64,000 nt of DNA, taken from Asticcacaulis solisilvae. Its GTDB lineage: Bacteria; Pseudomonadota; Alphaproteobacteria; Caulobacterales; Caulobacteraceae. The stretch covers positions 124,001-188,000 of the forward strand of contig NZ_JAGGMI010000002.1 of the NCBI RefSeq assembly GCF_017875235.1, written 5' to 3'. Positions 1 to 64,000 of the stretch are shown in pieces (the stretch's first letter is position 1; each line of letters starts with the position of its first letter). The position numbers were made by a program, and so were the translations under genes. Below the pieces are notes generated by a model. That model did not search any database. It was not told where the DNA came from and saw nothing but the letters and a program-made list of their open reading frames with translations.

Positions 1-1
1 C

Positions 2-1006
2 GCCCTTCTGGAAAACACAGTCAAGGCGGCGCTGCAATGGCCGCGCGGCGCGGCCGAGCCCGCGATTTTCGCCGAAGCGCGAACCGCCCTGGTCGACTGG
101 CACGTGTCGGCGTCGGCGGCTTTTCTGAAATCGAACGACCTCTCTTACAGCGACCTCGACGCCATTGGCGTTCACGGCCAGACCGTGCTGCACGAACGCC
201 CGCGCAATGGCGTGCCCGGCCGGACGGTTCAACTCTTTGACGGCCAGGCGTTTGCCGATGCGGTGGGCGTGACCGTCGTCTGCGACTTCCGCCAGGCCGA
301 TATCCAGGCGGGCGGGGAGGCGGCGCCGCTGGCGCCCGTCTATCACCGTGCCTTGGTGCAGAAGGGGGGCCTTGATCTGCCGGTTGTCGTCGTCAATCTC
401 GGCGGGGTCGCCAATATCACGCTGATCGATGAAAACCTCAACCTGACGGCGCTCGATACCGGACCGGCCAACGGGCTGATGGACCAGTGGATGCGCCGCC
501 ACGGCCGGGGCGATTTCGACCACGAAGGCCGCATCGCGGCAGCGGGCAAGGTCCACGCCGATATCGTCTCGGCCTACATGGCGCATCCCTATTTCAAGGC
601 CGTCGCGCCAAAGTCGCTCGACCGCTACGATTTTACGCTGGATGCCGTGGCTAATCTCTCCTGCGAAGACGGCATGGCCACCTTGAGCGCCTTTACCCTG
701 GCAAGCCTGCTGGCGGGCATCAACGCCGTTGGCGCGCAGCCAAAATCGGTCATCCTGGCCGGTGGCGGGCGCCACAATGCTTTCCTCGTCGGCCAGATTC
801 GCGATGCGCTTTCGCCGGCCCAGGTCGTGCTTGCCGAGGATTTGGGCTGGCGCGGCGGGGCCATCGAGGCCGAAGCCTTCGCCTATATGGCGGCGCGGTC
901 GCTGAAGGGCCTGCCGATCTCCTTCCCCGGCACGACGGGCGTAAAAGCGCCGCTGACGGGTGGCAAGGCAAGCTATCCGAAGCGTACACAGTCCATGGCA
1001 AGCTGA
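2..1006 (+). CDS. anmK: Anhydro-N-acetylmuramic acid kinase (5' end outside window)
   Basis: Phosphorylates 1,6-anhydro-N-acetylmuramic acid released from the cell wall, giving MurNAc-6-phosphate for peptidoglycan recycling in the cytoplasm. The reading frame is open from the window edge, so the N-terminal part is missing; a GTG at 104 is internal, because the frame continues upstream with sensible sequence. Family features seen are GVHGQT, the nucleotide-site stretch NLGGVANIT, the DTGPANGLMD motif and the C-terminal AGGGRHN motif. About 334 residues are visible of a family length near 370. A small lipoprotein gene follows after 10 bases. Confidence 0.93.
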   Translation, partial: ALLENTVKAALQWPRGAAEPAIFAEARTALVDWHVSASAAFLKSNDLSYSDLDAIGVHGQTVLHERPRNGVPGRTVQLFDGQAFADAVGVTVVCDFRQADIQAGGEAAPLAPVYHRALVQKGGLDLPVVVVNLGGVANITLIDENLNLTALDTGPANGLMDQWMRRHGRGDFDHEGRIAAAGKVHADIVSAYMAHPYFKAVAPKSLDRYDFTLDAVANLSCEDGMATLSAFTLASLLAGINAVGAQPKSVILAGGGRHNAFLVGQIRDALSPAQVVLAEDLGWRGGAIEAEAFAYMAARSLKGLPISFPGTTGVKAPLTGGKASYPKRTQSMAS

Positions 1007-1016
1007 AGAGGGCACC

Positions 1017-1457
1017 ATGAAAACGCGTATCCTGTTGATCGCCACCGTTTGCCTGTCGGCCTGTTCGCCGCAAACCGACAAGGACACGGACAGCGCGTCG
1101 GCGTCGGTGTCTGAAACCGCTTCGATCGCCGCCCCATCCAGCGCCGCGCCGGCAGCTTCCGTGGCCGCGACACTGCCGGCGGCCTTTGTCGGCAAGTGGG
1201 ATGCTCCACCCAAGCCATGCAGCACGTCTTATCGCGCCGAAATGCAGCTCGACATTACCCCGACCGCTTTGAGCTATTTCGAAAGTGGCGGCAGGGTGAA
1301 GAGCGTCAAGGTCAACAGCCCGACCGACGTCGTGGCCGACCTGGCCATGTCCGGCGAGGGCGAAACCTGGGAAAAGTCGATACACATGGTCTTGACCGAT
1401 GACGGGACCCTGACCATCGATGCGGGCGAGGGCGGCGTCCGCGTCCGCTGCCCGTAA
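1017..1457 (+). CDS. Small putative lipoprotein, paralogue of the 2962-3327 product
   Basis: Function unknown. The first 16 residues form a lipoprotein signal ending in the lipobox LSAC with Cys16, followed by a Ser/Ala-rich linker to about residue 55. The C-terminal domain (FVGKWD ... VRVRCP) resembles that of the protein encoded at 2962-3327, which has FQGEWS ... VMIRCP at equivalent positions and two shared cysteines, suggesting an old duplication. The ATG at 1017 is preferred over the upstream in-frame ATG at 960, which would overlap anmK and bury the signal peptide. It probably sits in the periplasm, anchored to a membrane. Confidence 0.75.
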   Translation: MKTRILLIATVCLSACSPQTDKDTDSASASVSETASIAAPSSAAPAASVAATLPAAFVGKWDAPPKPCSTSYRAEMQLDITPTALSYFESGGRVKSVKVNSPTDVVADLAMSGEGETWEKSIHMVLTDDGTLTIDAGEGGVRVRCP

Positions 1458-1482
1458 CCGCTTGCCATCCTCTCCAGCCATG

Positions 1483-1502
1483 ATAGTCACATAAGCGACT
1501 AT
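1483..1502. promoter_or_regulatory. Dyad ATAGTC-N8-GACTAT before the serine hydrolase
   Basis: A perfect 6-bp inverted repeat with an 8-base spacer ends 13 bases before the ATG at 1516. It could be an operator or a small hairpin in the leader. No regulator gene lies next to it, so the assignment is only a suggestion from symmetry and position. Confidence 0.35.
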
Positions 1503-1515
1503 TATGGAGAAAATC

Positions 1516-2904
1516 ATGGCGGGCAAATCATCCATCAGGTTCGGCGCGGGCATGGCCCTGTTTCTGTCCGCCGTGTCGGCATTTGGCGCCGAACTCCCTG
1601 CGGACACCGTCGCGAAGATTGATGCAGCCGCGCAAACCGTCATCGCCATCAACCAGACGCCATCGGCTCAGATCGCTGTGGTGAAGGACGGCGAGATCGT
1701 CTACTCCAAGGCGTTCGGTGTCGCATCGATTGATGGCAATGTGAAAGCGACCACGAAGTCGCGCTACCAGATTGCTTCCGTTTCGAAAGCTTTCACGGCC
1801 GCAGCCGTCCTGGCCCTGGTTGAAGACGGCAAGCTTTCGCTCGATGACACCGTCTCGAAGTGGCTGCCGGACCTGACCTCGGCCGATCAGATCACGGTGC
1901 GCCAGTTGATCAGCCACACCTCGGGCTACTCCGACTACTGGCCGCAGGACTACGTCATGGAGACGGTGACCAAGCCCACGACGGCACAGAAGATCGCCAA
2001 CACCTACGCCAAGGCGCCGCTCGACTATAAGCCGGGCGATGAATGGCAATATTCCAATACCGGCTATGTCGTCGCCGGGCTGATCGTCGAAAAGGTTTCG
2101 GGTAAGCCCTTGTTCGACTTCATGCAGGACCGTATCCTTAAGCCCATCGGCATCCATGACGCGCTCGACGCCGGCGCGGTCGATCTCAAGGCGCCCGATG
2201 CGCTCGGCTATCAGCGCCAGGGCCTGGGGCCCAACCGCCTGACACCACTTGCGGGACGCAACTGGACCTTTGCCGCCTGGCCGCTGATCCTCACGGCTGA
2301 AGACGTCGCCAGGTGGGACATCAGCATCCTCAAGAAGTCCTTGTTCACGCCCGCGACCTATGACGAGCAGGTCAAGACGATCAAACTCAATAACGGCAAT
2401 GACACAGGCTATGCCATGGGCTGGTTCGTACGCAAAACGGGCGGCCGCACCATCGTATCGCATACGGGCGAGGGCGCGGGCTATCTAACCAGCAACCGCA
2501 TCTATCCCGATGACGGTATCGCCATCGTCGTCCTGACCAACACCATGTCAGGCAATGCGTTCAGCGAAATCTCCGACCGCATTGCCTTCCAGGTCCTGCC
2601 GCAACACAGCGTCGACGCGCAGGTGCTGGCAACCTTCAAGGCGCTGCAGGCGGGCCAGGCCGACCGCGCGCACTTCACGGGCAATTTCAACGCCTACCTG
2701 ACCGACAAGGCACTTGCGGATCACAAGCAATATCTCGGCGCACTCGGCGATATCGTCACTTTCCAGATGCAAGGATCCTCCAAGCGCGGCGGCATGGATA
2801 TCCGGTCCTATCGCCTGCGCGCCGGCGAAAAACTGTTGTCCTTAAGCGTCTTCGTCACCAAGGATGGAAAATTCGATCAATTCCTGGTGTCGGCGGTTAA
2901 CTAA
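1516..2904 (+). CDS. Exported serine hydrolase, beta-lactamase/PBP-like (peptidase S12 type)
   Basis: A 462-residue protein with a signal peptide (about residues 1-25, cut near AFGA-EL). The active-site signature of class C beta-lactamases and D,D-peptidases is visible: SVSK with nucleophile Ser88 and Lys91, YSN near residue 179, and HTG near residue 316 in place of the usual KTG. These point to a periplasmic esterase, D-aminopeptidase or peptidase rather than a proven antibiotic-resistance enzyme. The ATG at 1516 is chosen over 1504 because GGAGA at 1506-1510 is then a well-placed ribosome binding site. The C-terminal 100 residues are an extension of unknown role. Confidence 0.85.
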   Translation: MAGKSSIRFGAGMALFLSAVSAFGAELPADTVAKIDAAAQTVIAINQTPSAQIAVVKDGEIVYSKAFGVASIDGNVKATTKSRYQIASVSKAFTAAAVLALVEDGKLSLDDTVSKWLPDLTSADQITVRQLISHTSGYSDYWPQDYVMETVTKPTTAQKIANTYAKAPLDYKPGDEWQYSNTGYVVAGLIVEKVSGKPLFDFMQDRILKPIGIHDALDAGAVDLKAPDALGYQRQGLGPNRLTPLAGRNWTFAAWPLILTAEDVARWDISILKKSLFTPATYDEQVKTIKLNNGNDTGYAMGWFVRKTGGRTIVSHTGEGAGYLTSNRIYPDDGIAIVVLTNTMSGNAFSEISDRIAFQVLPQHSVDAQVLATFKALQAGQADRAHFTGNFNAYLTDKALADHKQYLGALGDIVTFQMQGSSKRGGMDIRSYRLRAGEKLLSLSVFVTKDGKFDQFLVSAVN

Positions 2905-2961
2905 TTCCCCTCGCATGTCTTCGTCGTGGCATAATGCTGTTACGACAGAGGAGGGAATGTG

Positions 2962-3327
2962 ATGCGGATATGGATATGTGTGTTGCTTGTTGGGTTGGCG
3001 ACCAGCGCGGGGGCGCAAGGCTCGGCCATCCCCACGGTCTTTCAGGGCGAGTGGAGCCAGTCGCTTGAGACCTGCGCCGATCCGAACGAAGATGCGAACG
3101 GCCTGACGATCGGCGCGGCTTCACTGACTCTTTATGACGGCCGGGCCACCGTCGCATCGGTCGAGGCCGAGAGCGCGACAAAGATCACGGTTGTCGCGGA
3201 CTGGAACGCCGAAGGCCGGAGCTTCCGCGAAACGCATCAGCTCATGGTGTCCGACGATGGCGACGAACTGTCGATCACGGGCATTGGCCGCGACGGCAAG
3301 GCGGTCATGATCCGCTGCCCGGCGTAA
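2962..3327 (+). CDS. Small exported protein, paralogue of the 1017-1457 lipoprotein
   Basis: A 121-residue protein with a signal peptide (about 1-19, ending AGAQ) and no lipobox cysteine, so probably soluble in the periplasm. The domain FQGEWS...CADP...VMIRCPA matches the one in the lipoprotein encoded at 1017-1457; the two cysteines near the ends could form a disulphide. ATG 2962 is taken rather than GTG 2959 because GAGGGAA at 2951-2957 gives the better spacing. Function unknown. Confidence 0.72.
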   Translation: MRIWICVLLVGLATSAGAQGSAIPTVFQGEWSQSLETCADPNEDANGLTIGAASLTLYDGRATVASVEAESATKITVVADWNAEGRSFRETHQLMVSDDGDELSITGIGRDGKAVMIRCPA

Positions 3328-3333
3328 CCTTCT

Positions 3334-3360
3334 CCTCCCTGTCGCGCAGCGATGGGGAGG
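3334..3360. repeat. CCTCCC...GGGAGG palindromic repeat
   Basis: A short hairpin of the same type as those at 31608-31625 and 37573-37594. It lies between a forward and a reverse gene and could act as a bidirectional stop, but no T-run follows it. Confidence 0.4.
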
Positions 3361-3440
3361 TCGGGTGAGCGCAGGCGGATATAGTCCCGGCAAGCGCAAG
3401 GAGAAAAGGAGAAGAAGGAAGAGCAGACGACCGCGGCGTG

Positions 3441-4037
3441 TTACTCCAGAAACGCCCGGATGCTTTCCACAACCTCATTGGCACGCGCATGGATCAGGTC
3501 GTGCTGGCCGCCCGGCACCACCATCAGGCTTGCATCAGGCAAGTGAGCCTCAAAATGCTGGCCGACCGCAATCGGACTGATCGGATCATTATCTCCCCAG
3601 ACCAGCAAACAGGGCTGATGCACCTCCGCCAGGCGCGCCGATACGTCCGGCCGCTCCGACATCACCCAGTCGGCCACATGCGCGAACTCTTCGCGGTAAT
3701 TGATCCGCCAGTCGATGGCGCCCAATTCCTCGACGTCCATACCGCCGGCAGTGACCGCGAGCACGATCCGCCGCACCTTGTCCGGGTTTCGCAAGGCGAG
3801 GGTCAGCGCGATGGCGCCGCCCATGGACTGCGCCAGCAGATCGACCGGCGCGTCGCCAAGCCTTGCTTCAACCAGCGCGACCAGGTCATGATAGGAATTC
3901 ACCTTCGGATCGGCCGGATTTTCACCCAAACCCGGCCAGGCGAAATAGACCTTGTCCCAACCGACCGGCAGCATGTCCCCCAGCGGCCGCCAGAATTCGG
4001 CCGAACCGCCGACGCCGGGCAGGAAAAACAGCCTCAT
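3441..4037 (-). CDS. Alpha/beta hydrolase
   Basis: A 198-residue cytoplasmic hydrolase of the alpha/beta fold. The nucleophile elbow AQSMGG, the acid in WGDNDPIS and the histidine in GGQHDLIH give a complete Ser-Asp-His set. The protein is short for the family (usually 230-280), so the cap domain is minimal. Its ATG overlaps the TGA of the upstream sialidase-like gene by four bases (ATGA), so the two are probably translated together. The substrate cannot be deduced; an ester or lactone is likely. Confidence 0.82.
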   Translation of the reverse strand: MRLFFLPGVGGSAEFWRPLGDMLPVGWDKVYFAWPGLGENPADPKVNSYHDLVALVEARLGDAPVDLLAQSMGGAIALTLALRNPDKVRRIVLAVTAGGMDVEELGAIDWRINYREEFAHVADWVMSERPDVSARLAEVHQPCLLVWGDNDPISPIAVGQHFEAHLPDASLMVVPGGQHDLIHARANEVVESIRAFLE

Positions 4038-5182
4038 TTCGCAAGCTCCCTCAATGGCACGCGCGTCAGTTCGACGTCTTCCTTATTGGTCGCGTAAGCC
4101 ACATAGAGCCAGTCGCTCCAGATGACGCTTTTCGGATAGGAATAGCCGGGCCGCTTGTACTGGCCTGGATAGCGAAGGGGCTGGAGATCGTCCTTGCCGC
4201 GCAACCGATAGGATCGATCGAACACCCGGCCGTCGTCGCTCAACGTCACAGCCAGCGGTATGCGCACCTTGTCGACGCCGACGGCCGTGGCGAAATAGGC
4301 CGTGCCGTCGGGCAGGTTGCCGGCGCTCTGTTTGGCGCGCGCATCGGGCATATTGGTCAAAACCGGCGTCGTCCAGGTCTCACCGCGATCGCAGCTTTCC
4401 GACGCCAGTTGCCTGAAGCTTTCGGCCTGGTCGCGAAAGACCATCACCACGCAACGCCCGCGCATGAACAGGCTGGGTTCCAGTTCGCGGCTTACCTTGC
4501 CGTCGTGCGGCAGATTCACCATCCGCCCGCGCCGCCAGCCACTGACAGCTAGAAGATCGTCGGTATAGAAGGGTGCGACGATCATGCCCGGGCGGACATG
4601 AAAGGCCGTCACGGTGCGGCCGTCGCCAATTGCATGCGGGTCCTGTTCGATAATGCCTTCGACCGGTTTGCCGTCAGCGCCCATGACGCGCTTGCGGTCG
4701 GACCAGACGACGCCATCACGGCTCGTCATATATTCGGTATAGCCACCATCACCTGACTGAAAACCGGTCGGCCAGACATTGATATAGGCGACCAGCGTCT
4801 CGCCATCCGTCCACCAGCCACCGCTGGAGTGCATCTTCGGCCCAGGCCCCGACGGCACCAAGGCCTTAGGCGCGGACCACCTCTTGCCGTCGTCGCTGAC
4901 GCTCCACGCCACCCAGGTGTCGGGGGAATCCTCGTCTTTTAGTGAGCTTTGCCACTGGGCGTACAAACGCCCCTTGAACGGCATCAGGACGACGCCGTTG
5001 CTGAACCGGTCGGTGGCTTCACCGGGTTCGAATATGGTGATGGTTTCCGCACCCGGTGCGGGCAGCAAACCGAGATCGCCAGGCTTGGACGGATCGAACA
5101 CACCTGGCGCTACAGAGTAGGGCACTTCGGCGGCCGCCGGCGCCGCTACAAACAGAGACGCCACCAGCCACCAAGCCCTCAT
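4034..5182 (-). CDS. Exported Asp-box (BNR) protein, sialidase-like
   Basis: A 382-residue protein with a signal peptide (about 1-18, AAAE). Asp-box motifs of the form S-x-D-x-G-x-x-W recur, for example SDDGKRW, SRDGVVW and SCDRGETW, with a degenerate SDDGRVF copy. These mark a six-bladed propeller of the sialidase superfamily. The arginine triad of true sialidases is not obvious, so a glycan-related hydrolase or a non-catalytic propeller are both possible. It is the first gene of a two-gene unit with the alpha/beta hydrolase. A second Asp-box protein of different sequence lies at 42980-44053. Confidence 0.75.
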   Translation of the reverse strand: MRAWWLVASLFVAAPAAAEVPYSVAPGVFDPSKPGDLGLLPAPGAETITIFEPGEATDRFSNGVVLMPFKGRLYAQWQSSLKDEDSPDTWVAWSVSDDGKRWSAPKALVPSGPGPKMHSSGGWWTDGETLVAYINVWPTGFQSGDGGYTEYMTSRDGVVWSDRKRVMGADGKPVEGIIEQDPHAIGDGRTVTAFHVRPGMIVAPFYTDDLLAVSGWRRGRMVNLPHDGKVSRELEPSLFMRGRCVVMVFRDQAESFRQLASESCDRGETWTTPVLTNMPDARAKQSAGNLPDGTAYFATAVGVDKVRIPLAVTLSDDGRVFDRSYRLRGKDDLQPLRYPGQYKRPGYSYPKSVIWSDWLYVAYATNKEDVELTRVPLRELAK

Positions 5183-5186
5183 GAGC

Positions 5187-5837
5187 CTATTCCTTGCTGG
5201 CAGCCATCCGGCGGTCGATATAGCCGCCGACGTGGCGTTCGACTTCGCTCAGGTGCTCGGTCCAGAAGTGGTTGGCCTCGGGGATGACTTCCGAATCGAT
5301 CTGGATACCCTTTTGGGTCCTCAGCTTGGCAACGACGCGGTCGACTTCGGTCGTGGGCACGATCGAATCGGCGCCGCCGTGCAGGAACATGCCGGACGCC
5401 GGGCAGGGCGCCAGGAAGCTGAAATCATAGGCATTGGTCGGCGGCGACACCGAAATGAAGCCGTCGGTTTCGGGACGGCGCATCAGAAGCTGCATGCCGA
5501 TATAGGCCCCGAAGTCGTAGCCGGCGACCCAGAACTGTGCCGCCGTCGGGTTCTTGGCCTGCAGCCAGTCGAGCGCGGTGGCGGCGTCAGCCAGTTCGCC
5601 AACGCCCGAGTCAAACTCGCCCTGGCTCTTCTGCACGCCCCGGAAATTGAAGCGCAGCACGGAGAAACCGCGCGTCATGAACAGGTGGAACAATTGCACC
5701 GTGACCGGATTGTTCATATGGCCGCCCGCCTTGGGATGCGGGTGCAGGATCAGCGCGATGGGCGCGTTCTCGGTCTTGCCCTGGCTATAACGGGCTTCGA
5801 TGCGTCCGGCGGCTCCGGCCAATATGACTTCAGGCAT
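5187..5837 (-). CDS. Alpha/beta hydrolase with Asp in the nucleophile elbow
   Basis: A 216-residue protein of the small dienelactone-hydrolase-like family often called alpha/beta hydrolase COG2945. The N-terminal HPHPKAGG oxyanion motif, the acid in HGGADSIVP and the histidine in EANHFW are present. The elbow reads GYDFGA, where relatives usually have GYSFGA; the codon is GAC on the coding strand. Asp nucleophiles occur in dehalogenases and epoxide hydrolases of this fold, so activity may be changed rather than lost. It is divergent from iscR and shares the 195-base intergenic region. Confidence 0.82.
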   Translation of the reverse strand: MPEVILAGAAGRIEARYSQGKTENAPIALILHPHPKAGGHMNNPVTVQLFHLFMTRGFSVLRFNFRGVQKSQGEFDSGVGELADAATALDWLQAKNPTAAQFWVAGYDFGAYIGMQLLMRRPETDGFISVSPPTNAYDFSFLAPCPASGMFLHGGADSIVPTTEVDRVVAKLRTQKGIQIDSEVIPEANHFWTEHLSEVERHVGGYIDRRMAASKE

Positions 5838-5886
5838 TCTTCACCTTGAGAGTAGCAAAAATCTTTTGCACCGCAGCGTATAATTC

Positions 5887-5915
5887 TTGACTGTTTTAGT
5901 CGGAAATTTTAAATT
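5887..5915 (+). promoter_or_regulatory. suf operon promoter with IscR type-1-like operator
   Basis: TTGACT at 5887-5892 and TAAATT at 5910-5915 are separated by 17 bases, a good vegetative promoter. The stretch 5887-5903 reads TTGACTGTTTTAGTCGG and fits the core of the Escherichia coli type-1 IscR consensus, YYGACTRWWWYAGTCRR, at every position. The operator covers the -35 and part of the spacer, which suggests that holo-IscR represses its own operon. The leader to the iscR ATG is about 110 bases. Confidence 0.72.
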
Positions 5916-6032
5916 CCGCCAAGACCGCAAAGCGCACCGGGGCAACGCGCCTCTTAGCACAAAGATTTGGCTTTGCGCAGGTTTTTGCAATCATCGCGAA
6001 CTTTGCCCGCGGATTGCGCGAAAGGACACCAC

Positions 6033-6569
6033 ATGCGCCTGTCGACCAAGGGACGATATGCCGTCATGGCCATGACCGACCTGGCATTGAACGGCCAGGC
6101 CGGCCGTCCGATTTCGCTGTCGGAAATTTCGGAACGCCAGCAGATTTCGCTGTCCTATCTCGAACAGTTGTTCGCGCGCCTGCGTAAGGCGGGCCTGGTC
6201 AGGAGTGCGCGCGGCCCCGGCGGCGGCTATACCCTGGCGCGGATGGCGGGCGATCTCTTCGTGTCCGAAATCGTGCTCGCTGTCGATGAGCCAATCAAGG
6301 CGACGCGCTGCCAGCTGACGTCGAACAAGCTCGGCGCCAACAAGAAGCTGGGTAAGGAACAGGCGGCGCGCGAAATCGGCTGCATGCCGGGCGGTCAGCG
6401 CTGCCTGACGCACAATCTGTGGGAAGATCTGGGCGTGGCCATCCACGACTACCTGTCGCAGGTCTCGCTGGAGGACGTCATCCGCAAGCGCACGCGTAAG
6501 AAGGTTCATATTTCGACGCCGGAAATCCCTGTGCCTGCGCGCGTCATGCTGGAGGTGCCGGCCGAATGA
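6033..6569 (+). CDS. iscR: Rrf2-family [2Fe-2S] regulator, IscR-like
   Basis: A 178-residue transcription factor that senses iron-sulphur status. The Rrf2 winged helix occupies about residues 1-85 (MRLSTKGRYAV start, RGPGGGY wing). Cluster ligands are Cys93, Cys117 and Cys124, with His127 in the CLTH motif; the first two cysteines are 24 apart, against 6 in E. coli IscR. The ATG at 6033 is chosen because the family begins MRLSTKGRYA and AAAGGA lies just upstream; an ATG at 5967 would add a non-conserved leader. It heads the suf operon and overlaps the next gene by ATGA. Confidence 0.93.
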   Translation: MRLSTKGRYAVMAMTDLALNGQAGRPISLSEISERQQISLSYLEQLFARLRKAGLVRSARGPGGGYTLARMAGDLFVSEIVLAVDEPIKATRCQLTSNKLGANKKLGKEQAAREIGCMPGGQRCLTHNLWEDLGVAIHDYLSQVSLEDVIRKRTRKKVHISTPEIPVPARVMLEVPAE

Positions 6570-7678
6570 CGGTGCTGTACCTCGATCACGCGGCTACATC
6601 GCCCCTGCGTCCCGAGGCGCGGGAGGCGTTCTTGCGCGCCTGCGATCTGGGCGGCAATGCGTCGTCGGTGCATGGCATTGGCCGCAAAGCCAAGCTGCTG
6701 CTGGAGGAAGCGCGCAACGACATATTGTCGGCGGTAATGGCGCTGGGGACGGGTGGGCTGGTCTTTACCTCAGGCGGCACCGAAGCCAACGCCTTGGGAC
6801 TATGTCAGGCTGAGGGCTACGACTATATCGTCCTTTCGGCCGGGGAGCACGACAGCCTCTTTGGCGCCGTCAAGGACGCGTTCATTGCGCCTTTGACGTC
6901 CGGTGGCGCAATCGATCTGGTAGCGCTGAAAACCCTGCTCGAGCGCGACGGCAGGCCGTTTGTCTGCGCCATGCTGGCCAATAACGAAACGGGCGCGGTG
7001 TCGGACATCGCGGCCGTGGCGGCCCTGGTGCATGCGCGCGGTGGCTGGCTGCACGTCGATGCCGTCCAGGCGCTGGGTAAGATAATCGTCGATTTCACCG
7101 GCTTAGGCGCCGATTCGATGGCCCTGTCGGCCCACAAGGTCGGCGGGCCCCAAGGCGTCGGCGCGCTGGTCTATGATCGCGACCGCACGCTTAAGCCTTT
7201 GATCGGCGGCAGCGGCCAGGAGTACGGCCTGCGCGCCGGTACCGAAAACATCCCGGGCATTGCCGCCTTTGCCGCCGCCGTCAAAGCTGCAGGCAATGGC
7301 AGTAATGACCTCATTGCGGCTCAGTCCGTGATCGAAGCCGCGCTTAAAGTGCAGGGCGTTACCATTCTTGCCGAACAGGCCGCGCGCGTTGCCGGGATCC
7401 TGTCCATTGTTCAACCGCGCTGGCCGTCAAATCAGCAATTGATTCACATGGACATGGCGGGTATCTGCGTCTCCTCCGGTTCGGCCTGCTCATCGGGCAA
7501 GGTCAAGTCCAGCCGCGTCGTCACGGCGATGGGCTTTCCGTATCTGGCCGACAAGGTTCTGCGCATCTCTTCGGGCTGGACGACCCAGCCAGAGGATTGG
7601 CATCGCTTTTTTGATGTCTGGTCAAAGGGTTATGAAATGTATCTCAAGCGCCGCGTGCGCGAAAAGGAATTGAGCTAG
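6566..7678 (+). CDS. Cysteine desulfurase, NifS/IscS class
   Basis: A PLP enzyme that takes sulphur from cysteine for Fe-S assembly. [10 protein letters not shown] carries the PLP lysine near residue 191, and SGSACSSGK carries the persulphide cysteine near residue 307 in the mobile loop with the SSG element of group I desulfurases. With 370 residues it is a little shorter than IscS. A second desulfurase, the group II SufS, is encoded in the same operon, so the two probably have different sulphur acceptors. It overlaps iscR by four bases and sufB by one base. Confidence 0.92.
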
Positions 7679-9144
7679 TGGCTGCTGTCAAGGAAACCAT
7701 CGATACGGTCGCCAAGCTTGAAACCTATGAGCATGGCTTTGTTACCGACATCGAAATGGACTTCGCCCCCAAGGGGCTGAATGCCGACATCGTGCGCTTT
7801 ATTTCGGCCAAGAAGAACGAGCCGGAATGGATGCTGGAGATGCGCCTGGCCGCCTTCGAGCGTTGGCTGTCCATGGAAGAGCCAACCTGGGCCAAGGTCG
7901 ACTACACGCCGGTCAACTATCAGGACCTCTACTACTACGCCGCCCCCAAGCAGAAGGTGGCGCCGAAGTCGCTGGATGAGATCGATCCGGAAATCCTCAA
8001 GACCTATGAAAAGCTCGGCATTCCGCTGAAGGAACAGATGGTCCTGGCCGGCGTCGAAGGCGCGCCGAAATACGCGGTTGATGCCGTGTTCGACAGCGTG
8101 TCGGTCATCACGACCTTCAAGGACGAACTGAAGAAATCCGGCGTGATTTTCTGCGCGATTTCAGAGGCATTGCGCGAATATCCTGACCTGGTGAAGCAAT
8201 ATCTCGGCTCAGTCGTGCCGGTGTCGGACAACTATTTCGCCGCGTTGAATGCCGCCGTCTTTTCGGATGGGTCTTTCGTCTATGTCCCGCCGGGCGTACG
8301 GTGTCCGATGGAGCTGTCGACCTATTTCCGCATCAATGCCGAAAACACCGGCCAGTTTGAACGCACCCTGATCATCGCCGACAAGGGCGCCTATGTGTCC
8401 TATCTCGAAGGCTGCACGGCGCCGATGCGCGACGAAAACCAGCTGCACGCGGCGGTCGTCGAGCTGATCGCGCTCGATGACGCCGAAATCAAGTACTCGA
8501 CCGTGCAGAACTGGTATCCCGGCGACGAAAACGGCAAGGGCGGCATCTACAACTTCGTCACCAAGCGCGCCGATTGCCGCGGTGCGCGCTCGAAAGTGTC
8601 GTGGACCCAGGTCGAAACGGGTTCCAACATCACCTGGAAATACCCATCGTGCATCCTGCGCGGCGACGACAGTGTCGGTGAGTTCTACTCGATCGCCGTC
8701 ACCAACGGCGCGCAGCAGGCCGATACCGGCACCAAGATGATCCATCTGGGCAAGAACACCCGCTCGCGCATCATCAGTAAGGGCGTGTCCGCCGGCAAGT
8801 CGTCCAACACCTATCGCGGCCTGGTCTCGGCCCACGCCAGGGCCACCGGCGCGCGCAACTTCACGCAGTGCGACAGCCTTTTGATCGGCAAGACCTGCGC
8901 GGCGCACACCGTGCCTTACGTCGAAGCCGACACCGCCAAGGCGCAGTTCGAGCACGAAGCGACAACGACGCGTCTGTCGGAAGACCAGCTCTTCTACGCC
9001 ATGCAGCGCGGACTGACGCAAGAGGAGGCGGTTGCCTTGCTCGTCAACGGCTTTGTCCGTGACGTGTTGCAGGAACTGCCCATGGAGTTCGCCGTCGAGG
9101 CCCAGAAACTGGTCGCCATCAGCCTTGAGGGGAGCGTGGGATGA
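7678..9144 (+). CDS. sufB: Fe-S cluster scaffold subunit SufB
   Basis: A 488-residue scaffold protein of the SufBCD complex, on which new Fe-S clusters are built in the cytoplasm. Family stretches seen include [36 protein letters not shown] and CDSLLIG. Length agrees with SufB (about 480-495). The start is a GTG that overlaps the TAG of the preceding desulfurase by one base. Its own TGA overlaps the ATG of a small membrane-protein gene placed between sufB and sufC. Confidence 0.96.
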
Positions 9145-9413
9145 CGGCTGTTTTTCAGCGCCACCCTCTGGCGCTGGTCTTTATGGCTGTTACCGCAATG
9201 GCGGTCGTTTATCCTTTCCGAATGGAGGGAGGGACATACGAGGTGTTGTTCGGTCTGGTAGTCTTGCTGTGGTTGGGCCTGGTCGCCATCAGCTTCCGCG
9301 CCAAAACTTGGAAAGGCGCAGTCGCTCTCGGCGTCCCCGTTGCACTGGTCATTCCCTATTTCGCAGTCCTGATTAGCGTCAGCTGTTTTTTCTTTGAGCT
9401 ATGTGTCTCCTAG
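9141..9413 (+). CDS. Small membrane protein inside the suf operon
   Basis: A 90-residue protein of unknown function with three likely membrane helices (about 8-24, 33-52 and 60-85) and no recognised domain. It starts inside the sufB stop (ATGA) and ends 8 bases before the sufC ATG, so it is certainly part of the operon. Nothing in the SUF pathway requires a membrane protein, which makes it a candidate partner that could tie the scaffold or its clusters to the inner membrane; that idea is inference from position only. Confidence 0.7.
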
Positions 9414-9421
9414 GACGTTCA

Positions 9422-10171
9422 ATGCTTTCTATCCAAAACCTCACCGCTGCCGTTGACGCGAAAACCATCCTGAAGGGCCTGACGCTCGAAGTGCCAGCCG
9501 GCGAAGTCCATGCCATCATGGGCCCCAATGGCGCCGGCAAGTCGACGCTCGGCTACGCTCTGGCGGGCCGTCCCAACTACGACATCACCGGCGGCAGCGT
9601 CACCTTCAACGGCGAAGACCTGCTGGACAAGGAAGTCCACGAACGCGCAGCGGCGGGCCTCTACCTGTCCTTCCAGTATCCGCTGGAAATCCCGGGCGTG
9701 CCGGCTCTGACCTTCCTGCGCACCGCGCTCAATTCGCAGAAGAAGTTGCGCGGCGAGGCCGAGGTGACCGCCCCGGAATTCCTGAAGAAGGTCCGCGAAG
9801 TCGCCAAGTCCCTGCGCATCGACATGGACATGCTGAAGCGCCCCTTGAACGTCGGTTTCTCCGGCGGCGAGAAAAAGCGCATGGAAGTCCTGCAAATGGC
9901 CATGCTGGAGCCGAAGTTCCTGATCCTCGACGAGACGGACTCCGGTCTCGATATCGATGCGCTTAAAGTGGTGTCGGACGGCGTCAATGCCTTGCGCGCG
10001 CCGGATCGTGGCATGCTGGTCATCACCCACTATCAACGGTTGCTCGATCACATCAAGCCCGACCAAGTCCACGTTCTGGTCGCCGGCAAGATCGTCCGCT
10101 CGGGCGGGCCTGAACTGGCGCTTGAACTCGAAGCCCACGGTTACGACCAGTATCTGGGAGTTGCGGCGTGA
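9422..10171 (+). CDS. sufC: SUF ATPase SufC
   Basis: ABC-type ATPase of the SufBCD scaffold. Walker A GPNGAGKST, the signature FSGGEKKR and Walker B LILDETDSGLD are intact; the 249-residue length is typical. ATG 9422 gives the family start MLSIQNL; the upstream in-frame ATG at 9401 would overlap the preceding small gene. The TGA overlaps the GTG start of sufD by four bases. Confidence 0.96.
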   Translation: MLSIQNLTAAVDAKTILKGLTLEVPAGEVHAIMGPNGAGKSTLGYALAGRPNYDITGGSVTFNGEDLLDKEVHERAAAGLYLSFQYPLEIPGVPALTFLRTALNSQKKLRGEAEVTAPEFLKKVREVAKSLRIDMDMLKRPLNVGFSGGEKKRMEVLQMAMLEPKFLILDETDSGLDIDALKVVSDGVNALRAPDRGMLVITHYQRLLDHIKPDQVHVLVAGKIVRSGGPELALELEAHGYDQYLGVAA

Positions 10172-11049
10172 GCCTAACCGCGCTCGATATCTTCGATCCG
10201 TCGTCCTACCCGACGCGCCGCGACGAGGAGTGGAAGTACTCCGACCTGTCGCGTGCCCTGCGCGTCGTGCCACAGGCCGATGACGTCCACCGCCTGAGCG
10301 ACCGCATCGTCATCGCCGCCGGTGAAACGGTCGTGCGTTTCGAGACCAGCACGGGCGAGGCGGCCGTCACCCACGAAGACCTGCATTTTGCTGTAGGCGA
10401 AGGCGCCAGGCTGACTCGCGTGGTCATTCTTGACGAACCCGAAGACGCCGTCTCGATCCGCCGCTCAACCGTTGAGACGGCGCCCGGCAGCGTCTTCAAG
10501 CAGTACGTCTTTTCGACCGGCGCCAGGTTCCAGCGCTTCGAGACCCACGTTACCCATGCCGGTCATGGCGCCGAAGTCGAGATGAACGGCGCCTACCTGC
10601 TGAAGGACAAACGCCACTTCGACCTGACGACCCGCGTCAATCACGCTGAAATCAACGGTATAACCAATCAGATGATCAAGGGCCTGGTCAAGGATCAGGC
10701 GACGGGCGTGTTCCAGGGCCGCATCTATGTCGAACGCGGCGCCGACGGCACCGACGCGCGCATGCGCCACCAGGCGCTCATCCTGAACGACGGCGCCCAT
10801 GTTCGCGCCAAGCCTGAGCTGGAAATCTACGCCGACGACGTGCAATGCGCCCACGGCAACACCATCGGCGCTTTGGACGAATCCGCGCTCTTCTTCTGCC
10901 AGACGCGCGGCATGGATGAACCGACCGCCCGTGCGCTGCTGACCCACGCCTTTGTCATGCCGGTCGCCGAAGCGATCGAAGACGAAGCCCTGCGTGCCAA
11001 GGTCCTCGAATTCCTCGAACGCGAGGCGGAGACCTATCATGCCCTTTGA
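10168..11049 (+). CDS. sufD: Fe-S scaffold subunit SufD
   Basis: Beta-helix partner of SufB in the scaffold complex. The N-terminal RRDEEWKYSDL motif and the C-terminal stretch CAHGNTIGALDESALFF are family hallmarks, with the conserved His in AHG. At 293 residues it is shorter than E. coli SufD (423), as is common in alphaproteobacteria. It starts with GTG inside the sufC stop and its last 11 bases overlap sufS. Confidence 0.94.
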   Translation: MSLTALDIFDPSSYPTRRDEEWKYSDLSRALRVVPQADDVHRLSDRIVIAAGETVVRFETSTGEAAVTHEDLHFAVGEGARLTRVVILDEPEDAVSIRRSTVETAPGSVFKQYVFSTGARFQRFETHVTHAGHGAEVEMNGAYLLKDKRHFDLTTRVNHAEINGITNQMIKGLVKDQATGVFQGRIYVERGADGTDARMRHQALILNDGAHVRAKPELEIYADDVQCAHGNTIGALDESALFFCQTRGMDEPTARALLTHAFVMPVAEAIEDEALRAKVLEFLEREAETYHAL

Positions 11050-12253
11050 TGTCGCCCGCGCCCGCGAAGACTTCCCGATCCTGAGCCGCCAGATCAACGA
11101 TAAACCGTTGATCTATCTCGACAGCGGCGCGTCGGCGCAAAAGCCCAACGCCGTCATCGACGCCATGAGCCACGCCATGCGCCATTCCTATGCCAATGTG
11201 CATCGGGGCCTGCACCGCTTGGCCAATGAAACGACCGACGCCTATGAGGCTGGCCGCGAGACCGTTGCACGCTTCATCAAGGCCGACGTCAACGAGATCA
11301 TCTTCACCAAGTCGGCGACCGAGGCGATGAACCTGATCGCCCACAGCTTCGGCGACGGACTGAAAGCCGGCGACGTCGTGCTGACGACCGAGATGGAGCA
11401 CCACGCCAATATCGTGCCGTGGTACATGCTGGCCGAACGCAAGGGCGTTGAGCTCAAGTACGTGCCGATCCTTGATGACGGCTCGCTCGATATGGCGGCG
11501 TTCGATGCCGTGCTGACCGATCGCGTCAAGATCGTCGCCGTCACGCATATGTCGAACGTGCTGGGCACGATCAACCCGATCAGCGAGATCATCCAAAAGG
11601 CCCACGCCGTCGGAGCCAAAACGGTGATCGACGGCGCGCAAGGCATCGTCCACCTCGATGTCGATGTGAAGGCGCTCGACGCCGACTTCTACGTCTTTTC
11701 GGCGCACAAGCTCTATGGCCCGACCGGTCTCGGCGTCCTCTACGGCAAGGCCGAGTTACTTAACGCCATGCCGCCGTACCAGGGTGGCGGAGAGATGATC
11801 GCGCGCGTCACCAAGGACAAGATCACCTGGAACGAGCCGCCGCACCGTTTCGAAGCGGGCACGCCGGCCATTCTCGAGGTCATCGGGCTCAAGGCCGCCA
11901 TCGACTGGCTATCGCAGTTCGACCGCGCCGAGGTCGTTGCCCACGAACATGTGCTGTATCAACGCGCCTATGACAGGCTGACCCAGATCAACAGCCTGCG
12001 CGTCCACGGCACCGCCGAAGGCAAGGGCTCGATCCTGACGTTTAGCTTAGGCCAGGCCCACGCCCACGACGTGGCGCAGATTCTCGACCGCTATAATGTG
12101 GCCGTGCGCGCTGGCACCCACTGCGCCGAACCGCTGATGACGCGGTTGGGTGTCACCTCTACCGTCCGGGCGTCCATCGCCCTATATAATACCGAAGAAG
12201 AGATCGACGTCCTGGCCGAAGCCGTCGCCAAGGCCCAGTCGTTCTTCGCATGA
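11039..12253 (+). CDS. sufS: Group II cysteine desulfurase SufS
   Basis: Delivers persulphide sulphur to the SufBCD scaffold. The 404-residue product has the PLP lysine near residue 223 in SAHKLYGPTG and the catalytic cysteine near residue 361 in RAGTHCAEPL, the short active-site loop of group II enzymes. Start ATG 11039 gives MPFDVARAREDFPIL, matching the family N-terminus; a longer in-frame reading from 10952 would run far into sufD. The TGA overlaps the sufT ATG. Confidence 0.96.
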   Translation: MPFDVARAREDFPILSRQINDKPLIYLDSGASAQKPNAVIDAMSHAMRHSYANVHRGLHRLANETTDAYEAGRETVARFIKADVNEIIFTKSATEAMNLIAHSFGDGLKAGDVVLTTEMEHHANIVPWYMLAERKGVELKYVPILDDGSLDMAAFDAVLTDRVKIVAVTHMSNVLGTINPISEIIQKAHAVGAKTVIDGAQGIVHLDVDVKALDADFYVFSAHKLYGPTGLGVLYGKAELLNAMPPYQGGGEMIARVTKDKITWNEPPHRFEAGTPAILEVIGLKAAIDWLSQFDRAEVVAHEHVLYQRAYDRLTQINSLRVHGTAEGKGSILTFSLGQAHAHDVAQILDRYNVAVRAGTHCAEPLMTRLGVTSTVRASIALYNTEEEIDVLAEAVAKAQSFFA

Positions 12254-12666
12254 GTGATGATATGAGCGAAGCCCAGACCACGCCCGATACCGAAACGCAC
12301 AGCCTGTTCAGCCTGGACGACATGGGCGCCAACCAGCCGTCGGCGCTGGAGCAGGCCGAGCTTGACCGGCTGACCGACGAACTGATCGCCGCCTTCAAGA
12401 CGATCTTCGACCCGGAAATCCCGGTCGACATCTACGAGCTGGGCCTGATCTACCGCGTTGACGTCTCGGACGACCGCGACGTCGTGGTCGACATGACACT
12501 GACCGCGCCGGGCTGCCCCGTCGCCGGCGAAATGCCGGGCTGGGTCAATGACGCCGTCATGAAGGTCGAAGGCGTCAAATCCTGCGACGTCAATCTCGTC
12601 TTCGATCCGCCGTGGGACTCGTCGCGCATGAGCGATGAGGCCAAGCTGCAACTGAACATGTTCTGA
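12250..12666 (+). CDS. sufT: SUF maturation protein SufT (MIP18/DUF59 family)
   Basis: A 138-residue protein whose C-terminal 100 residues are a MIP18-like domain: FDPEIPVDIYELGLIY, DMTLTAPGCP with the conserved cysteine, and FDPPWDSSRMS. SufT proteins help to mature or transfer Fe-S clusters to apoproteins. The N-terminal 35 residues are variable. It overlaps sufS by four bases and sits 2 bases before the A-type carrier gene. Confidence 0.92.
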   Translation: MSDDMSEAQTTPDTETHSLFSLDDMGANQPSALEQAELDRLTDELIAAFKTIFDPEIPVDIYELGLIYRVDVSDDRDVVVDMTLTAPGCPVAGEMPGWVNDAVMKVEGVKSCDVNLVFDPPWDSSRMSDEAKLQLNMF

Positions 12667-12668
12667 TC

Positions 12669-13061
12669 ATGGACATCCAGCCCTCCATTACACCGCGCCC
12701 GCGCCGTCCACGCCCCGCAGTCGTCTCGCTGACCGACGCCGCCGCCGAGCAGGTCAAGGCCATCATGGCGCGTGCCGACAAGCCCTATGTGGGTCTGCGC
12801 GTCGGCGTCAAGCAGGGCGGCTGCGCCGGCCAGGAGTACGTCCTGAGCTATGCCGAAGAGGCCGGTCCGATCGATGAGGTCATCACCGACAAGGGCGTGA
12901 CGATCCTGATCGAGCCAAAGGCCGTTCTGTACCTGGTCGGCACGGTCATCGACTATGAGACGACGCAGCTGGCATCGAAGTTCGTCTTCCAGAACCCAAA
13001 CGAGACCGACGCCTGCGGCTGCGGTGAAAGCGTGACCATCAAACCGGCAGCGGCGGAGTAG
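12669..13061 (+). CDS. sufA: A-type Fe-S carrier SufA/IscA
   Basis: A HesB-type cluster carrier of 130 residues. The three ligand cysteines are visible in GGCAG and in CGCGES near the C-terminus. The first 20 residues, rich in Pro and Arg, extend beyond the core. It closes the core of the suf operon; no terminator is evident before the RidA-like gene 4 bases downstream. Confidence 0.94.
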   Translation: MDIQPSITPRPRRPRPAVVSLTDAAAEQVKAIMARADKPYVGLRVGVKQGGCAGQEYVLSYAEEAGPIDEVITDKGVTILIEPKAVLYLVGTVIDYETTQLASKFVFQNPNETDACGCGESVTIKPAAAE

Positions 13062-13065
13062 GGCG

Positions 13066-13488
13066 ATGAAAACGGTCGGACTGGGTGTGGCGTTGTCGTT
13101 AGTGCTTACCGGTCCGGCCCTTGCCCAGATCGAGCGCGAATACGTCAATCCGTGGGAAAAGGAGATCGGCTACGCGCAGGTCGTCCGCCACGGCGACACC
13201 CTCTATCTTTCTGGCATCACCGCTAATGGCGCGACGCTATCCGACCAGATGACGGCCATTTATGGCCAGATCGGCAAAATCCTGAAAGGCCGTGGGCTCG
13301 ACAGCACAGCCATCGTCAGCGAAACCATCTATACGCGCGACATGGAAGCACTGAAGGCCGCGATACCGGTGCGCAAATCTTTCTACAAAGATGGCCAATT
13401 CCCGGCCTCGTCCTGGGTGCAGGTGGAGCGTCTCTTCAATCCCGATCTGCTACTTGAAATCGAAGTGAGGGTTGCTCTAAAGCCCTGA
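13066..13488 (+). CDS. Exported RidA-like protein lacking the catalytic arginine
   Basis: A 140-residue YjgF/YER057c/UK114-family protein preceded by a clear signal peptide (about 1-20, ending LAQ), so probably periplasmic; classical RidA is cytoplasmic. RidA deaminates reactive enamine/imine intermediates with an Arg in the PARS motif. Here the equivalent reads FPASSWVQVERL, with Ser in place of Arg, so that activity is not expected. It lies 4 bases after sufA and may share its transcript. Role unknown. Confidence 0.78.
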   Translation: MKTVGLGVALSLVLTGPALAQIEREYVNPWEKEIGYAQVVRHGDTLYLSGITANGATLSDQMTAIYGQIGKILKGRGLDSTAIVSETIYTRDMEALKAAIPVRKSFYKDGQFPASSWVQVERLFNPDLLLEIEVRVALKP

Positions 13489-13500
13489 GAGACCCGAGGT

Positions 13501-14244
13501 TCAGGCCGGGACCAGTACAGACGGCGTAAATGGCTCCCCAGTCGCCTCGCTGATCAGTTGCTGCGAGCGGGTTTCGATGCGGTCACGCAGCGTATTGAGA
13601 AATTCGTCCTTGGCCATGCCGGGCTGGATGGGCTCCAGGAATTCCAGCACCGCCGTGCCGCGCGTCTTTTTATAGTGCTCTTCCTGCCAGAACAGGCCGA
13701 GATTGGTCGCCACCGGTACAACGGGCATATCGAAATTGTTCATCATGTGCCACACGCCCGAACGGTAGCGGCGATAGGTGCCCGGCGCGTTCAGGTGGCC
13801 TTCCGGATAGATCAGGATGCTGCGGCCGTCCTTGGCGGCATCGGCCGAACGCGTTGCCAAAGCTTTACGCGCTTCGTGGCCACCGCAATTATTGACGACG
13901 ATGGCGCCGAGCTTGCGGAGCAGGGTGCTCATCAGCGGGAATTTTTCGAGGTGGTCGCCGGTGACGAAGGCTAGGTCGCGGAACTGCGAGTAGATACAAA
14001 AGCCGTCACCCCAAGAGTGGTGCTTGCAGGCGAAGATGACCGGCTGCTGCGGGACATTTTCGCGGCCACGGATCTCCAGCTTGATGCCGGCGAAGACGCG
14101 CATCGCCCACACCATGCGGCGCGTATAGCGGTGAATGACCCAGCTAACCGGCTTACGGCCCGGAAACAGCGTCAGGATCAGCGCGGTGACGCTATAGAAT
14201 ACGGACAGGGTCCAGTAGGCGATGGCGAACAGAAAGCTGTTCAT
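13501..14244 (-). CDS. 1-acyl-sn-glycerol-3-phosphate acyltransferase, PlsC-like
   Basis: A 247-residue membrane acyltransferase for phospholipid synthesis. The catalytic HX4D motif is seen in KHHSWGDGF and the substrate motif in YPEGHLNAPG; the N-terminus has one membrane helix (about 2-25). ATG at 14244 is chosen because GAGGGG lies just upstream on the coding strand. A perfect 15-bp palindrome lies between it and the upstream diguanylate cyclase gene. Confidence 0.88.
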   Translation of the reverse strand: MNSFLFAIAYWTLSVFYSVTALILTLFPGRKPVSWVIHRYTRRMVWAMRVFAGIKLEIRGRENVPQQPVIFACKHHSWGDGFCIYSQFRDLAFVTGDHLEKFPLMSTLLRKLGAIVVNNCGGHEARKALATRSADAAKDGRSILIYPEGHLNAPGTYRRYRSGVWHMMNNFDMPVVPVATNLGLFWQEEHYKKTRGTAVLEFLEPIQPGMAKDEFLNTLRDRIETRSQQLISEATGEPFTPSVLVPA

Positions 14245-14265
14245 GGCGTTCCCCTCAACAACGAA

Positions 14266-14298
14266 CAAACGGATTTGAACATTGTTCAAATCCGTTTG
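14266..14298. promoter_or_regulatory. Perfect 15-bp inverted repeat before the acyltransferase
   Basis: CAAACGGATTTGAAC and its exact complement are separated by ATT. It lies 22 bases upstream of the acyltransferase start and 27 bases past the diguanylate cyclase stop. No T-run follows it on the reverse strand, so an operator is at least as likely as a terminator. The TTTGAAC...GTTCAAA core resembles TetR-family operators seen in fatty-acid regulons; this is only a resemblance. Confidence 0.5.
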
Positions 14299-14324
14299 CA
14301 AGTATTAAATCATCAGGAAGCTGC

Positions 14325-15386
14325 TTAAGCGGCGCTTGAGTCCGGGATCGCGCTGCCCGTGGCGACCGTGACCTTGTTGCGGCCCGCGTTCTTTGACTGG
14401 TAAAGGGCCTTGTCGGCGCGGTCGAGCAGGTCGAAGGCGTCTTCGCCATATTCACGCTGGGCGATGCCGGCCGAAACGGTGACGGTGCCCAGATCTTCGT
14501 TGGTGGAGCGGCGCTTGAGCACGCGCGAGGCGATTTCCTGGCGGGCTTCATTGAGGATGCGTTCGACGACAGCCGCCGTTTCACCCGGGAAGAGCAGGCC
14601 GAATTCCTCACCGCCGTAACGGGCGGCCAGGCGCGGCGCGCGACCGATGCGGGCCAGGACGCTGGCGACGTAACGCAGGACCTGGTCACCCGTCTGGTGG
14701 CCCCAGGTATCGTTGAAACGCTTGAAATGGTCGATGTCGAGCACGGCGAGGGTCAGCGGCGCGCTGTCGTCGTCGCTGTCGCAGTGAGCATCCAGCGCTT
14801 CGTCGAACGACTTGCGGTTGGCAAGGTTGGTCAGCGCGTCCGTCATGGCTTCCATGCGGACCTGGTCGAGGTGCTTGCGCAGGCGGTTCACTTCGCGCGA
14901 CGAGTCGATCAGACGCGATTCGAATTCGACGTGATGGTTGAGAACCTGGTTCGTGGCGTCGGTCAGGCTCTGGACCAGCCCCTGCAGGGCGGCGGCGTCG
15001 ACCGCGCTCATCGAACGCTTGGCGCCTTCCAGCGTGTCGCTGTAGGTCTTCTGGGTCTTCTGGGCTTCCGAGATGATCTCGGTGATCGAGGTCAGTTCGC
15101 GCGTCAGCTTCAGGCCGGCGTCGCGGACTTCATCATTGAGTTTGAGGCGGGCGATAAACTTGCTGGCCAGGCTTTCGGATACGTCCTCGGTGATCTGTTC
15201 ACCGGCCTTGACGAGGCGGTAGATTTCCTGGGCGAGGGGCGATTCCGGGTCACCGGCGACATAGAGCCAGAGTTCGTAGTTCAGCGGCGTCGGCCAAACG
15301 CCGTGTTCCTGCATCAGTCGCAGCGCCTCGTTCGCCAGTGTGTAGGCGCTTGGGCTTCTTACGCTGATCTCTATGTCGTTATTCAT
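14325..15386 (-). CDS. Diguanylate cyclase (GGDEF), possibly DgcB-like
   Basis: Makes the second messenger c-di-GMP from two GTP. The 353-residue protein has an N-terminal helical domain (about 1-105), a coiled-coil stretch (about 110-180) and a GGDEF domain with GGEEF at 258-262. The product-inhibition site RxxD that normally lies just before it reads RAPR (249-252), so feedback inhibition through the primary I-site is not expected. No membrane segment is seen. Architecture and location near suf, rhlE and parE recall Caulobacter DgcB, which acts in surface attachment; that orthology is inferred. Confidence 0.9.
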   Translation of the reverse strand: MNNDIEISVRSPSAYTLANEALRLMQEHGVWPTPLNYELWLYVAGDPESPLAQEIYRLVKAGEQITEDVSESLASKFIARLKLNDEVRDAGLKLTRELTSITEIISEAQKTQKTYSDTLEGAKRSMSAVDAAALQGLVQSLTDATNQVLNHHVEFESRLIDSSREVNRLRKHLDQVRMEAMTDALTNLANRKSFDEALDAHCDSDDDSAPLTLAVLDIDHFKRFNDTWGHQTGDQVLRYVASVLARIGRAPRLAARYGGEEFGLLFPGETAAVVERILNEARQEIASRVLKRRSTNEDLGTVTVSAGIAQREYGEDAFDLLDRADKALYQSKNAGRNKVTVATGSAIPDSSAA

Positions 15387-15495
15387 TGAGCGTCCTCTGG
15401 CGTCCGCGGAGAATCAGGGGACCGATTCTCTTCGTAACAGGGGCACTCTAGCCAAACTTCTCTGACAGGCGGTTAACGCCGTAAATATTTTTGGC

Positions 15496-16995
15496 TCAAG
15501 CCTTTACGGGAGCAGGGCGCAGCATGAAGGCCGGCACGTGATCACCGAAGGGCGAGTTGCTGTCCGGCTCGCGTTCGGCGCGTCTGGACTCACCGCCACG
15601 CGCCGGCTTCTCGGAAGACTTCTCAGAAGGTTTTTGGCTCGTTCTTTGGCTGCTCTTGCGGGCCGCCTTTTCAGGCACGGGCTCGGACGTTTCGGCCACG
15701 GGCTCAGCTTGGGTCAACGGTGTCGTCGCGGCCTGGGGGCTGTCCTCGGTCCTGCGCGGCTTGCGGTCGCGTCCACGCGCCCGATCCTTATCGCGCCCCC
15801 GATCCTTGTCACGGCCGCCGCGCGCCGGACGATCACTGCGCGGGGCGTCGTCCAGCGCCGCGTAGTCAACATCGAGATCGAGCACGGCCGGCTCTTTCTT
15901 GATGAGCTTGATGACCTTGTCGTAGTTCTTTTCGTCGGCGGCCGACAGAAGCAGATAGGCTTCGCCGGTCCGGCCGGCGCGGCCGGTGCGGCCGATGCGG
16001 TGGACGTAGTCGTCGGCGTGGTGCGGGACGTCGAAATTGAAGACGTGGCCGACATTCGGGATGTCGAGGCCGCGCGCGGCGACGTCCGACGCCACCAGCA
16101 GTTTCAACTCGCCGTTGCGGAAGGCGTCAAGCGTCTTCATGCGCAGCGCCTGGTCGAGGTCGCCGTGAATGGGGGCGGCATCGAAGCCATACTTGGCCAG
16201 CGACTTGGCGACGATATCGACGTCGGTCTTCTTGTTGCAGAAGACGATGCCGTTCTTGATATCCAGCGTGGAAATGAGGGCGCGCAGGGCGATCCGCTTG
16301 GCGCGGACGTCGCGGTGCGGGACCTTCAGCACGTACTGGGTAATATTTTCGTTGGTCGAGGCGGGACGGGAAACCTCGATACGCACCGGGTTCTTCAGGA
16401 ACTGGTTGGTCAGACGCGTGATTTCCGGCGGCATGGTCGCCGAGAAGAACAGGGTCTGGCGCGTTGGCGGCGTCAGCTTGAAGATGCGTTCGATATCGGG
16501 AATGAAGCCCATGTCCAGCATTCGGTCGGCTTCGTCGACGACCATCAGCTGGACGCCGTTGAGCATGACCTTGGACCGTTCGAACAGGTCGAGCAGGCGG
16601 CCCGGCGTGCAGATCAGCACATCGACGCCCTTGTCGAGTTTGGCGACCTGGTCCCCCATCGAGACGCCGCCGATGAGCAGGGCCCAGTTCAGCTTATGGA
16701 ACTTGGCATATTTCTCAAAGGCTTCAGCGACCTGGTCGGCCAGTTCGCGCGTCGGCGCCAGGACGATGGCGCGCGGCATGCGGGCGCGCGACCGGCCGGC
16801 GGCCAGCCGCTCGATCATGGGCAGGGTGAAGGCGGCGGTCTTGCCAGTGCCGGTTTGGGCGATACCCAGGACGTCAAGCCCGGTGAGGGCGACAGGGATG
16901 GCCTGCTCCTGGATCGCGGTCGGGGTATCATAGCCGGTTTCGGCAATGGCCTTGAGGACCTGTTCGCCCAGGCCGAGGTCGCTAAACTTTGTCAT
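15496..16995 (-). CDS. rhlE: DEAD-box RNA helicase RhlE
   Basis: ATP-dependent RNA helicase, 499 residues. The motifs are complete: Q-motif PTAIQEQAIP, AQTGTGKT (motif I), PTRELADQ (Ia), DEADRMLD (II), FSATMP (III) and HRIGRTGRAGR (VI). The C-terminal 130 residues are a low-complexity Arg/Lys/Asp/Ser/Glu-rich tail typical of RhlE-type helicases that join RNA degradosomes. It starts 160 bases downstream of parE, past three hairpins. Confidence 0.95.
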   Translation of the reverse strand: MTKFSDLGLGEQVLKAIAETGYDTPTAIQEQAIPVALTGLDVLGIAQTGTGKTAAFTLPMIERLAAGRSRARMPRAIVLAPTRELADQVAEAFEKYAKFHKLNWALLIGGVSMGDQVAKLDKGVDVLICTPGRLLDLFERSKVMLNGVQLMVVDEADRMLDMGFIPDIERIFKLTPPTRQTLFFSATMPPEITRLTNQFLKNPVRIEVSRPASTNENITQYVLKVPHRDVRAKRIALRALISTLDIKNGIVFCNKKTDVDIVAKSLAKYGFDAAPIHGDLDQALRMKTLDAFRNGELKLLVASDVAARGLDIPNVGHVFNFDVPHHADDYVHRIGRTGRAGRTGEAYLLLSAADEKNYDKVIKLIKKEPAVLDLDVDYAALDDAPRSDRPARGGRDKDRGRDKDRARGRDRKPRRTEDSPQAATTPLTQAEPVAETSEPVPEKAARKSSQRTSQKPSEKSSEKPARGGESRRAEREPDSNSPFGDHVPAFMLRPAPVKA

Positions 16996-17045
16996 GGGCG
17001 TCCATTGCTACTTTACGGGCCGGTAGTCAATGATTGTCACGGGGT

Positions 17046-17149
17046 TTGGGGTCCGAGACCCCAAGTCTTTCCTAATTCTTTCTGTATTCAGGGCCTGAAG
17101 GCCCAGAATACAGAAAGAAAAAGCAAGGTTGTGGGGCCTCGGGCCCCAC
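17046..17149. terminator. Three tandem hairpins between parE and rhlE
   Basis: Hairpin 1: TTGGGGTC/GACCCCAA (17046-17064, loop CGA). Hairpin 2: a long stem of 14 bp, one A-A mismatch and 5 more bp (17076-17119, loop TGAA). Hairpin 3: GTGGGGCC/GGCCCCAC (17131-17149, loop TCG). The middle one carries a run of T on the reverse strand only before its stem, so it is not a canonical intrinsic terminator. Together they probably block read-through from parE or process its 3' end. Confidence 0.55.
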
Positions 17150-17155
17150 GCCCCG

Positions 17156-19243
17156 TTACACGTCAAGGTCTTCCGCCGCGAATTCCGCGTGGTCCTGAAT
17201 ATAGCGGAATCGCAGTTCAGGCTTGCGGCCCATCAGCGTCTCCACCAGGTTTTCGATATCTTCCTCGTCATGAGGCAAGGTGACGCGCGCCAGGGTCCGG
17301 GTCTTCGGATCCATGGTCGTCTCTTTCAACTGCGCCGGCATCATTTCACCCAGGCCCTTGAACCGGCCGATTTCAGGCTTCTTGCCCTTGAAATGCTTGG
17401 CGATGATCTCGGCGCGATGCGCGTCGTCCTTGGCGTAGTGCACATCCTTGCCATGGCTGATCCGGTACAGCGGCGGCATGGCCAGGTACAGGTTGCCATT
17501 CCGGATCATGCCCGGCATCTGCCTGTAAAAATAGGTGATCAGCAGCGAAGCGATGTGCGCGCCGTCGACATCGGCATCGGTCATGATGATGATGCGCTCA
17601 TAACGCAGGTCTTCGTCCTTGAACCGCGCGCCCGGCTGCACGCCAAGCGCCAGGCCCAGGTCAGACAGTTCGGCGTTCTGCTTAAGCTTGTCGACGGTCG
17701 CCGACGCCACGTTCAGTATCTTGCCGCGCAGGGGCAGGATGGCCTGGGTGTTGCGGTTGCGGCCCTGCTTGGCGGAGCCACCGGCCGAGTCGCCTTCGAC
17801 GATGAACAGTTCGGTGCCGACCGCATCCTGACGCGCGCAGTCCGCCAGCTTGCCCGGCAGGCGCAGCTTGCGCGTCGCCGACGCGCGCTGAACTTCCTTG
17901 TCCTTGCGCTTCTTGAGGCGTTCCTCGGCCTTTTCGACGACGAACTGCAACAGACGCTCGGCTTGCTTGGGCGAGCCGGTCAGCCAGTGATCGAACGGAT
18001 CGGCCAGGGCTTTTTCGACCAGCTTCTGCGCGTCCGGCGATGACAGGCGGTCCTTGGTCTGGCCCTGGAACTCCGGATTGCGGATGAAAACCGAGATAAC
18101 AATACCGGCATAGGCGGCGACGTCTTCGGCGGTGATCAACCCACCGCGCTTGTCGCCGATCATTTCGGCATAGCCCTTGAGCGACCGCGTCAGCGCGGCG
18201 CGTAAACCCGCTTCGTGGGTGCCGCCGTCGGGCGTCGGAATGGTGTTACAATAGGACTGGACGAAACTGTCGTGATCATCGAAGCCGGCGGCCGACCAGA
18301 CGACGGCCCATTCGACGGCGCCGGCGTCGTCCTTGCGGTCGACGCGGCCGGAAAAGATTTCGGAAACCGTCTCGCTGCCCTTGATGCGCTCGGCGAGGTA
18401 GTCGGCCAGACCATTGGGGAAGAAGAACTTGTCCTCCGCCGGCGTCTGGTCGTGGATCTGGCTGGGCGCGCACTTCCAGAAAATCTGCACGCCGCGGAAC
18501 AGATACGCCTTGGCCTTGGCCATGCGGTAAAGGCGAGCGGGCTTGAAGTGGGCCTGCGTCCCGAAAATCTCCGGATCGGGCAGGAAACGGAGTTTCGAAC
18601 CGCGCTTCTTCGACGGCTGGACCTGTTCGACCGGGCCCAGGACATGTCCCTTGGAAAAGTTCTGCTGCCATTCGAAGCCGTCGCGCCACACCGTGACTTC
18701 CAGCTTTTCGGACAGGGCGTTGACGACCGAGGCGCCGACGCCGTGCAGACCGCCCGTGGTCGCATAGGCCTTGCCCGAGAACTTGCCGCCCGAGTGCAGC
18801 ACGGTCATGATGACTTCCAGCGCCGACTTGCCTGGGTATTTGGGGTGCGGATCGACGGGCAGGCCGCGGCCATCGTCGCGGACGGAGACGTAGCCTTCGG
18901 CATCGAGTTCGACCCAGATGGCCTTGGCGTGGTTGGCCACCGCTTCGTCCATGGCGTTGTCGAGCACTTCGGCGAACAGATGGTGCAGCGCCTTTTCGTC
19001 GGTGCCGCCGATATACATGCCGGGACGCTTGCGGACGGGCTCAAGCCCTTCCAGCACCTCGATGCTCGACGCGTCGTAGGTGGTGTCGTGCGTGACCGGT
19101 TGGGGAACAGGCATTTCGACCACTTTCGGCTTGGGCGCGGCGGTGCGTGCCTCAGGACGTGCCGCAGAAACAGGAGAGGGCGCGGCGGCTTCAGGCCCGG
19201 CGCCGGGTGTGAATAAATTGGGTTGCGCGGATTTGGAACTCAT
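17156..19243 (-). CDS. parE: DNA topoisomerase IV subunit B
   Basis: ATPase subunit of topoisomerase IV, which unlinks daughter chromosomes. The GHKL ATPase is at about residues 60-290 (DNAMDEAV, DDGRGLPV, GGLHGVGASVVN), followed by the transducer domain and the TOPRIM region with EGDSAGG and DADVDGAHI. The 695-residue length fits ParE rather than the longer GyrB. The N-terminal 50 residues are a Pro/Ala-rich extension. On the reverse strand upstream of rhlE. Confidence 0.95.
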   Translation of the reverse strand: MSSKSAQPNLFTPGAGPEAAAPSPVSAARPEARTAAPKPKVVEMPVPQPVTHDTTYDASSIEVLEGLEPVRKRPGMYIGGTDEKALHHLFAEVLDNAMDEAVANHAKAIWVELDAEGYVSVRDDGRGLPVDPHPKYPGKSALEVIMTVLHSGGKFSGKAYATTGGLHGVGASVVNALSEKLEVTVWRDGFEWQQNFSKGHVLGPVEQVQPSKKRGSKLRFLPDPEIFGTQAHFKPARLYRMAKAKAYLFRGVQIFWKCAPSQIHDQTPAEDKFFFPNGLADYLAERIKGSETVSEIFSGRVDRKDDAGAVEWAVVWSAAGFDDHDSFVQSYCNTIPTPDGGTHEAGLRAALTRSLKGYAEMIGDKRGGLITAEDVAAYAGIVISVFIRNPEFQGQTKDRLSSPDAQKLVEKALADPFDHWLTGSPKQAERLLQFVVEKAEERLKKRKDKEVQRASATRKLRLPGKLADCARQDAVGTELFIVEGDSAGGSAKQGRNRNTQAILPLRGKILNVASATVDKLKQNAELSDLGLALGVQPGARFKDEDLRYERIIIMTDADVDGAHIASLLITYFYRQMPGMIRNGNLYLAMPPLYRISHGKDVHYAKDDAHRAEIIAKHFKGKKPEIGRFKGLGEMMPAQLKETTMDPKTRTLARVTLPHDEEDIENLVETLMGRKPELRFRYIQDHAEFAAEDLDV

Positions 19244-19300
19244 GACTCAAACATGCAGCGATTCGCGCCGGGTATATAACGCCTGATGTCAAAAGAGAAC

Positions 19301-19335
19301 AAAAAAAGACCGCGAGCTGTGGAAGGCTCGCGGTC
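19301..19335 (-). terminator. Intrinsic terminator of the TorF-type gene
   Basis: Perfect 10-bp stem GACCGCGAGC/GCTCGCGGTC with an 8-base loop. On the reverse strand it is followed by seven T. It lies 30 bases after the stop codon at 19366. Confidence 0.93.
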
Positions 19336-19365
19336 AGCGCTTTTAAACCTTGGTCAGGCTTAGAA

Positions 19366-20019
19366 TTAGAAACCAACCTTGATGGTGGCGTACAGGTTGC
19401 TCGGCATCTTCGAAGCTTCGCTGTAGCGCAGGTCCAGCGACACGCCTTCGGTCAGGGCGTAGGTCGCGCCGAGGTTCCAGGTGGAGTAATCGTAGAACTC
19501 GTAGTTGCCGATGGCGCCCGAAACCGACAGCTTGTCGGTCAGCGGATACGAAGCGTTGACTTCGTAGTACGGATCTTCCAGGTCTTCCGCCGGCAGGTAC
19601 AGGGCGGCGCCGATCGTGCCCTTGCCCATCGAGTGGCTGACGGCGCTCTTCAGTTCACCGAAGTTGTAGTCGCAGGCGTCGCACTGGCTCGGGTACATGT
19701 AGTGAATGTAGCCGAAATCGAAGTTCCAGTCGCCGACCGACGGCGCGATACCGACGTACAGGTCGAGTTCGGTCGAGGTGTCGTCGTCGCCCGCGAACGA
19801 AACGTTCGAACCCCAGGCGCCGGCGTAGAAGATGCCCTTCTTATAGTCGACGCCACCCTGGACGGCGGCGCCGTCTTCGGTCTGCGTCACGCCGCGCCAC
19901 ACATAGTTGTTCGTGGCGGCGATGTTGAAGCTGAATTCGCCGGTGTCCTGCGCCATGGCGGCCGAACCTGCGAAGAGCGCGCTGATGGCGACAGCGGCGA
20001 CAAGAAGAGTCTTTTTCAT
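19366..20019 (-). CDS. TorF-family outer membrane protein (putative porin)
   Basis: A 217-residue protein with a signal peptide (MKKTLLVAAVAISALFAG, cut after AMA-Q) and a short beta-barrel. The motif NNYVWRGVTQT directly after the signal is typical of the TorF/Gcw_chp family; the C-terminus ends in Phe. The two cysteines in CDAC may form a disulphide. ATG 20019 is chosen for the signal peptide. Function in this family is not well defined; several members sit near nitrogen genes, as here next to amt. Confidence 0.88.
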   Translation of the reverse strand: MKKTLLVAAVAISALFAGSAAMAQDTGEFSFNIAATNNYVWRGVTQTEDGAAVQGGVDYKKGIFYAGAWGSNVSFAGDDDTSTELDLYVGIAPSVGDWNFDFGYIHYMYPSQCDACDYNFGELKSAVSHSMGKGTIGAALYLPAEDLEDPYYEVNASYPLTDKLSVSGAIGNYEFYDYSTWNLGATYALTEGVSLDLRYSEASKMPSNLYATIKVGF

Positions 20020-20442
20020 GGTCTGTAGATCCCAGTTCAAAGGTTGAAGCCGACGCGTTTAACTGATTGGCGGCTGTTATTCTTGAGTTAAAGAGTTTGG
20101 TGAACCCGAGAGACAATCTAGCAAGTTTTTAGCAGGCGCAAAGTCCCCTATGGTCGTTTCACCACGCCTAGATGCAAAATTGTCACAAATCTCACCCCCG
20201 CTAAAGATATAAAAAATGTGTTAAAATTCAGTCCAATACTTTGAAATCCGGACATATGAAATTAATCTATAACACTTTGTAAGATTTGCTGCATCGCAAA
20301 ATAATCGCGCTTCAGGCGGCTAAATAAAGCAGGCGTGATTCCAGATGTGAGACCCGCCGAATGCGCGAATCGGAAGGCTTCGGCACACGATAAATCGGTC
20401 TGTGGTACATGGGCCATCCGCGCTGCTGTCCAGCGATGACTC
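20020..20442. other. Non-coding AT-rich stretch between amt and the TorF-type gene
   Basis: About 420 bases without a supported gene. The middle part (20160-20310) is much richer in A+T than the surroundings and probably holds the promoter of the TorF-type gene, but no clear -35/-10 pair can be named. A 71-codon reverse frame here starts inside the amt terminator and is not credible. Confidence 0.5.
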
Positions 20443-20473
20443 AAAAAAACGGGGCACTCTTTCGAGCGCCCCG
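20443..20473 (-). terminator. Intrinsic terminator of amt
   Basis: On the reverse strand a stem CGGGGC...GCCCCG, extended inward by CTC/GAG, is followed by seven T. It starts 29 bases after the amt stop. Confidence 0.92.
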
Positions 20474-20501
20474 CCATTTATACGCGGATAACTTAGAGGG
20501 C

Positions 20502-21950
20502 TTAGTGGTCCATGACTTCGTCGTGTTGCGAAGCATCCAGACCTGCCACTTCGTCTTCTTCCGAAACGCGCAGTCCAGTGGTGAACTTGCAGATCAGAAG
20601 GATCAAGAAGGTACCGACCGCCGACCAGGCAATGGTGATGCCGAGGCCGATGAGCTGGCTGGTGACATTGGCCCCTTCCGCCAGGCTGTTGATCGTGGTG
20701 TCGGCAAAGACGCCCGTCAGGATCGCACCCAGGATGCCGCCAGCGCCGTGGATACCAAAGGCGTCCAGGCTATCGTCGTAACCGAGCAGCTTCTTGATCC
20801 AGGTGGCGGCGAAGTAGCAGACCGGGCCAGCTGCCGCGCCGATGATCATGGCGCTCTTGGGGTCGACAAAGCCGCAGGCCGGGGTGATGGCGACCAAACC
20901 GGCGATCAGGCCCGACAGGATGCCGATCAGCGAAGGTTTACCGCGGAAGATCCACTCAACGATCTTCCAGGTCAGACCGGCGGCGCAGGTGGCCAGCAGG
21001 GTGTTGAGCAGGGCGACCGAGGCAACCGAGTCACCGGCCCATTCGGAACCGGCATTGAAGCCGATCCAGCCAACGAACAGCAGCGAGGCGCCGATGAGCA
21101 CGAAGATCGGGTTATTAGCCGTCATTGCTTCGGTACCGTAGCCCTTGCGGCGGCCCAGGAACAGGGCAGCGACCAGGCCGGCGACGCCGGAGTTGGTGTG
21201 AACGACAGCGCCACCGGCGAAGTCCTTGACGTTCATGCCGCCCAGGATGCCACCGCCCCAAACCATGTGACAGATCGGCGCATAGACCAGGATCGACCAC
21301 AGGGCCATGAACAGGATCAGGCCCGAGAACTTGACGCGTTCGGCGAAGGCGCCGGTGATCAGGGCAGGGGTGATGATCGCAAAGGTCATCTGATAGGCGA
21401 TCCAGGTGTATTCCGGCACGCCTGCCGTCGCCATATAGGCGGTCGTCGGCGTGACGTTGTTCAGGAACAGGGTGTCGAATCCGCCGAACCACTTGTTCAG
21501 CTCCGCCGCCGGCAGACCAAATAGATCGGTCGAGACGGTGCCGAAGGCGAACGAGTAGCCAACCAGCCACCACAGGACGGCCGAGACGCAGGTCACGGAC
21601 ACCGACTGGGTCACGGTGGCGACGACGTTCTTCTTACGCACCATGCCGCCGTAGAACAGCGCCAGGCCCGGCAGGGTCATCATCAGGACCATGGCGGTAG
21701 CAAAGATCAGGAAGGTGGTGTCGGACTTGTCCAGCGCCAGTTCCTTTTGCGACGCCAGCAGCGCGGGCGCCGGAGCGGCGGCTTCGGCTTCAGGCGCCGC
21801 GGTAGATTCGACGGCCGGAGCGGACGCGTCGACCGAAGCCTCGGCGGAAGCCGGGGCTTCCTGAGCCAGGGCCAGGCCGGCGGCCGGAGCCGTCAGCAGG
21901 AGGGCGGCGGTGACAGCCACGGCCCTCGAAAGTTTAGTCCACGTCTTCAA
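20502..21950 (-). CDS. amt: Ammonium transporter Amt
   Basis: Inner-membrane ammonium channel. After a signal peptide (about 1-29) and an Ala/Glu/Pro-rich linker (30-65) come about eleven membrane helices with family stretches FYGGMVRKKNV, GFNAGSEW and FGIHGAGG, including the pore histidines. A TTG at 21950 is taken as start because GGGGG lies 5 bases upstream; the alternative GTG at 21992 would place 14 odd residues before the signal. Companion of glnA and glnB upstream on the same strand; GlnB-type proteins gate Amt channels. Confidence 0.93.
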   Translation of the reverse strand: MKTWTKLSRAVAVTAALLLTAPAAGLALAQEAPASAEASVDASAPAVESTAAPEAEAAAPAPALLASQKELALDKSDTTFLIFATAMVLMMTLPGLALFYGGMVRKKNVVATVTQSVSVTCVSAVLWWLVGYSFAFGTVSTDLFGLPAAELNKWFGGFDTLFLNNVTPTTAYMATAGVPEYTWIAYQMTFAIITPALITGAFAERVKFSGLILFMALWSILVYAPICHMVWGGGILGGMNVKDFAGGAVVHTNSGVAGLVAALFLGRRKGYGTEAMTANNPIFVLIGASLLFVGWIGFNAGSEWAGDSVASVALLNTLLATCAAGLTWKIVEWIFRGKPSLIGILSGLIAGLVAITPACGFVDPKSAMIIGAAAGPVCYFAATWIKKLLGYDDSLDAFGIHGAGGILGAILTGVFADTTINSLAEGANVTSQLIGLGITIAWSAVGTFLILLICKFTTGLRVSEEDEVAGLDASQHDEVMDH

Positions 21951-22206
21951 AGTATCCCCCTTTGGGTTAAGTGGATTGTTGCACCCGCTCACAGTGCCGT
22001 GACTATGAAAGCGCGCAACTGAATAATCCGGTTAATCAGGGGTGAAGGGGGAGGGCGGCGCCATTTGCGTCATTTATGTGTCAAAAAGCGGCTAAACCAC
22101 CGCAAACACTGGCAAATTTAATTGGTATCTCGCGAAACCATATTTGTTTCATTTGAAATTATATATTGTATTATAATTTTGGAAGAAATGGAGTATGTCG
22201 CAACGC

Positions 22207-22240
22207 AAAATGAAACAGGCCACCGGTAACGGGTGGCCTG
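22207..22240 (-). terminator. Terminator of glnA
   Basis: Perfect 9-bp stem CAGGCCACC/GGTGGCCTG with a 7-base loop, followed on the reverse strand by TTTCATTTT. It lies about 40 bases after the glnA stop. Confidence 0.8.
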
Positions 22241-22278
22241 TAGCAGACTTTCAACGGTAGTGGCAATTCCTTACGGAA

Positions 22279-23685
22279 TTAGCACTTGTAGTACATTTCG
22301 AACTCGACCGGGTGCGGACGCAGTTCGAAGTTCATGACTTCTTCCATTTTCAGCTCGATGTAGGCATCGATGAAGTCGTCGTCCATGACGCCGCCCTTTT
22401 TCAGGAAGGCGCGGTCCTTGTCCAGGCTGTCCAGGGCTTCGCGCAGGCTGCCGCAGACTTCTGGAATGTTCTTCTGCTCCTGCGGCGGCAGGTCGTACAG
22501 GTTCTTGTCCGCCGGCGCGCCCGGATCGATGCGGTTTTCGATACCGTCGAGGCCGGCCATCAGCAGGGCGGTGAAGGTCAGATAGGGGTTGCCCATCGGG
22601 TCCGGGAAGCGGGCTTCCAGGCGCTTGGCCTTCGGCGACGACACCCACGGAATACGGATCGAGGCCGAACGGTTGCGGGCCGAATAGGCCAGCTTGACCG
22701 GAGCTTCGTAACCCGGGACCAGACGCTTGTAGGAGTTGGTCGTCGAGTTCGAGAAGGCATTGATCGCCTTGGCGTGCTTGATGATGCCGCCGATGTACCA
22801 CAGGCACATGTCGCTGAGGCCGGCATACTTGTCGCCGGCGAACAGAGGCTTGCCGCCCTTCCAGATCGACTGGTGCACGTGCATGCCCGAGCCGTTGTCG
22901 CCGAACATCGGCTTGGCCATGAAGGTCGCCGTCTTGCCATAGGCGTGGGCGACGTTGTGGATGACGTACTTGTAGAGCTGCAGGCGGTCGGCCATGGTCA
23001 GCAGGTCGGAGAACTTCAGACCCAGTTCGTGCTGGGCCGGCGCCACTTCGTGGTGGTGCTTTTCGGGCTCGAGGCCCAGTTCACCCATGACGGCCAGCAT
23101 TTCGCCGCGCAGGTCCTGGCACGAGTCGACCGGATTGACAGGGAAGTAGCCGCCCTTTGGTCCCGGACGGTGGCCCATATTGCCTTCCGGATAGACCTTG
23201 GCCGAGTTGTGCGGCAGTTCGGTCGAGTCGAAGGCGTAGCCGGTGTTGTCCGGCGAGATCGACCAGCGGACGTCGTCGAAGATGAAGAATTCGGCTTCGG
23301 GGCCGAAATAGGCGATGTCGCCGACGCCGGCCGACTGCAGGTAGGCCAGGGCCTTCTTCGAGATCGAGCGCGGGTCGCGGTTATAGGGCTCGTTCGTGTC
23401 CGGATTGATGACGTCGCAGAACAGGAACAGGGTCGTTTGCTGATAGAACGGGTCGATATAGGCCGTCTTCAGGTCCGGACGCAGCTTCATGTCCGACTCG
23501 TTGATGGCCTTCCAGCCGGCGATCGACGAACCGTCGAACATGGTGCCGTCGTTCAGGAACTCGTCATCAACCAGGTCGATGTCGAAGGTGACGTGCTGAA
23601 GCTTGCCGCGCACGTCGGAAAAACGCACGTCAACATACTTGACGTCCTTTTCCTTGATGAGTTTGAGAATGTCTGCTGCTGTCAT
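22279..23685 (-). CDS. glnA: Glutamine synthetase type I
   Basis: Makes glutamine from glutamate, ammonium and ATP; a cytoplasmic dodecamer. Family motifs: [28 protein letters not shown] and [17 protein letters not shown] near residue 400 holds the tyrosine that is adenylylated in GS-I beta enzymes. The ATG at 23685 gives the usual [10 protein letters not shown] start, with GGGGCG upstream; ATG 23697 is four codons earlier. It lies 45 bases after glnB, so both are probably one transcript. Confidence 0.97.
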
Positions 23686-23730
23686 AAGACGCCCCATTAC
23701 CTTTTGTTATTAGGAGAGTGGCCCCAGGCT

Positions 23731-24440
<710 letters not shown>

Positions 24441-24525
24441 GCGGATGTGGCGGAACTGGTAGACGCACTGGGTTTAGGTTCCAGCGCTGCAAGGCGTGGA
24501 GGTTCGAGTCCTCTCATCCGCACCA
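24441..24525 (+). tRNA. tRNA-Leu (anticodon TAG)
   Basis: The acceptor stem GCGGATG pairs with CATCCGC; the D-arm TGGCGGAACTGGTAGACGCA is that of leucine tRNAs. The anticodon loop is TTTAGGT, giving anticodon TAG. A long variable arm and the T-arm GAGG-TTCGAGT-CCTC follow, and CCA is encoded. The 85-base length fits a class II tRNA. Confidence 0.95.
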
Positions 24526-24620
24526 TTTCATTTCATCGCTCACGGCTGGCGCGTTGCGCGCCTGCCTCCGCGAGGGCGGCGAACTGTCGCCGGCGCCCGG
24601 TCGGGCGCTGTTGCAGTTCG

Positions 24621-24727
24621 CTAGAGCGATATGGCGAAAAGTGTAAGCGGTTTTCGCCTTAAATATCGCGACAAAACAAAAATTTAGATCGGTATGATGT
24701 TTCCACTTAAATCATACCGATCTAATT
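24621..24727. repeat. Mosaic palindromic intergenic element
   Basis: Two adjacent hairpins. The first pairs GCGATAT and GGCGAAAA (24625-24640) with TTTTCGCC and ATATCGC (24651-24669). The second is a perfect 15-bp stem TTAGATCGGTATGAT (24684-24698) with its complement at 24711-24725. The pattern CTAGAGCG...GGCGAAAA...ACAAAACAAA...TTAGATCGG resembles the mosaic intergenic elements known in Rhizobiales and related alphaproteobacteria. Copy number in this genome cannot be seen here. Confidence 0.7.
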
Positions 24728-24787
24728 GCCGTTTTGTAACTGGTTCGGCCGCGCCGATGTGATAGCCTGGTCAAAACGGGCTCCTCC

Positions 24788-26011
24788 ATGCGCCATTTGC
24801 TCCTTTCAGCCTTGATCCTGGCCCTGCAAGCCGCGCCTGCGCTTGCGGAAGACTTCAGCGCGAGAGAGTTCTTCCGCCACCGTGCCGCCGCCGCCGATGC
24901 CCTGAAGCGCAACGATCCCGTGGCGGCGCAGGCCGAGATCGCTGCTGCGCGATCCCTGCTGCCGTCCGCGCCATCGGTTCTGCTGATGGGCGCACGGATT
25001 GCGCTTTCGGCACAGAAGCCGGAGGCGGCCAAGACCTGGCTCAACGACTATATCGCGCGGGGCCTATGGTTCGATCCTGCGCGCCAGCCCGATCTGGCGG
25101 CCCTGCTCTCACCGGCGGAGCGGGCGCGGCTCGATGCCAACGGCACGGACTTCGGCGCCTTCACGACGGTGGCGCAACTGGACACGCTGCGACTGGCCGA
25201 AGGGGTGACCATGGTCGGGGACCGCGTCTACTACACCACCATCCACGACGGCGCGCTCAACGCCGTGGGACAGGCCAAGCCGGTCCACGCACTGGCCGAA
25301 GGCCGTGGCGCCTATGGCGTGGCCGCCAAAGGCAGCAGCATCTGGATAGCCGCGTCGCCCGACCAGGCGGCAGCCGCCTCCACGACGGCGTATCCGTCTG
25401 AACTCGTGCGGATCGATACGGCGTCTTCGTCGGCACCGGAGACTTTCACCGGTGGCGCCGGCAGCCGGTTCGGCGACATCGCGCTGGGCGCACACGCCGT
25501 CTATGTCAGCGACGGCGGAGCAGGCGCGGTGCTGCGCCTCGACCCACAGACCGGCGCCTGGCAAACGCTGATTGCCGCCGGACGCCTGCCGTCGCCGCAA
25601 GGCCTGGCGGAAAACGCTGACGGCACCGCCCTGATCGTGGCGGATTACACATCGGGTCTCTATCGCGTAGACCTGGCCGGCGGTGATATCCTGCAACTGC
25701 CGGTGCCTGAAACCGCATCGCTAATAGGCGTCGATGGCGTGGCGCGGTTCGGCAACGACCTGATCGTCATACAAAACGGCATTGAGCCGGGACGGTTACT
25801 GCGCATTGGTATGAGCAATGACTGGAAAGCCATTGAATCGGTTCAGATCCTGTTACGTGGCGGCGCGTTGGATGAACCGACCAATGGCGTGGTTTCCGGC
25901 GACCGGTACCTCTTCGTGGCGCGCAGCCAGTGGTCGGATTTCGACGGCGACGGCCAGCCGAAAGCGACGCACGGTCCAGCCATCATCGGCGAAATCAGGC
26001 TCACGGATTGA
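24788..26011 (+). CDS. Exported protein with helical N-terminus and propeller-like domain
   Basis: A 407-residue protein with a signal peptide (about 1-20, ALAE). Residues 25-110 look like a small helical repeat (TPR-like) domain. Residues 125-400 contain repeated short beta-strand patterns with NG/DG turns, as in SMP-30/strictosidine-synthase-like propellers (VYVSDGGAGAVLRLD, LIVADYTSGLYRVDL). Near the end DFDGDGQP is a calcium-loop-like acidic motif. Enzyme activity cannot be assigned; a lactonase-like or a sugar-binding role is possible. Stands alone, 60 bases after the palindromic element. Confidence 0.65.
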   Translation: MRHLLLSALILALQAAPALAEDFSAREFFRHRAAAADALKRNDPVAAQAEIAAARSLLPSAPSVLLMGARIALSAQKPEAAKTWLNDYIARGLWFDPARQPDLAALLSPAERARLDANGTDFGAFTTVAQLDTLRLAEGVTMVGDRVYYTTIHDGALNAVGQAKPVHALAEGRGAYGVAAKGSSIWIAASPDQAAAASTTAYPSELVRIDTASSSAPETFTGGAGSRFGDIALGAHAVYVSDGGAGAVLRLDPQTGAWQTLIAAGRLPSPQGLAENADGTALIVADYTSGLYRVDLAGGDILQLPVPETASLIGVDGVARFGNDLIVIQNGIEPGRLLRIGMSNDWKAIESVQILLRGGALDEPTNGVVSGDRYLFVARSQWSDFDGDGQPKATHGPAIIGEIRLTD

Positions 26012-26148
26012 AACCGGCAGCGCTGTGGCCGGCGCAATGCTGACAGGTCCTGGCGGTCGCTCGGCCGTTTTCTATCCGGCAGCGCAATCCTGATCAAGCG
26101 GCGGGTCCTGCCGTCCGTCAGGATCGTATCCGCAAATGAAGGCAGATC

Positions 26149-26994
26149 ATGAGTTCCTCCCATCCCGCCGGCCGCGCCGTCTGGTTCATCGAGAATCATT
26201 TCGACAAGGACCTGACGCTCGACGATATCGCCGAGGCCGCCGGCGTCAGCCGCTTCCACATGGCGCGCGTTTTCGATGCGCGCATGGGCCTAAGCGTCAT
26301 GGCCTATGTCCGGGGCCGGCGGCTGACCGTCGCCGCCAGCAGGCTGGCCAAGGGCGCGCCCGACATCCTGTCGGTGGCGCTGGAGGCGGGTTACGGATCG
26401 CATGAAGCCTTTACGCGCGCCTTCCGCGACCGCTTCGGCATTACACCCGAAGCGGCCCGGGAAGGAAAACCCTATGACATCCGTGCTTTACAGGAACCTT
26501 TTCTCATGGATTTGCAACCGATCGCCACCCAAAGCCCGCACGATATCCGCCAAGGCCGAGCCTTCCGTGTCGACGGGCTGACAGGCCGTTACACCATGGA
26601 GCAGACGGCCAACATCCCGTCGCAGTGGCAAAAATTCACACCATGGCTCGGCAATATCGACGGCCAGACCGGCGAGGCCGATACCACCTACGGCGTCTGC
26701 TACAATGCGAATGACGATGGCATCGACTATCTCAGCGGCGTCGAGGTCGGCCCCGGTGCTGATCTGCCGGCGGAATTCGCCACGCTCGACATCGCCGCCC
26801 AGACCTACGCGGTCTTTCCGCACACCGGACATATCTCAGAACTGCGCAGCACTTGGGATGCTGTGTGGAACAACTGGATCCCCGAATCCGGCCTAAGCGT
26901 GCTGCCTGAGCCCTTCTTCGAGAAATATGGCCCATCGTTCGACGGTGTAACGGGCGAGGGCGGACTGGAAATCTGGATACCGATCAAAGCATAA
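26149..26994 (+). CDS. AraC-family regulator with GyrI-like effector domain
   Basis: A 281-residue transcription factor. Two AraC-type helix-turn-helix motifs fill about residues 8-105 (LDDIAEAAGVSRFHMARVF, SVALEAGYGSHEAFTRAFR), followed by a GyrI-like small-molecule-binding domain at about 120-281. This is the architecture of Rob and of multidrug-sensing AraC proteins. No target gene can be named; the neighbours are a propeller protein and a symporter. A stand-alone GyrI-like protein lies at 35701-36162. Confidence 0.9.
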   Translation: MSSSHPAGRAVWFIENHFDKDLTLDDIAEAAGVSRFHMARVFDARMGLSVMAYVRGRRLTVAASRLAKGAPDILSVALEAGYGSHEAFTRAFRDRFGITPEAAREGKPYDIRALQEPFLMDLQPIATQSPHDIRQGRAFRVDGLTGRYTMEQTANIPSQWQKFTPWLGNIDGQTGEADTTYGVCYNANDDGIDYLSGVEVGPGADLPAEFATLDIAAQTYAVFPHTGHISELRSTWDAVWNNWIPESGLSVLPEPFFEKYGPSFDGVTGEGGLEIWIPIKA

Positions 26995-27164
26995 TTCCGG
27001 TTTCATAATCCAGTCGCGAAGGCCGCGCGTATTGACCCTTTGCCAGGAGCGCGGGCGGTCTTGGCACGTTTCAAACAGAGCCTCCCGCCAAAAAAGACGT
27101 TGCGCGACGCCGTTTGCCGGGGAATAGTCGCAGTCGGAACGATCCTGGTGAGTTGGGGCCCTAC

Positions 27165-28409
27165 ATGAAAAGCCGTCTGGCGCTGTTTATTCTTCTGGCC
27201 ATGGTGCTGGGCGTCGCCGCCGGCTGGGCGACAAATCAATATCTGGACGAGGCGACCGCCGCCGGTTTCATTACCGGGTATGGTCTGCTGACCAAGATAT
27301 TCATCACCATGATCAAGATGATCATCGCGCCCCTGGTGCTGTTCACCCTGATCGCCGGCATCGGCCACATGGAGGACGCCGCGGCGGTGGGGCGCGTCGG
27401 CGCCAAGTCGCTCGGCTGGTTCATCCTGATGTCAATCGTGTCGCTGGTTTTGGGCATGATCATGGTCGAGTGGCTGCAACCCGGCGTCGGCATGAACCTC
27501 CAGGCCGCCGGCGAGCCCGTCGCCGTGCCCAATACCTCTAACTTCACACTCGTGAAATTCATCGAGCACCTGATCCCGTCGTCGATCGTCAAGGCGATGG
27601 CCGATAACGAAATCCTGCAGATCGTGGTCTTTGCGGTCTTTGTCGGCACGGCCGTCGCCATGCTGGACGACAAGGCGCCGCAGGTCATGGTGCTGGTCGA
27701 ACAGGCCGCCAATATCATGTTGAAGGTCACCGAACTGGTCATGCTGTTCGCGCCGTTCGCCATCTTCGGCGCTCTGGCCAAGGTGGTGGCCGAGCAGGGG
27801 CTGCCGATCCTGATCACCTACGCCAAGTTCATGGGCGGCTTCTATGCGTCGATGGGCATCCTGTGGGTCATCCTGATCGCGCTGGCCTTTGTGTTCATTG
27901 GCGCACGCACGCTGAAACTGCTGGGCGTTATCCGCGAACCGGCGCTGCTGGCCTTTTCGACCGCCAGCTCCGAAGCCGCATACCCCAAGCTCCTGTCCGG
28001 CCTGCCGACGATCGGCATTTCGCGCAAGATCACCTCGTTCGTCCTGCCGCTCGGCTATTCGTTCAATCTCGACGGCTCGATGCTGTATTGCACCTTCGCG
28101 ACCCTGTTCATCGCCCAGGCGCACGGCATCGAATTCACCATGACGCAGAAGATCATGATGCTCTTCCTGCTCTTGATCACGTCGAAGGGCATTGCCGGCG
28201 TGCCGCGCGCCTCGCTGGTCGTCATCATGGCGACCCTGACCTATTTCGGCTTGCCGGCGGAATGGATCGCCGTGGTACTGGGCGTCGATGCCTTGCTCGA
28301 CATGGGCCGGTCAGCGACCAATGTCGTCGGCAACTCGGTCGCCGCGGCCGTCGTCGCCAAGTGGGAAAACGCATTGGATAAAGACGAGGCGCCCGTCAAG
28401 ACGGCATGA
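27165..28409 (+). CDS. Dicarboxylate/amino acid:cation symporter (DAACS family)
   Basis: An inner-membrane symporter of 414 residues with eight membrane helices and two re-entrant loops. The family signature SFNLDGSMLYCTFATLFIAQA and the helix-8 pattern DMGRSATNVVGNS (with the Asp and Asn that bind substrate) are clear. Substrate could be glutamate, aspartate or C4-dicarboxylate. ATG 27165 gives the usual MKSRLALFILLAMVLG start; an earlier in-frame ATG at 27114 adds 17 unrelated residues. The stop overlaps the next gene. Confidence 0.92.
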   Translation: MKSRLALFILLAMVLGVAAGWATNQYLDEATAAGFITGYGLLTKIFITMIKMIIAPLVLFTLIAGIGHMEDAAAVGRVGAKSLGWFILMSIVSLVLGMIMVEWLQPGVGMNLQAAGEPVAVPNTSNFTLVKFIEHLIPSSIVKAMADNEILQIVVFAVFVGTAVAMLDDKAPQVMVLVEQAANIMLKVTELVMLFAPFAIFGALAKVVAEQGLPILITYAKFMGGFYASMGILWVILIALAFVFIGARTLKLLGVIREPALLAFSTASSEAAYPKLLSGLPTIGISRKITSFVLPLGYSFNLDGSMLYCTFATLFIAQAHGIEFTMTQKIMMLFLLLITSKGIAGVPRASLVVIMATLTYFGLPAEWIAVVLGVDALLDMGRSATNVVGNSVAAAVVAKWENALDKDEAPVKTA

Positions 28410-28753
28410 TCATGCGACGCTCTCTTATCACTCAGGACGAGCTGATGCGCATACGGTTGCTTCAGCAGATCGGCGGGGGCGCGCTGATCGGAGCCGTCTG
28501 GGGCATGCCATCGGTTTTCGCGCTTGTTTGCGCCATCGGGCTTTGCTTCCTGGACCTGAACTCGGATGCCGCTGCTTTGCACTTTAGTATGTTCAGTGCG
28601 GCGCTTCCACTGGTCGTTCGCTTCGCTGTCGATCGCAATCTACCGGGTTTTATGGCGCTGGCGTACGTCGCACAATTCGCGGTTCTTCTGTGGCTGGGCG
28701 ATGACCTTTGCCAGGCTTTGATTTCGCTGAGGCAGTATGTGAGGTTCGGCTAG
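28406..28753 (+). CDS. Small membrane protein, unknown
   Basis: A 115-residue protein with about three membrane helices (near 20-45, 50-68 and 76-95). Its ATG overlaps the symporter TGA by four bases, so it is probably translated from the same message. A second ATG at 28412 is an alternative start. It is unlike known symporter subunits. The 3' end overlaps the convergent DUF4326 gene by four bases. Confidence 0.6.
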   Translation: MIMRRSLITQDELMRIRLLQQIGGGALIGAVWGMPSVFALVCAIGLCFLDLNSDAAALHFSMFSAALPLVVRFAVDRNLPGFMALAYVAQFAVLLWLGDDLCQALISLRQYVRFG

Positions 28754-29085
28754 CTATTGTTCGCCAGTCTTAGCAGCACATCGCCATGGCAGGCGCCATC
28801 TAGCGGGCACCAGCATGCCAGGTTCTTGCCGCGCAAGGCGCCAAGGTCCGGCGCGTTCCCGGCCTCGGCCCATTTGCGATAGGCCTCGACCGCGATCGTG
28901 GAGGCTTCAGCCTTTGACGCAAGGCCTGCGCGCGCGAACTCAGGCCCCTTGACGCTCCAGCCGGCATCGCCTTCGGAGACTTCGAACGGATTGCCGTAGC
29001 GCGTCGTCCGGTCGATCTTGACCGTGTTGTCCAGCATCCGCCAGCCCTTGCTGCGTTTCAGTTGTATCCGTTGGGGCGCGCTCAT
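28750..29085 (-). CDS. DUF4326 domain protein
   Basis: A 111-residue protein with the DUF4326 pattern: RTTRYGNPF in the N-terminal half and GKNLACWCPLDGACHGDVLL at the C-terminus. The CxC...CH set looks like a metal or catalytic site. The family is common in phages and scattered bacteria, and its function is unknown to me. It starts inside the stop of the upstream lipoprotein gene (ATGA). Confidence 0.8.
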   Translation of the reverse strand: MSAPQRIQLKRSKGWRMLDNTVKIDRTTRYGNPFEVSEGDAGWSVKGPEFARAGLASKAEASTIAVEAYRKWAEAGNAPDLGALRGKNLACWCPLDGACHGDVLLRLANNS

Positions 29086-29867
29086 TCAGGCGCATCTACA
29101 CCCGTTTTGTCGATAGCGGCAAGCAAAGGGTAGGGGCGGTTGGACAAGGCAGGGCTACCATCGCGCGCCAGCCAGTCCGTCGCTGTCATGCGCCAGGTCT
29201 CGTCATCCCGCCACACCTTGGCGCGGAAAAAGACCGCATCGCTTTCGTCGGGATTGACCGTGTTGGGATGTTCGCTGCGCCAACAGTCGGCCGTCAAGGC
29301 GCTGTCGCTCTGCCATTCTATGTTCTTGCACCCCGCCGGGAACTCGGCCCGGCTTTCGGTGTTCGGCCACTGCGTGATGATAAAGGCCCCGCGCGCCTTG
29401 GTGACCGTCGAATCGGTCGTCGCGAGGTAGCGCCCGTTGGGTGAGGCGGCGATATCGCCCATGACATTATATTTGCCGCTGTTGGGCAACACCAGGTAGC
29501 GGTTGGTCGTCGTGCCGAAGTGACAGGCGACAAGGGCGATGGGCTCCAGCGTCCCTGAATCGGGATCGCGGATTTCGATGGCGCGCTCGACGATATAACG
29601 GTCGCAGCCCTGCGGATTGTCGGTGTAGGTGACCAACGGCTCGCCGCGATAGCTTATGACAAGTTCCGGGCCGTTGCGGATGGCCATTTCCGGATGCGCC
29701 TTCAGGATGGCCGCTTCCTGCGCCTTGGCCGCGACCTCTTGGGGTGTGCCGACAAAGGCGTTGGGATTGACATCACTGCGCGCCAGGGGCGGGGGTGGTG
29801 GGGGCGCTTCGGCCGTACATGCGGCGAGCAGGACCATGAAAACTGGAAGAACACGAACAATGCGCAA
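29082..29867 (-). CDS. Putative lipoprotein, unknown
   Basis: A 261-residue protein with a lipoprotein signal ending LAAC (Cys17), followed by a run of six prolines. The rest is globular with four cysteines (CDRY, ACHF, GCKN, DCWR) that may pair in the periplasm. It starts with TTG at 29867, supported by GAGG 8 bases upstream on the coding strand. It leads a two-gene unit with the DUF4326 gene. No family recognised. Confidence 0.68.
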   Translation of the reverse strand: MRIVRVLPVFMVLLAACTAEAPPPPPPLARSDVNPNAFVGTPQEVAAKAQEAAILKAHPEMAIRNGPELVISYRGEPLVTYTDNPQGCDRYIVERAIEIRDPDSGTLEPIALVACHFGTTTNRYLVLPNSGKYNVMGDIAASPNGRYLATTDSTVTKARGAFIITQWPNTESRAEFPAGCKNIEWQSDSALTADCWRSEHPNTVNPDESDAVFFRAKVWRDDETWRMTATDWLARDGSPALSNRPYPLLAAIDKTGVDAPE

Positions 29868-30133
29868 CGCAGAACCTCGAAATCGATGGACACCGAGGCT
29901 AGGGCCCAGCCTTATAAAAAAGCCATTCGCGAGATGTTGAAGGGCATAACCTGTCGAAAAAGCCGTTCTGTCCGGCTTATCCCGCGCTTTGCCGTTGACC
30001 TCTTCCGCAATCGTGCCATAAGGAGCGCTTCTTTGCGGACAGGGGCATCCCTGTGCGCCCGTTTGACGTTTTTAGCCGCCGGTTCGGGCCCGATGCGACA
30101 TCGGACCACCGGACCGACAAGGATAGCCACTCG

Positions 30134-31486
30134 ATGCAAGTCGTTGAAAAACTGAATGAAGGCCTCAGCCGCGTTCTCGAAGTCACGGTCACCAAGGACC
30201 AGCTGACGAAGAAGCTGGACGCCAAGATCGCCGAGATCACCCCTAAGATGAACATCAAGGGCTTCCGCCCCGGCAAGGTGCCGCAAGGCCACGTCCGCAA
30301 GATGTACGGCAAGGAGCTGATGGGCGAGATCATCCAGGAAGCCCTCAACGACACCACGCAAAAGGCGATGGAACAGGCGAACATCCGTCCGGCCAGCCAG
30401 CCCGAGCTGAAGCCGCTGGGCGACATCGAAGCTGTCATCAATGGCCAGTCGGACCTGGCCTACGAAATCGCCGTCGAAATGATGCCGATTTTCACGCCGG
30501 TCGAGCCTTCGTCGGTCGAGCTGACCCGTCCGGTCTATGAGCCGACCGACGAGGACGTCAACGAGTCGCTGAAGCAGGTCGTGGCCGGCAACAAGCAGTA
30601 TGAAGAAAAGAAGGCCAAGGGTAAGGCCGCGGTCAAGGCCGAAGACGGCGACAAGCTGATCATCGACTTCCTGGGCAAGATCGGCGACGAAGCCTTCGCC
30701 GGCGGTCAGGCCGAAGACGCCGAGCTGGTCATCGGTTCGGGCATGTTCATCCCGGGCTTCGAAGAGCAGCTGATCGGCGTCAAGAAGGGCGAGAGCAAGG
30801 TCCTGAACGTGACCTTCCCGGCCGAATACGGCGCCAAGGAACTGGCCGGCAAGGAAGCCACCTTCGAGACGACCGTCAAGGACATCCTGTCGCCGAAGGA
30901 AGGCGAAGCCGATGACGACATGGCCAAGAGCCTGGGCCTGGAAAGCCTCGACGCCCTCAAGGGCATCATCAAGGGCCAGCTGGACCAGCAATACAAGACC
31001 GCTTCGCGCTTCAAGATGAAGCGCCAACTGCTCGACATTCTCGACGAAAAGCACGACTTCGAACTGCCGGCGCGCATGCTGGACGCCGAGTTCCAGGGCA
31101 TCTGGCAACAGGTTGAGCAGGACAAGGCCGCCGGCCAGCTCGACGAGGAAGACGCCAAGAAGTCGGAACAGGAGCTGAAGGACGAGTACCTGAAGATCGC
31201 TCAGCGCCGCGTGCGGCTGGGTCTGGTCCTCGCCGAAATCGGCACTCGCCAGAACGTCCAGGTCACCGACCAGGAAGTCTCGCAGGCCATCATGCGCGAA
31301 GCCCGCAACTATCCGGGCCAGGAGCGCCAGGTGTTCGACTTCTATCGCAACAACCCGGCCGCCGCCGCCCAGATCCGCGCGCCGATCTATGAAGAAAAGG
31401 TCTGCGACCTGATCTTCACCCAGGCCAAGGTCACCGACAAGCCGATCAGCAAGGACGAACTGCTGAAGGAAGAAGACGAAGGTTAA
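30134..31486 (+). CDS. tig: Trigger factor
   Basis: Ribosome-bound chaperone and prolyl isomerase, 450 residues. Order: ribosome-binding domain (about 1-130) with GFRPGKVPQGHVRKMYG, FKBP-type PPIase domain (about 160-245) with GSGMFIPGFEEQLIG, then the helical chaperone arms. ATG 30134 gives the family start MQVVEKLNEG. It is first of the conserved tig-clpP-clpX-lon series, but here about 5.2 kb of accessory genes separate it from clpP. A strong terminator follows. Confidence 0.96.
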   Translation: MQVVEKLNEGLSRVLEVTVTKDQLTKKLDAKIAEITPKMNIKGFRPGKVPQGHVRKMYGKELMGEIIQEALNDTTQKAMEQANIRPASQPELKPLGDIEAVINGQSDLAYEIAVEMMPIFTPVEPSSVELTRPVYEPTDEDVNESLKQVVAGNKQYEEKKAKGKAAVKAEDGDKLIIDFLGKIGDEAFAGGQAEDAELVIGSGMFIPGFEEQLIGVKKGESKVLNVTFPAEYGAKELAGKEATFETTVKDILSPKEGEADDDMAKSLGLESLDALKGIIKGQLDQQYKTASRFKMKRQLLDILDEKHDFELPARMLDAEFQGIWQQVEQDKAAGQLDEEDAKKSEQELKDEYLKIAQRRVRLGLVLAEIGTRQNVQVTDQEVSQAIMREARNYPGQERQVFDFYRNNPAAAAQIRAPIYEEKVCDLIFTQAKVTDKPISKDELLKEEDEG

Positions 31487-31503
31487 GCCTTATAGTTCTT
31501 GAG

Positions 31504-31529
31504 AAAAGCCCGCTTCGGCGGGCTTTTTT
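31504..31529 (+). terminator. Intrinsic terminator of tig
   Basis: Perfect stem AAAAGCCCGC/GCGGGCTTTT with a TTCG loop and a run of six T (31524-31529), starting 17 bases after the tig stop. Confidence 0.96.
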
Positions 31530-31906
31530 GTGTCCGGAGAGATGAGTTGTGAATCGCAATGGGAATTGGCCAAAACATTGCAATTCGCAATTCATCGCAG
31601 ACACAACCTCCCCACTTGTGGGGAGAGGGACCGCACGAGACCGTCCTTGCACGGGCGAGATGTTGTGGTGGGGCCTTTATGGTACTTACCGCGTTCGATA
31701 ACTGAAGGATGCCCCGACCAAAATGATCCCTGTCCGGACAAGTGGGAAGGCGAAGAGAGAACGTCCACCTCAAAATCCCCGGACCCAATCGCACCGCCTA
31801 CGCAAATTCTTAAACGAATCGTGGTTTCGTTCGCACGACACCCGGAGATGTCACCTTCTCATCATGGCGCCTACCATGACTGAGAGCACATCAGGACCCG
31901 ATTTTC
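31530..31906. other. Non-coding stretch before the TonB-dependent receptor
   Basis: About 375 bases. It contains a perfect hairpin CTCCCCAC/GTGGGGAG (31608-31625) of a dispersed repeat type and, before it, an imperfect inverted repeat (GAATCGCAATG near 31552 with CATTGCAATTC). It should also hold the receptor promoter, which I cannot pin down. Overlapping short frames here lack any protein features. Confidence 0.5.
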
Positions 31907-34900
31907 GTGACGTCTTCTCTCCGCCGCGCCGGCCTCCGCGCGGCGTCAGCCCTCGTGGCTGCGCTGCTGCAGGCCCTCCCACTTACGGCCCTTCTCACCG
32001 CCACCGCCGAGGCGCAGGACTACGTGACCGGCGCCGTGTCCGGATCGGTCGCGGATGAGACCGGCGCCCCCATCACGAATGCCACGATCACCCTGACGTC
32101 CGACGCCCAGGGGCACAGCCGTGTCGTTGCCGTCACATCCGCCGGACGCTTCGGCGCCACGGGCCTGGCGCCTGGCGCCTATCAAGTCGCTATCCGCGCC
32201 CCCGGCCGCGAAGACCTGGCGACCACGATCGCGGTCACGGTGACACAGGAGGCGCGCCTCGACGCCGTGCTGCAGCCGGCCGGCGCCGCCGTCGTGGTGA
32301 AGAGCCGGCGCGTCCGCATGGACTTTACCCGCGCCACCACCGGCCTTGTCGTCAACCTCGACACCCTGGCCGGGCAAATCCCGTTGGCGCGTAACCTCAA
32401 CGCCGTCACCTTGCTGGCGCCGACCGTCGTGCCGGGCCATCCGGACTTTGGCGGCGGCGATAATGCCGTAGCCTCCTTCGGCGGCGGGTCGGTGGCGGAA
32501 AACGCCTACTATATCGACGGGCTCAACATCACCAATCCCGACACCTATGTCGGCGGCGCGCGCGTGCCGTTCGACTTCTATCAGTCGATCGAGGTTATGA
32601 CCGGCGGCTATCCAGCGGAATTCGGCCGCGCCACCGGCGGTGTCGTCAACGCCACGACCAAGTCGGGCAGCAATGACTTTACCTTCGCGCTGCATGGCAA
32701 TTTCAAACCGGACAGCCTGCGGGCCCAGGAGCGCGACACCTATAATTATGACGGCCGCTTTTCGACCGCGACCAACAATTCGCTGATCGTCGAGATGGGC
32801 GGGGCGCTGATCCGCGACCGCCTGTTCGCTTATGGCCTCTACCAGGCCAACCAGATCGAATGGGAAACGGCCAATGTCGAGAGCCGCTTTTACAGCCACA
32901 CCACCAACAACGACCCGTTTTACGGCCTCAAGCTCGACGGCTACATAACGCCTTCGCAGCGTGTTTCGCTGACGGCGTTCGACACCACCAACCGTTCGAT
33001 CTCGCGCCAATACGGCTTCGACGGCAGCGAGCGCGGTGACTACGTTGCCACCGAAGTCACCGAGACGGGCGGCCGCAACTGGGTGCTCAACTATTCCGGC
33101 CGCGTCAGCGACTGGCTGACCGTATCGGCGGCGATAGGTGAGATGCGCGACCGCGCGAATGTCGTGCCCGAAGATCCGTCGGCCTATTATGTCCGCGTCG
33201 TCGACATGACAAATACGTCAACCACCCTGTCGAAGAGCCAGCCGAGTTCCAACGCCCAGGTGACCGACATGACGCGCAAGTTCTGGCGCGCCGACGGTGA
33301 CGTTCGCTTCGATGCCTTCGGCCGCCACCACGTCCGCTTCGGCATCGACCACGAAGACAATTCCGAAACGAAGACCAACAACATGGTCGGTGTCGTGCCC
33401 GTGCAGTACATCTTCCGCACCTATGACGCCACGGGAACAGTGATCAACAACGACAGTCTCCTGCAGATTGTCTACCAGCAGCTGGGCGGTCAGGTCGCTT
33501 CCGAGAACCAGGCGATCTACATCCAGGATTCGTGGGACGTCACACCCGACCTGAACGTACAGGTCGGCGTGCGTGACGACACCTTCCGCCAGTACAACCT
33601 GTCGGGTGAACGCTATATCAACCTGACCGGCAATGTCGCTCCGCGTCTCGGCTTCAGCTGGGACCCGACGGGTGAGGGGGCGTGGAAGATCCATGGCTCC
33701 TACGGCGCCAACTTCATTCCGCCGGCGATGAACCTGGGCGTCCGCGGCAAGGACCTTTATTTCTCGCAATATTTCGAAGCGCCGGCCGGCGGCTGGGTCA
33801 TCGATCCGCAAACCGGCCTGCCCAACGCGGTCGGCCCGACCTATCCCGTATTCGGCCAGCCATGTCCGGCGTCGCAGTTGAGCCAGGCCCCCGGCTTTAA
33901 CTCAAGCCATGTGGCGGGTGACGACACCTGTTTCGTCATCGGCAACGGCTCCCAGGAAGGCGCGACCTCCAAGGCGGCCATCGGGCTCAAGGCCACGCGC
34001 GTCGATGAGTTCACCGTCGGCGCCGACTACCGCCTCAATGACCTGTGGTCAGTCGGCCTGAGTGCTGTCTATCGCAACACCGTCGATGTGTCGGAAGATT
34101 CCGAGTTCGGCCCGGCCATAATCGACTACCTGACCGAAAACGGCCTCGACGCCTCGCAATACACCTCCGGCGAAATCTCCAACAGCTATTATGTCTGGAA
34201 CGTAGGCGACCACGACGTCACCATCTCCCTCAAGCAACCGCTGCCGGGCGAAAGCGAGCAGCGCACCATTACGCTTACGGCCGAACAGCTGGGGCACTTC
34301 GCCGACGCGAAGCGCGAATATACGGCGGTCACCTTCGACTTCAAGCGCGCCTTCGACGGCAAGTGGGGCGTGCAGGGCTCCTATACGTTATCGCGCCTCT
34401 ATGGCAATTACAGCGGCACGGTCACCGAATTCGGCAACAGCGTCCAGCTGGACGCCGGCGCGACTTTCCGCTGGGATACCCCCAATACCGAGGACCATGC
34501 CGTGGGCCTTTTGCCCGGCAACCCGACGCACAGCCTGAAGGTCTGGGGTTCTTACGCCTTCACGCCGCGACTGCTGGGTGGGTTCAACATCATGGTGCTG
34601 TCGCCGACCCGGTTCAGCTGCCTGGGCAACGATCCCGACGGCGTCTCGCCCTATACGGTCTTCCACTATTGCGGTGGCCGGCCGGCGCCGATGGGCAAGG
34701 GATTGAAGTCGGACTGGGTGCGCAATGTCGATGCGTCCCTGCGCTATACCGTGCCGCAAACCGTCCTGCCCAAGGGCAAGTTGGTGCTGCGCGCGGATGT
34801 CTTCAACCTGTTCGACACCCGCAGTGTGGTCACGCGCTACGTCACCTATGACGGAGCGACGGCCGGCGCGGTCGACGCCAATTACGGCCGGCCATCGAAC

Positions 34901-34948
34901 TATAGCCAGCCCCGGTCGGTGCGGATCGGCTTCGACCTGAGCTATTAA
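31907..34948 (+). CDS. TonB-dependent receptor with carboxypeptidase-regulatory-like domain (Oar type)
   Basis: A 1013-residue outer-membrane receptor. Order: signal peptide (about 1-37, AEAQ), a carboxypeptidase-regulatory-like Ig fold (about 40-125, GAVSGSVADETGAPITNATI), a plug (about 150-265, YYIDGLNITNP, EVMTGGYPAEFGRATGGVV) and a long barrel to the C-terminal aromatic residue (FDLSY). Such Oar-like receptors import large ligands, but the substrate is unknown. The start is a GTG with AGGA about 10 bases upstream; no better start exists in frame. It stands alone between tig and clpP. Confidence 0.9.
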   Translation: MTSSLRRAGLRAASALVAALLQALPLTALLTATAEAQDYVTGAVSGSVADETGAPITNATITLTSDAQGHSRVVAVTSAGRFGATGLAPGAYQVAIRAPGREDLATTIAVTVTQEARLDAVLQPAGAAVVVKSRRVRMDFTRATTGLVVNLDTLAGQIPLARNLNAVTLLAPTVVPGHPDFGGGDNAVASFGGGSVAENAYYIDGLNITNPDTYVGGARVPFDFYQSIEVMTGGYPAEFGRATGGVVNATTKSGSNDFTFALHGNFKPDSLRAQERDTYNYDGRFSTATNNSLIVEMGGALIRDRLFAYGLYQANQIEWETANVESRFYSHTTNNDPFYGLKLDGYITPSQRVSLTAFDTTNRSISRQYGFDGSERGDYVATEVTETGGRNWVLNYSGRVSDWLTVSAAIGEMRDRANVVPEDPSAYYVRVVDMTNTSTTLSKSQPSSNAQVTDMTRKFWRADGDVRFDAFGRHHVRFGIDHEDNSETKTNNMVGVVPVQYIFRTYDATGTVINNDSLLQIVYQQLGGQVASENQAIYIQDSWDVTPDLNVQVGVRDDTFRQYNLSGERYINLTGNVAPRLGFSWDPTGEGAWKIHGSYGANFIPPAMNLGVRGKDLYFSQYFEAPAGGWVIDPQTGLPNAVGPTYPVFGQPCPASQLSQAPGFNSSHVAGDDTCFVIGNGSQEGATSKAAIGLKATRVDEFTVGADYRLNDLWSVGLSAVYRNTVDVSEDSEFGPAIIDYLTENGLDASQYTSGEISNSYYVWNVGDHDVTISLKQPLPGESEQRTITLTAEQLGHFADAKREYTAVTFDFKRAFDGKWGVQGSYTLSRLYGNYSGTVTEFGNSVQLDAGATFRWDTPNTEDHAVGLLPGNPTHSLKVWGSYAFTPRLLGGFNIMVLSPTRFSCLGNDPDGVSPYTVFHYCGGRPAPMGKGLKSDWVRNVDASLRYTVPQTVLPKGKLVLRADVFNLFDTRSVVTRYVTYDGATAGAVDANYGRPSNYSQPRSVRIGFDLSY

Positions 34949-34956
34949 ACGGCGAC

Positions 34957-35107
34957 GGAAATCCCCCTTCCGTCACCGCCTCCGGCGGCGCCACCTTCCC
35001 CGTAAACGGGGAAGGAAGGAGTAAAATCTCGTTTTTCCACAATTCCTTCCCCGTTTACGGGGAAGGTGGCAGCGAGCGTAAGCGAGGCTGACGGAAGGGG
35101 GATTTCC
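34957..35107. repeat. Nested palindromic element with 19-bp terminal inverted repeats
   Basis: GGAAATCCCCCTTCCGTCA at 34957-34975 is matched exactly by its complement at 35089-35107. Inside, 34991-35017 is the exact complement of 35043-35069, each arm being itself a CCTTCCCCG...CGGGGAAGG palindrome. The 151-bp element is thus a nested hairpin like a MITE. Related copies are at 39935-39973 and 42803-42949. Confidence 0.88.
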
Positions 35108-35188
35108 TTCAGTAACCCAGAGTGTCATCTAACCTAATCACGCTCCGGAAAACCAACTTGCAATCCGCTAGCGAAAGCAACTTGCAAC

Positions 35189-35689
35189 TCATTCCTCAAC
35201 GACCAGAAGGTCGTCCAGACGCGCGTAACCGGCCTCCATGCCATCCATCATGGGCGAAGAGGCGACCAGGTCGCGCGTTTCCTTTGAAGCATAGGTGATG
35301 GTCAGGGTCATCTCGGTGACGCCATCGCGTTCGGACAGAACCATATCGCCGTCCGCCGCGCCCTTCGTCCAGTCGTCGTCGAAAACCTGCTGGTCGGCGA
35401 TATGGCTGGGCGCCTCAACAGCGCGGTAGACGCCGCTCATCGCCATGGTCTTGCCGCCTTCGCCGTGCCACTCGTAGCGGTACTTGCCGCCGACGCGCAG
35501 GTCGACCTCGCAGACCGGCATGGTCCAGCCCGGCGGCCCCAGCAGCCAGCGCCGGATCAGGTCGGGCTGGGTGTGCGCGTCCCAGACCATCTGCCGTGGC
35601 GCGTCGAAGGTCCGGGTCAGGCGGATTTGAGTGTCGGAGAGCAGGGCGGCATTGAGCCGCCCCACGGTCTTGATGATCATCGAGGACAT
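35189..35689 (-). CDS. SRPBCC-fold protein, AHSA1/ArsR-partner type
   Basis: A 166-residue protein of the activator-of-Hsp90-ATPase-homologue 1-like family. Motifs seen: IRLTRTFDAPRQMVWDAHTQ, RRWLLGPPGW and VGGKYRYEW. Such proteins are usually encoded with an ArsR-type repressor, as here, and have a hydrophobic cavity for an unknown ligand. The open frame extends upstream to 36007, but that part overlaps the GyrI gene out of frame; ATG 35689 is the family-like start. Third gene of the arsR unit. Confidence 0.86.
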   Translation of the reverse strand: MSSMIIKTVGRLNAALLSDTQIRLTRTFDAPRQMVWDAHTQPDLIRRWLLGPPGWTMPVCEVDLRVGGKYRYEWHGEGGKTMAMSGVYRAVEAPSHIADQQVFDDDWTKGAADGDMVLSERDGVTEMTLTITYASKETRDLVASSPMMDGMEAGYARLDDLLVVEE

Positions 35690-35700
35690 GGGAACAGGCC

Positions 35701-36162
35701 TTATTTGAGGGGTTTGCGCAGGAGGGTACGGTACTGGCTGGAGTCCGGACCGGATTCGGGGCCGACGCTGTAGGTCTCCCACAGTTCGTCGGTGGTGGCG
35801 ATGTCGCGGTCCTTCAACGCCATGATGAACTGCCCCCAGCCGTTGCCCAGCCCTTCGTAGCCGCCGTGATAGGTCGTGCTGGCCGCCTTCATGGCCGGGC
35901 GCAGGCCAGGCTGGACGCGGCCCTCGGGCGTCACGTCGCTGTCGACCGGCAGGCAGATTTCGAAATCGAAGGTGTCGGTCGGGGCGCGGTGGTGATGCGT
36001 GAACCACGGCCCCGAAGGCGTGATGCCCTGGGCGGCCAGCGTCGCGTGCAGTTCGCCTATGCCGGCGCCCATATGGTTCATAATCTCGTTCGTTGGAACC
36101 TTGAGCGGGATGACCGCCATCTTCTGTTCAGGCAGGTCGATGATTTCGGGGGTGTCGATCAT
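35701..36162 (-). CDS. GyrI-like small-molecule-binding protein
   Basis: A 153-residue stand-alone GyrI/AraC-effector-type domain (VIPLKVPTNEIMNHMGAGIGEL, HGGYEGLGNGWGQF). Related proteins bind or hydrolyse hydrophobic cations and antibiotics. ATG 36162 is preceded by AGAGGA, which decides the start over 36177. It is the middle gene of the arsR-gyrI-AHSA1 unit, with gaps of 33 and 11 bases. Confidence 0.85.
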   Translation of the reverse strand: MIDTPEIIDLPEQKMAVIPLKVPTNEIMNHMGAGIGELHATLAAQGITPSGPWFTHHHRAPTDTFDFEICLPVDSDVTPEGRVQPGLRPAMKAASTTYHGGYEGLGNGWGQFIMALKDRDIATTDELWETYSVGPESGPDSSQYRTLLRKPLK

Positions 36163-36195
36163 AGGATGTCCTCTCAATCTGGATGTGTGGGATCA

Positions 36196-36537
36196 TCAGT
36201 CCTTCTGGACCGTCTTCATTTCCGCCAGCAGCGCATCGAGCCGCTGGTAATTGCCTTCCAGCCGCGCACAGAAGTCTTCCAGCCATGCTGTTGCCTGGCG
36301 CAGGCGTTTCGTTTCGGCGCGGACCGGCCGGCGGGTACCGTCACGGCCGCGCGTCACCAGCCCGGCGTTTTCCAGCACTTTCAGATGCTTGGATATGGCC
36401 GGCTGGCTCATGGAAAACGGCTCGGCCAGGTCCATCACCGTGACCTCTCCTTGCGCCAGCCGCGCCAGTATGGCGCGCCGCGTCGGATCGGCGAGGGCGA
36501 CAAAGGTTGCATCAATACCGTCGAAAGCCATTTTCAT
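36196..36537 (-). CDS. ArsR-family transcriptional repressor
   Basis: A 113-residue winged-helix protein: LADPTRRAILARLAQGEVTVMDL, SMSQPAISKHLKVLENAGLV (recognition helix) and RPVRAE wing. No metal-binding cysteine pair (the only Cys is in DFCARLE), so it belongs to the non-metal subgroup paired with AHSA1 proteins. ATG 36537 is taken; ATG 36531 and TTG 36543 are alternatives and no clear ribosome binding site decides. A perfect dyad sits directly upstream. Confidence 0.9.
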   Translation of the reverse strand: MKMAFDGIDATFVALADPTRRAILARLAQGEVTVMDLAEPFSMSQPAISKHLKVLENAGLVTRGRDGTRRPVRAETKRLRQATAWLEDFCARLEGNYQRLDALLAEMKTVQKD

Positions 36538-36548
36538 AACCAATAAGC

Positions 36549-36570
36549 TATATAACTATTCGGTTATATA
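36549..36570. promoter_or_regulatory. ArsR-type operator dyad
   Basis: TATATAAC-TATTCG-GTTATATA: perfect 8-bp arms with a 6-base spacer, 12 bases before the arsR start. Position and symmetry suggest that the repressor controls its own three-gene unit. Confidence 0.72.
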
Positions 36571-36743
36571 TAGGCGACATTTCCGGCTGTCAAGACACAT
36601 CGGGTGCTTCCAAGGCTCTTGAAAAGCTGTGCGCAAATTGCCAAGTTGGCTTTGATTTGGGACGGCGCACTCACTTAAGGTTAAGACTTGTTGTCTTAGA
36701 TGGCGTGACGCCCGTCGATTCGACACACACAAAGGATTCGTGA

Positions 36744-37376
36744 ATGCGCGACCCCGTTGACCACCTGACCTCCTACCTGGTTCCCACCGTCATCGAGCAA
36801 TCGAGCCGTGGTGAGCGCGCCTACGACATCTATTCACGCATGCTGAAGGAGCGGATCATCTTCCTGACCGGTCCGTTCGAAGACGGCATGGCGACCTCGA
36901 TCTGCGCCCAGCTCCTGTTCCTGGAGTCGGAAAACCCGAAGAAGGAAATCTCGATGTACATCAACAGCCCGGGCGGTCAGGTGACCTCGGCGCTGGCGAT
37001 CTATGACACCATGCAATACATCAAGTCGCCGGTGACGACCGTCTGTATGGGCATGGCGGCTTCGGCCGGCTCGCTGATCCTGCAGGCCGGTGAAGCCGGT
37101 CAGCGCATCTCGCTGCCAAACTCCAAGATCATGGTGCACCAGCCTTCGGGCGGCGCACGCGGCATGGCTTCGGACATCGAGATCCAGGCCGAGGACATCC
37201 GCAAGACCAAGAAGCTGCTGAACGAAATCTACGTCAAGCACACCGGTCAGTCGTACGAGACGATCGAAAAGACGCTCGACCGCGACCGCTACATGACGGC
37301 GGACGAGGCGAAGGCGTTCGGCCTGATCGACCATGTCTACGTCAAGCGCGCTGACGGCACCGAAACCGCCGCCTGA
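36744..37376 (+). CDS. clpP: ATP-dependent Clp protease proteolytic subunit
   Basis: Serine peptidase that forms the 14-mer chamber of ClpXP. The catalytic triad is Ser107 (MAASAG), His132 (MVHQPSGG) and Asp181 (DRDRYM). The length of 210 residues is normal. In Caulobacter, ClpXP degrades CtrA and other cell-cycle proteins. clpX lies 1.2 kb downstream, separated by a terminator and a reverse-strand HAD gene, so they are separate transcripts. Confidence 0.97.
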
Positions 37377-37400
37377 TCGCGGACAGAGCTTTGAAAATAG

Positions 37401-37430
37401 AAACGCGGTGCTTCGGCGCCGCGTTTTTTT
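37401..37430 (+). terminator. Intrinsic terminator of clpP
   Basis: Stem AAACGCGGTGC/GCGCCGCGTTT (one T-G pair) with a TTCG loop and seven T at 37424-37430, 24 bases after the clpP stop. Confidence 0.95.
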
Positions 37431-37572
37431 GCGTGAACTTGTCCAGGTTAAGTGTCTATGGCGCCTGTGGCTTTTGAATCACTGAAAACACGGAAAGCGC
37501 CTGCGGCGCGACACGGAAAAGGCAAGGAATTTAAGCGCAAGCGGCTAGCGCTGAACGAGGCAGCAATTTTCG

Positions 37573-37612
37573 CCCTCCCCATTCATGGGGAGGGGGGACC
37601 GCCGAAGGCGGT
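37573..37612. repeat. Double hairpin repeat CCCTCCCC/GGGGAGGG + ACCGCC/GGCGGT
   Basis: Two perfect stems follow each other: CCCTCCCC-attcat-GGGGAGGG (37573-37594) and ACCGCC-gaa-GGCGGT (37598-37612). The same CTCCCC...GGGGAG type with a following GGACCGC is seen at 31608-31632. It lies in the clpP-HAD interval. Confidence 0.65.
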
Positions 37613-37668
37613 GGGCGGGGCTTAACCGTGGCGCCGCAGACTTGTCGTGCTTCAGAGCACCAGACAAA

Positions 37669-38295
37669 TCAAGGCCTTTTCTTGAATACCCGATAATGTG
37701 GATGACGCGCCGCCGCGAGCATTTCACGGTCGCCGGCCGTATCGCCATAGGCTGCTTCCAGATCCAGCTCAGGACCAAACGCTTCGCGCAGGCGGCACAT
37801 CTTCTCCTCGCCACGGCAGTTGATACCGTCGAGGTCGGGCAGCAGCCGGCCGCTGTCCGAAAAGGCCAGGCGCGTGCCGATCACCCGGTCGGCGCCGATC
37901 AGTTCACCGAACGGCGCCACCAGAATCTGAGGCGAGGCGGTGACGATCACCCGCAACCGGTCGGGCTGGTCCTGGCGATTCCACTCCGCCAAGGCATCCG
38001 GCCGGAAGAGCTCGTCACCGGCCGCTTCGGCAAACGACGCGGCCCACGCTTCAAGTTCCCGCTTCGGAATCGCCCCCAACAGATTGAATAACAATCGGGA
38101 TTTCAACGCGCCACGGTCCCGGGTCGCGATATAGTCGCCGAGCAGGGACGGCTGCGCCGCGAACGCCGCCGCGATTCTGATGCTGCCCGAGGTGAACTTC
38201 AGGAAGGCGACGAAGCTGTCGGTATGGGTGAGAGTGCCATCAAAGTCGAAGGCCACAACTTTGGACACAAGTGATTCCGATGTCTCTGGCGGCAT
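37669..38295 (-). CDS. HAD-superfamily phosphatase (HAD-IB/PSP-like)
   Basis: A 208-residue hydrolase. Motif I DFDGTLT holds the nucleophile Asp, motif II is IVTAS and motif III/IV YGDTAGDREML; the set is that of HAD-IB phosphoserine-phosphatase-like enzymes. Substrate unknown. Start ATG 38295 is chosen tentatively; the frame stays open to 38382 and a GTG lies between. It runs opposite to clpP and clpX. Confidence 0.85.
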   Translation of the reverse strand: MPPETSESLVSKVVAFDFDGTLTHTDSFVAFLKFTSGSIRIAAAFAAQPSLLGDYIATRDRGALKSRLLFNLLGAIPKRELEAWAASFAEAAGDELFRPDALAEWNRQDQPDRLRVIVTASPQILVAPFGELIGADRVIGTRLAFSDSGRLLPDLDGINCRGEEKMCRLREAFGPELDLEAAYGDTAGDREMLAAARHPHYRVFKKRP

Positions 38296-38578
38296 GACGA
38301 GGCCTGTATCCACAAGGTTGGCGCGGCGGCGCGCAATGAGCGCTTTTATTCCGCATTTTTTATCCCATATAAAGCGCAACAAGGCCTAAATTGATCCGGC
38401 AAGGCTGTTGAGGCCCACACCAAACTGTGCATAAATGTCGGGTACGGGGCACCACGAAACCTGTATCGACGTCCGGCTCAGCCTTTATTAAGGCTTGCTG
38501 GGCTAAGGTGCCGGGATTACCTGCGGCTGGATTGGGCGGTGTGCGCGATCCTCCGCGACTTGAAGGTGAAGAGACATT

Positions 38579-39838
38579 ATGACCAAAGCCGCTACGGGCG
38601 ACAGCAAAAGCACCCTCTATTGTTCTTTCTGCGGAAAGAGCCAGCATGAGGTGCGCAAACTTATCGCCGGGCCGACCGTGTTCATTTGCGATGAGTGCGT
38701 CGAACTGTGCATGGATATCATCCGCGAAGAGCACAAGATCGCTTTCGTCAAATCCAAGGATGGCGTACCGACTCCGAAGGAAATCCGCGAGGTCCTGGAC
38801 GACTATGTCATCGGCCAGTCGCAGGCCAAGAAGGTTCTGTCGGTCGCTGTTCACAACCACTACAAGCGCCTGAACCACGCCGCCAAGGGCAACGACGTCG
38901 AACTGGCCAAGTCGAACATCATGCTGATCGGTCCGACCGGTTCGGGTAAGACCCTGCTGGCCCAGACCCTGGCGCGCATTATCGACGTGCCGTTCACCAT
39001 GGCCGACGCCACGACCCTGACCGAAGCCGGCTATGTCGGTGAAGACGTCGAAAACATTATCCTGAAGCTGCTCCAGGCCGCCGACTATAACGTCGAACGC
39101 GCCCAGCGCGGCATCGTCTATATCGACGAAGTCGACAAGATTTCGCGCAAGTCGGACAATCCTTCGATCACCCGCGACGTGTCGGGCGAAGGCGTGCAGC
39201 AGGCGCTGCTCAAGATCATGGAAGGCACCGTCGCCTCCGTGCCGCCGCAAGGCGGGCGCAAGCATCCGCAGCAGGAATTCCTGCAGGTCGACACCACAAA
39301 CATCCTGTTCATCTGCGGCGGCGCCTTCGCCGGCTTGGAAAAGATCATTTCCGGCCGCGGCAAGGGCACCTCCATCGGCTTCGGCGCGACCGTGAAGGAC
39401 CCTGAAGACCGCCGCACCGGCGAAGTCCTCCGCGAAGTCGAGCCCGATGACCTGATGAAGTTCGGCCTGATCCCGGAATTCATCGGCCGTCTGCCGGTCC
39501 TGGCGACGCTGGAAGACCTGGACGAACACACCCTGGTCAAGATCCTGACCGAGCCGAAGAACGCCCTGATCAAGCAGTATCAGCGCCTGTTCGAGATGGA
39601 AAACGTCTCGCTGACCTTCAATGAGGAAGCGCTGTACGCCGTCGCCAAGAAGGCCATCGTCCGCAAAACCGGCGCGCGCGGCCTGCGTTCGATCCTGGAA
39701 GGCATCCTGCTCGACACCATGTACGAGCTGCCGACCATGCAAGGCGTCGAGGAAGTCGTCATCAACGGCGAAGTCGTTGAAGAGCGTGCGACGCCGCTGC
39801 TCATCTACGCTGAAAAGCGTGCAGGTGGAGCGGCTTAA
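38579..39838 (+). CDS. clpX: ATP-dependent Clp protease ATPase subunit
   Basis: AAA+ unfoldase of ClpXP, 419 residues. The N-terminal zinc-binding domain has Cys15, Cys18, Cys37 and Cys40; Walker A is GPTGSGKT (about 119-126), Walker [10 protein letters not shown], and the pore loop GYVGEDVEN follows the usual spacing. [11 protein letters not shown] is the sensor-2 region. A strong terminator follows. Confidence 0.97.
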
Positions 39839-39860
39839 AGCCAACACCTGAGGTAAAGCA

Positions 39861-39897
39861 AAAAAACGCGGTCAGGATGTCCTGGCCGCGTTTTTTT
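39861..39897 (+). terminator. Intrinsic terminator of clpX
   Basis: Long stem AAAAAACGCGG-CAGG/CCTG-CCGCGTTTTTT with an ATGT loop, one T-G pair, and seven T. Begins 22 bases after the clpX stop. Confidence 0.95.
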
Positions 39898-39934
39898 CAT
39901 ACGTTCAATTGAGTCTCGTTTCACTGCCGGAATT

Positions 39935-39973
39935 CCCCCTTCCGTCATTTGCGGAGCAAATGACGGAAGGGGG
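39935..39973. repeat. Short copy of the CCCCCTTCCGTCA palindrome
   Basis: A perfect 18-bp hairpin, CCCCCTTCCGTCATTTGC with its complement, loop GGA. It equals the outer ends of the elements at 34957-35107 and 42803-42949 joined without their middle. Confidence 0.85.
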
Positions 39974-40311
39974 ATTTGCGTCAACGCATGCGCCTCTGCT
40001 TTTAGAGTGCACCGGCTCGTAATGTGATTTTCCTTAAAGCCGGCAGGAGGCTACGGTGCGGTTAACGTCCGCACTGGAGAATCCAGTGGACAGGAGAGGC
40101 GGGCTGGTTTCGACATCCCTTGAAGTTTCGCTGGCCTTCCCCCACATCTGTTAACGAAGCGCTCAAGCGGATTCGCTGGTCTTCCCGAAGACAGCACAAG
40201 CTCGTGAAGCGCCTTATCTTTAAGACTCTCTAGAGACCTCGCGTTTACACTTGTTAACACGAGGCGAAAGACGTCTTGTCAGGCGGCAGATCCATGCCGC
40301 AAGGAGTAAAA
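39974..40311. other. lon upstream region
   Basis: About 340 bases without a credible gene. It carries the heat-shock-type promoter described separately and an AAGGAG ribosome binding site at 40301-40306. A 69-codon reverse frame (40051-40260) has no family features. Confidence 0.5.
40119..40147 (+). promoter_or_regulatory. Sigma-32 (RpoH) type promoter of lon
   Basis: CTTGAA at 40119-40124 and CCCCACAT at 40140-40147, spaced by 15 bases, match the heat-shock consensus (CTTGAA, 13-15 bases, CCCCATNT) closely. Transcription would start near 40155 and leave a leader of about 155 bases. lon is a known heat-shock gene in proteobacteria. Confidence 0.7.
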
Positions 40312-42708
<2,397 letters not shown>

Positions 42709-42727
42709 GGTCACTCAAAAATAGCGG

Positions 42728-42757
42728 AAATGGCCCGGTTCACCCCGGGCCATTTTT
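42728..42757 (+). terminator. Intrinsic terminator of lon
   Basis: Perfect 11-bp stem AAATGGCCCGG/CCGGGCCATTT with loop TTCACC and five T, 20 bases after the lon stop. Confidence 0.94.
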
Positions 42758-42802
42758 GTTTTTGTAAGGCCTGTGTTACCGGTAGCTTATCAATTACAGC
42801 GT

Positions 42803-42949
42803 AAATCCCCCTTCCGTCAGCTCGCTTTGCTCGCTGCCACCTTCCCCGGCCTCAGCGGCAGCCGAAACTGGGAAGGGATTTGGACCTCTTTTCCTTCCCC
42901 GTTTACGGGGAAGGTGGCATTTGCGGAGCAAATGACGGAAGGGGGATTT
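42803..42949. repeat. Third copy of the nested palindromic element
   Basis: Starts AAATCCCCCTTCCGTCA and ends with its complement TGACGGAAGGGGGATTT. The right inner arm keeps CCTTCCCCGTTTACGGGGAAGG, but the left inner arm has diverged (CCTTCCCCGGCCTCAGCGG). It ends 30 bases before the sialidase-like gene and makes the upstream reading frame look artificially long. Confidence 0.85.
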
Positions 42950-42979
42950 GCCGTCAACAGCTACACGCGAAGGTCCCCC

Positions 42980-44053
42980 ATGATGAAGCTGATCGCTGCC
43001 GCACTTACACTATTGCTGGCGGCACCTGGCGTATCAAAGGCCAATCCCGTCCTGCGCCTGCAAAACATCTACGCCACGGCGCCTTACCCCGAAGCGCACG
43101 CCTCGACCATCGTCCAAACAACCAAAGGCACCATCGCCGCCGCCTGGTTCGGCGGGGAATATGAGCGCCACCCGGACGTGGCGATCTGGTTCGCGCGCAT
43201 GGAAAACGGCAAATGGCTGACGCCGGTCAGCGTCGCTGATGGCGTACAGGTTGACGGCACGCACCTGCCGACCTGGAACCCTGTGCTGTTCCAGGCCCCG
43301 GGCGGGGAGCTCAATCTTTTTTATAAGGCCGGCCCAAGCCCGCAGACCTGGTGGGGCATGGTCATCCGCTCCGAGGACGACGGCCGCACATGGTCGAAAC
43401 CCGAACGCCTGCCCGATGGTATCCTGGGCCCGATCAAGAACAAGCCAGTGGTGCTCGCTGACGGCACATGGCTGTCGCCGTCGAGCGCCGAAGACCGCGA
43501 AGGCATGACGGGCGCCGGCAATGCGGCGTGGCGGCTGCATTTCGAGCGCTCATCTGACAAGGGCAGGACCTGGAGCAAGACCGCCGACGTGCCGTCGCCG
43601 ATCGGCATCGAAGCCATCCAGCCCAGCATCCTGTTCCATAAGGACGGCCAGCTTCAGGCCATGGCCCGCACGCGTCAGGGCACCGTCGCCATGACTTGGT
43701 CGAAGGACAACGGCAAGACCTGGAGCCCGCTTGTCGCCAGCAACCTGCCTAATCCCAATTCCGGCACGGACGCCGTGACGCTCAAGGACGGCCGGCAACT
43801 GATCGTCTATAATCCCACCGGCCATTTTCCAGACCAGCCAGGGAAGGGGCCACGCTATCCGATCAGCATCGCCCTGTCGGATGATGGCGTCACCTGGCGC
43901 GACGTCCTGACGCTCGAAGCCGCGTCGCTGAAAAGTGGTTACGCCTATCCTGCCGTCATCCAGACCTCCGACGGCCTGGTCCACATCACCTATACCTGGG
44001 ACCGCAAGCGCATCCGCCACGTCGTCATCGATCCGGCGAAGCTTGAAAAATAG
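42980..44053 (+). CDS. Exported sialidase-family (Asp-box) protein
   Basis: A 357-residue protein with a signal peptide (about 1-21, SKAN). Four Asp-boxes are present: SEDDGRTW, SSDKGRTW, SKDNGKTW and SDDGVTW. The region AWFGGEYERHPDVAIWFAR at the N-terminus is typical of the BNR-repeat sialidase-like group whose members include exo-alpha-sialidases and enzymes for other sugars. Start ATG 42980 (or 42983) follows the palindromic repeat; earlier codons lie inside the repeat. It is distinct from the Asp-box protein at 4034-5182. Followed after 42 bases by a membrane regulator. Confidence 0.82.
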   Translation: MMKLIAAALTLLLAAPGVSKANPVLRLQNIYATAPYPEAHASTIVQTTKGTIAAAWFGGEYERHPDVAIWFARMENGKWLTPVSVADGVQVDGTHLPTWNPVLFQAPGGELNLFYKAGPSPQTWWGMVIRSEDDGRTWSKPERLPDGILGPIKNKPVVLADGTWLSPSSAEDREGMTGAGNAAWRLHFERSSDKGRTWSKTADVPSPIGIEAIQPSILFHKDGQLQAMARTRQGTVAMTWSKDNGKTWSPLVASNLPNPNSGTDAVTLKDGRQLIVYNPTGHFPDQPGKGPRYPISIALSDDGVTWRDVLTLEAASLKSGYAYPAVIQTSDGLVHITYTWDRKRIRHVVIDPAKLEK

Positions 44054-44095
44054 AGCATGCCGGAGCGATTGCGCTGGTTCGCGGATCAGGTAAAC

Positions 44096-45193
44096 ATGAT
44101 CGCCATGACCACCGGCCGCTTCCGCTTCGAACGCTTCGTTCTCGATCCCCAGGATCGCCAGCTCAGGTGCGATGACGTCCCTGTGGAGCTGAACACGCGC
44201 TATCTCGACGCCCTTGCGCTGCTGGTGCGCGAACAGGGCAAGCTGGTCTCCAAGGACCGTTTTCTCGACGAGGTCTGGCGTGGCGTGCCGGTCACCGACG
44301 AGGCCCTGACCCAGTGCATCCGGACGCTGCGCCGCCAGTTGGGCGACGATGCCGGCAAGCCGCGCTTTATCGAGACGGTCGTCAAGCACGGCTATCGCTT
44401 CATCGCGCCGGTCGAGATCATTCCGCCCGCCCTATCCGTCGAACCCGCGGCGGCCGCCCGACCGGTGCCAACACCGGCAAAACCCTATGACTGGCGGCAA
44501 CTGCTCGCCTTGAGCGGGGCAGGGACGGCGGGCGCCGTCTTCGCCGGCATCATCGGCGGCATGCTCTACGGCTTCAGCGCCTCGTCCCAACCCATGGTCG
44601 CCGGCATGGGCGCGGTCTCGGTCCTGCTCGTCATCATCTGCCTGACCGTGATCGTCGCCTTCCTGGGTGGCCTGGGCGTCAGTTTCGGCATTGCCGCGGG
44701 CAGCCTGGCGTCGCGCGGCCCGACGCTGTGGACCATCGCCGGCGGCTCAGCCGGCGGGCTGATCGTCGGCGCCATCGTCAAACTCGTTGGCCTCGATGCC
44801 CTCAGCCTTTTGTTCGGCCAGTCGCCGGGCAATATCACCGGCGCCCCGGAAGGCGCGATCCTGGGCGCCGGCGTCGGCTTCGGCGCCTGGATGGCCGGAC
44901 GGCCGGGCACAAAGCCGTCGCTGCGTCGCTTTGCGGTCATCGGCCTGCTCAGCGGTGGCGCCGCCGGCATCTTTGTCTTCCTGACCGGCGGGCGGATGAT
45001 GGCAGGCAGCCTGTTCCTGCTCAGTCAGCACGTGCCGGCGTCGCGCCTGCGACTCGATCCTATCTGGAACGCCCTGGGCGAAACCACCTTCGGTCCGGTC
45101 AGCCGCCTGGTCACCAGCGGCCTTGAAGGCGCCCTGTTCAGCGGCTGCGTCGTCGCCGCCATAATGCTGGCAAAAAAGCTGCGTGCGTCTTGA
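44096..45193 (+). CDS. Winged-helix (OmpR/CadC-type) DNA-binding membrane protein
   Basis: A 365-residue protein. Residues 5-100 form an OmpR/PhoB-type winged helix (FRFERFVLDPQDRQL, LNTRYLDALALLV, ETVVKHGYRFIAPV). After a Pro/Ala linker come about five hydrophobic segments (residues 135-360) rich in Gly/Ala. ToxR and CadC regulators have one membrane helix and a periplasmic sensor; here the sensor itself seems to lie in the membrane. ATG 44096 with AGGT 5 bases before is preferred to 44057. It may regulate the sialidase-like gene 42 bases upstream. Confidence 0.8.
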   Translation: MIAMTTGRFRFERFVLDPQDRQLRCDDVPVELNTRYLDALALLVREQGKLVSKDRFLDEVWRGVPVTDEALTQCIRTLRRQLGDDAGKPRFIETVVKHGYRFIAPVEIIPPALSVEPAAAARPVPTPAKPYDWRQLLALSGAGTAGAVFAGIIGGMLYGFSASSQPMVAGMGAVSVLLVIICLTVIVAFLGGLGVSFGIAAGSLASRGPTLWTIAGGSAGGLIVGAIVKLVGLDALSLLFGQSPGNITGAPEGAILGAGVGFGAWMAGRPGTKPSLRRFAVIGLLSGGAAGIFVFLTGGRMMAGSLFLLSQHVPASRLRLDPIWNALGETTFGPVSRLVTSGLEGALFSGCVVAAIMLAKKLRAS

Positions 45194-45200
45194 GAAAGGC

Positions 45201-46100
45201 TCACCAGCGGCGTGGCAGCTCGACATTGATATGCGTGGCCGCCACCGCCGCCTGCCCGACGGCGACGCTGATCTGGTTCAGCCCGCTGACGACGTCGCCC
45301 GCCGCATATAGCCCCGGCACCGAGGTCTGCTGATAGGCGTCGGTCACCAGATTGCCGGCGCTGTCGCAGTCGGCGCCCAGGGCCAGCGCCAGACCGGATC
45401 GCGGCCGGCAGCCGAACATCGGATAGATGCTGTCGAAGACGTGCACCTGACCGTCGACCACCGCCGCGGCTTCGCCTGTCTCGCTGACCTTCAGCGCCGC
45501 CTGCGACGATTCCAGCAGGCCGATTCCCGCCTCGGACAGGCAGTTCTTCTGGTCGGTCGTCAGGCCGTCCTTCTCCATGACGTGGATCAGGGTCAGGTCG
45601 GCCGTGTAGGTCCTCAGGAAAAGCGCGTGCGCCATGGCGCCTTCGGTCCGCGCCATGATCGCCACCCGCTTGTCGATGATCTCATAGGCATCGCACACCG
45701 GGCACAGCCGCAACGCGCCTTTGGAAACCGCTGTCGCCCAGTTCGGCGTATCCATCCCGGCATCCGTAATGCCCGTCGTCAGGATCACCGTCCGCCCCAT
45801 GACGCGCTCCGGCCCGAAACAGGCGGCGAATCCGCCTGCGTCTCGCTCCAGCGCATCCGCCAGGCCGTCAAATCGCGCCACTTCGTAGGCGGACAGCTGC
45901 GCGTTCAGCCGGCCCAGCAGGCTCAGGCCGGTTACGCCGTCCGGAAAGCCCGGGAAGTTGTGCGACACCGGAATAAGCTCGGCGCGGCTGCGGCCATTGT
46001 CGATCAGCGCCACCGAGCGCCGGAACCGCGCCATGTAAATCGCCGCCGTCAGACCCGCCGGCCCGCCGCCGATGATCAGGCAATCAAAGACCGGCGGCAT
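45201..46100 (-). CDS. Thioredoxin-reductase-like FAD/NAD(P) oxidoreductase
   Basis: A 299-residue flavoprotein. FAD site IIGGGPAGLTAAIYMAR at the N-terminus, a CPVCDAY motif near residue 140 equivalent to the CxxC redox pair of thioredoxin reductase, and the C-terminal FAD motif LYAAGDVVSGLNQISVAVGQA. The second glycine-rich NADPH motif is weak (VAIMARTEGAM), so pyridine-nucleotide use is uncertain. ATG 46100 gives the family start; the frame continues upstream without homology. Convergent with the winged-helix gene with a 7-base gap. Confidence 0.86.
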   Translation of the reverse strand: MPPVFDCLIIGGGPAGLTAAIYMARFRRSVALIDNGRSRAELIPVSHNFPGFPDGVTGLSLLGRLNAQLSAYEVARFDGLADALERDAGGFAACFGPERVMGRTVILTTGITDAGMDTPNWATAVSKGALRLCPVCDAYEIIDKRVAIMARTEGAMAHALFLRTYTADLTLIHVMEKDGLTTDQKNCLSEAGIGLLESSQAALKVSETGEAAAVVDGQVHVFDSIYPMFGCRPRSGLALALGADCDSAGNLVTDAYQQTSVPGLYAAGDVVSGLNQISVAVGQAAVAATHINVELPRRW

Positions 46101-46519
46101 ATCTGTCACCCTGGCTGTTTCGAATAGGACCAACCTAGCGCGTCGGACATTTGGAAAGGATAGGGCAGGGCCCAGCCCGCATAATAAAATGGAAAATAGC
46201 CTTGCCTCGCCCCTGCCGGCTGATTCTCGAATCACCCCGTTGCCTGGCAAGGTCTAAGGCGAAAAAGGCGTTTTTTTGCGCTTGACTTCGAATTGATTTG
46301 TGTCCGGACGGCGTCAAAATACCTCAAAAACCCGCAAACCCTTAAAAAAACACGGTTTGCAGTGCAAAAACTCCGATTTCTGTTTTGACGCGCATTAATT
46401 TTTGGTGTCTCTATCCCGTCACCTGTTGGCGACTCAATGGTCGGTTCGAAACCGCAAACCCAATGGCTGCAACAGGGCGAATAGCCAACCGCCCGTACTC
46501 GGGTAAGGGAGAAACAGAT
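46101..46519. other. Non-coding stretch upstream of hupB
   Basis: About 420 bases. It holds promoters of the reverse oxidoreductase gene and of hupB. GCGTCAAAA (46311-46319) and TTTTGACGC (46383-46391) form a distant inverted repeat in an A+T-rich part. No gene is supported. Confidence 0.45.
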
Positions 46520-46795
46520 ATGACCAAAGCTGAACTGGTAGCCGCCATCGCGGAATCGGCTGGACTCACCAAGGATCAAGCCAAGAAGGCCCTGGACGCC
46601 TTCACCGACAGCGTCGTCGGCGCCCTGAAGAGCGGCGATGACGTCCGTCTCGTCGGTTTCGGCACCTTCCTCGCCGTCAAGCGCGAAGCCGGCACGGCCC
46701 GCAACCCGCGCACCGGCGAAACCGTGAAGCGTCCGGCCTCAGTCACGGCCCGCTTCCGCGTTGGCGAAGGCCTCAAGGGCGCGCTGAACGGCTAA
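46520..46795 (+). CDS. hupB: DNA-binding protein HU
   Basis: A 91-residue histone-like protein that bends DNA and compacts the nucleoid. MTKAELVAAIAESAGLTKDQAKKAL and the arm GFGTFLAVKREAGTARNPRTGE are standard; Pro in the RNPRTG arm tip is kept. ATG 46520 has AGGGAGA upstream; an in-frame ATG at 46385 would add 45 unrelated residues. Last of the tig/clpP/clpX/lon/hupB series. Confidence 0.96.
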   Translation: MTKAELVAAIAESAGLTKDQAKKALDAFTDSVVGALKSGDDVRLVGFGTFLAVKREAGTARNPRTGETVKRPASVTARFRVGEGLKGALNG

Positions 46796-46839
46796 TCTGT
46801 TCGGATAGCCACTAAGGGCCATCCACACGTAATTCAGGG

Positions 46840-46874
46840 GACGTTTCCGGATACCGGAAACGTCTCTTGACTTT
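46840..46874 (+). terminator. Likely terminator of hupB
   Basis: Perfect 11-bp stem GACGTTTCCGG/CCGGAAACGTC with loop ATA; the following TCTTGACTTTT is only partly T-rich. Located 45 bases after the hupB stop and before tRNA-Val. Confidence 0.75.
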
Positions 46875-46912
46875 TCAGGGGGCACGCGGCAAACGGAGCC
46901 TCCTCCTGGAGA

Positions 46913-46988
46913 GGGCGATTAGCTCAGCTGGCAGAGCGGCTCGTTTACACCGAGTAGGTCGGCGGTTCGATCCCGTCATCGCCCACCA
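46913..46988 (+). tRNA. tRNA-Val (anticodon TAC)
   Basis: Acceptor GGGCGAT pairs with ATCGCCC; D-arm TAGCTCAGCTGGCAGAGC; anticodon loop TTTACAC gives anticodon TAC; T-arm GGCGG-TTCGATC-CCGTC; CCA is encoded. 76 bases. Confidence 0.96.
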
Positions 46989-47054
46989 CCAGGGTGCGAG
47001 GCACCCTGGACCCGGAATCGTGACGTCACGTGTGGCCAGGGCCGCATGCTCACG

Positions 47055-47672
47055 TCAGCCCAACTTTCGCGCTATAAATTGAGTCACCGAGCCGGAACCC
47101 GTGTGGCCCAGGCCTTCGCGGATGTCGTGGACAGTGTCCCGCGCCAGGATAATCTCGAAGCCTTCGAACGCCTCGACAAGCATGTCCAGTGACGTCAGAT
47201 AGTCGACATCCTTCGGCCCGCCAGTGCAATAAGACAGTTGCGCGGCATTATAGCCTTCCAGCAGAAATACCCCGCCGGGCTTCAGCGCCGTCCGGATCGC
47301 GGCATAAAGCGGCGGCCGGTCGCGCGTAGACAGGTGGCAGAAGATCGACACCACGCCGTCCCAAGCGGCGGTCCCCATGTCATAGCGCGTGAGATCGGCC
47401 AGGACATAGTCAATCGCGACACCGCGCGCCCTGGCAAGACCCAAGGCCTTGGCCTGGCCTTCCGGCGAAAAATCAACGCCTTGTACCCGGCAGTTCTGTT
47501 CCGCCAGGAAGACGGCATTGCGCCCTTCGCCTTCAGCCAGGCTCAATACCCGGCCGCCAGGGCCGAACAGGCCGGCATGTTCGCGCAGGAAGTCGTTGGG
47601 CTCGGCGCCGTAAAGATAGGCTTCCTGCTTGTATCGCTCGTCCCAGAAGTCCGCTCCCGTAAATCCGGTCAT
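47055..47672 (-). CDS. Class I SAM-dependent methyltransferase, TehB-like
   Basis: A 205-residue methyltransferase. FWDERYKQEAYLYGAEPNDFL at the N-terminus and the SAM site VLSLAEGEGRNAVFLA (motif I) identify the TehB/thiopurine-like subgroup, which includes tellurite-resistance enzymes. ATG 47672 is supported by AGGAA just upstream on the coding strand. It is divergent from a MerR-family gene, and its promoter has the long spacer that MerR proteins act on. Confidence 0.87.
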   Translation of the reverse strand: MTGFTGADFWDERYKQEAYLYGAEPNDFLREHAGLFGPGGRVLSLAEGEGRNAVFLAEQNCRVQGVDFSPEGQAKALGLARARGVAIDYVLADLTRYDMGTAAWDGVVSIFCHLSTRDRPPLYAAIRTALKPGGVFLLEGYNAAQLSYCTGGPKDVDYLTSLDMLVEAFEGFEIILARDTVHDIREGLGHTGSGSVTQFIARKLG

Positions 47673-47729
47673 GGTCACATTCCTTATCTGATTCAATAAA
47701 TTGCCCGCATATCCTTACGAGTCTGGAAA

Positions 47730-47760
47730 AGTCTACAAGTTCAAGCTAACTTGAGGTCAA
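47730..47760 (-). promoter_or_regulatory. MerR-type promoter (19-bp spacer) of the methyltransferase gene
   Basis: On the reverse strand TTGACC (47755-47760) and TAGACT (47730-47735) are separated by 19 bases instead of 17. The spacer contains the dyad CAAGTT-N6-AACTTG (47736-47753). The overlong spacer with a central dyad is the hallmark of MerR-activated promoters, and the merR gene starts 25 bases away on the other strand. Confidence 0.78.
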
Positions 47761-47784
47761 GGATAAAAAACGCAAGGCTTGCCC

Positions 47785-48180
47785 ATGCTCGACATCGCCG
47801 AAGTCGCCAGACAGTCCGGCCTGCCGGCCTCGACCCTACGCTTCTACGAGGAAAAGGGCCTGATCGCCTCGATCGGCCGGCGCGGCCTGAAACGCCTGTT
47901 TGAAACCGCCGTGCTCGAGCGCCTCTCGCTGATCTCGCTGGGCCGCAAGGCCGGCTTTTCGCTCGACGACATCGCCGCCATGTTCGGCGTCGATGGCAGC
48001 GTGCACATCGATCGCATGACCCTGGCGGCCAAGGCCGACGAACTCGACCGCACGATTCGCCGCCTCAGCGCCTTACGCGATGGCCTGCGGCACGCCGCCC
48101 AATGCCCGGCGCCCAGCCATCTCGAGTGCCCGACCTTTCAGCGTCTGCTGAAGGGCGCCACAAAGCCGAAGCGCGCCTAA
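47785..48180 (+). CDS. MerR-family regulator with C-x7-C sensor loop
   Basis: A 131-residue regulator. The N-terminal winged helix (IAEVARQSGLPASTLRFYEEKGLI) is followed by the dimerisation helix (about 80-112) and a C-terminal CPAPSHLECPTFQRLL. Two cysteines seven residues apart and the CP...CPxxxxL frame resemble the metal loop of CueR-type sensors, though His/Glu in the loop differ. ATG 47785 has AAGG 7 bases upstream; TTG 47779 is less likely. Probable regulator of the divergent methyltransferase. The 3' end overlaps the K+ channel gene by four bases. Confidence 0.87.
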   Translation: MLDIAEVARQSGLPASTLRFYEEKGLIASIGRRGLKRLFETAVLERLSLISLGRKAGFSLDDIAAMFGVDGSVHIDRMTLAAKADELDRTIRRLSALRDGLRHAAQCPAPSHLECPTFQRLLKGATKPKRA

Positions 48181-49193
48181 TCCCTGCCGGTGCGCGCAAT
48201 CTCGACGATTACATCCCCGGCCTGAAGCGCTTTCGCTTCCTCTTCCCAATAGCCGTGGATCCTGCCGCCACGGCACAGGCGCAGGCCCTTGCCGGTCGTA
48301 AGCGATTCAAGCGATTGGCCGGCTTCGTCGGCCGTAATTTCGCGCTCGCGCAGCACCACGCAGCCATCGGCTGAAGCCAGATCGGCAATATATTCGACCA
48401 CGTGCCGGCCTTCCGAAGCCCGCGCCAGCAGGTGTCCACCCATGCTTACCGGATTGATGACGTTGTTGGCGCCGGCTTGCCGCATCAGGTCTTCGTTTTC
48501 GGTTGCGCGGACCGCGGCGCTGATCGACACGGTGGGATTCATCTGCCGCGCGCTGAGCACGATCAAAACGGTCGAATCGTCACGATGGGTCGATATGATG
48601 ACCGCCCGGGCAGTGGCGATGTTGGCGGCAGCCTGTGTGGCGTTCACGGTCGCATCACCGACAATGCCAGTGACGCCGCGTTCTATGGCCGCGGAGATGC
48701 GGTGCTCGCTCTGATCGACGACGACGATGGTTTCGCACTTCTCGCCTTGGCGCAGCAGCTCATCGACCACCGATTCGCCGGTGGCGCCATAGCCGTAGAT
48801 GATGATGTGGTCCTTCAGTGTTTTCCGAATCATGTGCGTCCGAAACTGCTCCCACGTGCTTTTGAGCACCAGCGTGTAGGCGGTGCCGAGAAAGATGATC
48901 CAGATAAACAGCCTGACCGGCGTCACGACAAAGGTATCGAACATGCGCGCCCGGTCGCTGACCGGCACGATATCGCCATAGCCGACGGTCGTAACCGTTA
49001 TGGCGGTGAAATAGACGACATCGCTGAATGATACGTGGCCATCGATATTGTCCTTCAGTCCTTCGCGGTCCAGCCAGTGGCCGCCCATGGCAATGCCGAC
49101 GAAGAGAAGGCACAGCATGGCCCGCACCCACAGCGACTGCCATACATTCATCTTTGGCTTGCGCTTCAGCACAAGCGGCAGGGTTACGGGCAT
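48177..49193 (-). CDS. Potassium channel with TrkA-N (RCK) domain
   Basis: A 338-residue inner-membrane channel. Two membrane helices (about 23-42 and 88-110) flank the pore with the selectivity filter TTVGYGD. A cytoplasmic RCK domain follows (about 128-250) with the Rossmann motif IIYGYGATGESV, then a short TrkA-C-like part. Layout is that of Kch/MthK-like channels gated by a ligand. It lies 64 bases downstream of the EEP-family gene on the same strand. Confidence 0.92.
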   Translation of the reverse strand: MPVTLPLVLKRKPKMNVWQSLWVRAMLCLLFVGIAMGGHWLDREGLKDNIDGHVSFSDVVYFTAITVTTVGYGDIVPVSDRARMFDTFVVTPVRLFIWIIFLGTAYTLVLKSTWEQFRTHMIRKTLKDHIIIYGYGATGESVVDELLRQGEKCETIVVVDQSEHRISAAIERGVTGIVGDATVNATQAAANIATARAVIISTHRDDSTVLIVLSARQMNPTVSISAAVRATENEDLMRQAGANNVINPVSMGGHLLARASEGRHVVEYIADLASADGCVVLREREITADEAGQSLESLTTGKGLRLCRGGRIHGYWEEEAKALQAGDVIVEIARTGRD

Positions 49194-49257
49194 ATCGGTC
49201 GGCCGTCTGTTGAACGGCGGAATGCTAAGCAGATTGCTGCCGTCTTGCCAGTGTTTT

Positions 49258-50160
49258 TCAGAACACCAGATCCGTGCGCACGGGCAAGTGATCGGATCCC
49301 ACCGGCGTCAACACCTTGAACTTGCCGGCCTTGACGCCCTTGGTCAGGACGTGGTCGATCTGGATCGCCAGCCACGGCCGGCCTTCAGGCCAGGTGTGGG
49401 TGATGCCCGACCCCGACGGCCACTGCATCCTGTTGGCCATCAGAGAGTTCAGGCTGCCTGACCACAGGGTGGCATTGAGATCGCCGGCCAGCACGACCGG
49501 CTTGGTTTCCCGCGCGATCCGCACCGCAAGGGCATCGAGATAGACGCGGTTGTCGACCGTCAGCACAGTGTTGGCCGGCGGCATGGGATGGGCGACATAG
49601 AGGACGAAGTCGCCGAAATCGGCGCGTGCCGCCGTCATGCCCCGCGTCCCCAATTCGAAGACCTCGGCTTTGAACGGGCGTTGGGCGTAGATGGCCACGC
49701 CGAATATACCGAGGTCGGGTCCGTAGCGGTAGGGATAACGATCCGACAATCCTTCCAGCGCCGCGATCCATTCCGGCGAGGTCTCGGCGGCGGCAAAAAT
49801 GTCAGGCCCCTCGGCCTCGACCAGGGCCAGGACCTTGGCGTGCTCCGGATTGCCGGTCAGCACGTTCGAGAAAACCAGGCTGACAGGCTTTCCTTGCGCC
49901 TCGGCGGGCAGGATGGGCCGGTTGAATATCCGCCAGGCGACGGGCGCCAGGTTGACCGCCACGACCACGGCCGCCAGAGCGATCAGCCAGCGCTTCTTCA
50001 GCAGAACCGTCGCCACCAGCCCGGCAGTCGCCAGAATCAGAAACTGGATTCGAAACGGCGAGATCATGTCGCCCGGCCAGCCGCCGACAAACGCGACAAG
50101 GCTGGTGACCAACCCCACCGCCAGTCCAACAGCCATCAGATAACGCGCAGCCTTTTCCAT
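49258..50160 (-). CDS. Membrane-anchored endonuclease/exonuclease/phosphatase family protein
   Basis: A 300-residue protein. Three hydrophobic segments (about 8-30, 36-52 and 56-72) precede an EEP domain with the metal-site motifs AAAETSPEW, AGDLNATLWS and VGSDHLPVRTDL. This architecture is widespread and its substrate unknown; a phosphodiester in the periplasm or on lipids is possible. ATG 50160 has GGGGGAAA before it. The coding start lies 11 bases past the terminator of the autotransporter. Confidence 0.86.
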   Translation of the reverse strand: MEKAARYLMAVGLAVGLVTSLVAFVGGWPGDMISPFRIQFLILATAGLVATVLLKKRWLIALAAVVVAVNLAPVAWRIFNRPILPAEAQGKPVSLVFSNVLTGNPEHAKVLALVEAEGPDIFAAAETSPEWIAALEGLSDRYPYRYGPDLGIFGVAIYAQRPFKAEVFELGTRGMTAARADFGDFVLYVAHPMPPANTVLTVDNRVYLDALAVRIARETKPVVLAGDLNATLWSGSLNSLMANRMQWPSGSGITHTWPEGRPWLAIQIDHVLTKGVKAGKFKVLTPVGSDHLPVRTDLVF

Positions 50161-50170
50161 TGTTTCCCCC

Positions 50171-50209
50171 AAACAAAAACCGCCAGCCTTATGAAAAGAC
50201 TGGCGGTTT
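50171..50209 (-). terminator. Intrinsic terminator of the autotransporter gene
   Basis: Perfect 10-bp stem AAACCGCCAG/CTGGCGGTTT with a 13-base loop, followed on the reverse strand by TTGTTT. It sits directly upstream of the EEP-family start codon. Confidence 0.85.
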
Positions 50210-50234
50210 GACACCTATACCGTGCGATCCATTC

Positions 50235-53200
50235 CTAGAACTGGAAGCGCGTGCGCAGCGACAGGCTGTAGTTCTTGTAGGCTTCCAGATCCTGGTAATT
50301 GCCTTCCAGCGAGAAGTAGCTGTACTCGTTGTCGGTCGACAGGCGGAAACCGGCCACCGGCCCACCGCCGGTGATTTCGCCGCCGTTCAGCGTGAAGGCC
50401 GTGCCGCCCTTGAAGTTGGCGACCGTATCGCCCAGATCGCCGGCGACGCTCTGCTTCCAGCCAATCCACAGTTCCGGACGGATGAACCAGCGCGTATAGC
50501 TGACATTCACGAGCGCCTTGGCGCTTGCAATCTTCGAATCACGGCTGGCGACATCCAGGTTGAAGTAGTCGCCGCCACCGGTCTCGGACCGCTCTTCTTC
50601 GTTGAGACCGAAGAAGTCCGCCGTGAGCGCCGGCGTGACATTGAAGAAGCCGGCACGATAATCGACCGAGGCGCCGATACCGGCGCTGTACGAATAGCCG
50701 TTCCACTCCGATTCGGCGACATGCGCCACCTGCTTGCTCAACAGTTCGCGCGTCGATTCGAACTGCGCGAAACCGGCGCCGACATGGGCCCAGCCCTTGA
50801 AGCCGCCGCTGCGCATCCGCCAGTAACCGCCGATGGTCAGGTCCGACGCGACCAGGTCTTCGTTGCCGATGGCGAAGCTGTCGATCGGGGTCGTCGAGGT
50901 ATAGGCCAGGTATACGCCGACCATCGACTTGTCGCCCATGGCGGTTTCACGGCCGCCGGCGAAGCTGAAGCCGGTCGCCTCGAAGCCCGCGGTGTCGCCG
51001 CGTTCGCGCTCGTTGCGGAAGCCGTATTCCTGCAGCCAGTACTGGCCGCCGTCATTGTTCGGAATGACGGTGAGGCTGCCCAACCCCTGCGTCAGCGATT
51101 CGTGGCCCTGGGCCAGGGTGATGGCGGTTTCGCCCGAATAGTCCGGCAGATACTGGTTATAGATCGGGTCGAAGGCGTCCTTGGTCAGGGTCGACATGAT
51201 GGCCGCCGTCGCCGCGGCGTCCTGCTTGACCGCGTTCATGACCGGGAGGAAGGCGGCGTATTCGTTGTCCGTGAAACCGGCTTCGGCCTGGGTCTTCAGG
51301 CGGAAATTGGCCGACAACGTGGTCTTGGCCGCGTCGGTGGTCAGGTCGGCGTGATAGACATAAGGCGTACGGCCATCCAGGGTGGTAGCCATATTGCCGA
51401 GATTGATATTCGACGCCGTCATGACGGTGAAGCTCTGCGGCGTCAGCAGGACGTTGTTGAGCGCGATATTGAGCGTCGCGCCATTGTCGAAGACCGCCGT
51501 GCCGGTCGCCGCGAAGACCGGCGTCGTCGGGGCGGTAGTGTCGAGCGTAATGCCGAGCGTCGCCTTGTCACCGACATGCAGCGTCGTCAGGTTGAGCCGG
51601 GTTCCGGCGGTCAGGGCGGCGGCCGACGTGCCGCCGATATCCAGGGCAACCGTTCCCGTGCTCGACAGCTTGCCGAAATAGGTCGATGCGCCGGTCAGGA
51701 TATAGCTGTTGGCGCCGGCGCCGAAGTCGATATTGCCCGAAATCGTGCCGCCGTTCTGGGCGATGGCGTCGCCGCCCGAACCCAGCAGGATGTCACCGAC
51801 GATGAACGGGGCGGCAATGGCCTTGTCGGCGTCGGAATCGGTCGGCGCGGTATCGGTCTGGGTCAGGGTCAGGCCGACCGTGTTGGTCCGCGTGTCGATG
51901 GCGACCGGGCGATTGACGAGCGTGTCCGCGACGCCGTCGCCATTGTCGTCGCTGGCCGTGATCGTGGCGGCGATGATATTCTTGTTGTTAAGCGTGGTCA
52001 GGGTGTTCGACTGGTCGCGAATGGCGGCCGCATTGGCCGTCGAACCGGTTGCCGTTGCCTGGACCGATGATCCGGCGGCGATGTCGATGACGGCCAGGTT
52101 GGCGCCCGCGGCGATGTCGATGGCGCGGGCCGTCGTGCCGGCGCCGACCGTGGTATAGGTCGTGGTGCCGTTTGTCGTCGTTCCGGTCGTCACGGTCGCG
52201 ATCGTGGCGCGGATGGTTCCCTTGTTGATGTCCAGGCGGGGCGTGCTGAGGCCCGCACCGACCAGGAGGCCCGTCGCGTTGCCGCCGCCCGACGTCGCGG
52301 AGATGACACCAGTGGTATTGTAGACGCCGATGCCGTTGGCGATAGTGACCGCCTGGCCCAGGCCGCCCAGTTGCACCGCCGTGCCGTTAATGCCCGTATA
52401 GACGCCCGCGCCGGTGATGCCGCCGCGAATCAGCAGGCCGTAATTTACGGCAGGCGGCGAAACGGCGGTCGAAGCATAGGTGACGCCGCCCAAGGTCGTC
52501 GCTGTCGTGGCGGACCCGATGCGCAGGGCAGGGGCAGAACCATAATTTGTAATGTTGGCGGTACCCTGATCACTGTCAACCTGGCCGTCCCCGTCCTCAT
52601 CCGGGTTGCTATCGGCCGACGAGGTGTCGGTATCGACATTGTTGGCCTGGGCCGCACCGATGAGCACGCCCTTGGTATAGTTGCCCGACAGGCTGACGGT
52701 CGCGCCGCTCTGATACATGTCTTCCGGCGTGGCCATGACGGCCTTGAGCTGGTCGGCCGTCAGGGTCGACGGCGTGGCCGTCGCATAGCCCGACGACGAG
52801 TAGCCGCCGTCGATGATGACCGAACCGCCGAAGTCGCCGTTGAGGACGGCCACGGAGCTATCCTTGCCGTGCACGCCGATGGTGCCGGAAAGAATCACAT
52901 TGCCGGTTGCACCGTTCTCAAGCGCGATGGCGGTATTGTTGTCGCCTTCCATGGCGATGGTGCCATCGGTCTTGAAGGCGCCGTCGATCTTGTTCTCGAA
53001 GCGCACGCCATAGGAATTATTGCCTTCGACCTTGATGGCGGCGGCGCTGGAGACCGTCACATTGCCGACAAACGGCGTTGTTCCCGTCGAACGGACGCCG
53101 TAACGGCCGGTGCCTTGCGCGAACGGGCCGTCCAGAACGCCGTCGCCCGTGTTCTTGCTGTCCGTGGCCGTATAATCGTCGGTGACCGTGATGGCGCCGC

Positions 53201-53501
53201 CAATCGTCAGGGTCGAGGTCCGGCCGCCGTCAATCAGGACCGCCGTCGAATTGTCGGCCGACTTCGCCATGTCGATGGCGCCGGTCAGGCTGACGGTATT
53301 GTTGGAATTCACCGTGATGGCGGTGCCCGAAGTCAGGGTAATCTTGCCGTTCGAATCAACCGTCAGGTCGCCGGTGGTCGTCGTATTGACGGGAGCGGTG
53401 GTGGCGGTCGAGATCGTCGTCGCGGCCAAGGCCTGTCCGGCGACAAGGCCCGTCAGGATAAGGCCCAGAGCTGTGGCGGACAGAAGCTGGTGTTTGCGCA
53501 T
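50235..53501 (-). CDS. Autotransporter (type Va) with long beta-helix-like passenger
   Basis: A 1088-residue protein. Signal peptide at about 1-26 (GQALA-A); passenger at about 27-800, rich in Thr, Ser, Gly, Ala and Asn with repeating short strands as in beta-helices (GNVTVSSAAAIKV, GTIGVHGKDSSVAV); autotransporter barrel at about 810-1088, ending LRTRFQF. Two acidic calcium-loop-like segments lie in the passenger (DEDGDGQVDSD near 300 and DDNGDGVADT near 520). No protease catalytic set seen, so adhesion is more likely. ATG 53501 is the first start that gives the signal. Monocistronic, with terminator. Confidence 0.92.
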   Translation of the reverse strand: MRKHQLLSATALGLILTGLVAGQALAATTISTATTAPVNTTTTGDLTVDSNGKITLTSGTAITVNSNNTVSLTGAIDMAKSADNSTAVLIDGGRTSTLTIGGAITVTDDYTATDSKNTGDGVLDGPFAQGTGRYGVRSTGTTPFVGNVTVSSAAAIKVEGNNSYGVRFENKIDGAFKTDGTIAMEGDNNTAIALENGATGNVILSGTIGVHGKDSSVAVLNGDFGGSVIIDGGYSSSGYATATPSTLTADQLKAVMATPEDMYQSGATVSLSGNYTKGVLIGAAQANNVDTDTSSADSNPDEDGDGQVDSDQGTANITNYGSAPALRIGSATTATTLGGVTYASTAVSPPAVNYGLLIRGGITGAGVYTGINGTAVQLGGLGQAVTIANGIGVYNTTGVISATSGGGNATGLLVGAGLSTPRLDINKGTIRATIATVTTGTTTNGTTTYTTVGAGTTARAIDIAAGANLAVIDIAAGSSVQATATGSTANAAAIRDQSNTLTTLNNKNIIAATITASDDNGDGVADTLVNRPVAIDTRTNTVGLTLTQTDTAPTDSDADKAIAAPFIVGDILLGSGGDAIAQNGGTISGNIDFGAGANSYILTGASTYFGKLSSTGTVALDIGGTSAAALTAGTRLNLTTLHVGDKATLGITLDTTAPTTPVFAATGTAVFDNGATLNIALNNVLLTPQSFTVMTASNINLGNMATTLDGRTPYVYHADLTTDAAKTTLSANFRLKTQAEAGFTDNEYAAFLPVMNAVKQDAAATAAIMSTLTKDAFDPIYNQYLPDYSGETAITLAQGHESLTQGLGSLTVIPNNDGGQYWLQEYGFRNERERGDTAGFEATGFSFAGGRETAMGDKSMVGVYLAYTSTTPIDSFAIGNEDLVASDLTIGGYWRMRSGGFKGWAHVGAGFAQFESTRELLSKQVAHVAESEWNGYSYSAGIGASVDYRAGFFNVTPALTADFFGLNEEERSETGGGDYFNLDVASRDSKIASAKALVNVSYTRWFIRPELWIGWKQSVAGDLGDTVANFKGGTAFTLNGGEITGGGPVAGFRLSTDNEYSYFSLEGNYQDLEAYKNYSLSLRTRFQF

Positions 53502-53853
53502 GGTTTAAAAGCTTCCCTGAGGTGCTTAACTTCGGTTTTCATAGATACGGCGACGGCGGTCGCCGCATTCGCAAGTGTTGTGTGCGGTCTTCCTTAGCCT
53601 TATTTTCGCCGCCGGAAAAGCCCGCGCGCAACGCCTGACGTTACACGGGCCGGCAGCGCACACCCCGGCGTACGTTTACCCCACCCACAAGGCAGTCAGA
53701 ATTTGAAAATAAAGAGGGCGTAATTATGTCCGCCGGCTGTCCGCACCGTCGCGAACGCGCATTTCGCCCGTGAAGGCGATCTGGCATTTTTTGAATTGTA
53801 AGGAAAGAAAGAGGAGGGAAATGCGGAGCCACCCGATTGCTTTTCAGCAGGGG
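53502..53853. other. Non-coding stretch between autotransporter and tRNA-Asp
   Basis: About 350 bases that should hold the autotransporter promoter. I see no clear -35/-10 pair and no gene. Confidence 0.45.
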
Positions 53854-53930
53854 TGGCGCGAGTGACGGGGCTCGAACCCGCGACCTTCGGCGTGACAGGC
53901 CGACACTCTAACCAACTGAGCTACACCCGC
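53854..53930 (-). tRNA. tRNA-Asp (anticodon GTC)
   Basis: On the reverse strand: acceptor GCGGGTG with CACTCGC (one G-T pair), D-arm TAGCTCAGTTGGTTAGAG, anticodon loop CTGTCAC (GTC), T-arm CGGG-TTCGAGC-CCCG and encoded CCA. 77 bases. Confidence 0.96.
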
Positions 53931-54267
53931 ATTCCCTTGTCTCGATTGCGAAAGCGTGTCCGCCGTCGAGAGGTCGGCTTAGTATGCGGGGGCGGCCCGG
54001 CTGTCAAGCGCGATATCGCCAAACCTGTGAGTAATTTCCGGTTTTGTGTTTTTATTGCGAGTGATTTTCATATGCACAGCAAGGCCTGCGTGTTTTCGCC
54101 GCAATGCGTCCAAAAAACGGCGATAGCGGCGGAAAACTTGAAAATTTCATACCGCAAAGGTTTGAAGCGGAGAACCAACTGGTCTAATAGCAGGGTCGAT
54201 TGAGTCCGTGGGCACGGTTAATGTCCACGCGGTCGCGCACACGTGCGCGGTATTGTAGAGGTGTCGA
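53931..54267. other. Leader region of the nuo operon
   Basis: About 340 bases without a supported gene, expected to contain the nuo promoter. The only distinct structure is the palindrome at 54234-54249. Confidence 0.45.
54234..54249. promoter_or_regulatory. Palindrome CGCGCAC-AC-GTGCGCG before nuoA
   Basis: Perfect 7-bp arms with a 2-base centre, 18 bases before the nuoA ATG. It may be an operator or a leader structure; nothing decides. Confidence 0.35.
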
Positions 54268-54657
54268 ATGGATGCTGAGTTTACGAAATTCCTGCTGAAC
54301 TATCTGCCGGTCATCATATTCTTCGGCATCGCGGCGGCGCTGGGCCTCGGTTTCATCATCGCCGCCCTGGTCCTGGCGCCCAAGGCGCCGGACACCGAAA
54401 AGCTGTCGGCCTATGAATGTGGCTTCAATGCCTTCGACAGCGCCCGCCAGAAGTTCGACGTGCGCTTCTATCTGGTGTCGATCCTGTTCATCGTCTTCGA
54501 CATCGAGGCGGCCTTCCTGTTTCCGTGGGCCGTCACCCTGTTCGACATGGACATCTCCTCGATGCAGTACGCCTTCTGGACGATGATCATCTTCCTGGTC
54601 GAGCTGGCGCTTGGTTATGTATATGTGTGGAAAAAGGGAGCCCTGGAATGGGAGTGA
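54268..54657 (+). CDS. nuoA: NADH-quinone oxidoreductase subunit A
   Basis: Small membrane subunit of complex I, 129 residues with three helices. The conserved stretch [36 protein letters not shown] contains the loop cysteine and the acidic residues of the quinone region. First gene of the operon; its last 10 bases overlap nuoB. Confidence 0.96.
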
Positions 54658-55208
54658 TTGTACCAGCAGGGCAGGCGGGCCGCTCGACGGTCGAAGGCTA
54701 TAATCCCGACGTCCACGACAAGTTCTTCGAGCAGGTTTCGGCCGAGCTCAATGAAAAGGGTTTCCTGGTCGCTTCGGCCGACGACGTCATCACCTGGGCC
54801 CGTACGGGTTCCTTGATGTGGATGACGTTTGGCCTGGCGTGCTGCGCCGTCGAAATGATGCAGGCCTCGATGCCGCGTTACGACATGGAACGCTTCGGCA
54901 TGGCGCCGCGCGCCAGCCCGCGCCAATCGGACCTGATGATCGTCGCCGGCACCCTGACCAACAAGATGGCGCCGGCCCTGCGCAAGGTCTACGACCAGAT
55001 GCCCGATCCGCGCTACGTCCTGTCGATGGGCAGTTGCGCCAACGGCGGCGGTTATTATCATTATAGCTATAGTGTCGTGCGCGGCTGCGATCGCGTCGTG
55101 CCGGTCGATGTCTACGTGCCGGGCTGCCCGCCATCGGCCGAAGCACTGCTCTATGGCCTGCTGCAACTCCAGAAAAAGATCCGCCGCACCGGCGGCATCC
55201 GCCGCTAA
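54648..55208 (+). CDS. nuoB: NADH-quinone oxidoreductase subunit B
   Basis: Carries the N2 [4Fe-4S] cluster that reduces quinone. The ligands are seen in ACCAVE, GSCANGG and GCPPSAE; 186 residues. ATG 54648 lies inside the 3' end of nuoA, and a longer open frame upstream is only a shadow of nuoA. Confidence 0.97.
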
Positions 55209-55219
55209 GGGGAGCAACC

Positions 55220-55825
55220 ATGTCCATCGAAAAGTTGCAGGCCCTGGCGGAACGAGCGCAAGCCGAGTTTAAGGAAGCGATTCTCGAAACGCGCCTTCAG
55301 TACGGCGAGCTGACCCTGACGGTTGAGCGCGAGCGCATCGTCGACATTCTGTCGAAGCTGAAGCGCGAGCCTTACCGCTTCCACCAGCTGATCGACCTGA
55401 CCGGCGTGGATTACCCGAAGCGTGAACGCCGCTTCGACGTCGTCTACCACCTGCTGTCGATGACACAGAATATCCGCATCCGCATCAAGGTGACGACCGA
55501 CGAGGCCGTGCCGGTGCCATCGGTCCGCGAAGTCTATCCGAACGCCGACTGGTACGAGCGCGAAGCCTTCGACATGTACGGCATGATGTTCTCGAACCAT
55601 CCGGATCTGCGCCGCATGCTGACCGACTATGGCTTCCAGGGCCATCCTTTGCGCAAGGACTTCCCGATGACCGGCTATGTCGAGGTCCGCTACGACGAAG
55701 AGCAGAAGCGGGTGGTCTATGAGCCCGTCAAGCTGGTCCAGGAATATCGCAAGTTCGACTTCCTGTCGCCGTGGGAGGGTGCCGAATACATCCTGCCGGG
55801 CGACGAGAAGGCCAAGGCCGGTTAA
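55220..55825 (+). CDS. nuoC: NADH-quinone oxidoreductase subunit C
   Basis: Peripheral-arm subunit (30-kDa type), 201 residues, separate from NuoD as in most alphaproteobacteria. The signature [20 protein letters not shown] and the stretch GHPLRKDFP are present. Starts 11 bases after nuoB. Confidence 0.96.
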
Positions 55826-55877
55826 TAAGTTACTTGTCGTAGTGATAACAAGAGTTTGATGGGTAAAGGTTTTGTCC

Positions 55878-57092
55878 ATGGCGGATGATCTGACAACGCA
55901 AGTGCAGCCGAAGGGTGAGGACGATCGTAAGTTCACGATCAACTTCGGGCCCCAGCATCCGGCCGCCCACGGCGTGCTGCGCCTCGTGCTCGATCTCGAC
56001 GGTGAAATCGTCGAGCGCGTCGATCCGCATATCGGCCTGCTGCACCGCGGCACCGAAAAGCTGATGGAAAGCCGCACCTATCTGCAGAACATTCCGTACT
56101 TCGACCGCCTCGACTACGTGGCGCCGATGAACCAGGAACACGCCTTCTGCCTGGCCATCGAGAAGCTGCTGGGCGTCGAGGTGCCTAAGCGCGCATCCTA
56201 TATTCGCGTACTTTATTCCGAAATCGGCCGCATCCTGAACCATCTGCTCAACGTTACGACCCAGGCCATGGACGTTGGCGCGCTGACTCCGCCGCTGTGG
56301 GGCTTCGAAGAGCGCGAAAAGCTGATGGTCTTTTATGAGCGTGCATCGGGATCGCGTCTGCACGCCAACTATATTCGCCCGGGCGGCGTCCACCAGGACC
56401 TGACGCCGGAACTGATCAACGACATCGAGGCCTGGTGCCGCTATTTCCCGAAGGCCCTGGCTGACATTGAAGCGCTGGTTACTGAAAACCGCATCTTCAA
56501 GCAGCGCAACGTCGATATCGGCGTGGTATCCAAGGAAGAGGCTTTCGACTGGGGCTTCACCGGCGTCATGCTGCGCGGCTCGGACGTGCCATGGGATCTG
56601 CGCCGTTCGCAGCCCTATGAATGCTACGACGAATTCGACTTCGACATCGTCGTCGGCAAGAACGGCGACTGCTGGGACCGTTATCTGTGTCGCATCGAAG
56701 AGATGAAGCAGTCCGTTCGCATCATGGAACAGTGCGTTGAAAAGCTTAAAGTGACACCGGGTCCGGTCCTGTCGACCGACCATAAGGTGACGCCGCCGCG
56801 CCGCGCCGACATGAAGAATTCGATGGAAGCGCTCATCCATCACTTCAAGCTTTATACCGAAGGCTTCAAGACGCCGGAAGGCGAAGTCTATGCCGCCGTC
56901 GAAGCCCCCAAGGGTGAATTCGGCGTCTACCTGGTGTCGGACGGCACCAACAAGCCTTACCGTTGCAAGATCCGCGCGCCGGGCTTCGCCCACCTGCAGG
57001 CCATGGACTGGATGAACCGCGGCCACCTGCTGGCTGACGTTTCGGCCATCCTGGGTTCGCTCGACATCGTGTTCGGGGAGGTCGACAGATGA
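55878..57092 (+). CDS. nuoD: NADH-quinone oxidoreductase subunit D
   Basis: 49-kDa type subunit that forms the quinone pocket with NuoB; 404 residues. [21 protein letters not shown] and [12 protein letters not shown] at the N-terminus and the C-terminal stretch [22 protein letters not shown] are the hallmarks. ATG 55878 has AAAGG upstream; a TTG two codons earlier is less likely. Its TGA overlaps the next small gene by four bases. Confidence 0.97.
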
Positions 57093-57445
57093 CGACCGAG
57101 CAGATGATGGCGCTTACGCTCGTTGGCGTCGTGTTCGCCGTCCTGGGCCTGACCATATATATCTCGCGTCCCAACTGGCCGTATCATACCGGCGGGGCGG
57201 GTGGCTATATCCGCGACCTGGTCATCTATACCTTCCTGCCGGCCCTGCCGGCCTTCGTTGCCGTGATCGGCTTCCGCGTCTACGCGATGCTGCAGCCGGT
57301 GAGCGTCGACATGACCGTCAACTATGTGCTGATCGGCGTGGCGCTGCTGGGCCTCGTCGTCATGCGCCGCATGCCCTTCGTGACGGCGGCGCAGAACCGG
57401 GTCCGCGCGGCGCGCGCGGCGCGCTATCAGGCGATGGGGTCATGA
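57089..57445 (+). CDS. Small membrane protein inside the nuo operon (between nuoD and nuoE)
   Basis: A 118-residue protein of unknown function with three likely membrane helices (about 7-25, 44-65 and 77-92) and a basic C-terminus ([11 protein letters not shown]). It overlaps nuoD by ATGA, so it is translated with complex I genes. It is not one of the 14 core subunits. It might be a supernumerary or assembly factor of alphaproteobacterial complex I; that is inference from position. Confidence 0.68.
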
Positions 57446-57536
57446 TGAGGGGTGGATCGATTGTTTTTTCCCTGTTTTTTCGCGGCAAGCGGTGTAAAGC
57501 CCCTGTCGCTGACATGTGTATTGTGAGAGGCGCCTG

Positions 57537-58202
57537 ATGGGTGTTCGTCGTCTAGCCAAGGAACAGCCGGCCAGTTTCGCCTTTTCGGCCGAAACGCTGG
57601 AAAAGGCCAACTGGTGGATCGCCAAGTATCCGGACTCGCGTCGTCAGAGCGCGGTCATTCCGATCCTGTGGCTGGTTCAGAAGCAGGAAGGCTGGGTTTC
57701 CGAACCCGCCATTACCGCCATCGCCAAGCTGCTCAACATGGCGCAGATCCGCGTCTTCGAAGTCGCGACCTTCTACACCATGTTCATGCTTGAGCCGGTG
57801 GGTTCGGCGGCCCTCATTCAGGTCTGCGGCACGACGCCGTGCATGCTGCGTGGCTCGGATGCGCTGCTCAAGGTCTGCAAGGACAAGATCGGCCCCAAGG
57901 ACAAGCTGTCGGCCGACGGCAAGTTTACCTGGCAGGAAGTCGAGTGCCTGGGCGCGTGCTGCAACGCGCCGATGGCCCAGATCAACGACTACTATTACGA
58001 AGACCTGACGCCGGAAAACCTGGCCCAGATCATCGACGATTTCGCGGCGGGCAAATCCCCAAAGCCCGGCCCGTACAATGGCCGCCACACGTCGGAGCCG
58101 CTGGGCGGCGCAACGACGCTGTCGACGGCCAGCCTCTATGACGGCTCGGCGGCGAAACCCGTCAAAATCCCCAACGCACCCACGGCGGAGGCGCAAGCCT
58201 GA
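57537..58202 (+). CDS. nuoE: NADH-quinone oxidoreductase subunit E
   Basis: 24-kDa subunit with the N1a [2Fe-2S] cluster, 221 residues. The four cysteines lie in CGTTPC and CLGACC, with ATFYTMF before them. The C-terminal 50 residues are Pro/Ala-rich and extend beyond the fold. ATG 57537 follows GAGAGG. The stop overlaps nuoF by one base (TGATG). Confidence 0.96.
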
Positions 58203-59515
58203 TGGTCGGCATTCTCGAAGACAAGGACCGCATCTTCACCAACCTCTACGGTTTCCATGACTGGGGCCTCGAGGGCGCGAAGCAGCGCGGCGCGTGGAAC
58301 TCGACCAAGGACATCCTGTCCTGTGGCCGCGAGTGGATCATCACCAACGTCAAGAATTCCGGCCTGCGCGGCCGGGGCGGCGCCGGCTTCTCGACCGGCA
58401 TGAAGTGGAGCTTCATGCCCAAGGAGGTCAAGGACCGTCCGCACTATCTGGTCGTCAATGCCGACGAATCGGAACCCGGCACCTGCAAGGACCGGGAAAT
58501 CATGCGCCACGATCCGCATCTGCTGATCGAAGGCTGCCTGATTGCATCGTTTTCGATGCAGGCCCACGCCTGCTACATCTATCTGCGCGGTGAGTATGTC
58601 CTTGAGCGCGAGCGCATGGAAGCCGCGGTCAAGCAGGCCTATGAGGCCAAGCTGATCGGCAAGAACAACATCCATGGCTGGGACTTCGACGTCTATATCC
58701 ACCACGGCGCCGGCGCCTATATCTGCGGCGAAGAAACCGCGCTGCTGGAGAGCCTTGAAGGCAAGAAGGGCCAGCCGCGCCTGAAGCCGCCGTTCCCGGC
58801 CGGTTCGGGCCTCTATGGTTGCCCGACGACCGTCAACAACGTCGAATCGATCGCCGTTGTCGGCACCATCCTGCGTCGCGGTGCCGCCTGGTTCGCCGGT
58901 TTCGGCGCGCCGAACAATGCCGGCACCAAGCTGTTCTGCATTTCCGGCCACGTCGAGCGTCCGTGTAACGTCGAAGAAGCCATGTCGATCCCGTTCCGCC
59001 AGCTGATCGAGGATCACTGCGGCGGCATTCGTGGCGGCTGGGGCAACCTCAAGGCCGTCATTCCGGGCGGGTCGTCCGTGCCGATGATCCCGGCCGAACA
59101 GTGCGAAAACCTGCCGATGGACTTCGACAGCTTGCGCAACCTGCGTTCGGGCCTGGGCACCGCGGCGGTCATCGTCATGGACAAGTCGACCGACCTGATC
59201 CGCGCCATTGCCCGCCTGAGCTACTTCTACAAGCACGAAAGCTGCGGCCAGTGCACGCCGTGCCGCGAAGGTACGGGCTGGATGTGGCGCGTCATGGAAC
59301 GCATGGTCAAGGGCGATGCCGATCCGTCGGAAATCGACACCCTGCTTGAGGTCACCACCCAGGTCGAAGGCCACACCATCTGTGCGCTCGGCGACGCGGC
59401 CGCCTGGCCGATCCAGGGCCTGATCCGCCATTTCCGTCCGGAAATCGAAGCGCGGATCGCCCAGTATCGGAACACCAAGGGCAATTACGCCGGCCATTCG
59501 GTCGCGGCGGAATAG
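58202..59515 (+). CDS. nuoF: NADH-quinone oxidoreductase subunit F
   Basis: 51-kDa subunit that oxidises NADH through FMN and the N3 [4Fe-4S] cluster; 437 residues. The NADH site [17 protein letters not shown], the FMN site [20 protein letters not shown] and the cluster ligands [12 protein letters not shown] are complete. Followed 11 bases later by a TM2-type gene rather than directly by nuoG. Confidence 0.97.
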
Positions 59516-59526
59516 GAGCAGGGACG

Positions 59527-59961
59527 ATGCGCGGCAAGGTGCTTTCCTTCAACGGCTCCACAGGCCTGATCAGCGGCGATGACGGCCAGCGCTATACCTT
59601 CAGCGCGTCCGATCTCGGCGGGGACACGACCTATGTGCCGAAGGGCGCGACCGTCGACTTCGAAGGCAGCGACGGCATAGCGACAGGCGTCTATGTCATC
59701 GTCACCGGCATCGGCGAAAAGAATAAGTGGGTCGCGGCCTTGCTGTGCTTCTTCTTCGGCTGGTGCGGCATTCACAAATTCTATCTTGGCAAGACGGGCG
59801 CCGGCATCATCATGCTTTTGTGCGGCACCATCGGCTGGGTGATTATCCTGCCAGGCGCCGCCGTCGCCTTCATCAGTTTCATCGAACTGATCATCTATCT
59901 CGTGAAGTCCGAACAGAGCTTCTACGAAGACTATGTGGCGGGGAACAAGTCATGGTTCTGA
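59527..59961 (+). CDS. TM2-domain protein with N-terminal cold-shock-like fold, inside nuo operon
   Basis: A 144-residue protein. Residues 1-60 (GKVLSFNGSTGLISGDDG) resemble an OB/cold-shock fold; residues 65-130 form a TM2 domain: two helices around a short loop, with WCGIHKFYLGKTGAGI. TM2 proteins are widespread and poorly understood. The gene lies between nuoF and nuoG on the same strand with gaps of 11 and 69 bases. Its link to complex I is not established. Confidence 0.78.
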   Translation: MRGKVLSFNGSTGLISGDDGQRYTFSASDLGGDTTYVPKGATVDFEGSDGIATGVYVIVTGIGEKNKWVAALLCFFFGWCGIHKFYLGKTGAGIIMLLCGTIGWVIILPGAAVAFISFIELIIYLVKSEQSFYEDYVAGNKSWF

Positions 59962-60030
59962 TGAATGAGATGAACCGCAAAAATCGCAATTGTATCCGCG
60001 TACTATCTGAGCAAGTTGAGGTATAACGGC

Positions 60031-62091
60031 ATGGCCAAGGCAAAAGTCAATGGTGTGGAGGTCGAGTTCGACCCCGGCATGACCGTGCTTCAGGTGGCGG
60101 AGCTGGCGGGCGAGGAAATCCCGCGCTTCTGCTATCACGAGCGCCTGTCGATCGCCGGCAACTGCCGCATGTGCCTCGTCGAGGTGAAGCCGGGGCCGCC
60201 GAAGCCGCAGGCCAGCTGCGCGCTTCCGGCTGCCGAAGGCCAGGAAATCTTCACCAACACGCCGATGGTCAAGAAGGCGCGCGAAGGGGTGATGGAATTC
60301 CTGCTCATCAACCACCCGCTCGACTGCCCGATCTGCGACCAGGGCGGCGAATGCGACCTGCAGGACCAGTCGGTGGCCTATGGCAAGGCCGGATCGCGCT
60401 ACGAAGAAAACAAGCGCGCCGTCGAAGAGAAGTATCTCGGGCCGACGATCAAGACCTTCATGACGCGCTGCATCCAGTGCACGCGCTGCGTCCGCTTCAC
60501 GACCGAAGTCGCCGGCGTCACCGAAATGGGCATGATCTCGCGCGGTGAAAACGCCGAAATCACCTCCTATCTCGAACAGGCCGTGTCGTCGGAACTGTCG
60601 GGTAATGTCAACGACCTGTGCCCGGTGGGCGCTTTGACGCACAAGCCTTGGTCGTTCAACTACCGCCCGTGGGAACTGACCAAGACCGAGACGATCGACG
60701 TCCACGACGCCCTGGGTGCCCACATCCGCATCGATAATCGCGGTCCGGCCGTCCTGCGCGCCTTGCCGCGCCTTAAGGAAGACATCAACGAAGAGTGGCT
60801 TACCGACAAGTCGCGTTATGCCGTCGATGGCCTGGCGCGCCGCCGCCTGGACCAGCCCTTCGTCCGCAAGAACGGCAAGCTGGTCGCTGTGTCGTGGAAC
60901 GAGGCGCTGGACGCCGTGGCTGAAAAGGTCAAGGCGACCGATGCCTCGAAGATGGGCGTCATCGCCGGCGACCTCAGCGACGCCGAGACCATGAAGGCCG
61001 CCCGCGACCTGTTCTATTCCCTGGGCGTCACCAATCTCGACTGCCGCCAGGACGGTGCGCGCGTCGGACCGTTCACCCAAGGCACACCGCGCGAATCGTG
61101 GCTGTTCAACACTGGCATTGCCGGCATCGAAGAGGCCGATGCCATCCTGCTGGTCGGCACCGACCTGCGCCACGAAGCCTCGCTGATCAATGCCCGCATC
61201 CGCAAGTCTTGGCTGAAGGGCGGCGTCGAGATCGGCGTCATCGGCGATGCGACGGACCTGACCTATGACTACACCCACGTCGGTGTCGGTCCGAAGGCCG
61301 TCAAGGATTTCAAGAAGCACGCCTTCCGCGAAACCCTGCGCACCGCCAAAAAGCCGGCCATCCTGGTCGGCCCAGGCGCGCTCAACGGGGAAGACGGCGG
61401 AGCGATCCTGCGTGAAATCGCCGAGATCGCTGACACCTGTGGGGTCATCAAGGACGGCTGGAACGGCTTTAACATCGTTCACACGGCTGCCTCGCGCGTC
61501 GCCGGTCTTGACCTGGGCTTCGTACCCGTCGGTGAGGCGCTCGACGCCTCGGCCATGATAAGGGGAGGGGTCGATCTCCTGTTCCTTTTGGGCGCAGATG
61601 AGTTCAACCCAAAGGATCTGGGCAAGACCTTCGTTGTCTATATCGGCAGCCACGGCGATGCTGGCGCTTCCGCGGCCGACATCATCTTGCCGGGCGCCGC
61701 CTATACCGAGAAGTCGGGCATCTACACCAATCTCGAAGGCCGCGTTCAGATCGCCGAACGCTGCGTTTTCCCGAAGGGCCAGGCCAAGGAAGACTGGGCC
61801 ATCCTGCGCGCCCTGTCGGAACGCATCGGCAAGACCCTGCCGTACGACAGCCTGTCGCAATTGCGTGAGAAACTGATCACCGACCATCCGGTGTTCGGCC
61901 GAATCGACGTAAGGCCCGCGACCAAGATGTTCGACGTCCGCGGCCTCGGCGCCAAGGGCGACATCCGTGACCGCGTCTTCACGTCGCCGGTCACGGACTT
62001 CTACATGACCAACCCGATTGCCCGGGCCTCCGTCGCCATGGCGGAATGTTCGGCGTCGCGGCGCGGCAACGTGCCGGCCGCGGCGGAATAG
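60031..62091 (+). CDS. nuoG: NADH-quinone oxidoreductase subunit G
   Basis: 75-kDa subunit, 686 residues, the main electron wire of the peripheral arm. N-terminal [2Fe-2S] ligands CYHERLSIAGNCRMC, the histidine-cysteine site HPLDCPICDQGGECDLQD, then CIQCTRCVRF for a [4Fe-4S] cluster, followed by a molybdopterin-oxidoreductase-like domain without cofactor. ATG 60031 gives the family start MAKAKVNGVEVE; an in-frame start at 60016 is weaker. Confidence 0.97.
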   Translation: MAKAKVNGVEVEFDPGMTVLQVAELAGEEIPRFCYHERLSIAGNCRMCLVEVKPGPPKPQASCALPAAEGQEIFTNTPMVKKAREGVMEFLLINHPLDCPICDQGGECDLQDQSVAYGKAGSRYEENKRAVEEKYLGPTIKTFMTRCIQCTRCVRFTTEVAGVTEMGMISRGENAEITSYLEQAVSSELSGNVNDLCPVGALTHKPWSFNYRPWELTKTETIDVHDALGAHIRIDNRGPAVLRALPRLKEDINEEWLTDKSRYAVDGLARRRLDQPFVRKNGKLVAVSWNEALDAVAEKVKATDASKMGVIAGDLSDAETMKAARDLFYSLGVTNLDCRQDGARVGPFTQGTPRESWLFNTGIAGIEEADAILLVGTDLRHEASLINARIRKSWLKGGVEIGVIGDATDLTYDYTHVGVGPKAVKDFKKHAFRETLRTAKKPAILVGPGALNGEDGGAILREIAEIADTCGVIKDGWNGFNIVHTAASRVAGLDLGFVPVGEALDASAMIRGGVDLLFLLGADEFNPKDLGKTFVVYIGSHGDAGASAADIILPGAAYTEKSGIYTNLEGRVQIAERCVFPKGQAKEDWAILRALSERIGKTLPYDSLSQLREKLITDHPVFGRIDVRPATKMFDVRGLGAKGDIRDRVFTSPVTDFYMTNPIARASVAMAECSASRRGNVPAAAE

Positions 62092-62103
62092 AGGTAAGCG
62101 ACT

Positions 62104-63162
62104 ATGGAAAGTTTCTGGGGTTCTCCCGTTGGCTGGACGATCATTACCGTAGGGCAGACGCTCGCGGTGATCGTCGGCGTCATGGTGTCGCTGGCCTTCC
62201 TGCTGTGGGGCGACCGCAAGGTGTGGGCCGGCGTGCAGATGCGCAAAGGTCCCAACGTCGTCGGCCCCTTCGGCCTGATGCAGTCCTTCGCCGACTTCTT
62301 CAAGTTCGTGCTAAAGGAAGTCATCATCCCGGCCGGCGCCGACAAGGTGGTCTTTCTGCTGGCGCCGCTGATCTCCTTCGTCCTGGCCTTTGCCGCCTGG
62401 GCCATCATCCCGTTCGCCCCGGGCTGGGTCGTGTCCGACATCAATGTCGGCATCCTCTACCTGCTCGGCATCTCGTCGCTGGGTGTCTACGGCATCATCA
62501 TGGGTGGCTGGGCGTCCAACTCGAAATATCCGTTCCTGGGCGCGCTGCGTTCGGCGGCACAGATGGTGTCCTACGAAGTCTCGATCGGCTTCATCATCGT
62601 CACCGTCATCCTGATCTGCGGCTCGATGAACCTCAGCGACATCGTCAACCACCAGGCCGGCGGCATCTGGAACTGGAACGTCTTTGGCGGCGGCTATCTG
62701 CCCCTGGCCATCATCATGATCCCGATCATGGTCATGTTCTATATCTCGGCCCTGGCCGAAACCAACCGTCCGCCGTTCGACCTGCCCGAAGCCGAATCCG
62801 AACTGGTCGCCGGCTATCAGGTCGAATATTCGTCGACGCCATACCTGCTGTTCATGATCGGTGAATACGCCAACATCGTCCTGATGTGCGCCATGATCAC
62901 CATCCTGTTCTTCGGCGGCTGGTACTTCCCCGTGCCGTTGGACGGCTTAGGGATGCCTGACTGGCTGCTGACGATCATTTATCTTCTGACCTTCATCGGC
63001 AAGGTAGTCTTCTGGTTCGTCATGTTCGCCATCGCCAAGGCCATTGTCCCGCGCTACCGCTATGACCAGCTCATGCGTCTCGGCTGGAAGGTCTTCCTGC
63101 CTGCGTCCCTGGCCGCCGTCGTCATCGTCGCTGCTTACCGCGTTTTTGGAGGCACAATATGA
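62104..63162 (+). CDS. nuoH: NADH-quinone oxidoreductase subunit H
   Basis: Membrane subunit next to the quinone chamber, 352 residues, eight helices. Signature stretches [24 protein letters not shown] and [21 protein letters not shown] are present. Its stop overlaps the nuoI ATG by four bases. Confidence 0.97.
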
Positions 63163-63650
63163 TCTCCCGCATCATCTCCGGCATCAAGGGCGCGCTGCTC
63201 CTCGACTTCGTCGGCGCCACCGGCCTGGCCATCAAGTACATGTTCCGCCACAAGGCGACGATCAACTATCCTTTCGAAAAGGGACCGATCAGCCCGCGCT
63301 TCCGGGGTGAGCATGCCTTGCGCCGCTACGCCAATGGCGAGGAACGCTGTATCGCCTGCAAGCTGTGCGAAGCCATCTGTCCGGCCCAGGCCATCACCAT
63401 CGAGGCCGAGCCGCGCGCCGATGGATCGCGCCGCACGACGCGCTACGACATCGACATGGTCAAGTGCATCTATTGCGGCCTGTGCCAGGAAGCCTGCCCG
63501 GTCGACGCCATCGTCGAAGGCCCGAACTTCGAATTCGCGACTGATACGCGCGAGGAACTGCTCTACGACAAGCAACGGCTTCTGGCCAATGGCGACCGCT
63601 GGGAGCGGGAAATCGCCAGGGCGCTGGAACTCGACGCCCCGTATCGCTGA
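63159..63650 (+). CDS. nuoI: NADH-quinone oxidoreductase subunit I
   Basis: Ferredoxin-type subunit with two [4Fe-4S] clusters (N6a and N6b), 163 residues. The ligands are [12 protein letters not shown] and [12 protein letters not shown], each followed by the distant fourth cysteine of the partner site. Overlaps nuoH by ATGA. Confidence 0.97.
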
Positions 63651-63662
63651 GGAATGTAAGCT

Positions 63663-64000
63663 ATGAGCTTGATGGCAATTGCTTTTTATCTGATGGCAGC
63701 CTGCACCTGCGTCTCCGGTCTCCTGGTGGTGACCGCACGCAACCCGGTGCACAGCGTCCTGTTCCTCATCCTGTCCTTCTTCTCGGCAGCCGGCCTGTTC
63801 GTTCTCCTGGGCGCCGAGTTCCTGGCCATGCTGCTGATCGTCGTTTATGTCGGCGCGGTGGCGGTTCTGTTCCTCTTCGTCGTCATGATGCTGGATGTGG
63901 ACTTCAACAAGCTGCGCAAGGGTTTCGCGACCTACCTGCCGCTGGGCGGTGCCCTGGCGATCGTCATCCTGCTTGAGCTGATCTTCGTCAACATCGCCGT
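63663..64000 (+). CDS. nuoJ: NADH-quinone oxidoreductase subunit J (3' end outside window)
   Basis: The frame from ATG 63663 stays open to the window edge: 112 codons of a family length near 200. [19 protein letters not shown] and the stretch [52 protein letters not shown] are typical of NuoJ, a membrane subunit whose third helix takes part in the open/closed switch. It starts 12 bases after nuoI. Confidence 0.95.

Follow-up and report, generated by a model that had tools for sequence, protein, structure and literature searches.

Which signal does a MerR-family regulator answer when the gene that it faces encodes a methyltransferase? The targets usually associated with this family are pumps, reductases or a second regulator, and a locus of Asticcacaulis solisilvae raises this question within the stretch of 64,000 nucleotides analysed here (contig NZ_JAGGMI010000002.1, positions 124,001 to 188,000; hereafter the window, whose numbering we use throughout). 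Our best reading, to which we give a probability of roughly 0.6, is that this regulator may be a local, one-target activator of SoxR type, with a cysteine-pair sensor, that would induce one detoxifying methyltransferase.

The divergent pair and its promoter

The cassette comprises the following features:

47785..48180, plus strand: MerR-family regulator of a SoxR-sister subfamily (ORF, domain models, alignment, tree, fold)
47055..47672, minus strand: presumed target gene, encoding a 205 aa class I SAM methyltransferase of the Slr1183 type (ORF, domain, structure-database match)
47681..47685, minus strand: probable ribosome-binding site AAGGA of the methyltransferase gene, 8 nt 5' of its ATG (inspection)
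47730..47760, minus strand: promoter directed towards the methyltransferase gene, with -35 TTGACC (47760-47755), a 19-nt spacer and -10 TAGACT (47735-47730) (sequence)
47738..47760, minus strand: SoxR-type operator TTGACCTCAAGTTAGCTTGAACT (comparison across related loci)
48091..48129, plus strand: putative sensor motif H105-x3-C109-x4-H114-x2-C117 (HAAQCPAPSHLEC) (88-row alignment)

By inspection, the likely start of merR is the ATG at 47785 (131 aa), with an alternative TTG at 47779 (133 aa), and that of the methyltransferase gene is the ATG at 47672. The regulator matches the domain models PF13411 (2.1e-12) and PF09278 (1.3e-11) and belongs to the MerR superfamily, having its helix-turn-helix, its dimerisation helix and a palindrome in a spacer within the 19-20 bp typical of this superfamily. 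An earlier note on this DNA had described a compact divergent circuit of MerR type whose output is a methyltransferase and no pump, and this description stands. Both ORFs are found, on opposite strands, and the gene divergent from merR carries a methyltransferase domain (PF13649, 1.4e-14). The dyad sits, as proposed, inside the 19-base spacer of the minus-strand methyltransferase promoter, and the C-x7-C loop has its cysteines at positions 109 and 117 in the numbering of the 133 aa protein.

Convergent with merR lies a potassium-channel-like gene with ion channel and TrkA_N domains (48177-49193, minus strand), the two 3' ends overlapping by 4 bases. The opposite flank holds a tRNA-Val and an HU gene; beyond them, and sharing no operon with the methyltransferase gene, 45204-46100 (minus strand) encodes a thioredoxin-reductase-like FAD protein with a CPVC motif, which scores 133.9 bits with TIGR01292, under the cut-off of 343.45. 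A 1088 aa autotransporter with a C-terminal PF03797 beta-domain is encoded at 50235-53501 (minus strand). A phage origin was rejected, as the PHROGs matches were to unnamed families only (41.4 and 22.8 bits).

Kinship and putative sensor residues of the regulator

SoxR is the nearest known relative of the regulator in sequence, fold list and tree. Among solved structures, the best sequence match was SoxR (1.8e-14), followed by CueR (1.3e-12). When an AlphaFold2 model of the regulator (43 sequences, mean pLDDT 88.6) was used in a fold search, SoxR came first (Z 12.8, rmsd 4.2, 117 aligned); the remaining MerR proteins followed from Z 11.8 downward, CueR at 10.2. The family alignment has 88 rows, namely the window, seven from relatives and 80 collection loci; these 80 ranked best among 579 confirmed stretches, so that counts among them hold for close relatives of the window regulator. 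The tree sets the 88 family rows apart by a branch with support of 100/96 and splits the family together with 9 SoxR rows from 15 CueR rows by a branch with 100/95, both under unsettled bootstrap, few columns and long-branch warnings. Internal stops led us to leave out SoxR rows L123 and L124 and CueR row L128, leaving 9 of 11 and 15 of 16 rows, respectively; the own-genome row L004 was also absent, and own_L005 is the same gene as CueR_L134.

Membership in SoxR was nonetheless rejected, as two of the four cluster cysteines are missing and the score with the NCBIfam SoxR model TIGR01950 is 62.7 bits against a cut-off of 116.9. The regulator had also been called CueR-like, a label that we abandon. 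It scores 60.7 bits with the NCBIfam CueR model TIGR02044 (cut-off 147.4), all 15 CueR rows of the tree lie across the 100/95 branch, its operator is of another type, and the genome carries a separate true CueR elsewhere (174.6 bits); no SoxR above the model cut-off was found in this genome. The regulator resembles CueR and HmrR in its C-x7-C loop, its size and its 19-bp spacer promoter, but it differs from them in clade and operator, in lacking their invariant Ser and in having no copper gene adjoining. We found no description of the regulator family in the literature, the coverage of open-licence papers making this a weak absence.

The putative sensor loop is nearly constant across the 88 family rows, which include the best 80 of 579 loci: C109, C117 and H105 occur in all 88, H114 in 87, and a Pro follows the C-x7-C loop in 87. 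The cluster cysteines of SoxR (9 rows) fall in columns 106, 109, 111 and 117, of which the window keeps two, and the SoxR pattern C-x2-C-x-C-x5-C is absent from its regulator. In the same family rows, again including the best 80 of 579, each of the two lost cysteine columns holds Ala in 85/88, the column that is Trp in 9/9 SoxR rows holds Arg in 87/88, and the Ser of 15/15 CueR rows appears in only 5/88, being His in the window. We take the Trp and Ser columns to lie near the effector sites of SoxR and CueR. With the Trp column and half of the cluster cysteines lost, SoxR chemistry cannot simply be assumed for this regulator. Judged by its sequence, the protein is neither SoxR nor CueR, keeping two of the four SoxR cluster cysteines along with two near-invariant histidines, and C109 and C117 likely have a sensor role.

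These residues might instead hold a noncanonical iron-sulphur or metal cofactor on two Cys and two His, which would make the regulator a SoxR-like redox sensor with altered ligands. That C109 and C117 align with cluster cysteines of SoxR, that H105 is invariant and H114 almost so, and that DNA site and kinship are those of SoxR all speak for such a cofactor, whereas the Ala and Arg replacements speak against it. In addition, H105 is found in 5 of the 15 CueR rows, and hence it need not be a ligand. We consider this cofactor quite unlikely; as it is a variant of the best reading, the weights given to the rivals need not sum to one. The loop also bears on the idea that the regulator senses Cu, Ag, Au or Te/Se/Hg in the manner of CueR, with its two cysteines binding the ion and the methyltransferase detoxifying a metalloid. 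Here the C-x7-C spacing, identical to that of CueR, is offset by the score far under the CueR cut-off and by the near loss of the Ser invariant in CueR, and the DNA sites and target genes must also be weighed.

Operator and outputs across genomes

We scored the operator as the pattern TTGACCTCAAGTNNNCTTGAAGT, with 20 scored bases, and called a box at 16/20 or more. Among the best 80 of 579 loci, 79 have a box, which always reads away from merR, and no second box at this threshold occurs in the 653,798 bases of these loci. Letter-shuffled upstream regions (plain shuffle, one strand) reached a maximum of 15/20 in 1,600. The remaining locus, L069, lacks both the box and a divergent target. Downstream of the 19-nt spacer, the 79 sites read [CT]ANNNT, with A at the second base in 78 and T at the last in all 79. 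The box is also present in 7/7 relatives carrying the regulator and in all five plasmid loci read, out of 55 plasmid records that carry the regulator. When up to 3 mismatches were allowed, the own genome of 5.0 Mb gave a single match to the pattern, at this locus and with 0 mismatches (0 for the reversed-pattern control), and the idea of a genome-wide regulon was rejected on this ground.

The site is of SoxR type, because a similar box scoring 14-18/20 lies just upstream of soxR in 11 true-SoxR loci (ten from the same class and E. coli soxR), whereas in 16 CueR loci the best score anywhere in the stretch was 11-13/20 and the operator was found in none. The CueR operator signal used for comparison comes from the accessible text of PMC1526738. 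Instead of a CueR-type operator with a copper efflux target, the window has a SoxR-type box, set in a 19-bp-spacer promoter, next to a methyltransferase gene. The promoter was compared with that of the divergent soxR-mfsA pair of Stenotrophomonas maltophilia (TTGACC-19-CATGCT), for which the accessible text of PMC4411124 reports experimental proof that SoxR activates the promoter and that soxR is self-repressed. Matches to the operator strings in the literature were to an E. coli SoxRS-based expression system and to SoxR of S. maltophilia. Like E. coli soxR-soxS and S. maltophilia soxR-mfsA, the cassette has this operator type just upstream of the regulator gene and a divergent target; unlike them, the window family lacks two cluster cysteines and the Trp column, and its outputs are mostly methyltransferases.

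What differs from locus to locus is the target, the regulator, its box and their orientation staying the same; methylation is the commonest theme. Outputs were classed by tblastn with seven queries, L007-L013 and L083 being named from translations. Within the best 80 of 579 loci, merR is divergent from a gene for a SAM methyltransferase of about 285 aa in 53, with DUF2938 behind it in 14 of these, and from DUF2938 (PF11158) itself in 17 (16 by tblastn; in L098 it starts slightly farther off). The rest are MFS transporters in three (L033, L076 and, by inspection, L083), TPMT in two (L060, L094) and a Slr1183-type enzyme in one (L034, Achromobacter), and four have no recognised gene directly divergent (L069, L084, L099, L103). 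L084 and L099 were counted among the four although each has an MFS gene on the appropriate strand some 0.8-1 kb away, as this gene does not adjoin the box. DUF2938 thus recurs as an apparent target, alone or behind the ~285 aa methyltransferase (L028-L107), which offers a lead to its function; no paper tying it to MerR was found in the open-licence literature. In L053 and L095 a WrbA-like flavoprotein gene follows DUF2938, the L053 protein scoring 93.2 against a WrbA cut-off of 141.

Beyond the collection, the regulator was detected at E <= 1e-15 in 7 of 148 relatives' genomes (own excluded); by inspection, the gene opposite the regulator encodes a methyltransferase of the ~285 aa type in five of the seven and an MFS transporter in the other two. 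In the five plasmid loci read of 55 records, the output is an MFS gene in H2, H17 and H27, an annotated tpm in H9 (Calothrix) and, in H13, a small hypothetical gene followed by DUF2938.

For a CueR-like metal sensor, these outputs carry some support. TPMT is the target in L060, L094 and the Calothrix plasmid, and the L060 protein passes the Se/Te TPMT model (256.6 bits against 223.2). Moreover, plasmid H27 has arsC and an arsenic transporter gene about 1 kb beyond merR, although its divergent gene is the MFS. On the other hand, no metal pump was found among the classified outputs of the best 80 of 579 loci, the operator is missing from all 16 CueR loci, and the genome has its own CueR. Weighing both sides, we find this metal sensor rather unlikely.

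The methyltransferase and the proposed switch

The best solved relative of the window's methyltransferase is Slr1183 of Synechocystis (PDB 2kw5, 2n47, 3mer), to which it is similar over nearly its full length (residues 9-204, 1.6e-49). W10, GEGR at 48-51, GGP at 151-153, EG at 186-187 and H190 are present in 28/28 rows, including the window, and are visible in Slr1183. The enzyme had been described as TehB-like, but TehB identity was rejected at 20.3 bits against a cut-off of 219.5 (TIGR00477). It also falls below the Pfam TPMT cut-off (21.8 against 26 bits), sharing with TehB and thiopurine S-methyltransferase the general SAM-methyltransferase fold; in L060, L094 and the Calothrix plasmid, members of this regulator family drive a TPMT instead. 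We know of no MerR partner of Slr1183, and the abstracts of papers naming it give no function.

How did such an enzyme come to face this regulator? In relatives, 13 counterparts (E <= 1e-25) have neither regulator nor box within 1.5 kb on each side, and the methyltransferase gene of the window therefore appears to have come under the control of the switch. The window's regulator groups with that of L049, whose output is the ~285 aa enzyme (91/81, modest support), and that of L034 groups with Burkholderia ones (99/86). These positions in different parts of the tree suggest that the pairings of the window and L034 were two separate captures of a Slr1183-type enzyme. The enzyme tree is compatible with two captures: unconstrained, it sets the window and L034 apart, the latter with an Enterobacter plasmid gene (94/92), and a single transfer for both pairings received a p-AU of 0.062, a value that does not reject it.

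The same observations could mean that the methyltransferase gene drifted beside a MerR cassette that had lost its own target, making the pairing accidental and non-functional. L034 is the only further Slr1183-type pairing in the best 80 of 579 loci, four of these loci lack a recognised directly divergent gene, and the 13 counterparts adjoin neither regulator nor box, all of which would fit. However, box, spacing and orientation are intact, the gene has its own ribosome-binding site, and the second pairing, in Achromobacter, has a regulator placed elsewhere in the tree. An accidental pairing thus seems very improbable to us.

The neighbours of Slr1183-type enzymes elsewhere suggest, by gene context, that these may be sulphide, persulphide or thiol methyltransferases. 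Of 17 plasmid records with the enzyme, 11 were read, and 7 of these (a raw count) have sulphur genes within 3 kb of the enzyme gene (H32, H35, H36, H41, H42, H46, H47), namely rhodanese, sulphur transferase, DsrE or thiosulphate/sulphite/sulphate transport genes. None was found within this distance in H31, H38 and H43, and H34 offers no more than a cut cysteine synthase gene. The Slr1183-type enzymes with rhodanese or other sulphur genes beside them (L016, L148, L149, L156, L158, L160-L162) occur on plasmids of Pseudomonadota, Bacteroidota and Bacillota; in L016 a TauE gene adjoins the enzyme gene. In the 6-row clade of the window enzyme, rhodanese neighbours only L148, so the sulphur link is weaker for the window's branch; there, L147 has WrbA and GST genes, L155 only a cut cysteine synthase gene, and no sulphur neighbour was noticed in L145 and L034.

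Returning to the SoxR-type activator, operator, geometry, orientation, conservation and kinship are established at the level of sequence, and operator control of the methyltransferase promoter is strongly supported by the same kind of comparison. The soxR-mfsA pair of S. maltophilia, having the same promoter geometry, serves as the model. A MerR-fold dimer would sit on the box in the 19-bp spacer and keep the methyltransferase promoter off; by analogy, it may also repress its own gene, because the box ends 24 bp before the merR start codon. Modification or ligation of C109 and C117, possibly with H105 and H114, would then twist the DNA and allow RNA polymerase to read the methyltransferase gene. 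The enzyme would methylate the toxicant or its product, probably at sulphur or another soft atom. From what is known of SoxR and MerR, we infer the DNA distortion and the autorepression; more weakly, we infer the inducer class and S-methylation, the latter being the best guess because Slr1183-type enzymes adjoin sulphur genes elsewhere. Redox-active, electrophilic or sulphur/chalcogen inducers are favoured by the SoxR kinship and by the genes driven, whose products are enzymes or exporters, and copper seems a less likely inducer than a toxicant that is thiol-reactive, redox-active or of sulphur/chalcogen type. Sensing of the copper type is disfavoured, and metals and metalloids in general are kept as less likely candidates.

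A bolder reading, which we advance tentatively and put somewhat below even odds, concerns the family as a whole. It would be a widespread sister family of SoxR that kept the SoxR DNA code, rebuilt its sensor on a near-invariant His-Cys-His-Cys motif, perhaps as a two-Cys/two-His cofactor, perhaps as a thiol switch, and adopted methylation as its main response. Promoter and sensor would have stayed fixed as methyltransferases from at least three distinct subfamilies replaced one another behind them.

Judged by its homologues, the cassette is one of a large family, and the importance of the finding rests on the regulator family more than on the window's single copy. A SoxR-type switch that usually drives a methyltransferase points to a common, little-studied route by which bacteria may render a small toxic compound harmless. 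Because its box is so well conserved (79 of the best 80 of 579 loci), targets of the switch are easy to find, and the family provides a first functional lead for both Slr1183-type methyltransferases and DUF2938. The family is also a natural experiment on which signal is left to a SoxR-like protein once half of the cluster ligands are gone. If true, the rebuilt-sensor reading would add a new stress-sensor class whose regulon detoxifies by methylation.
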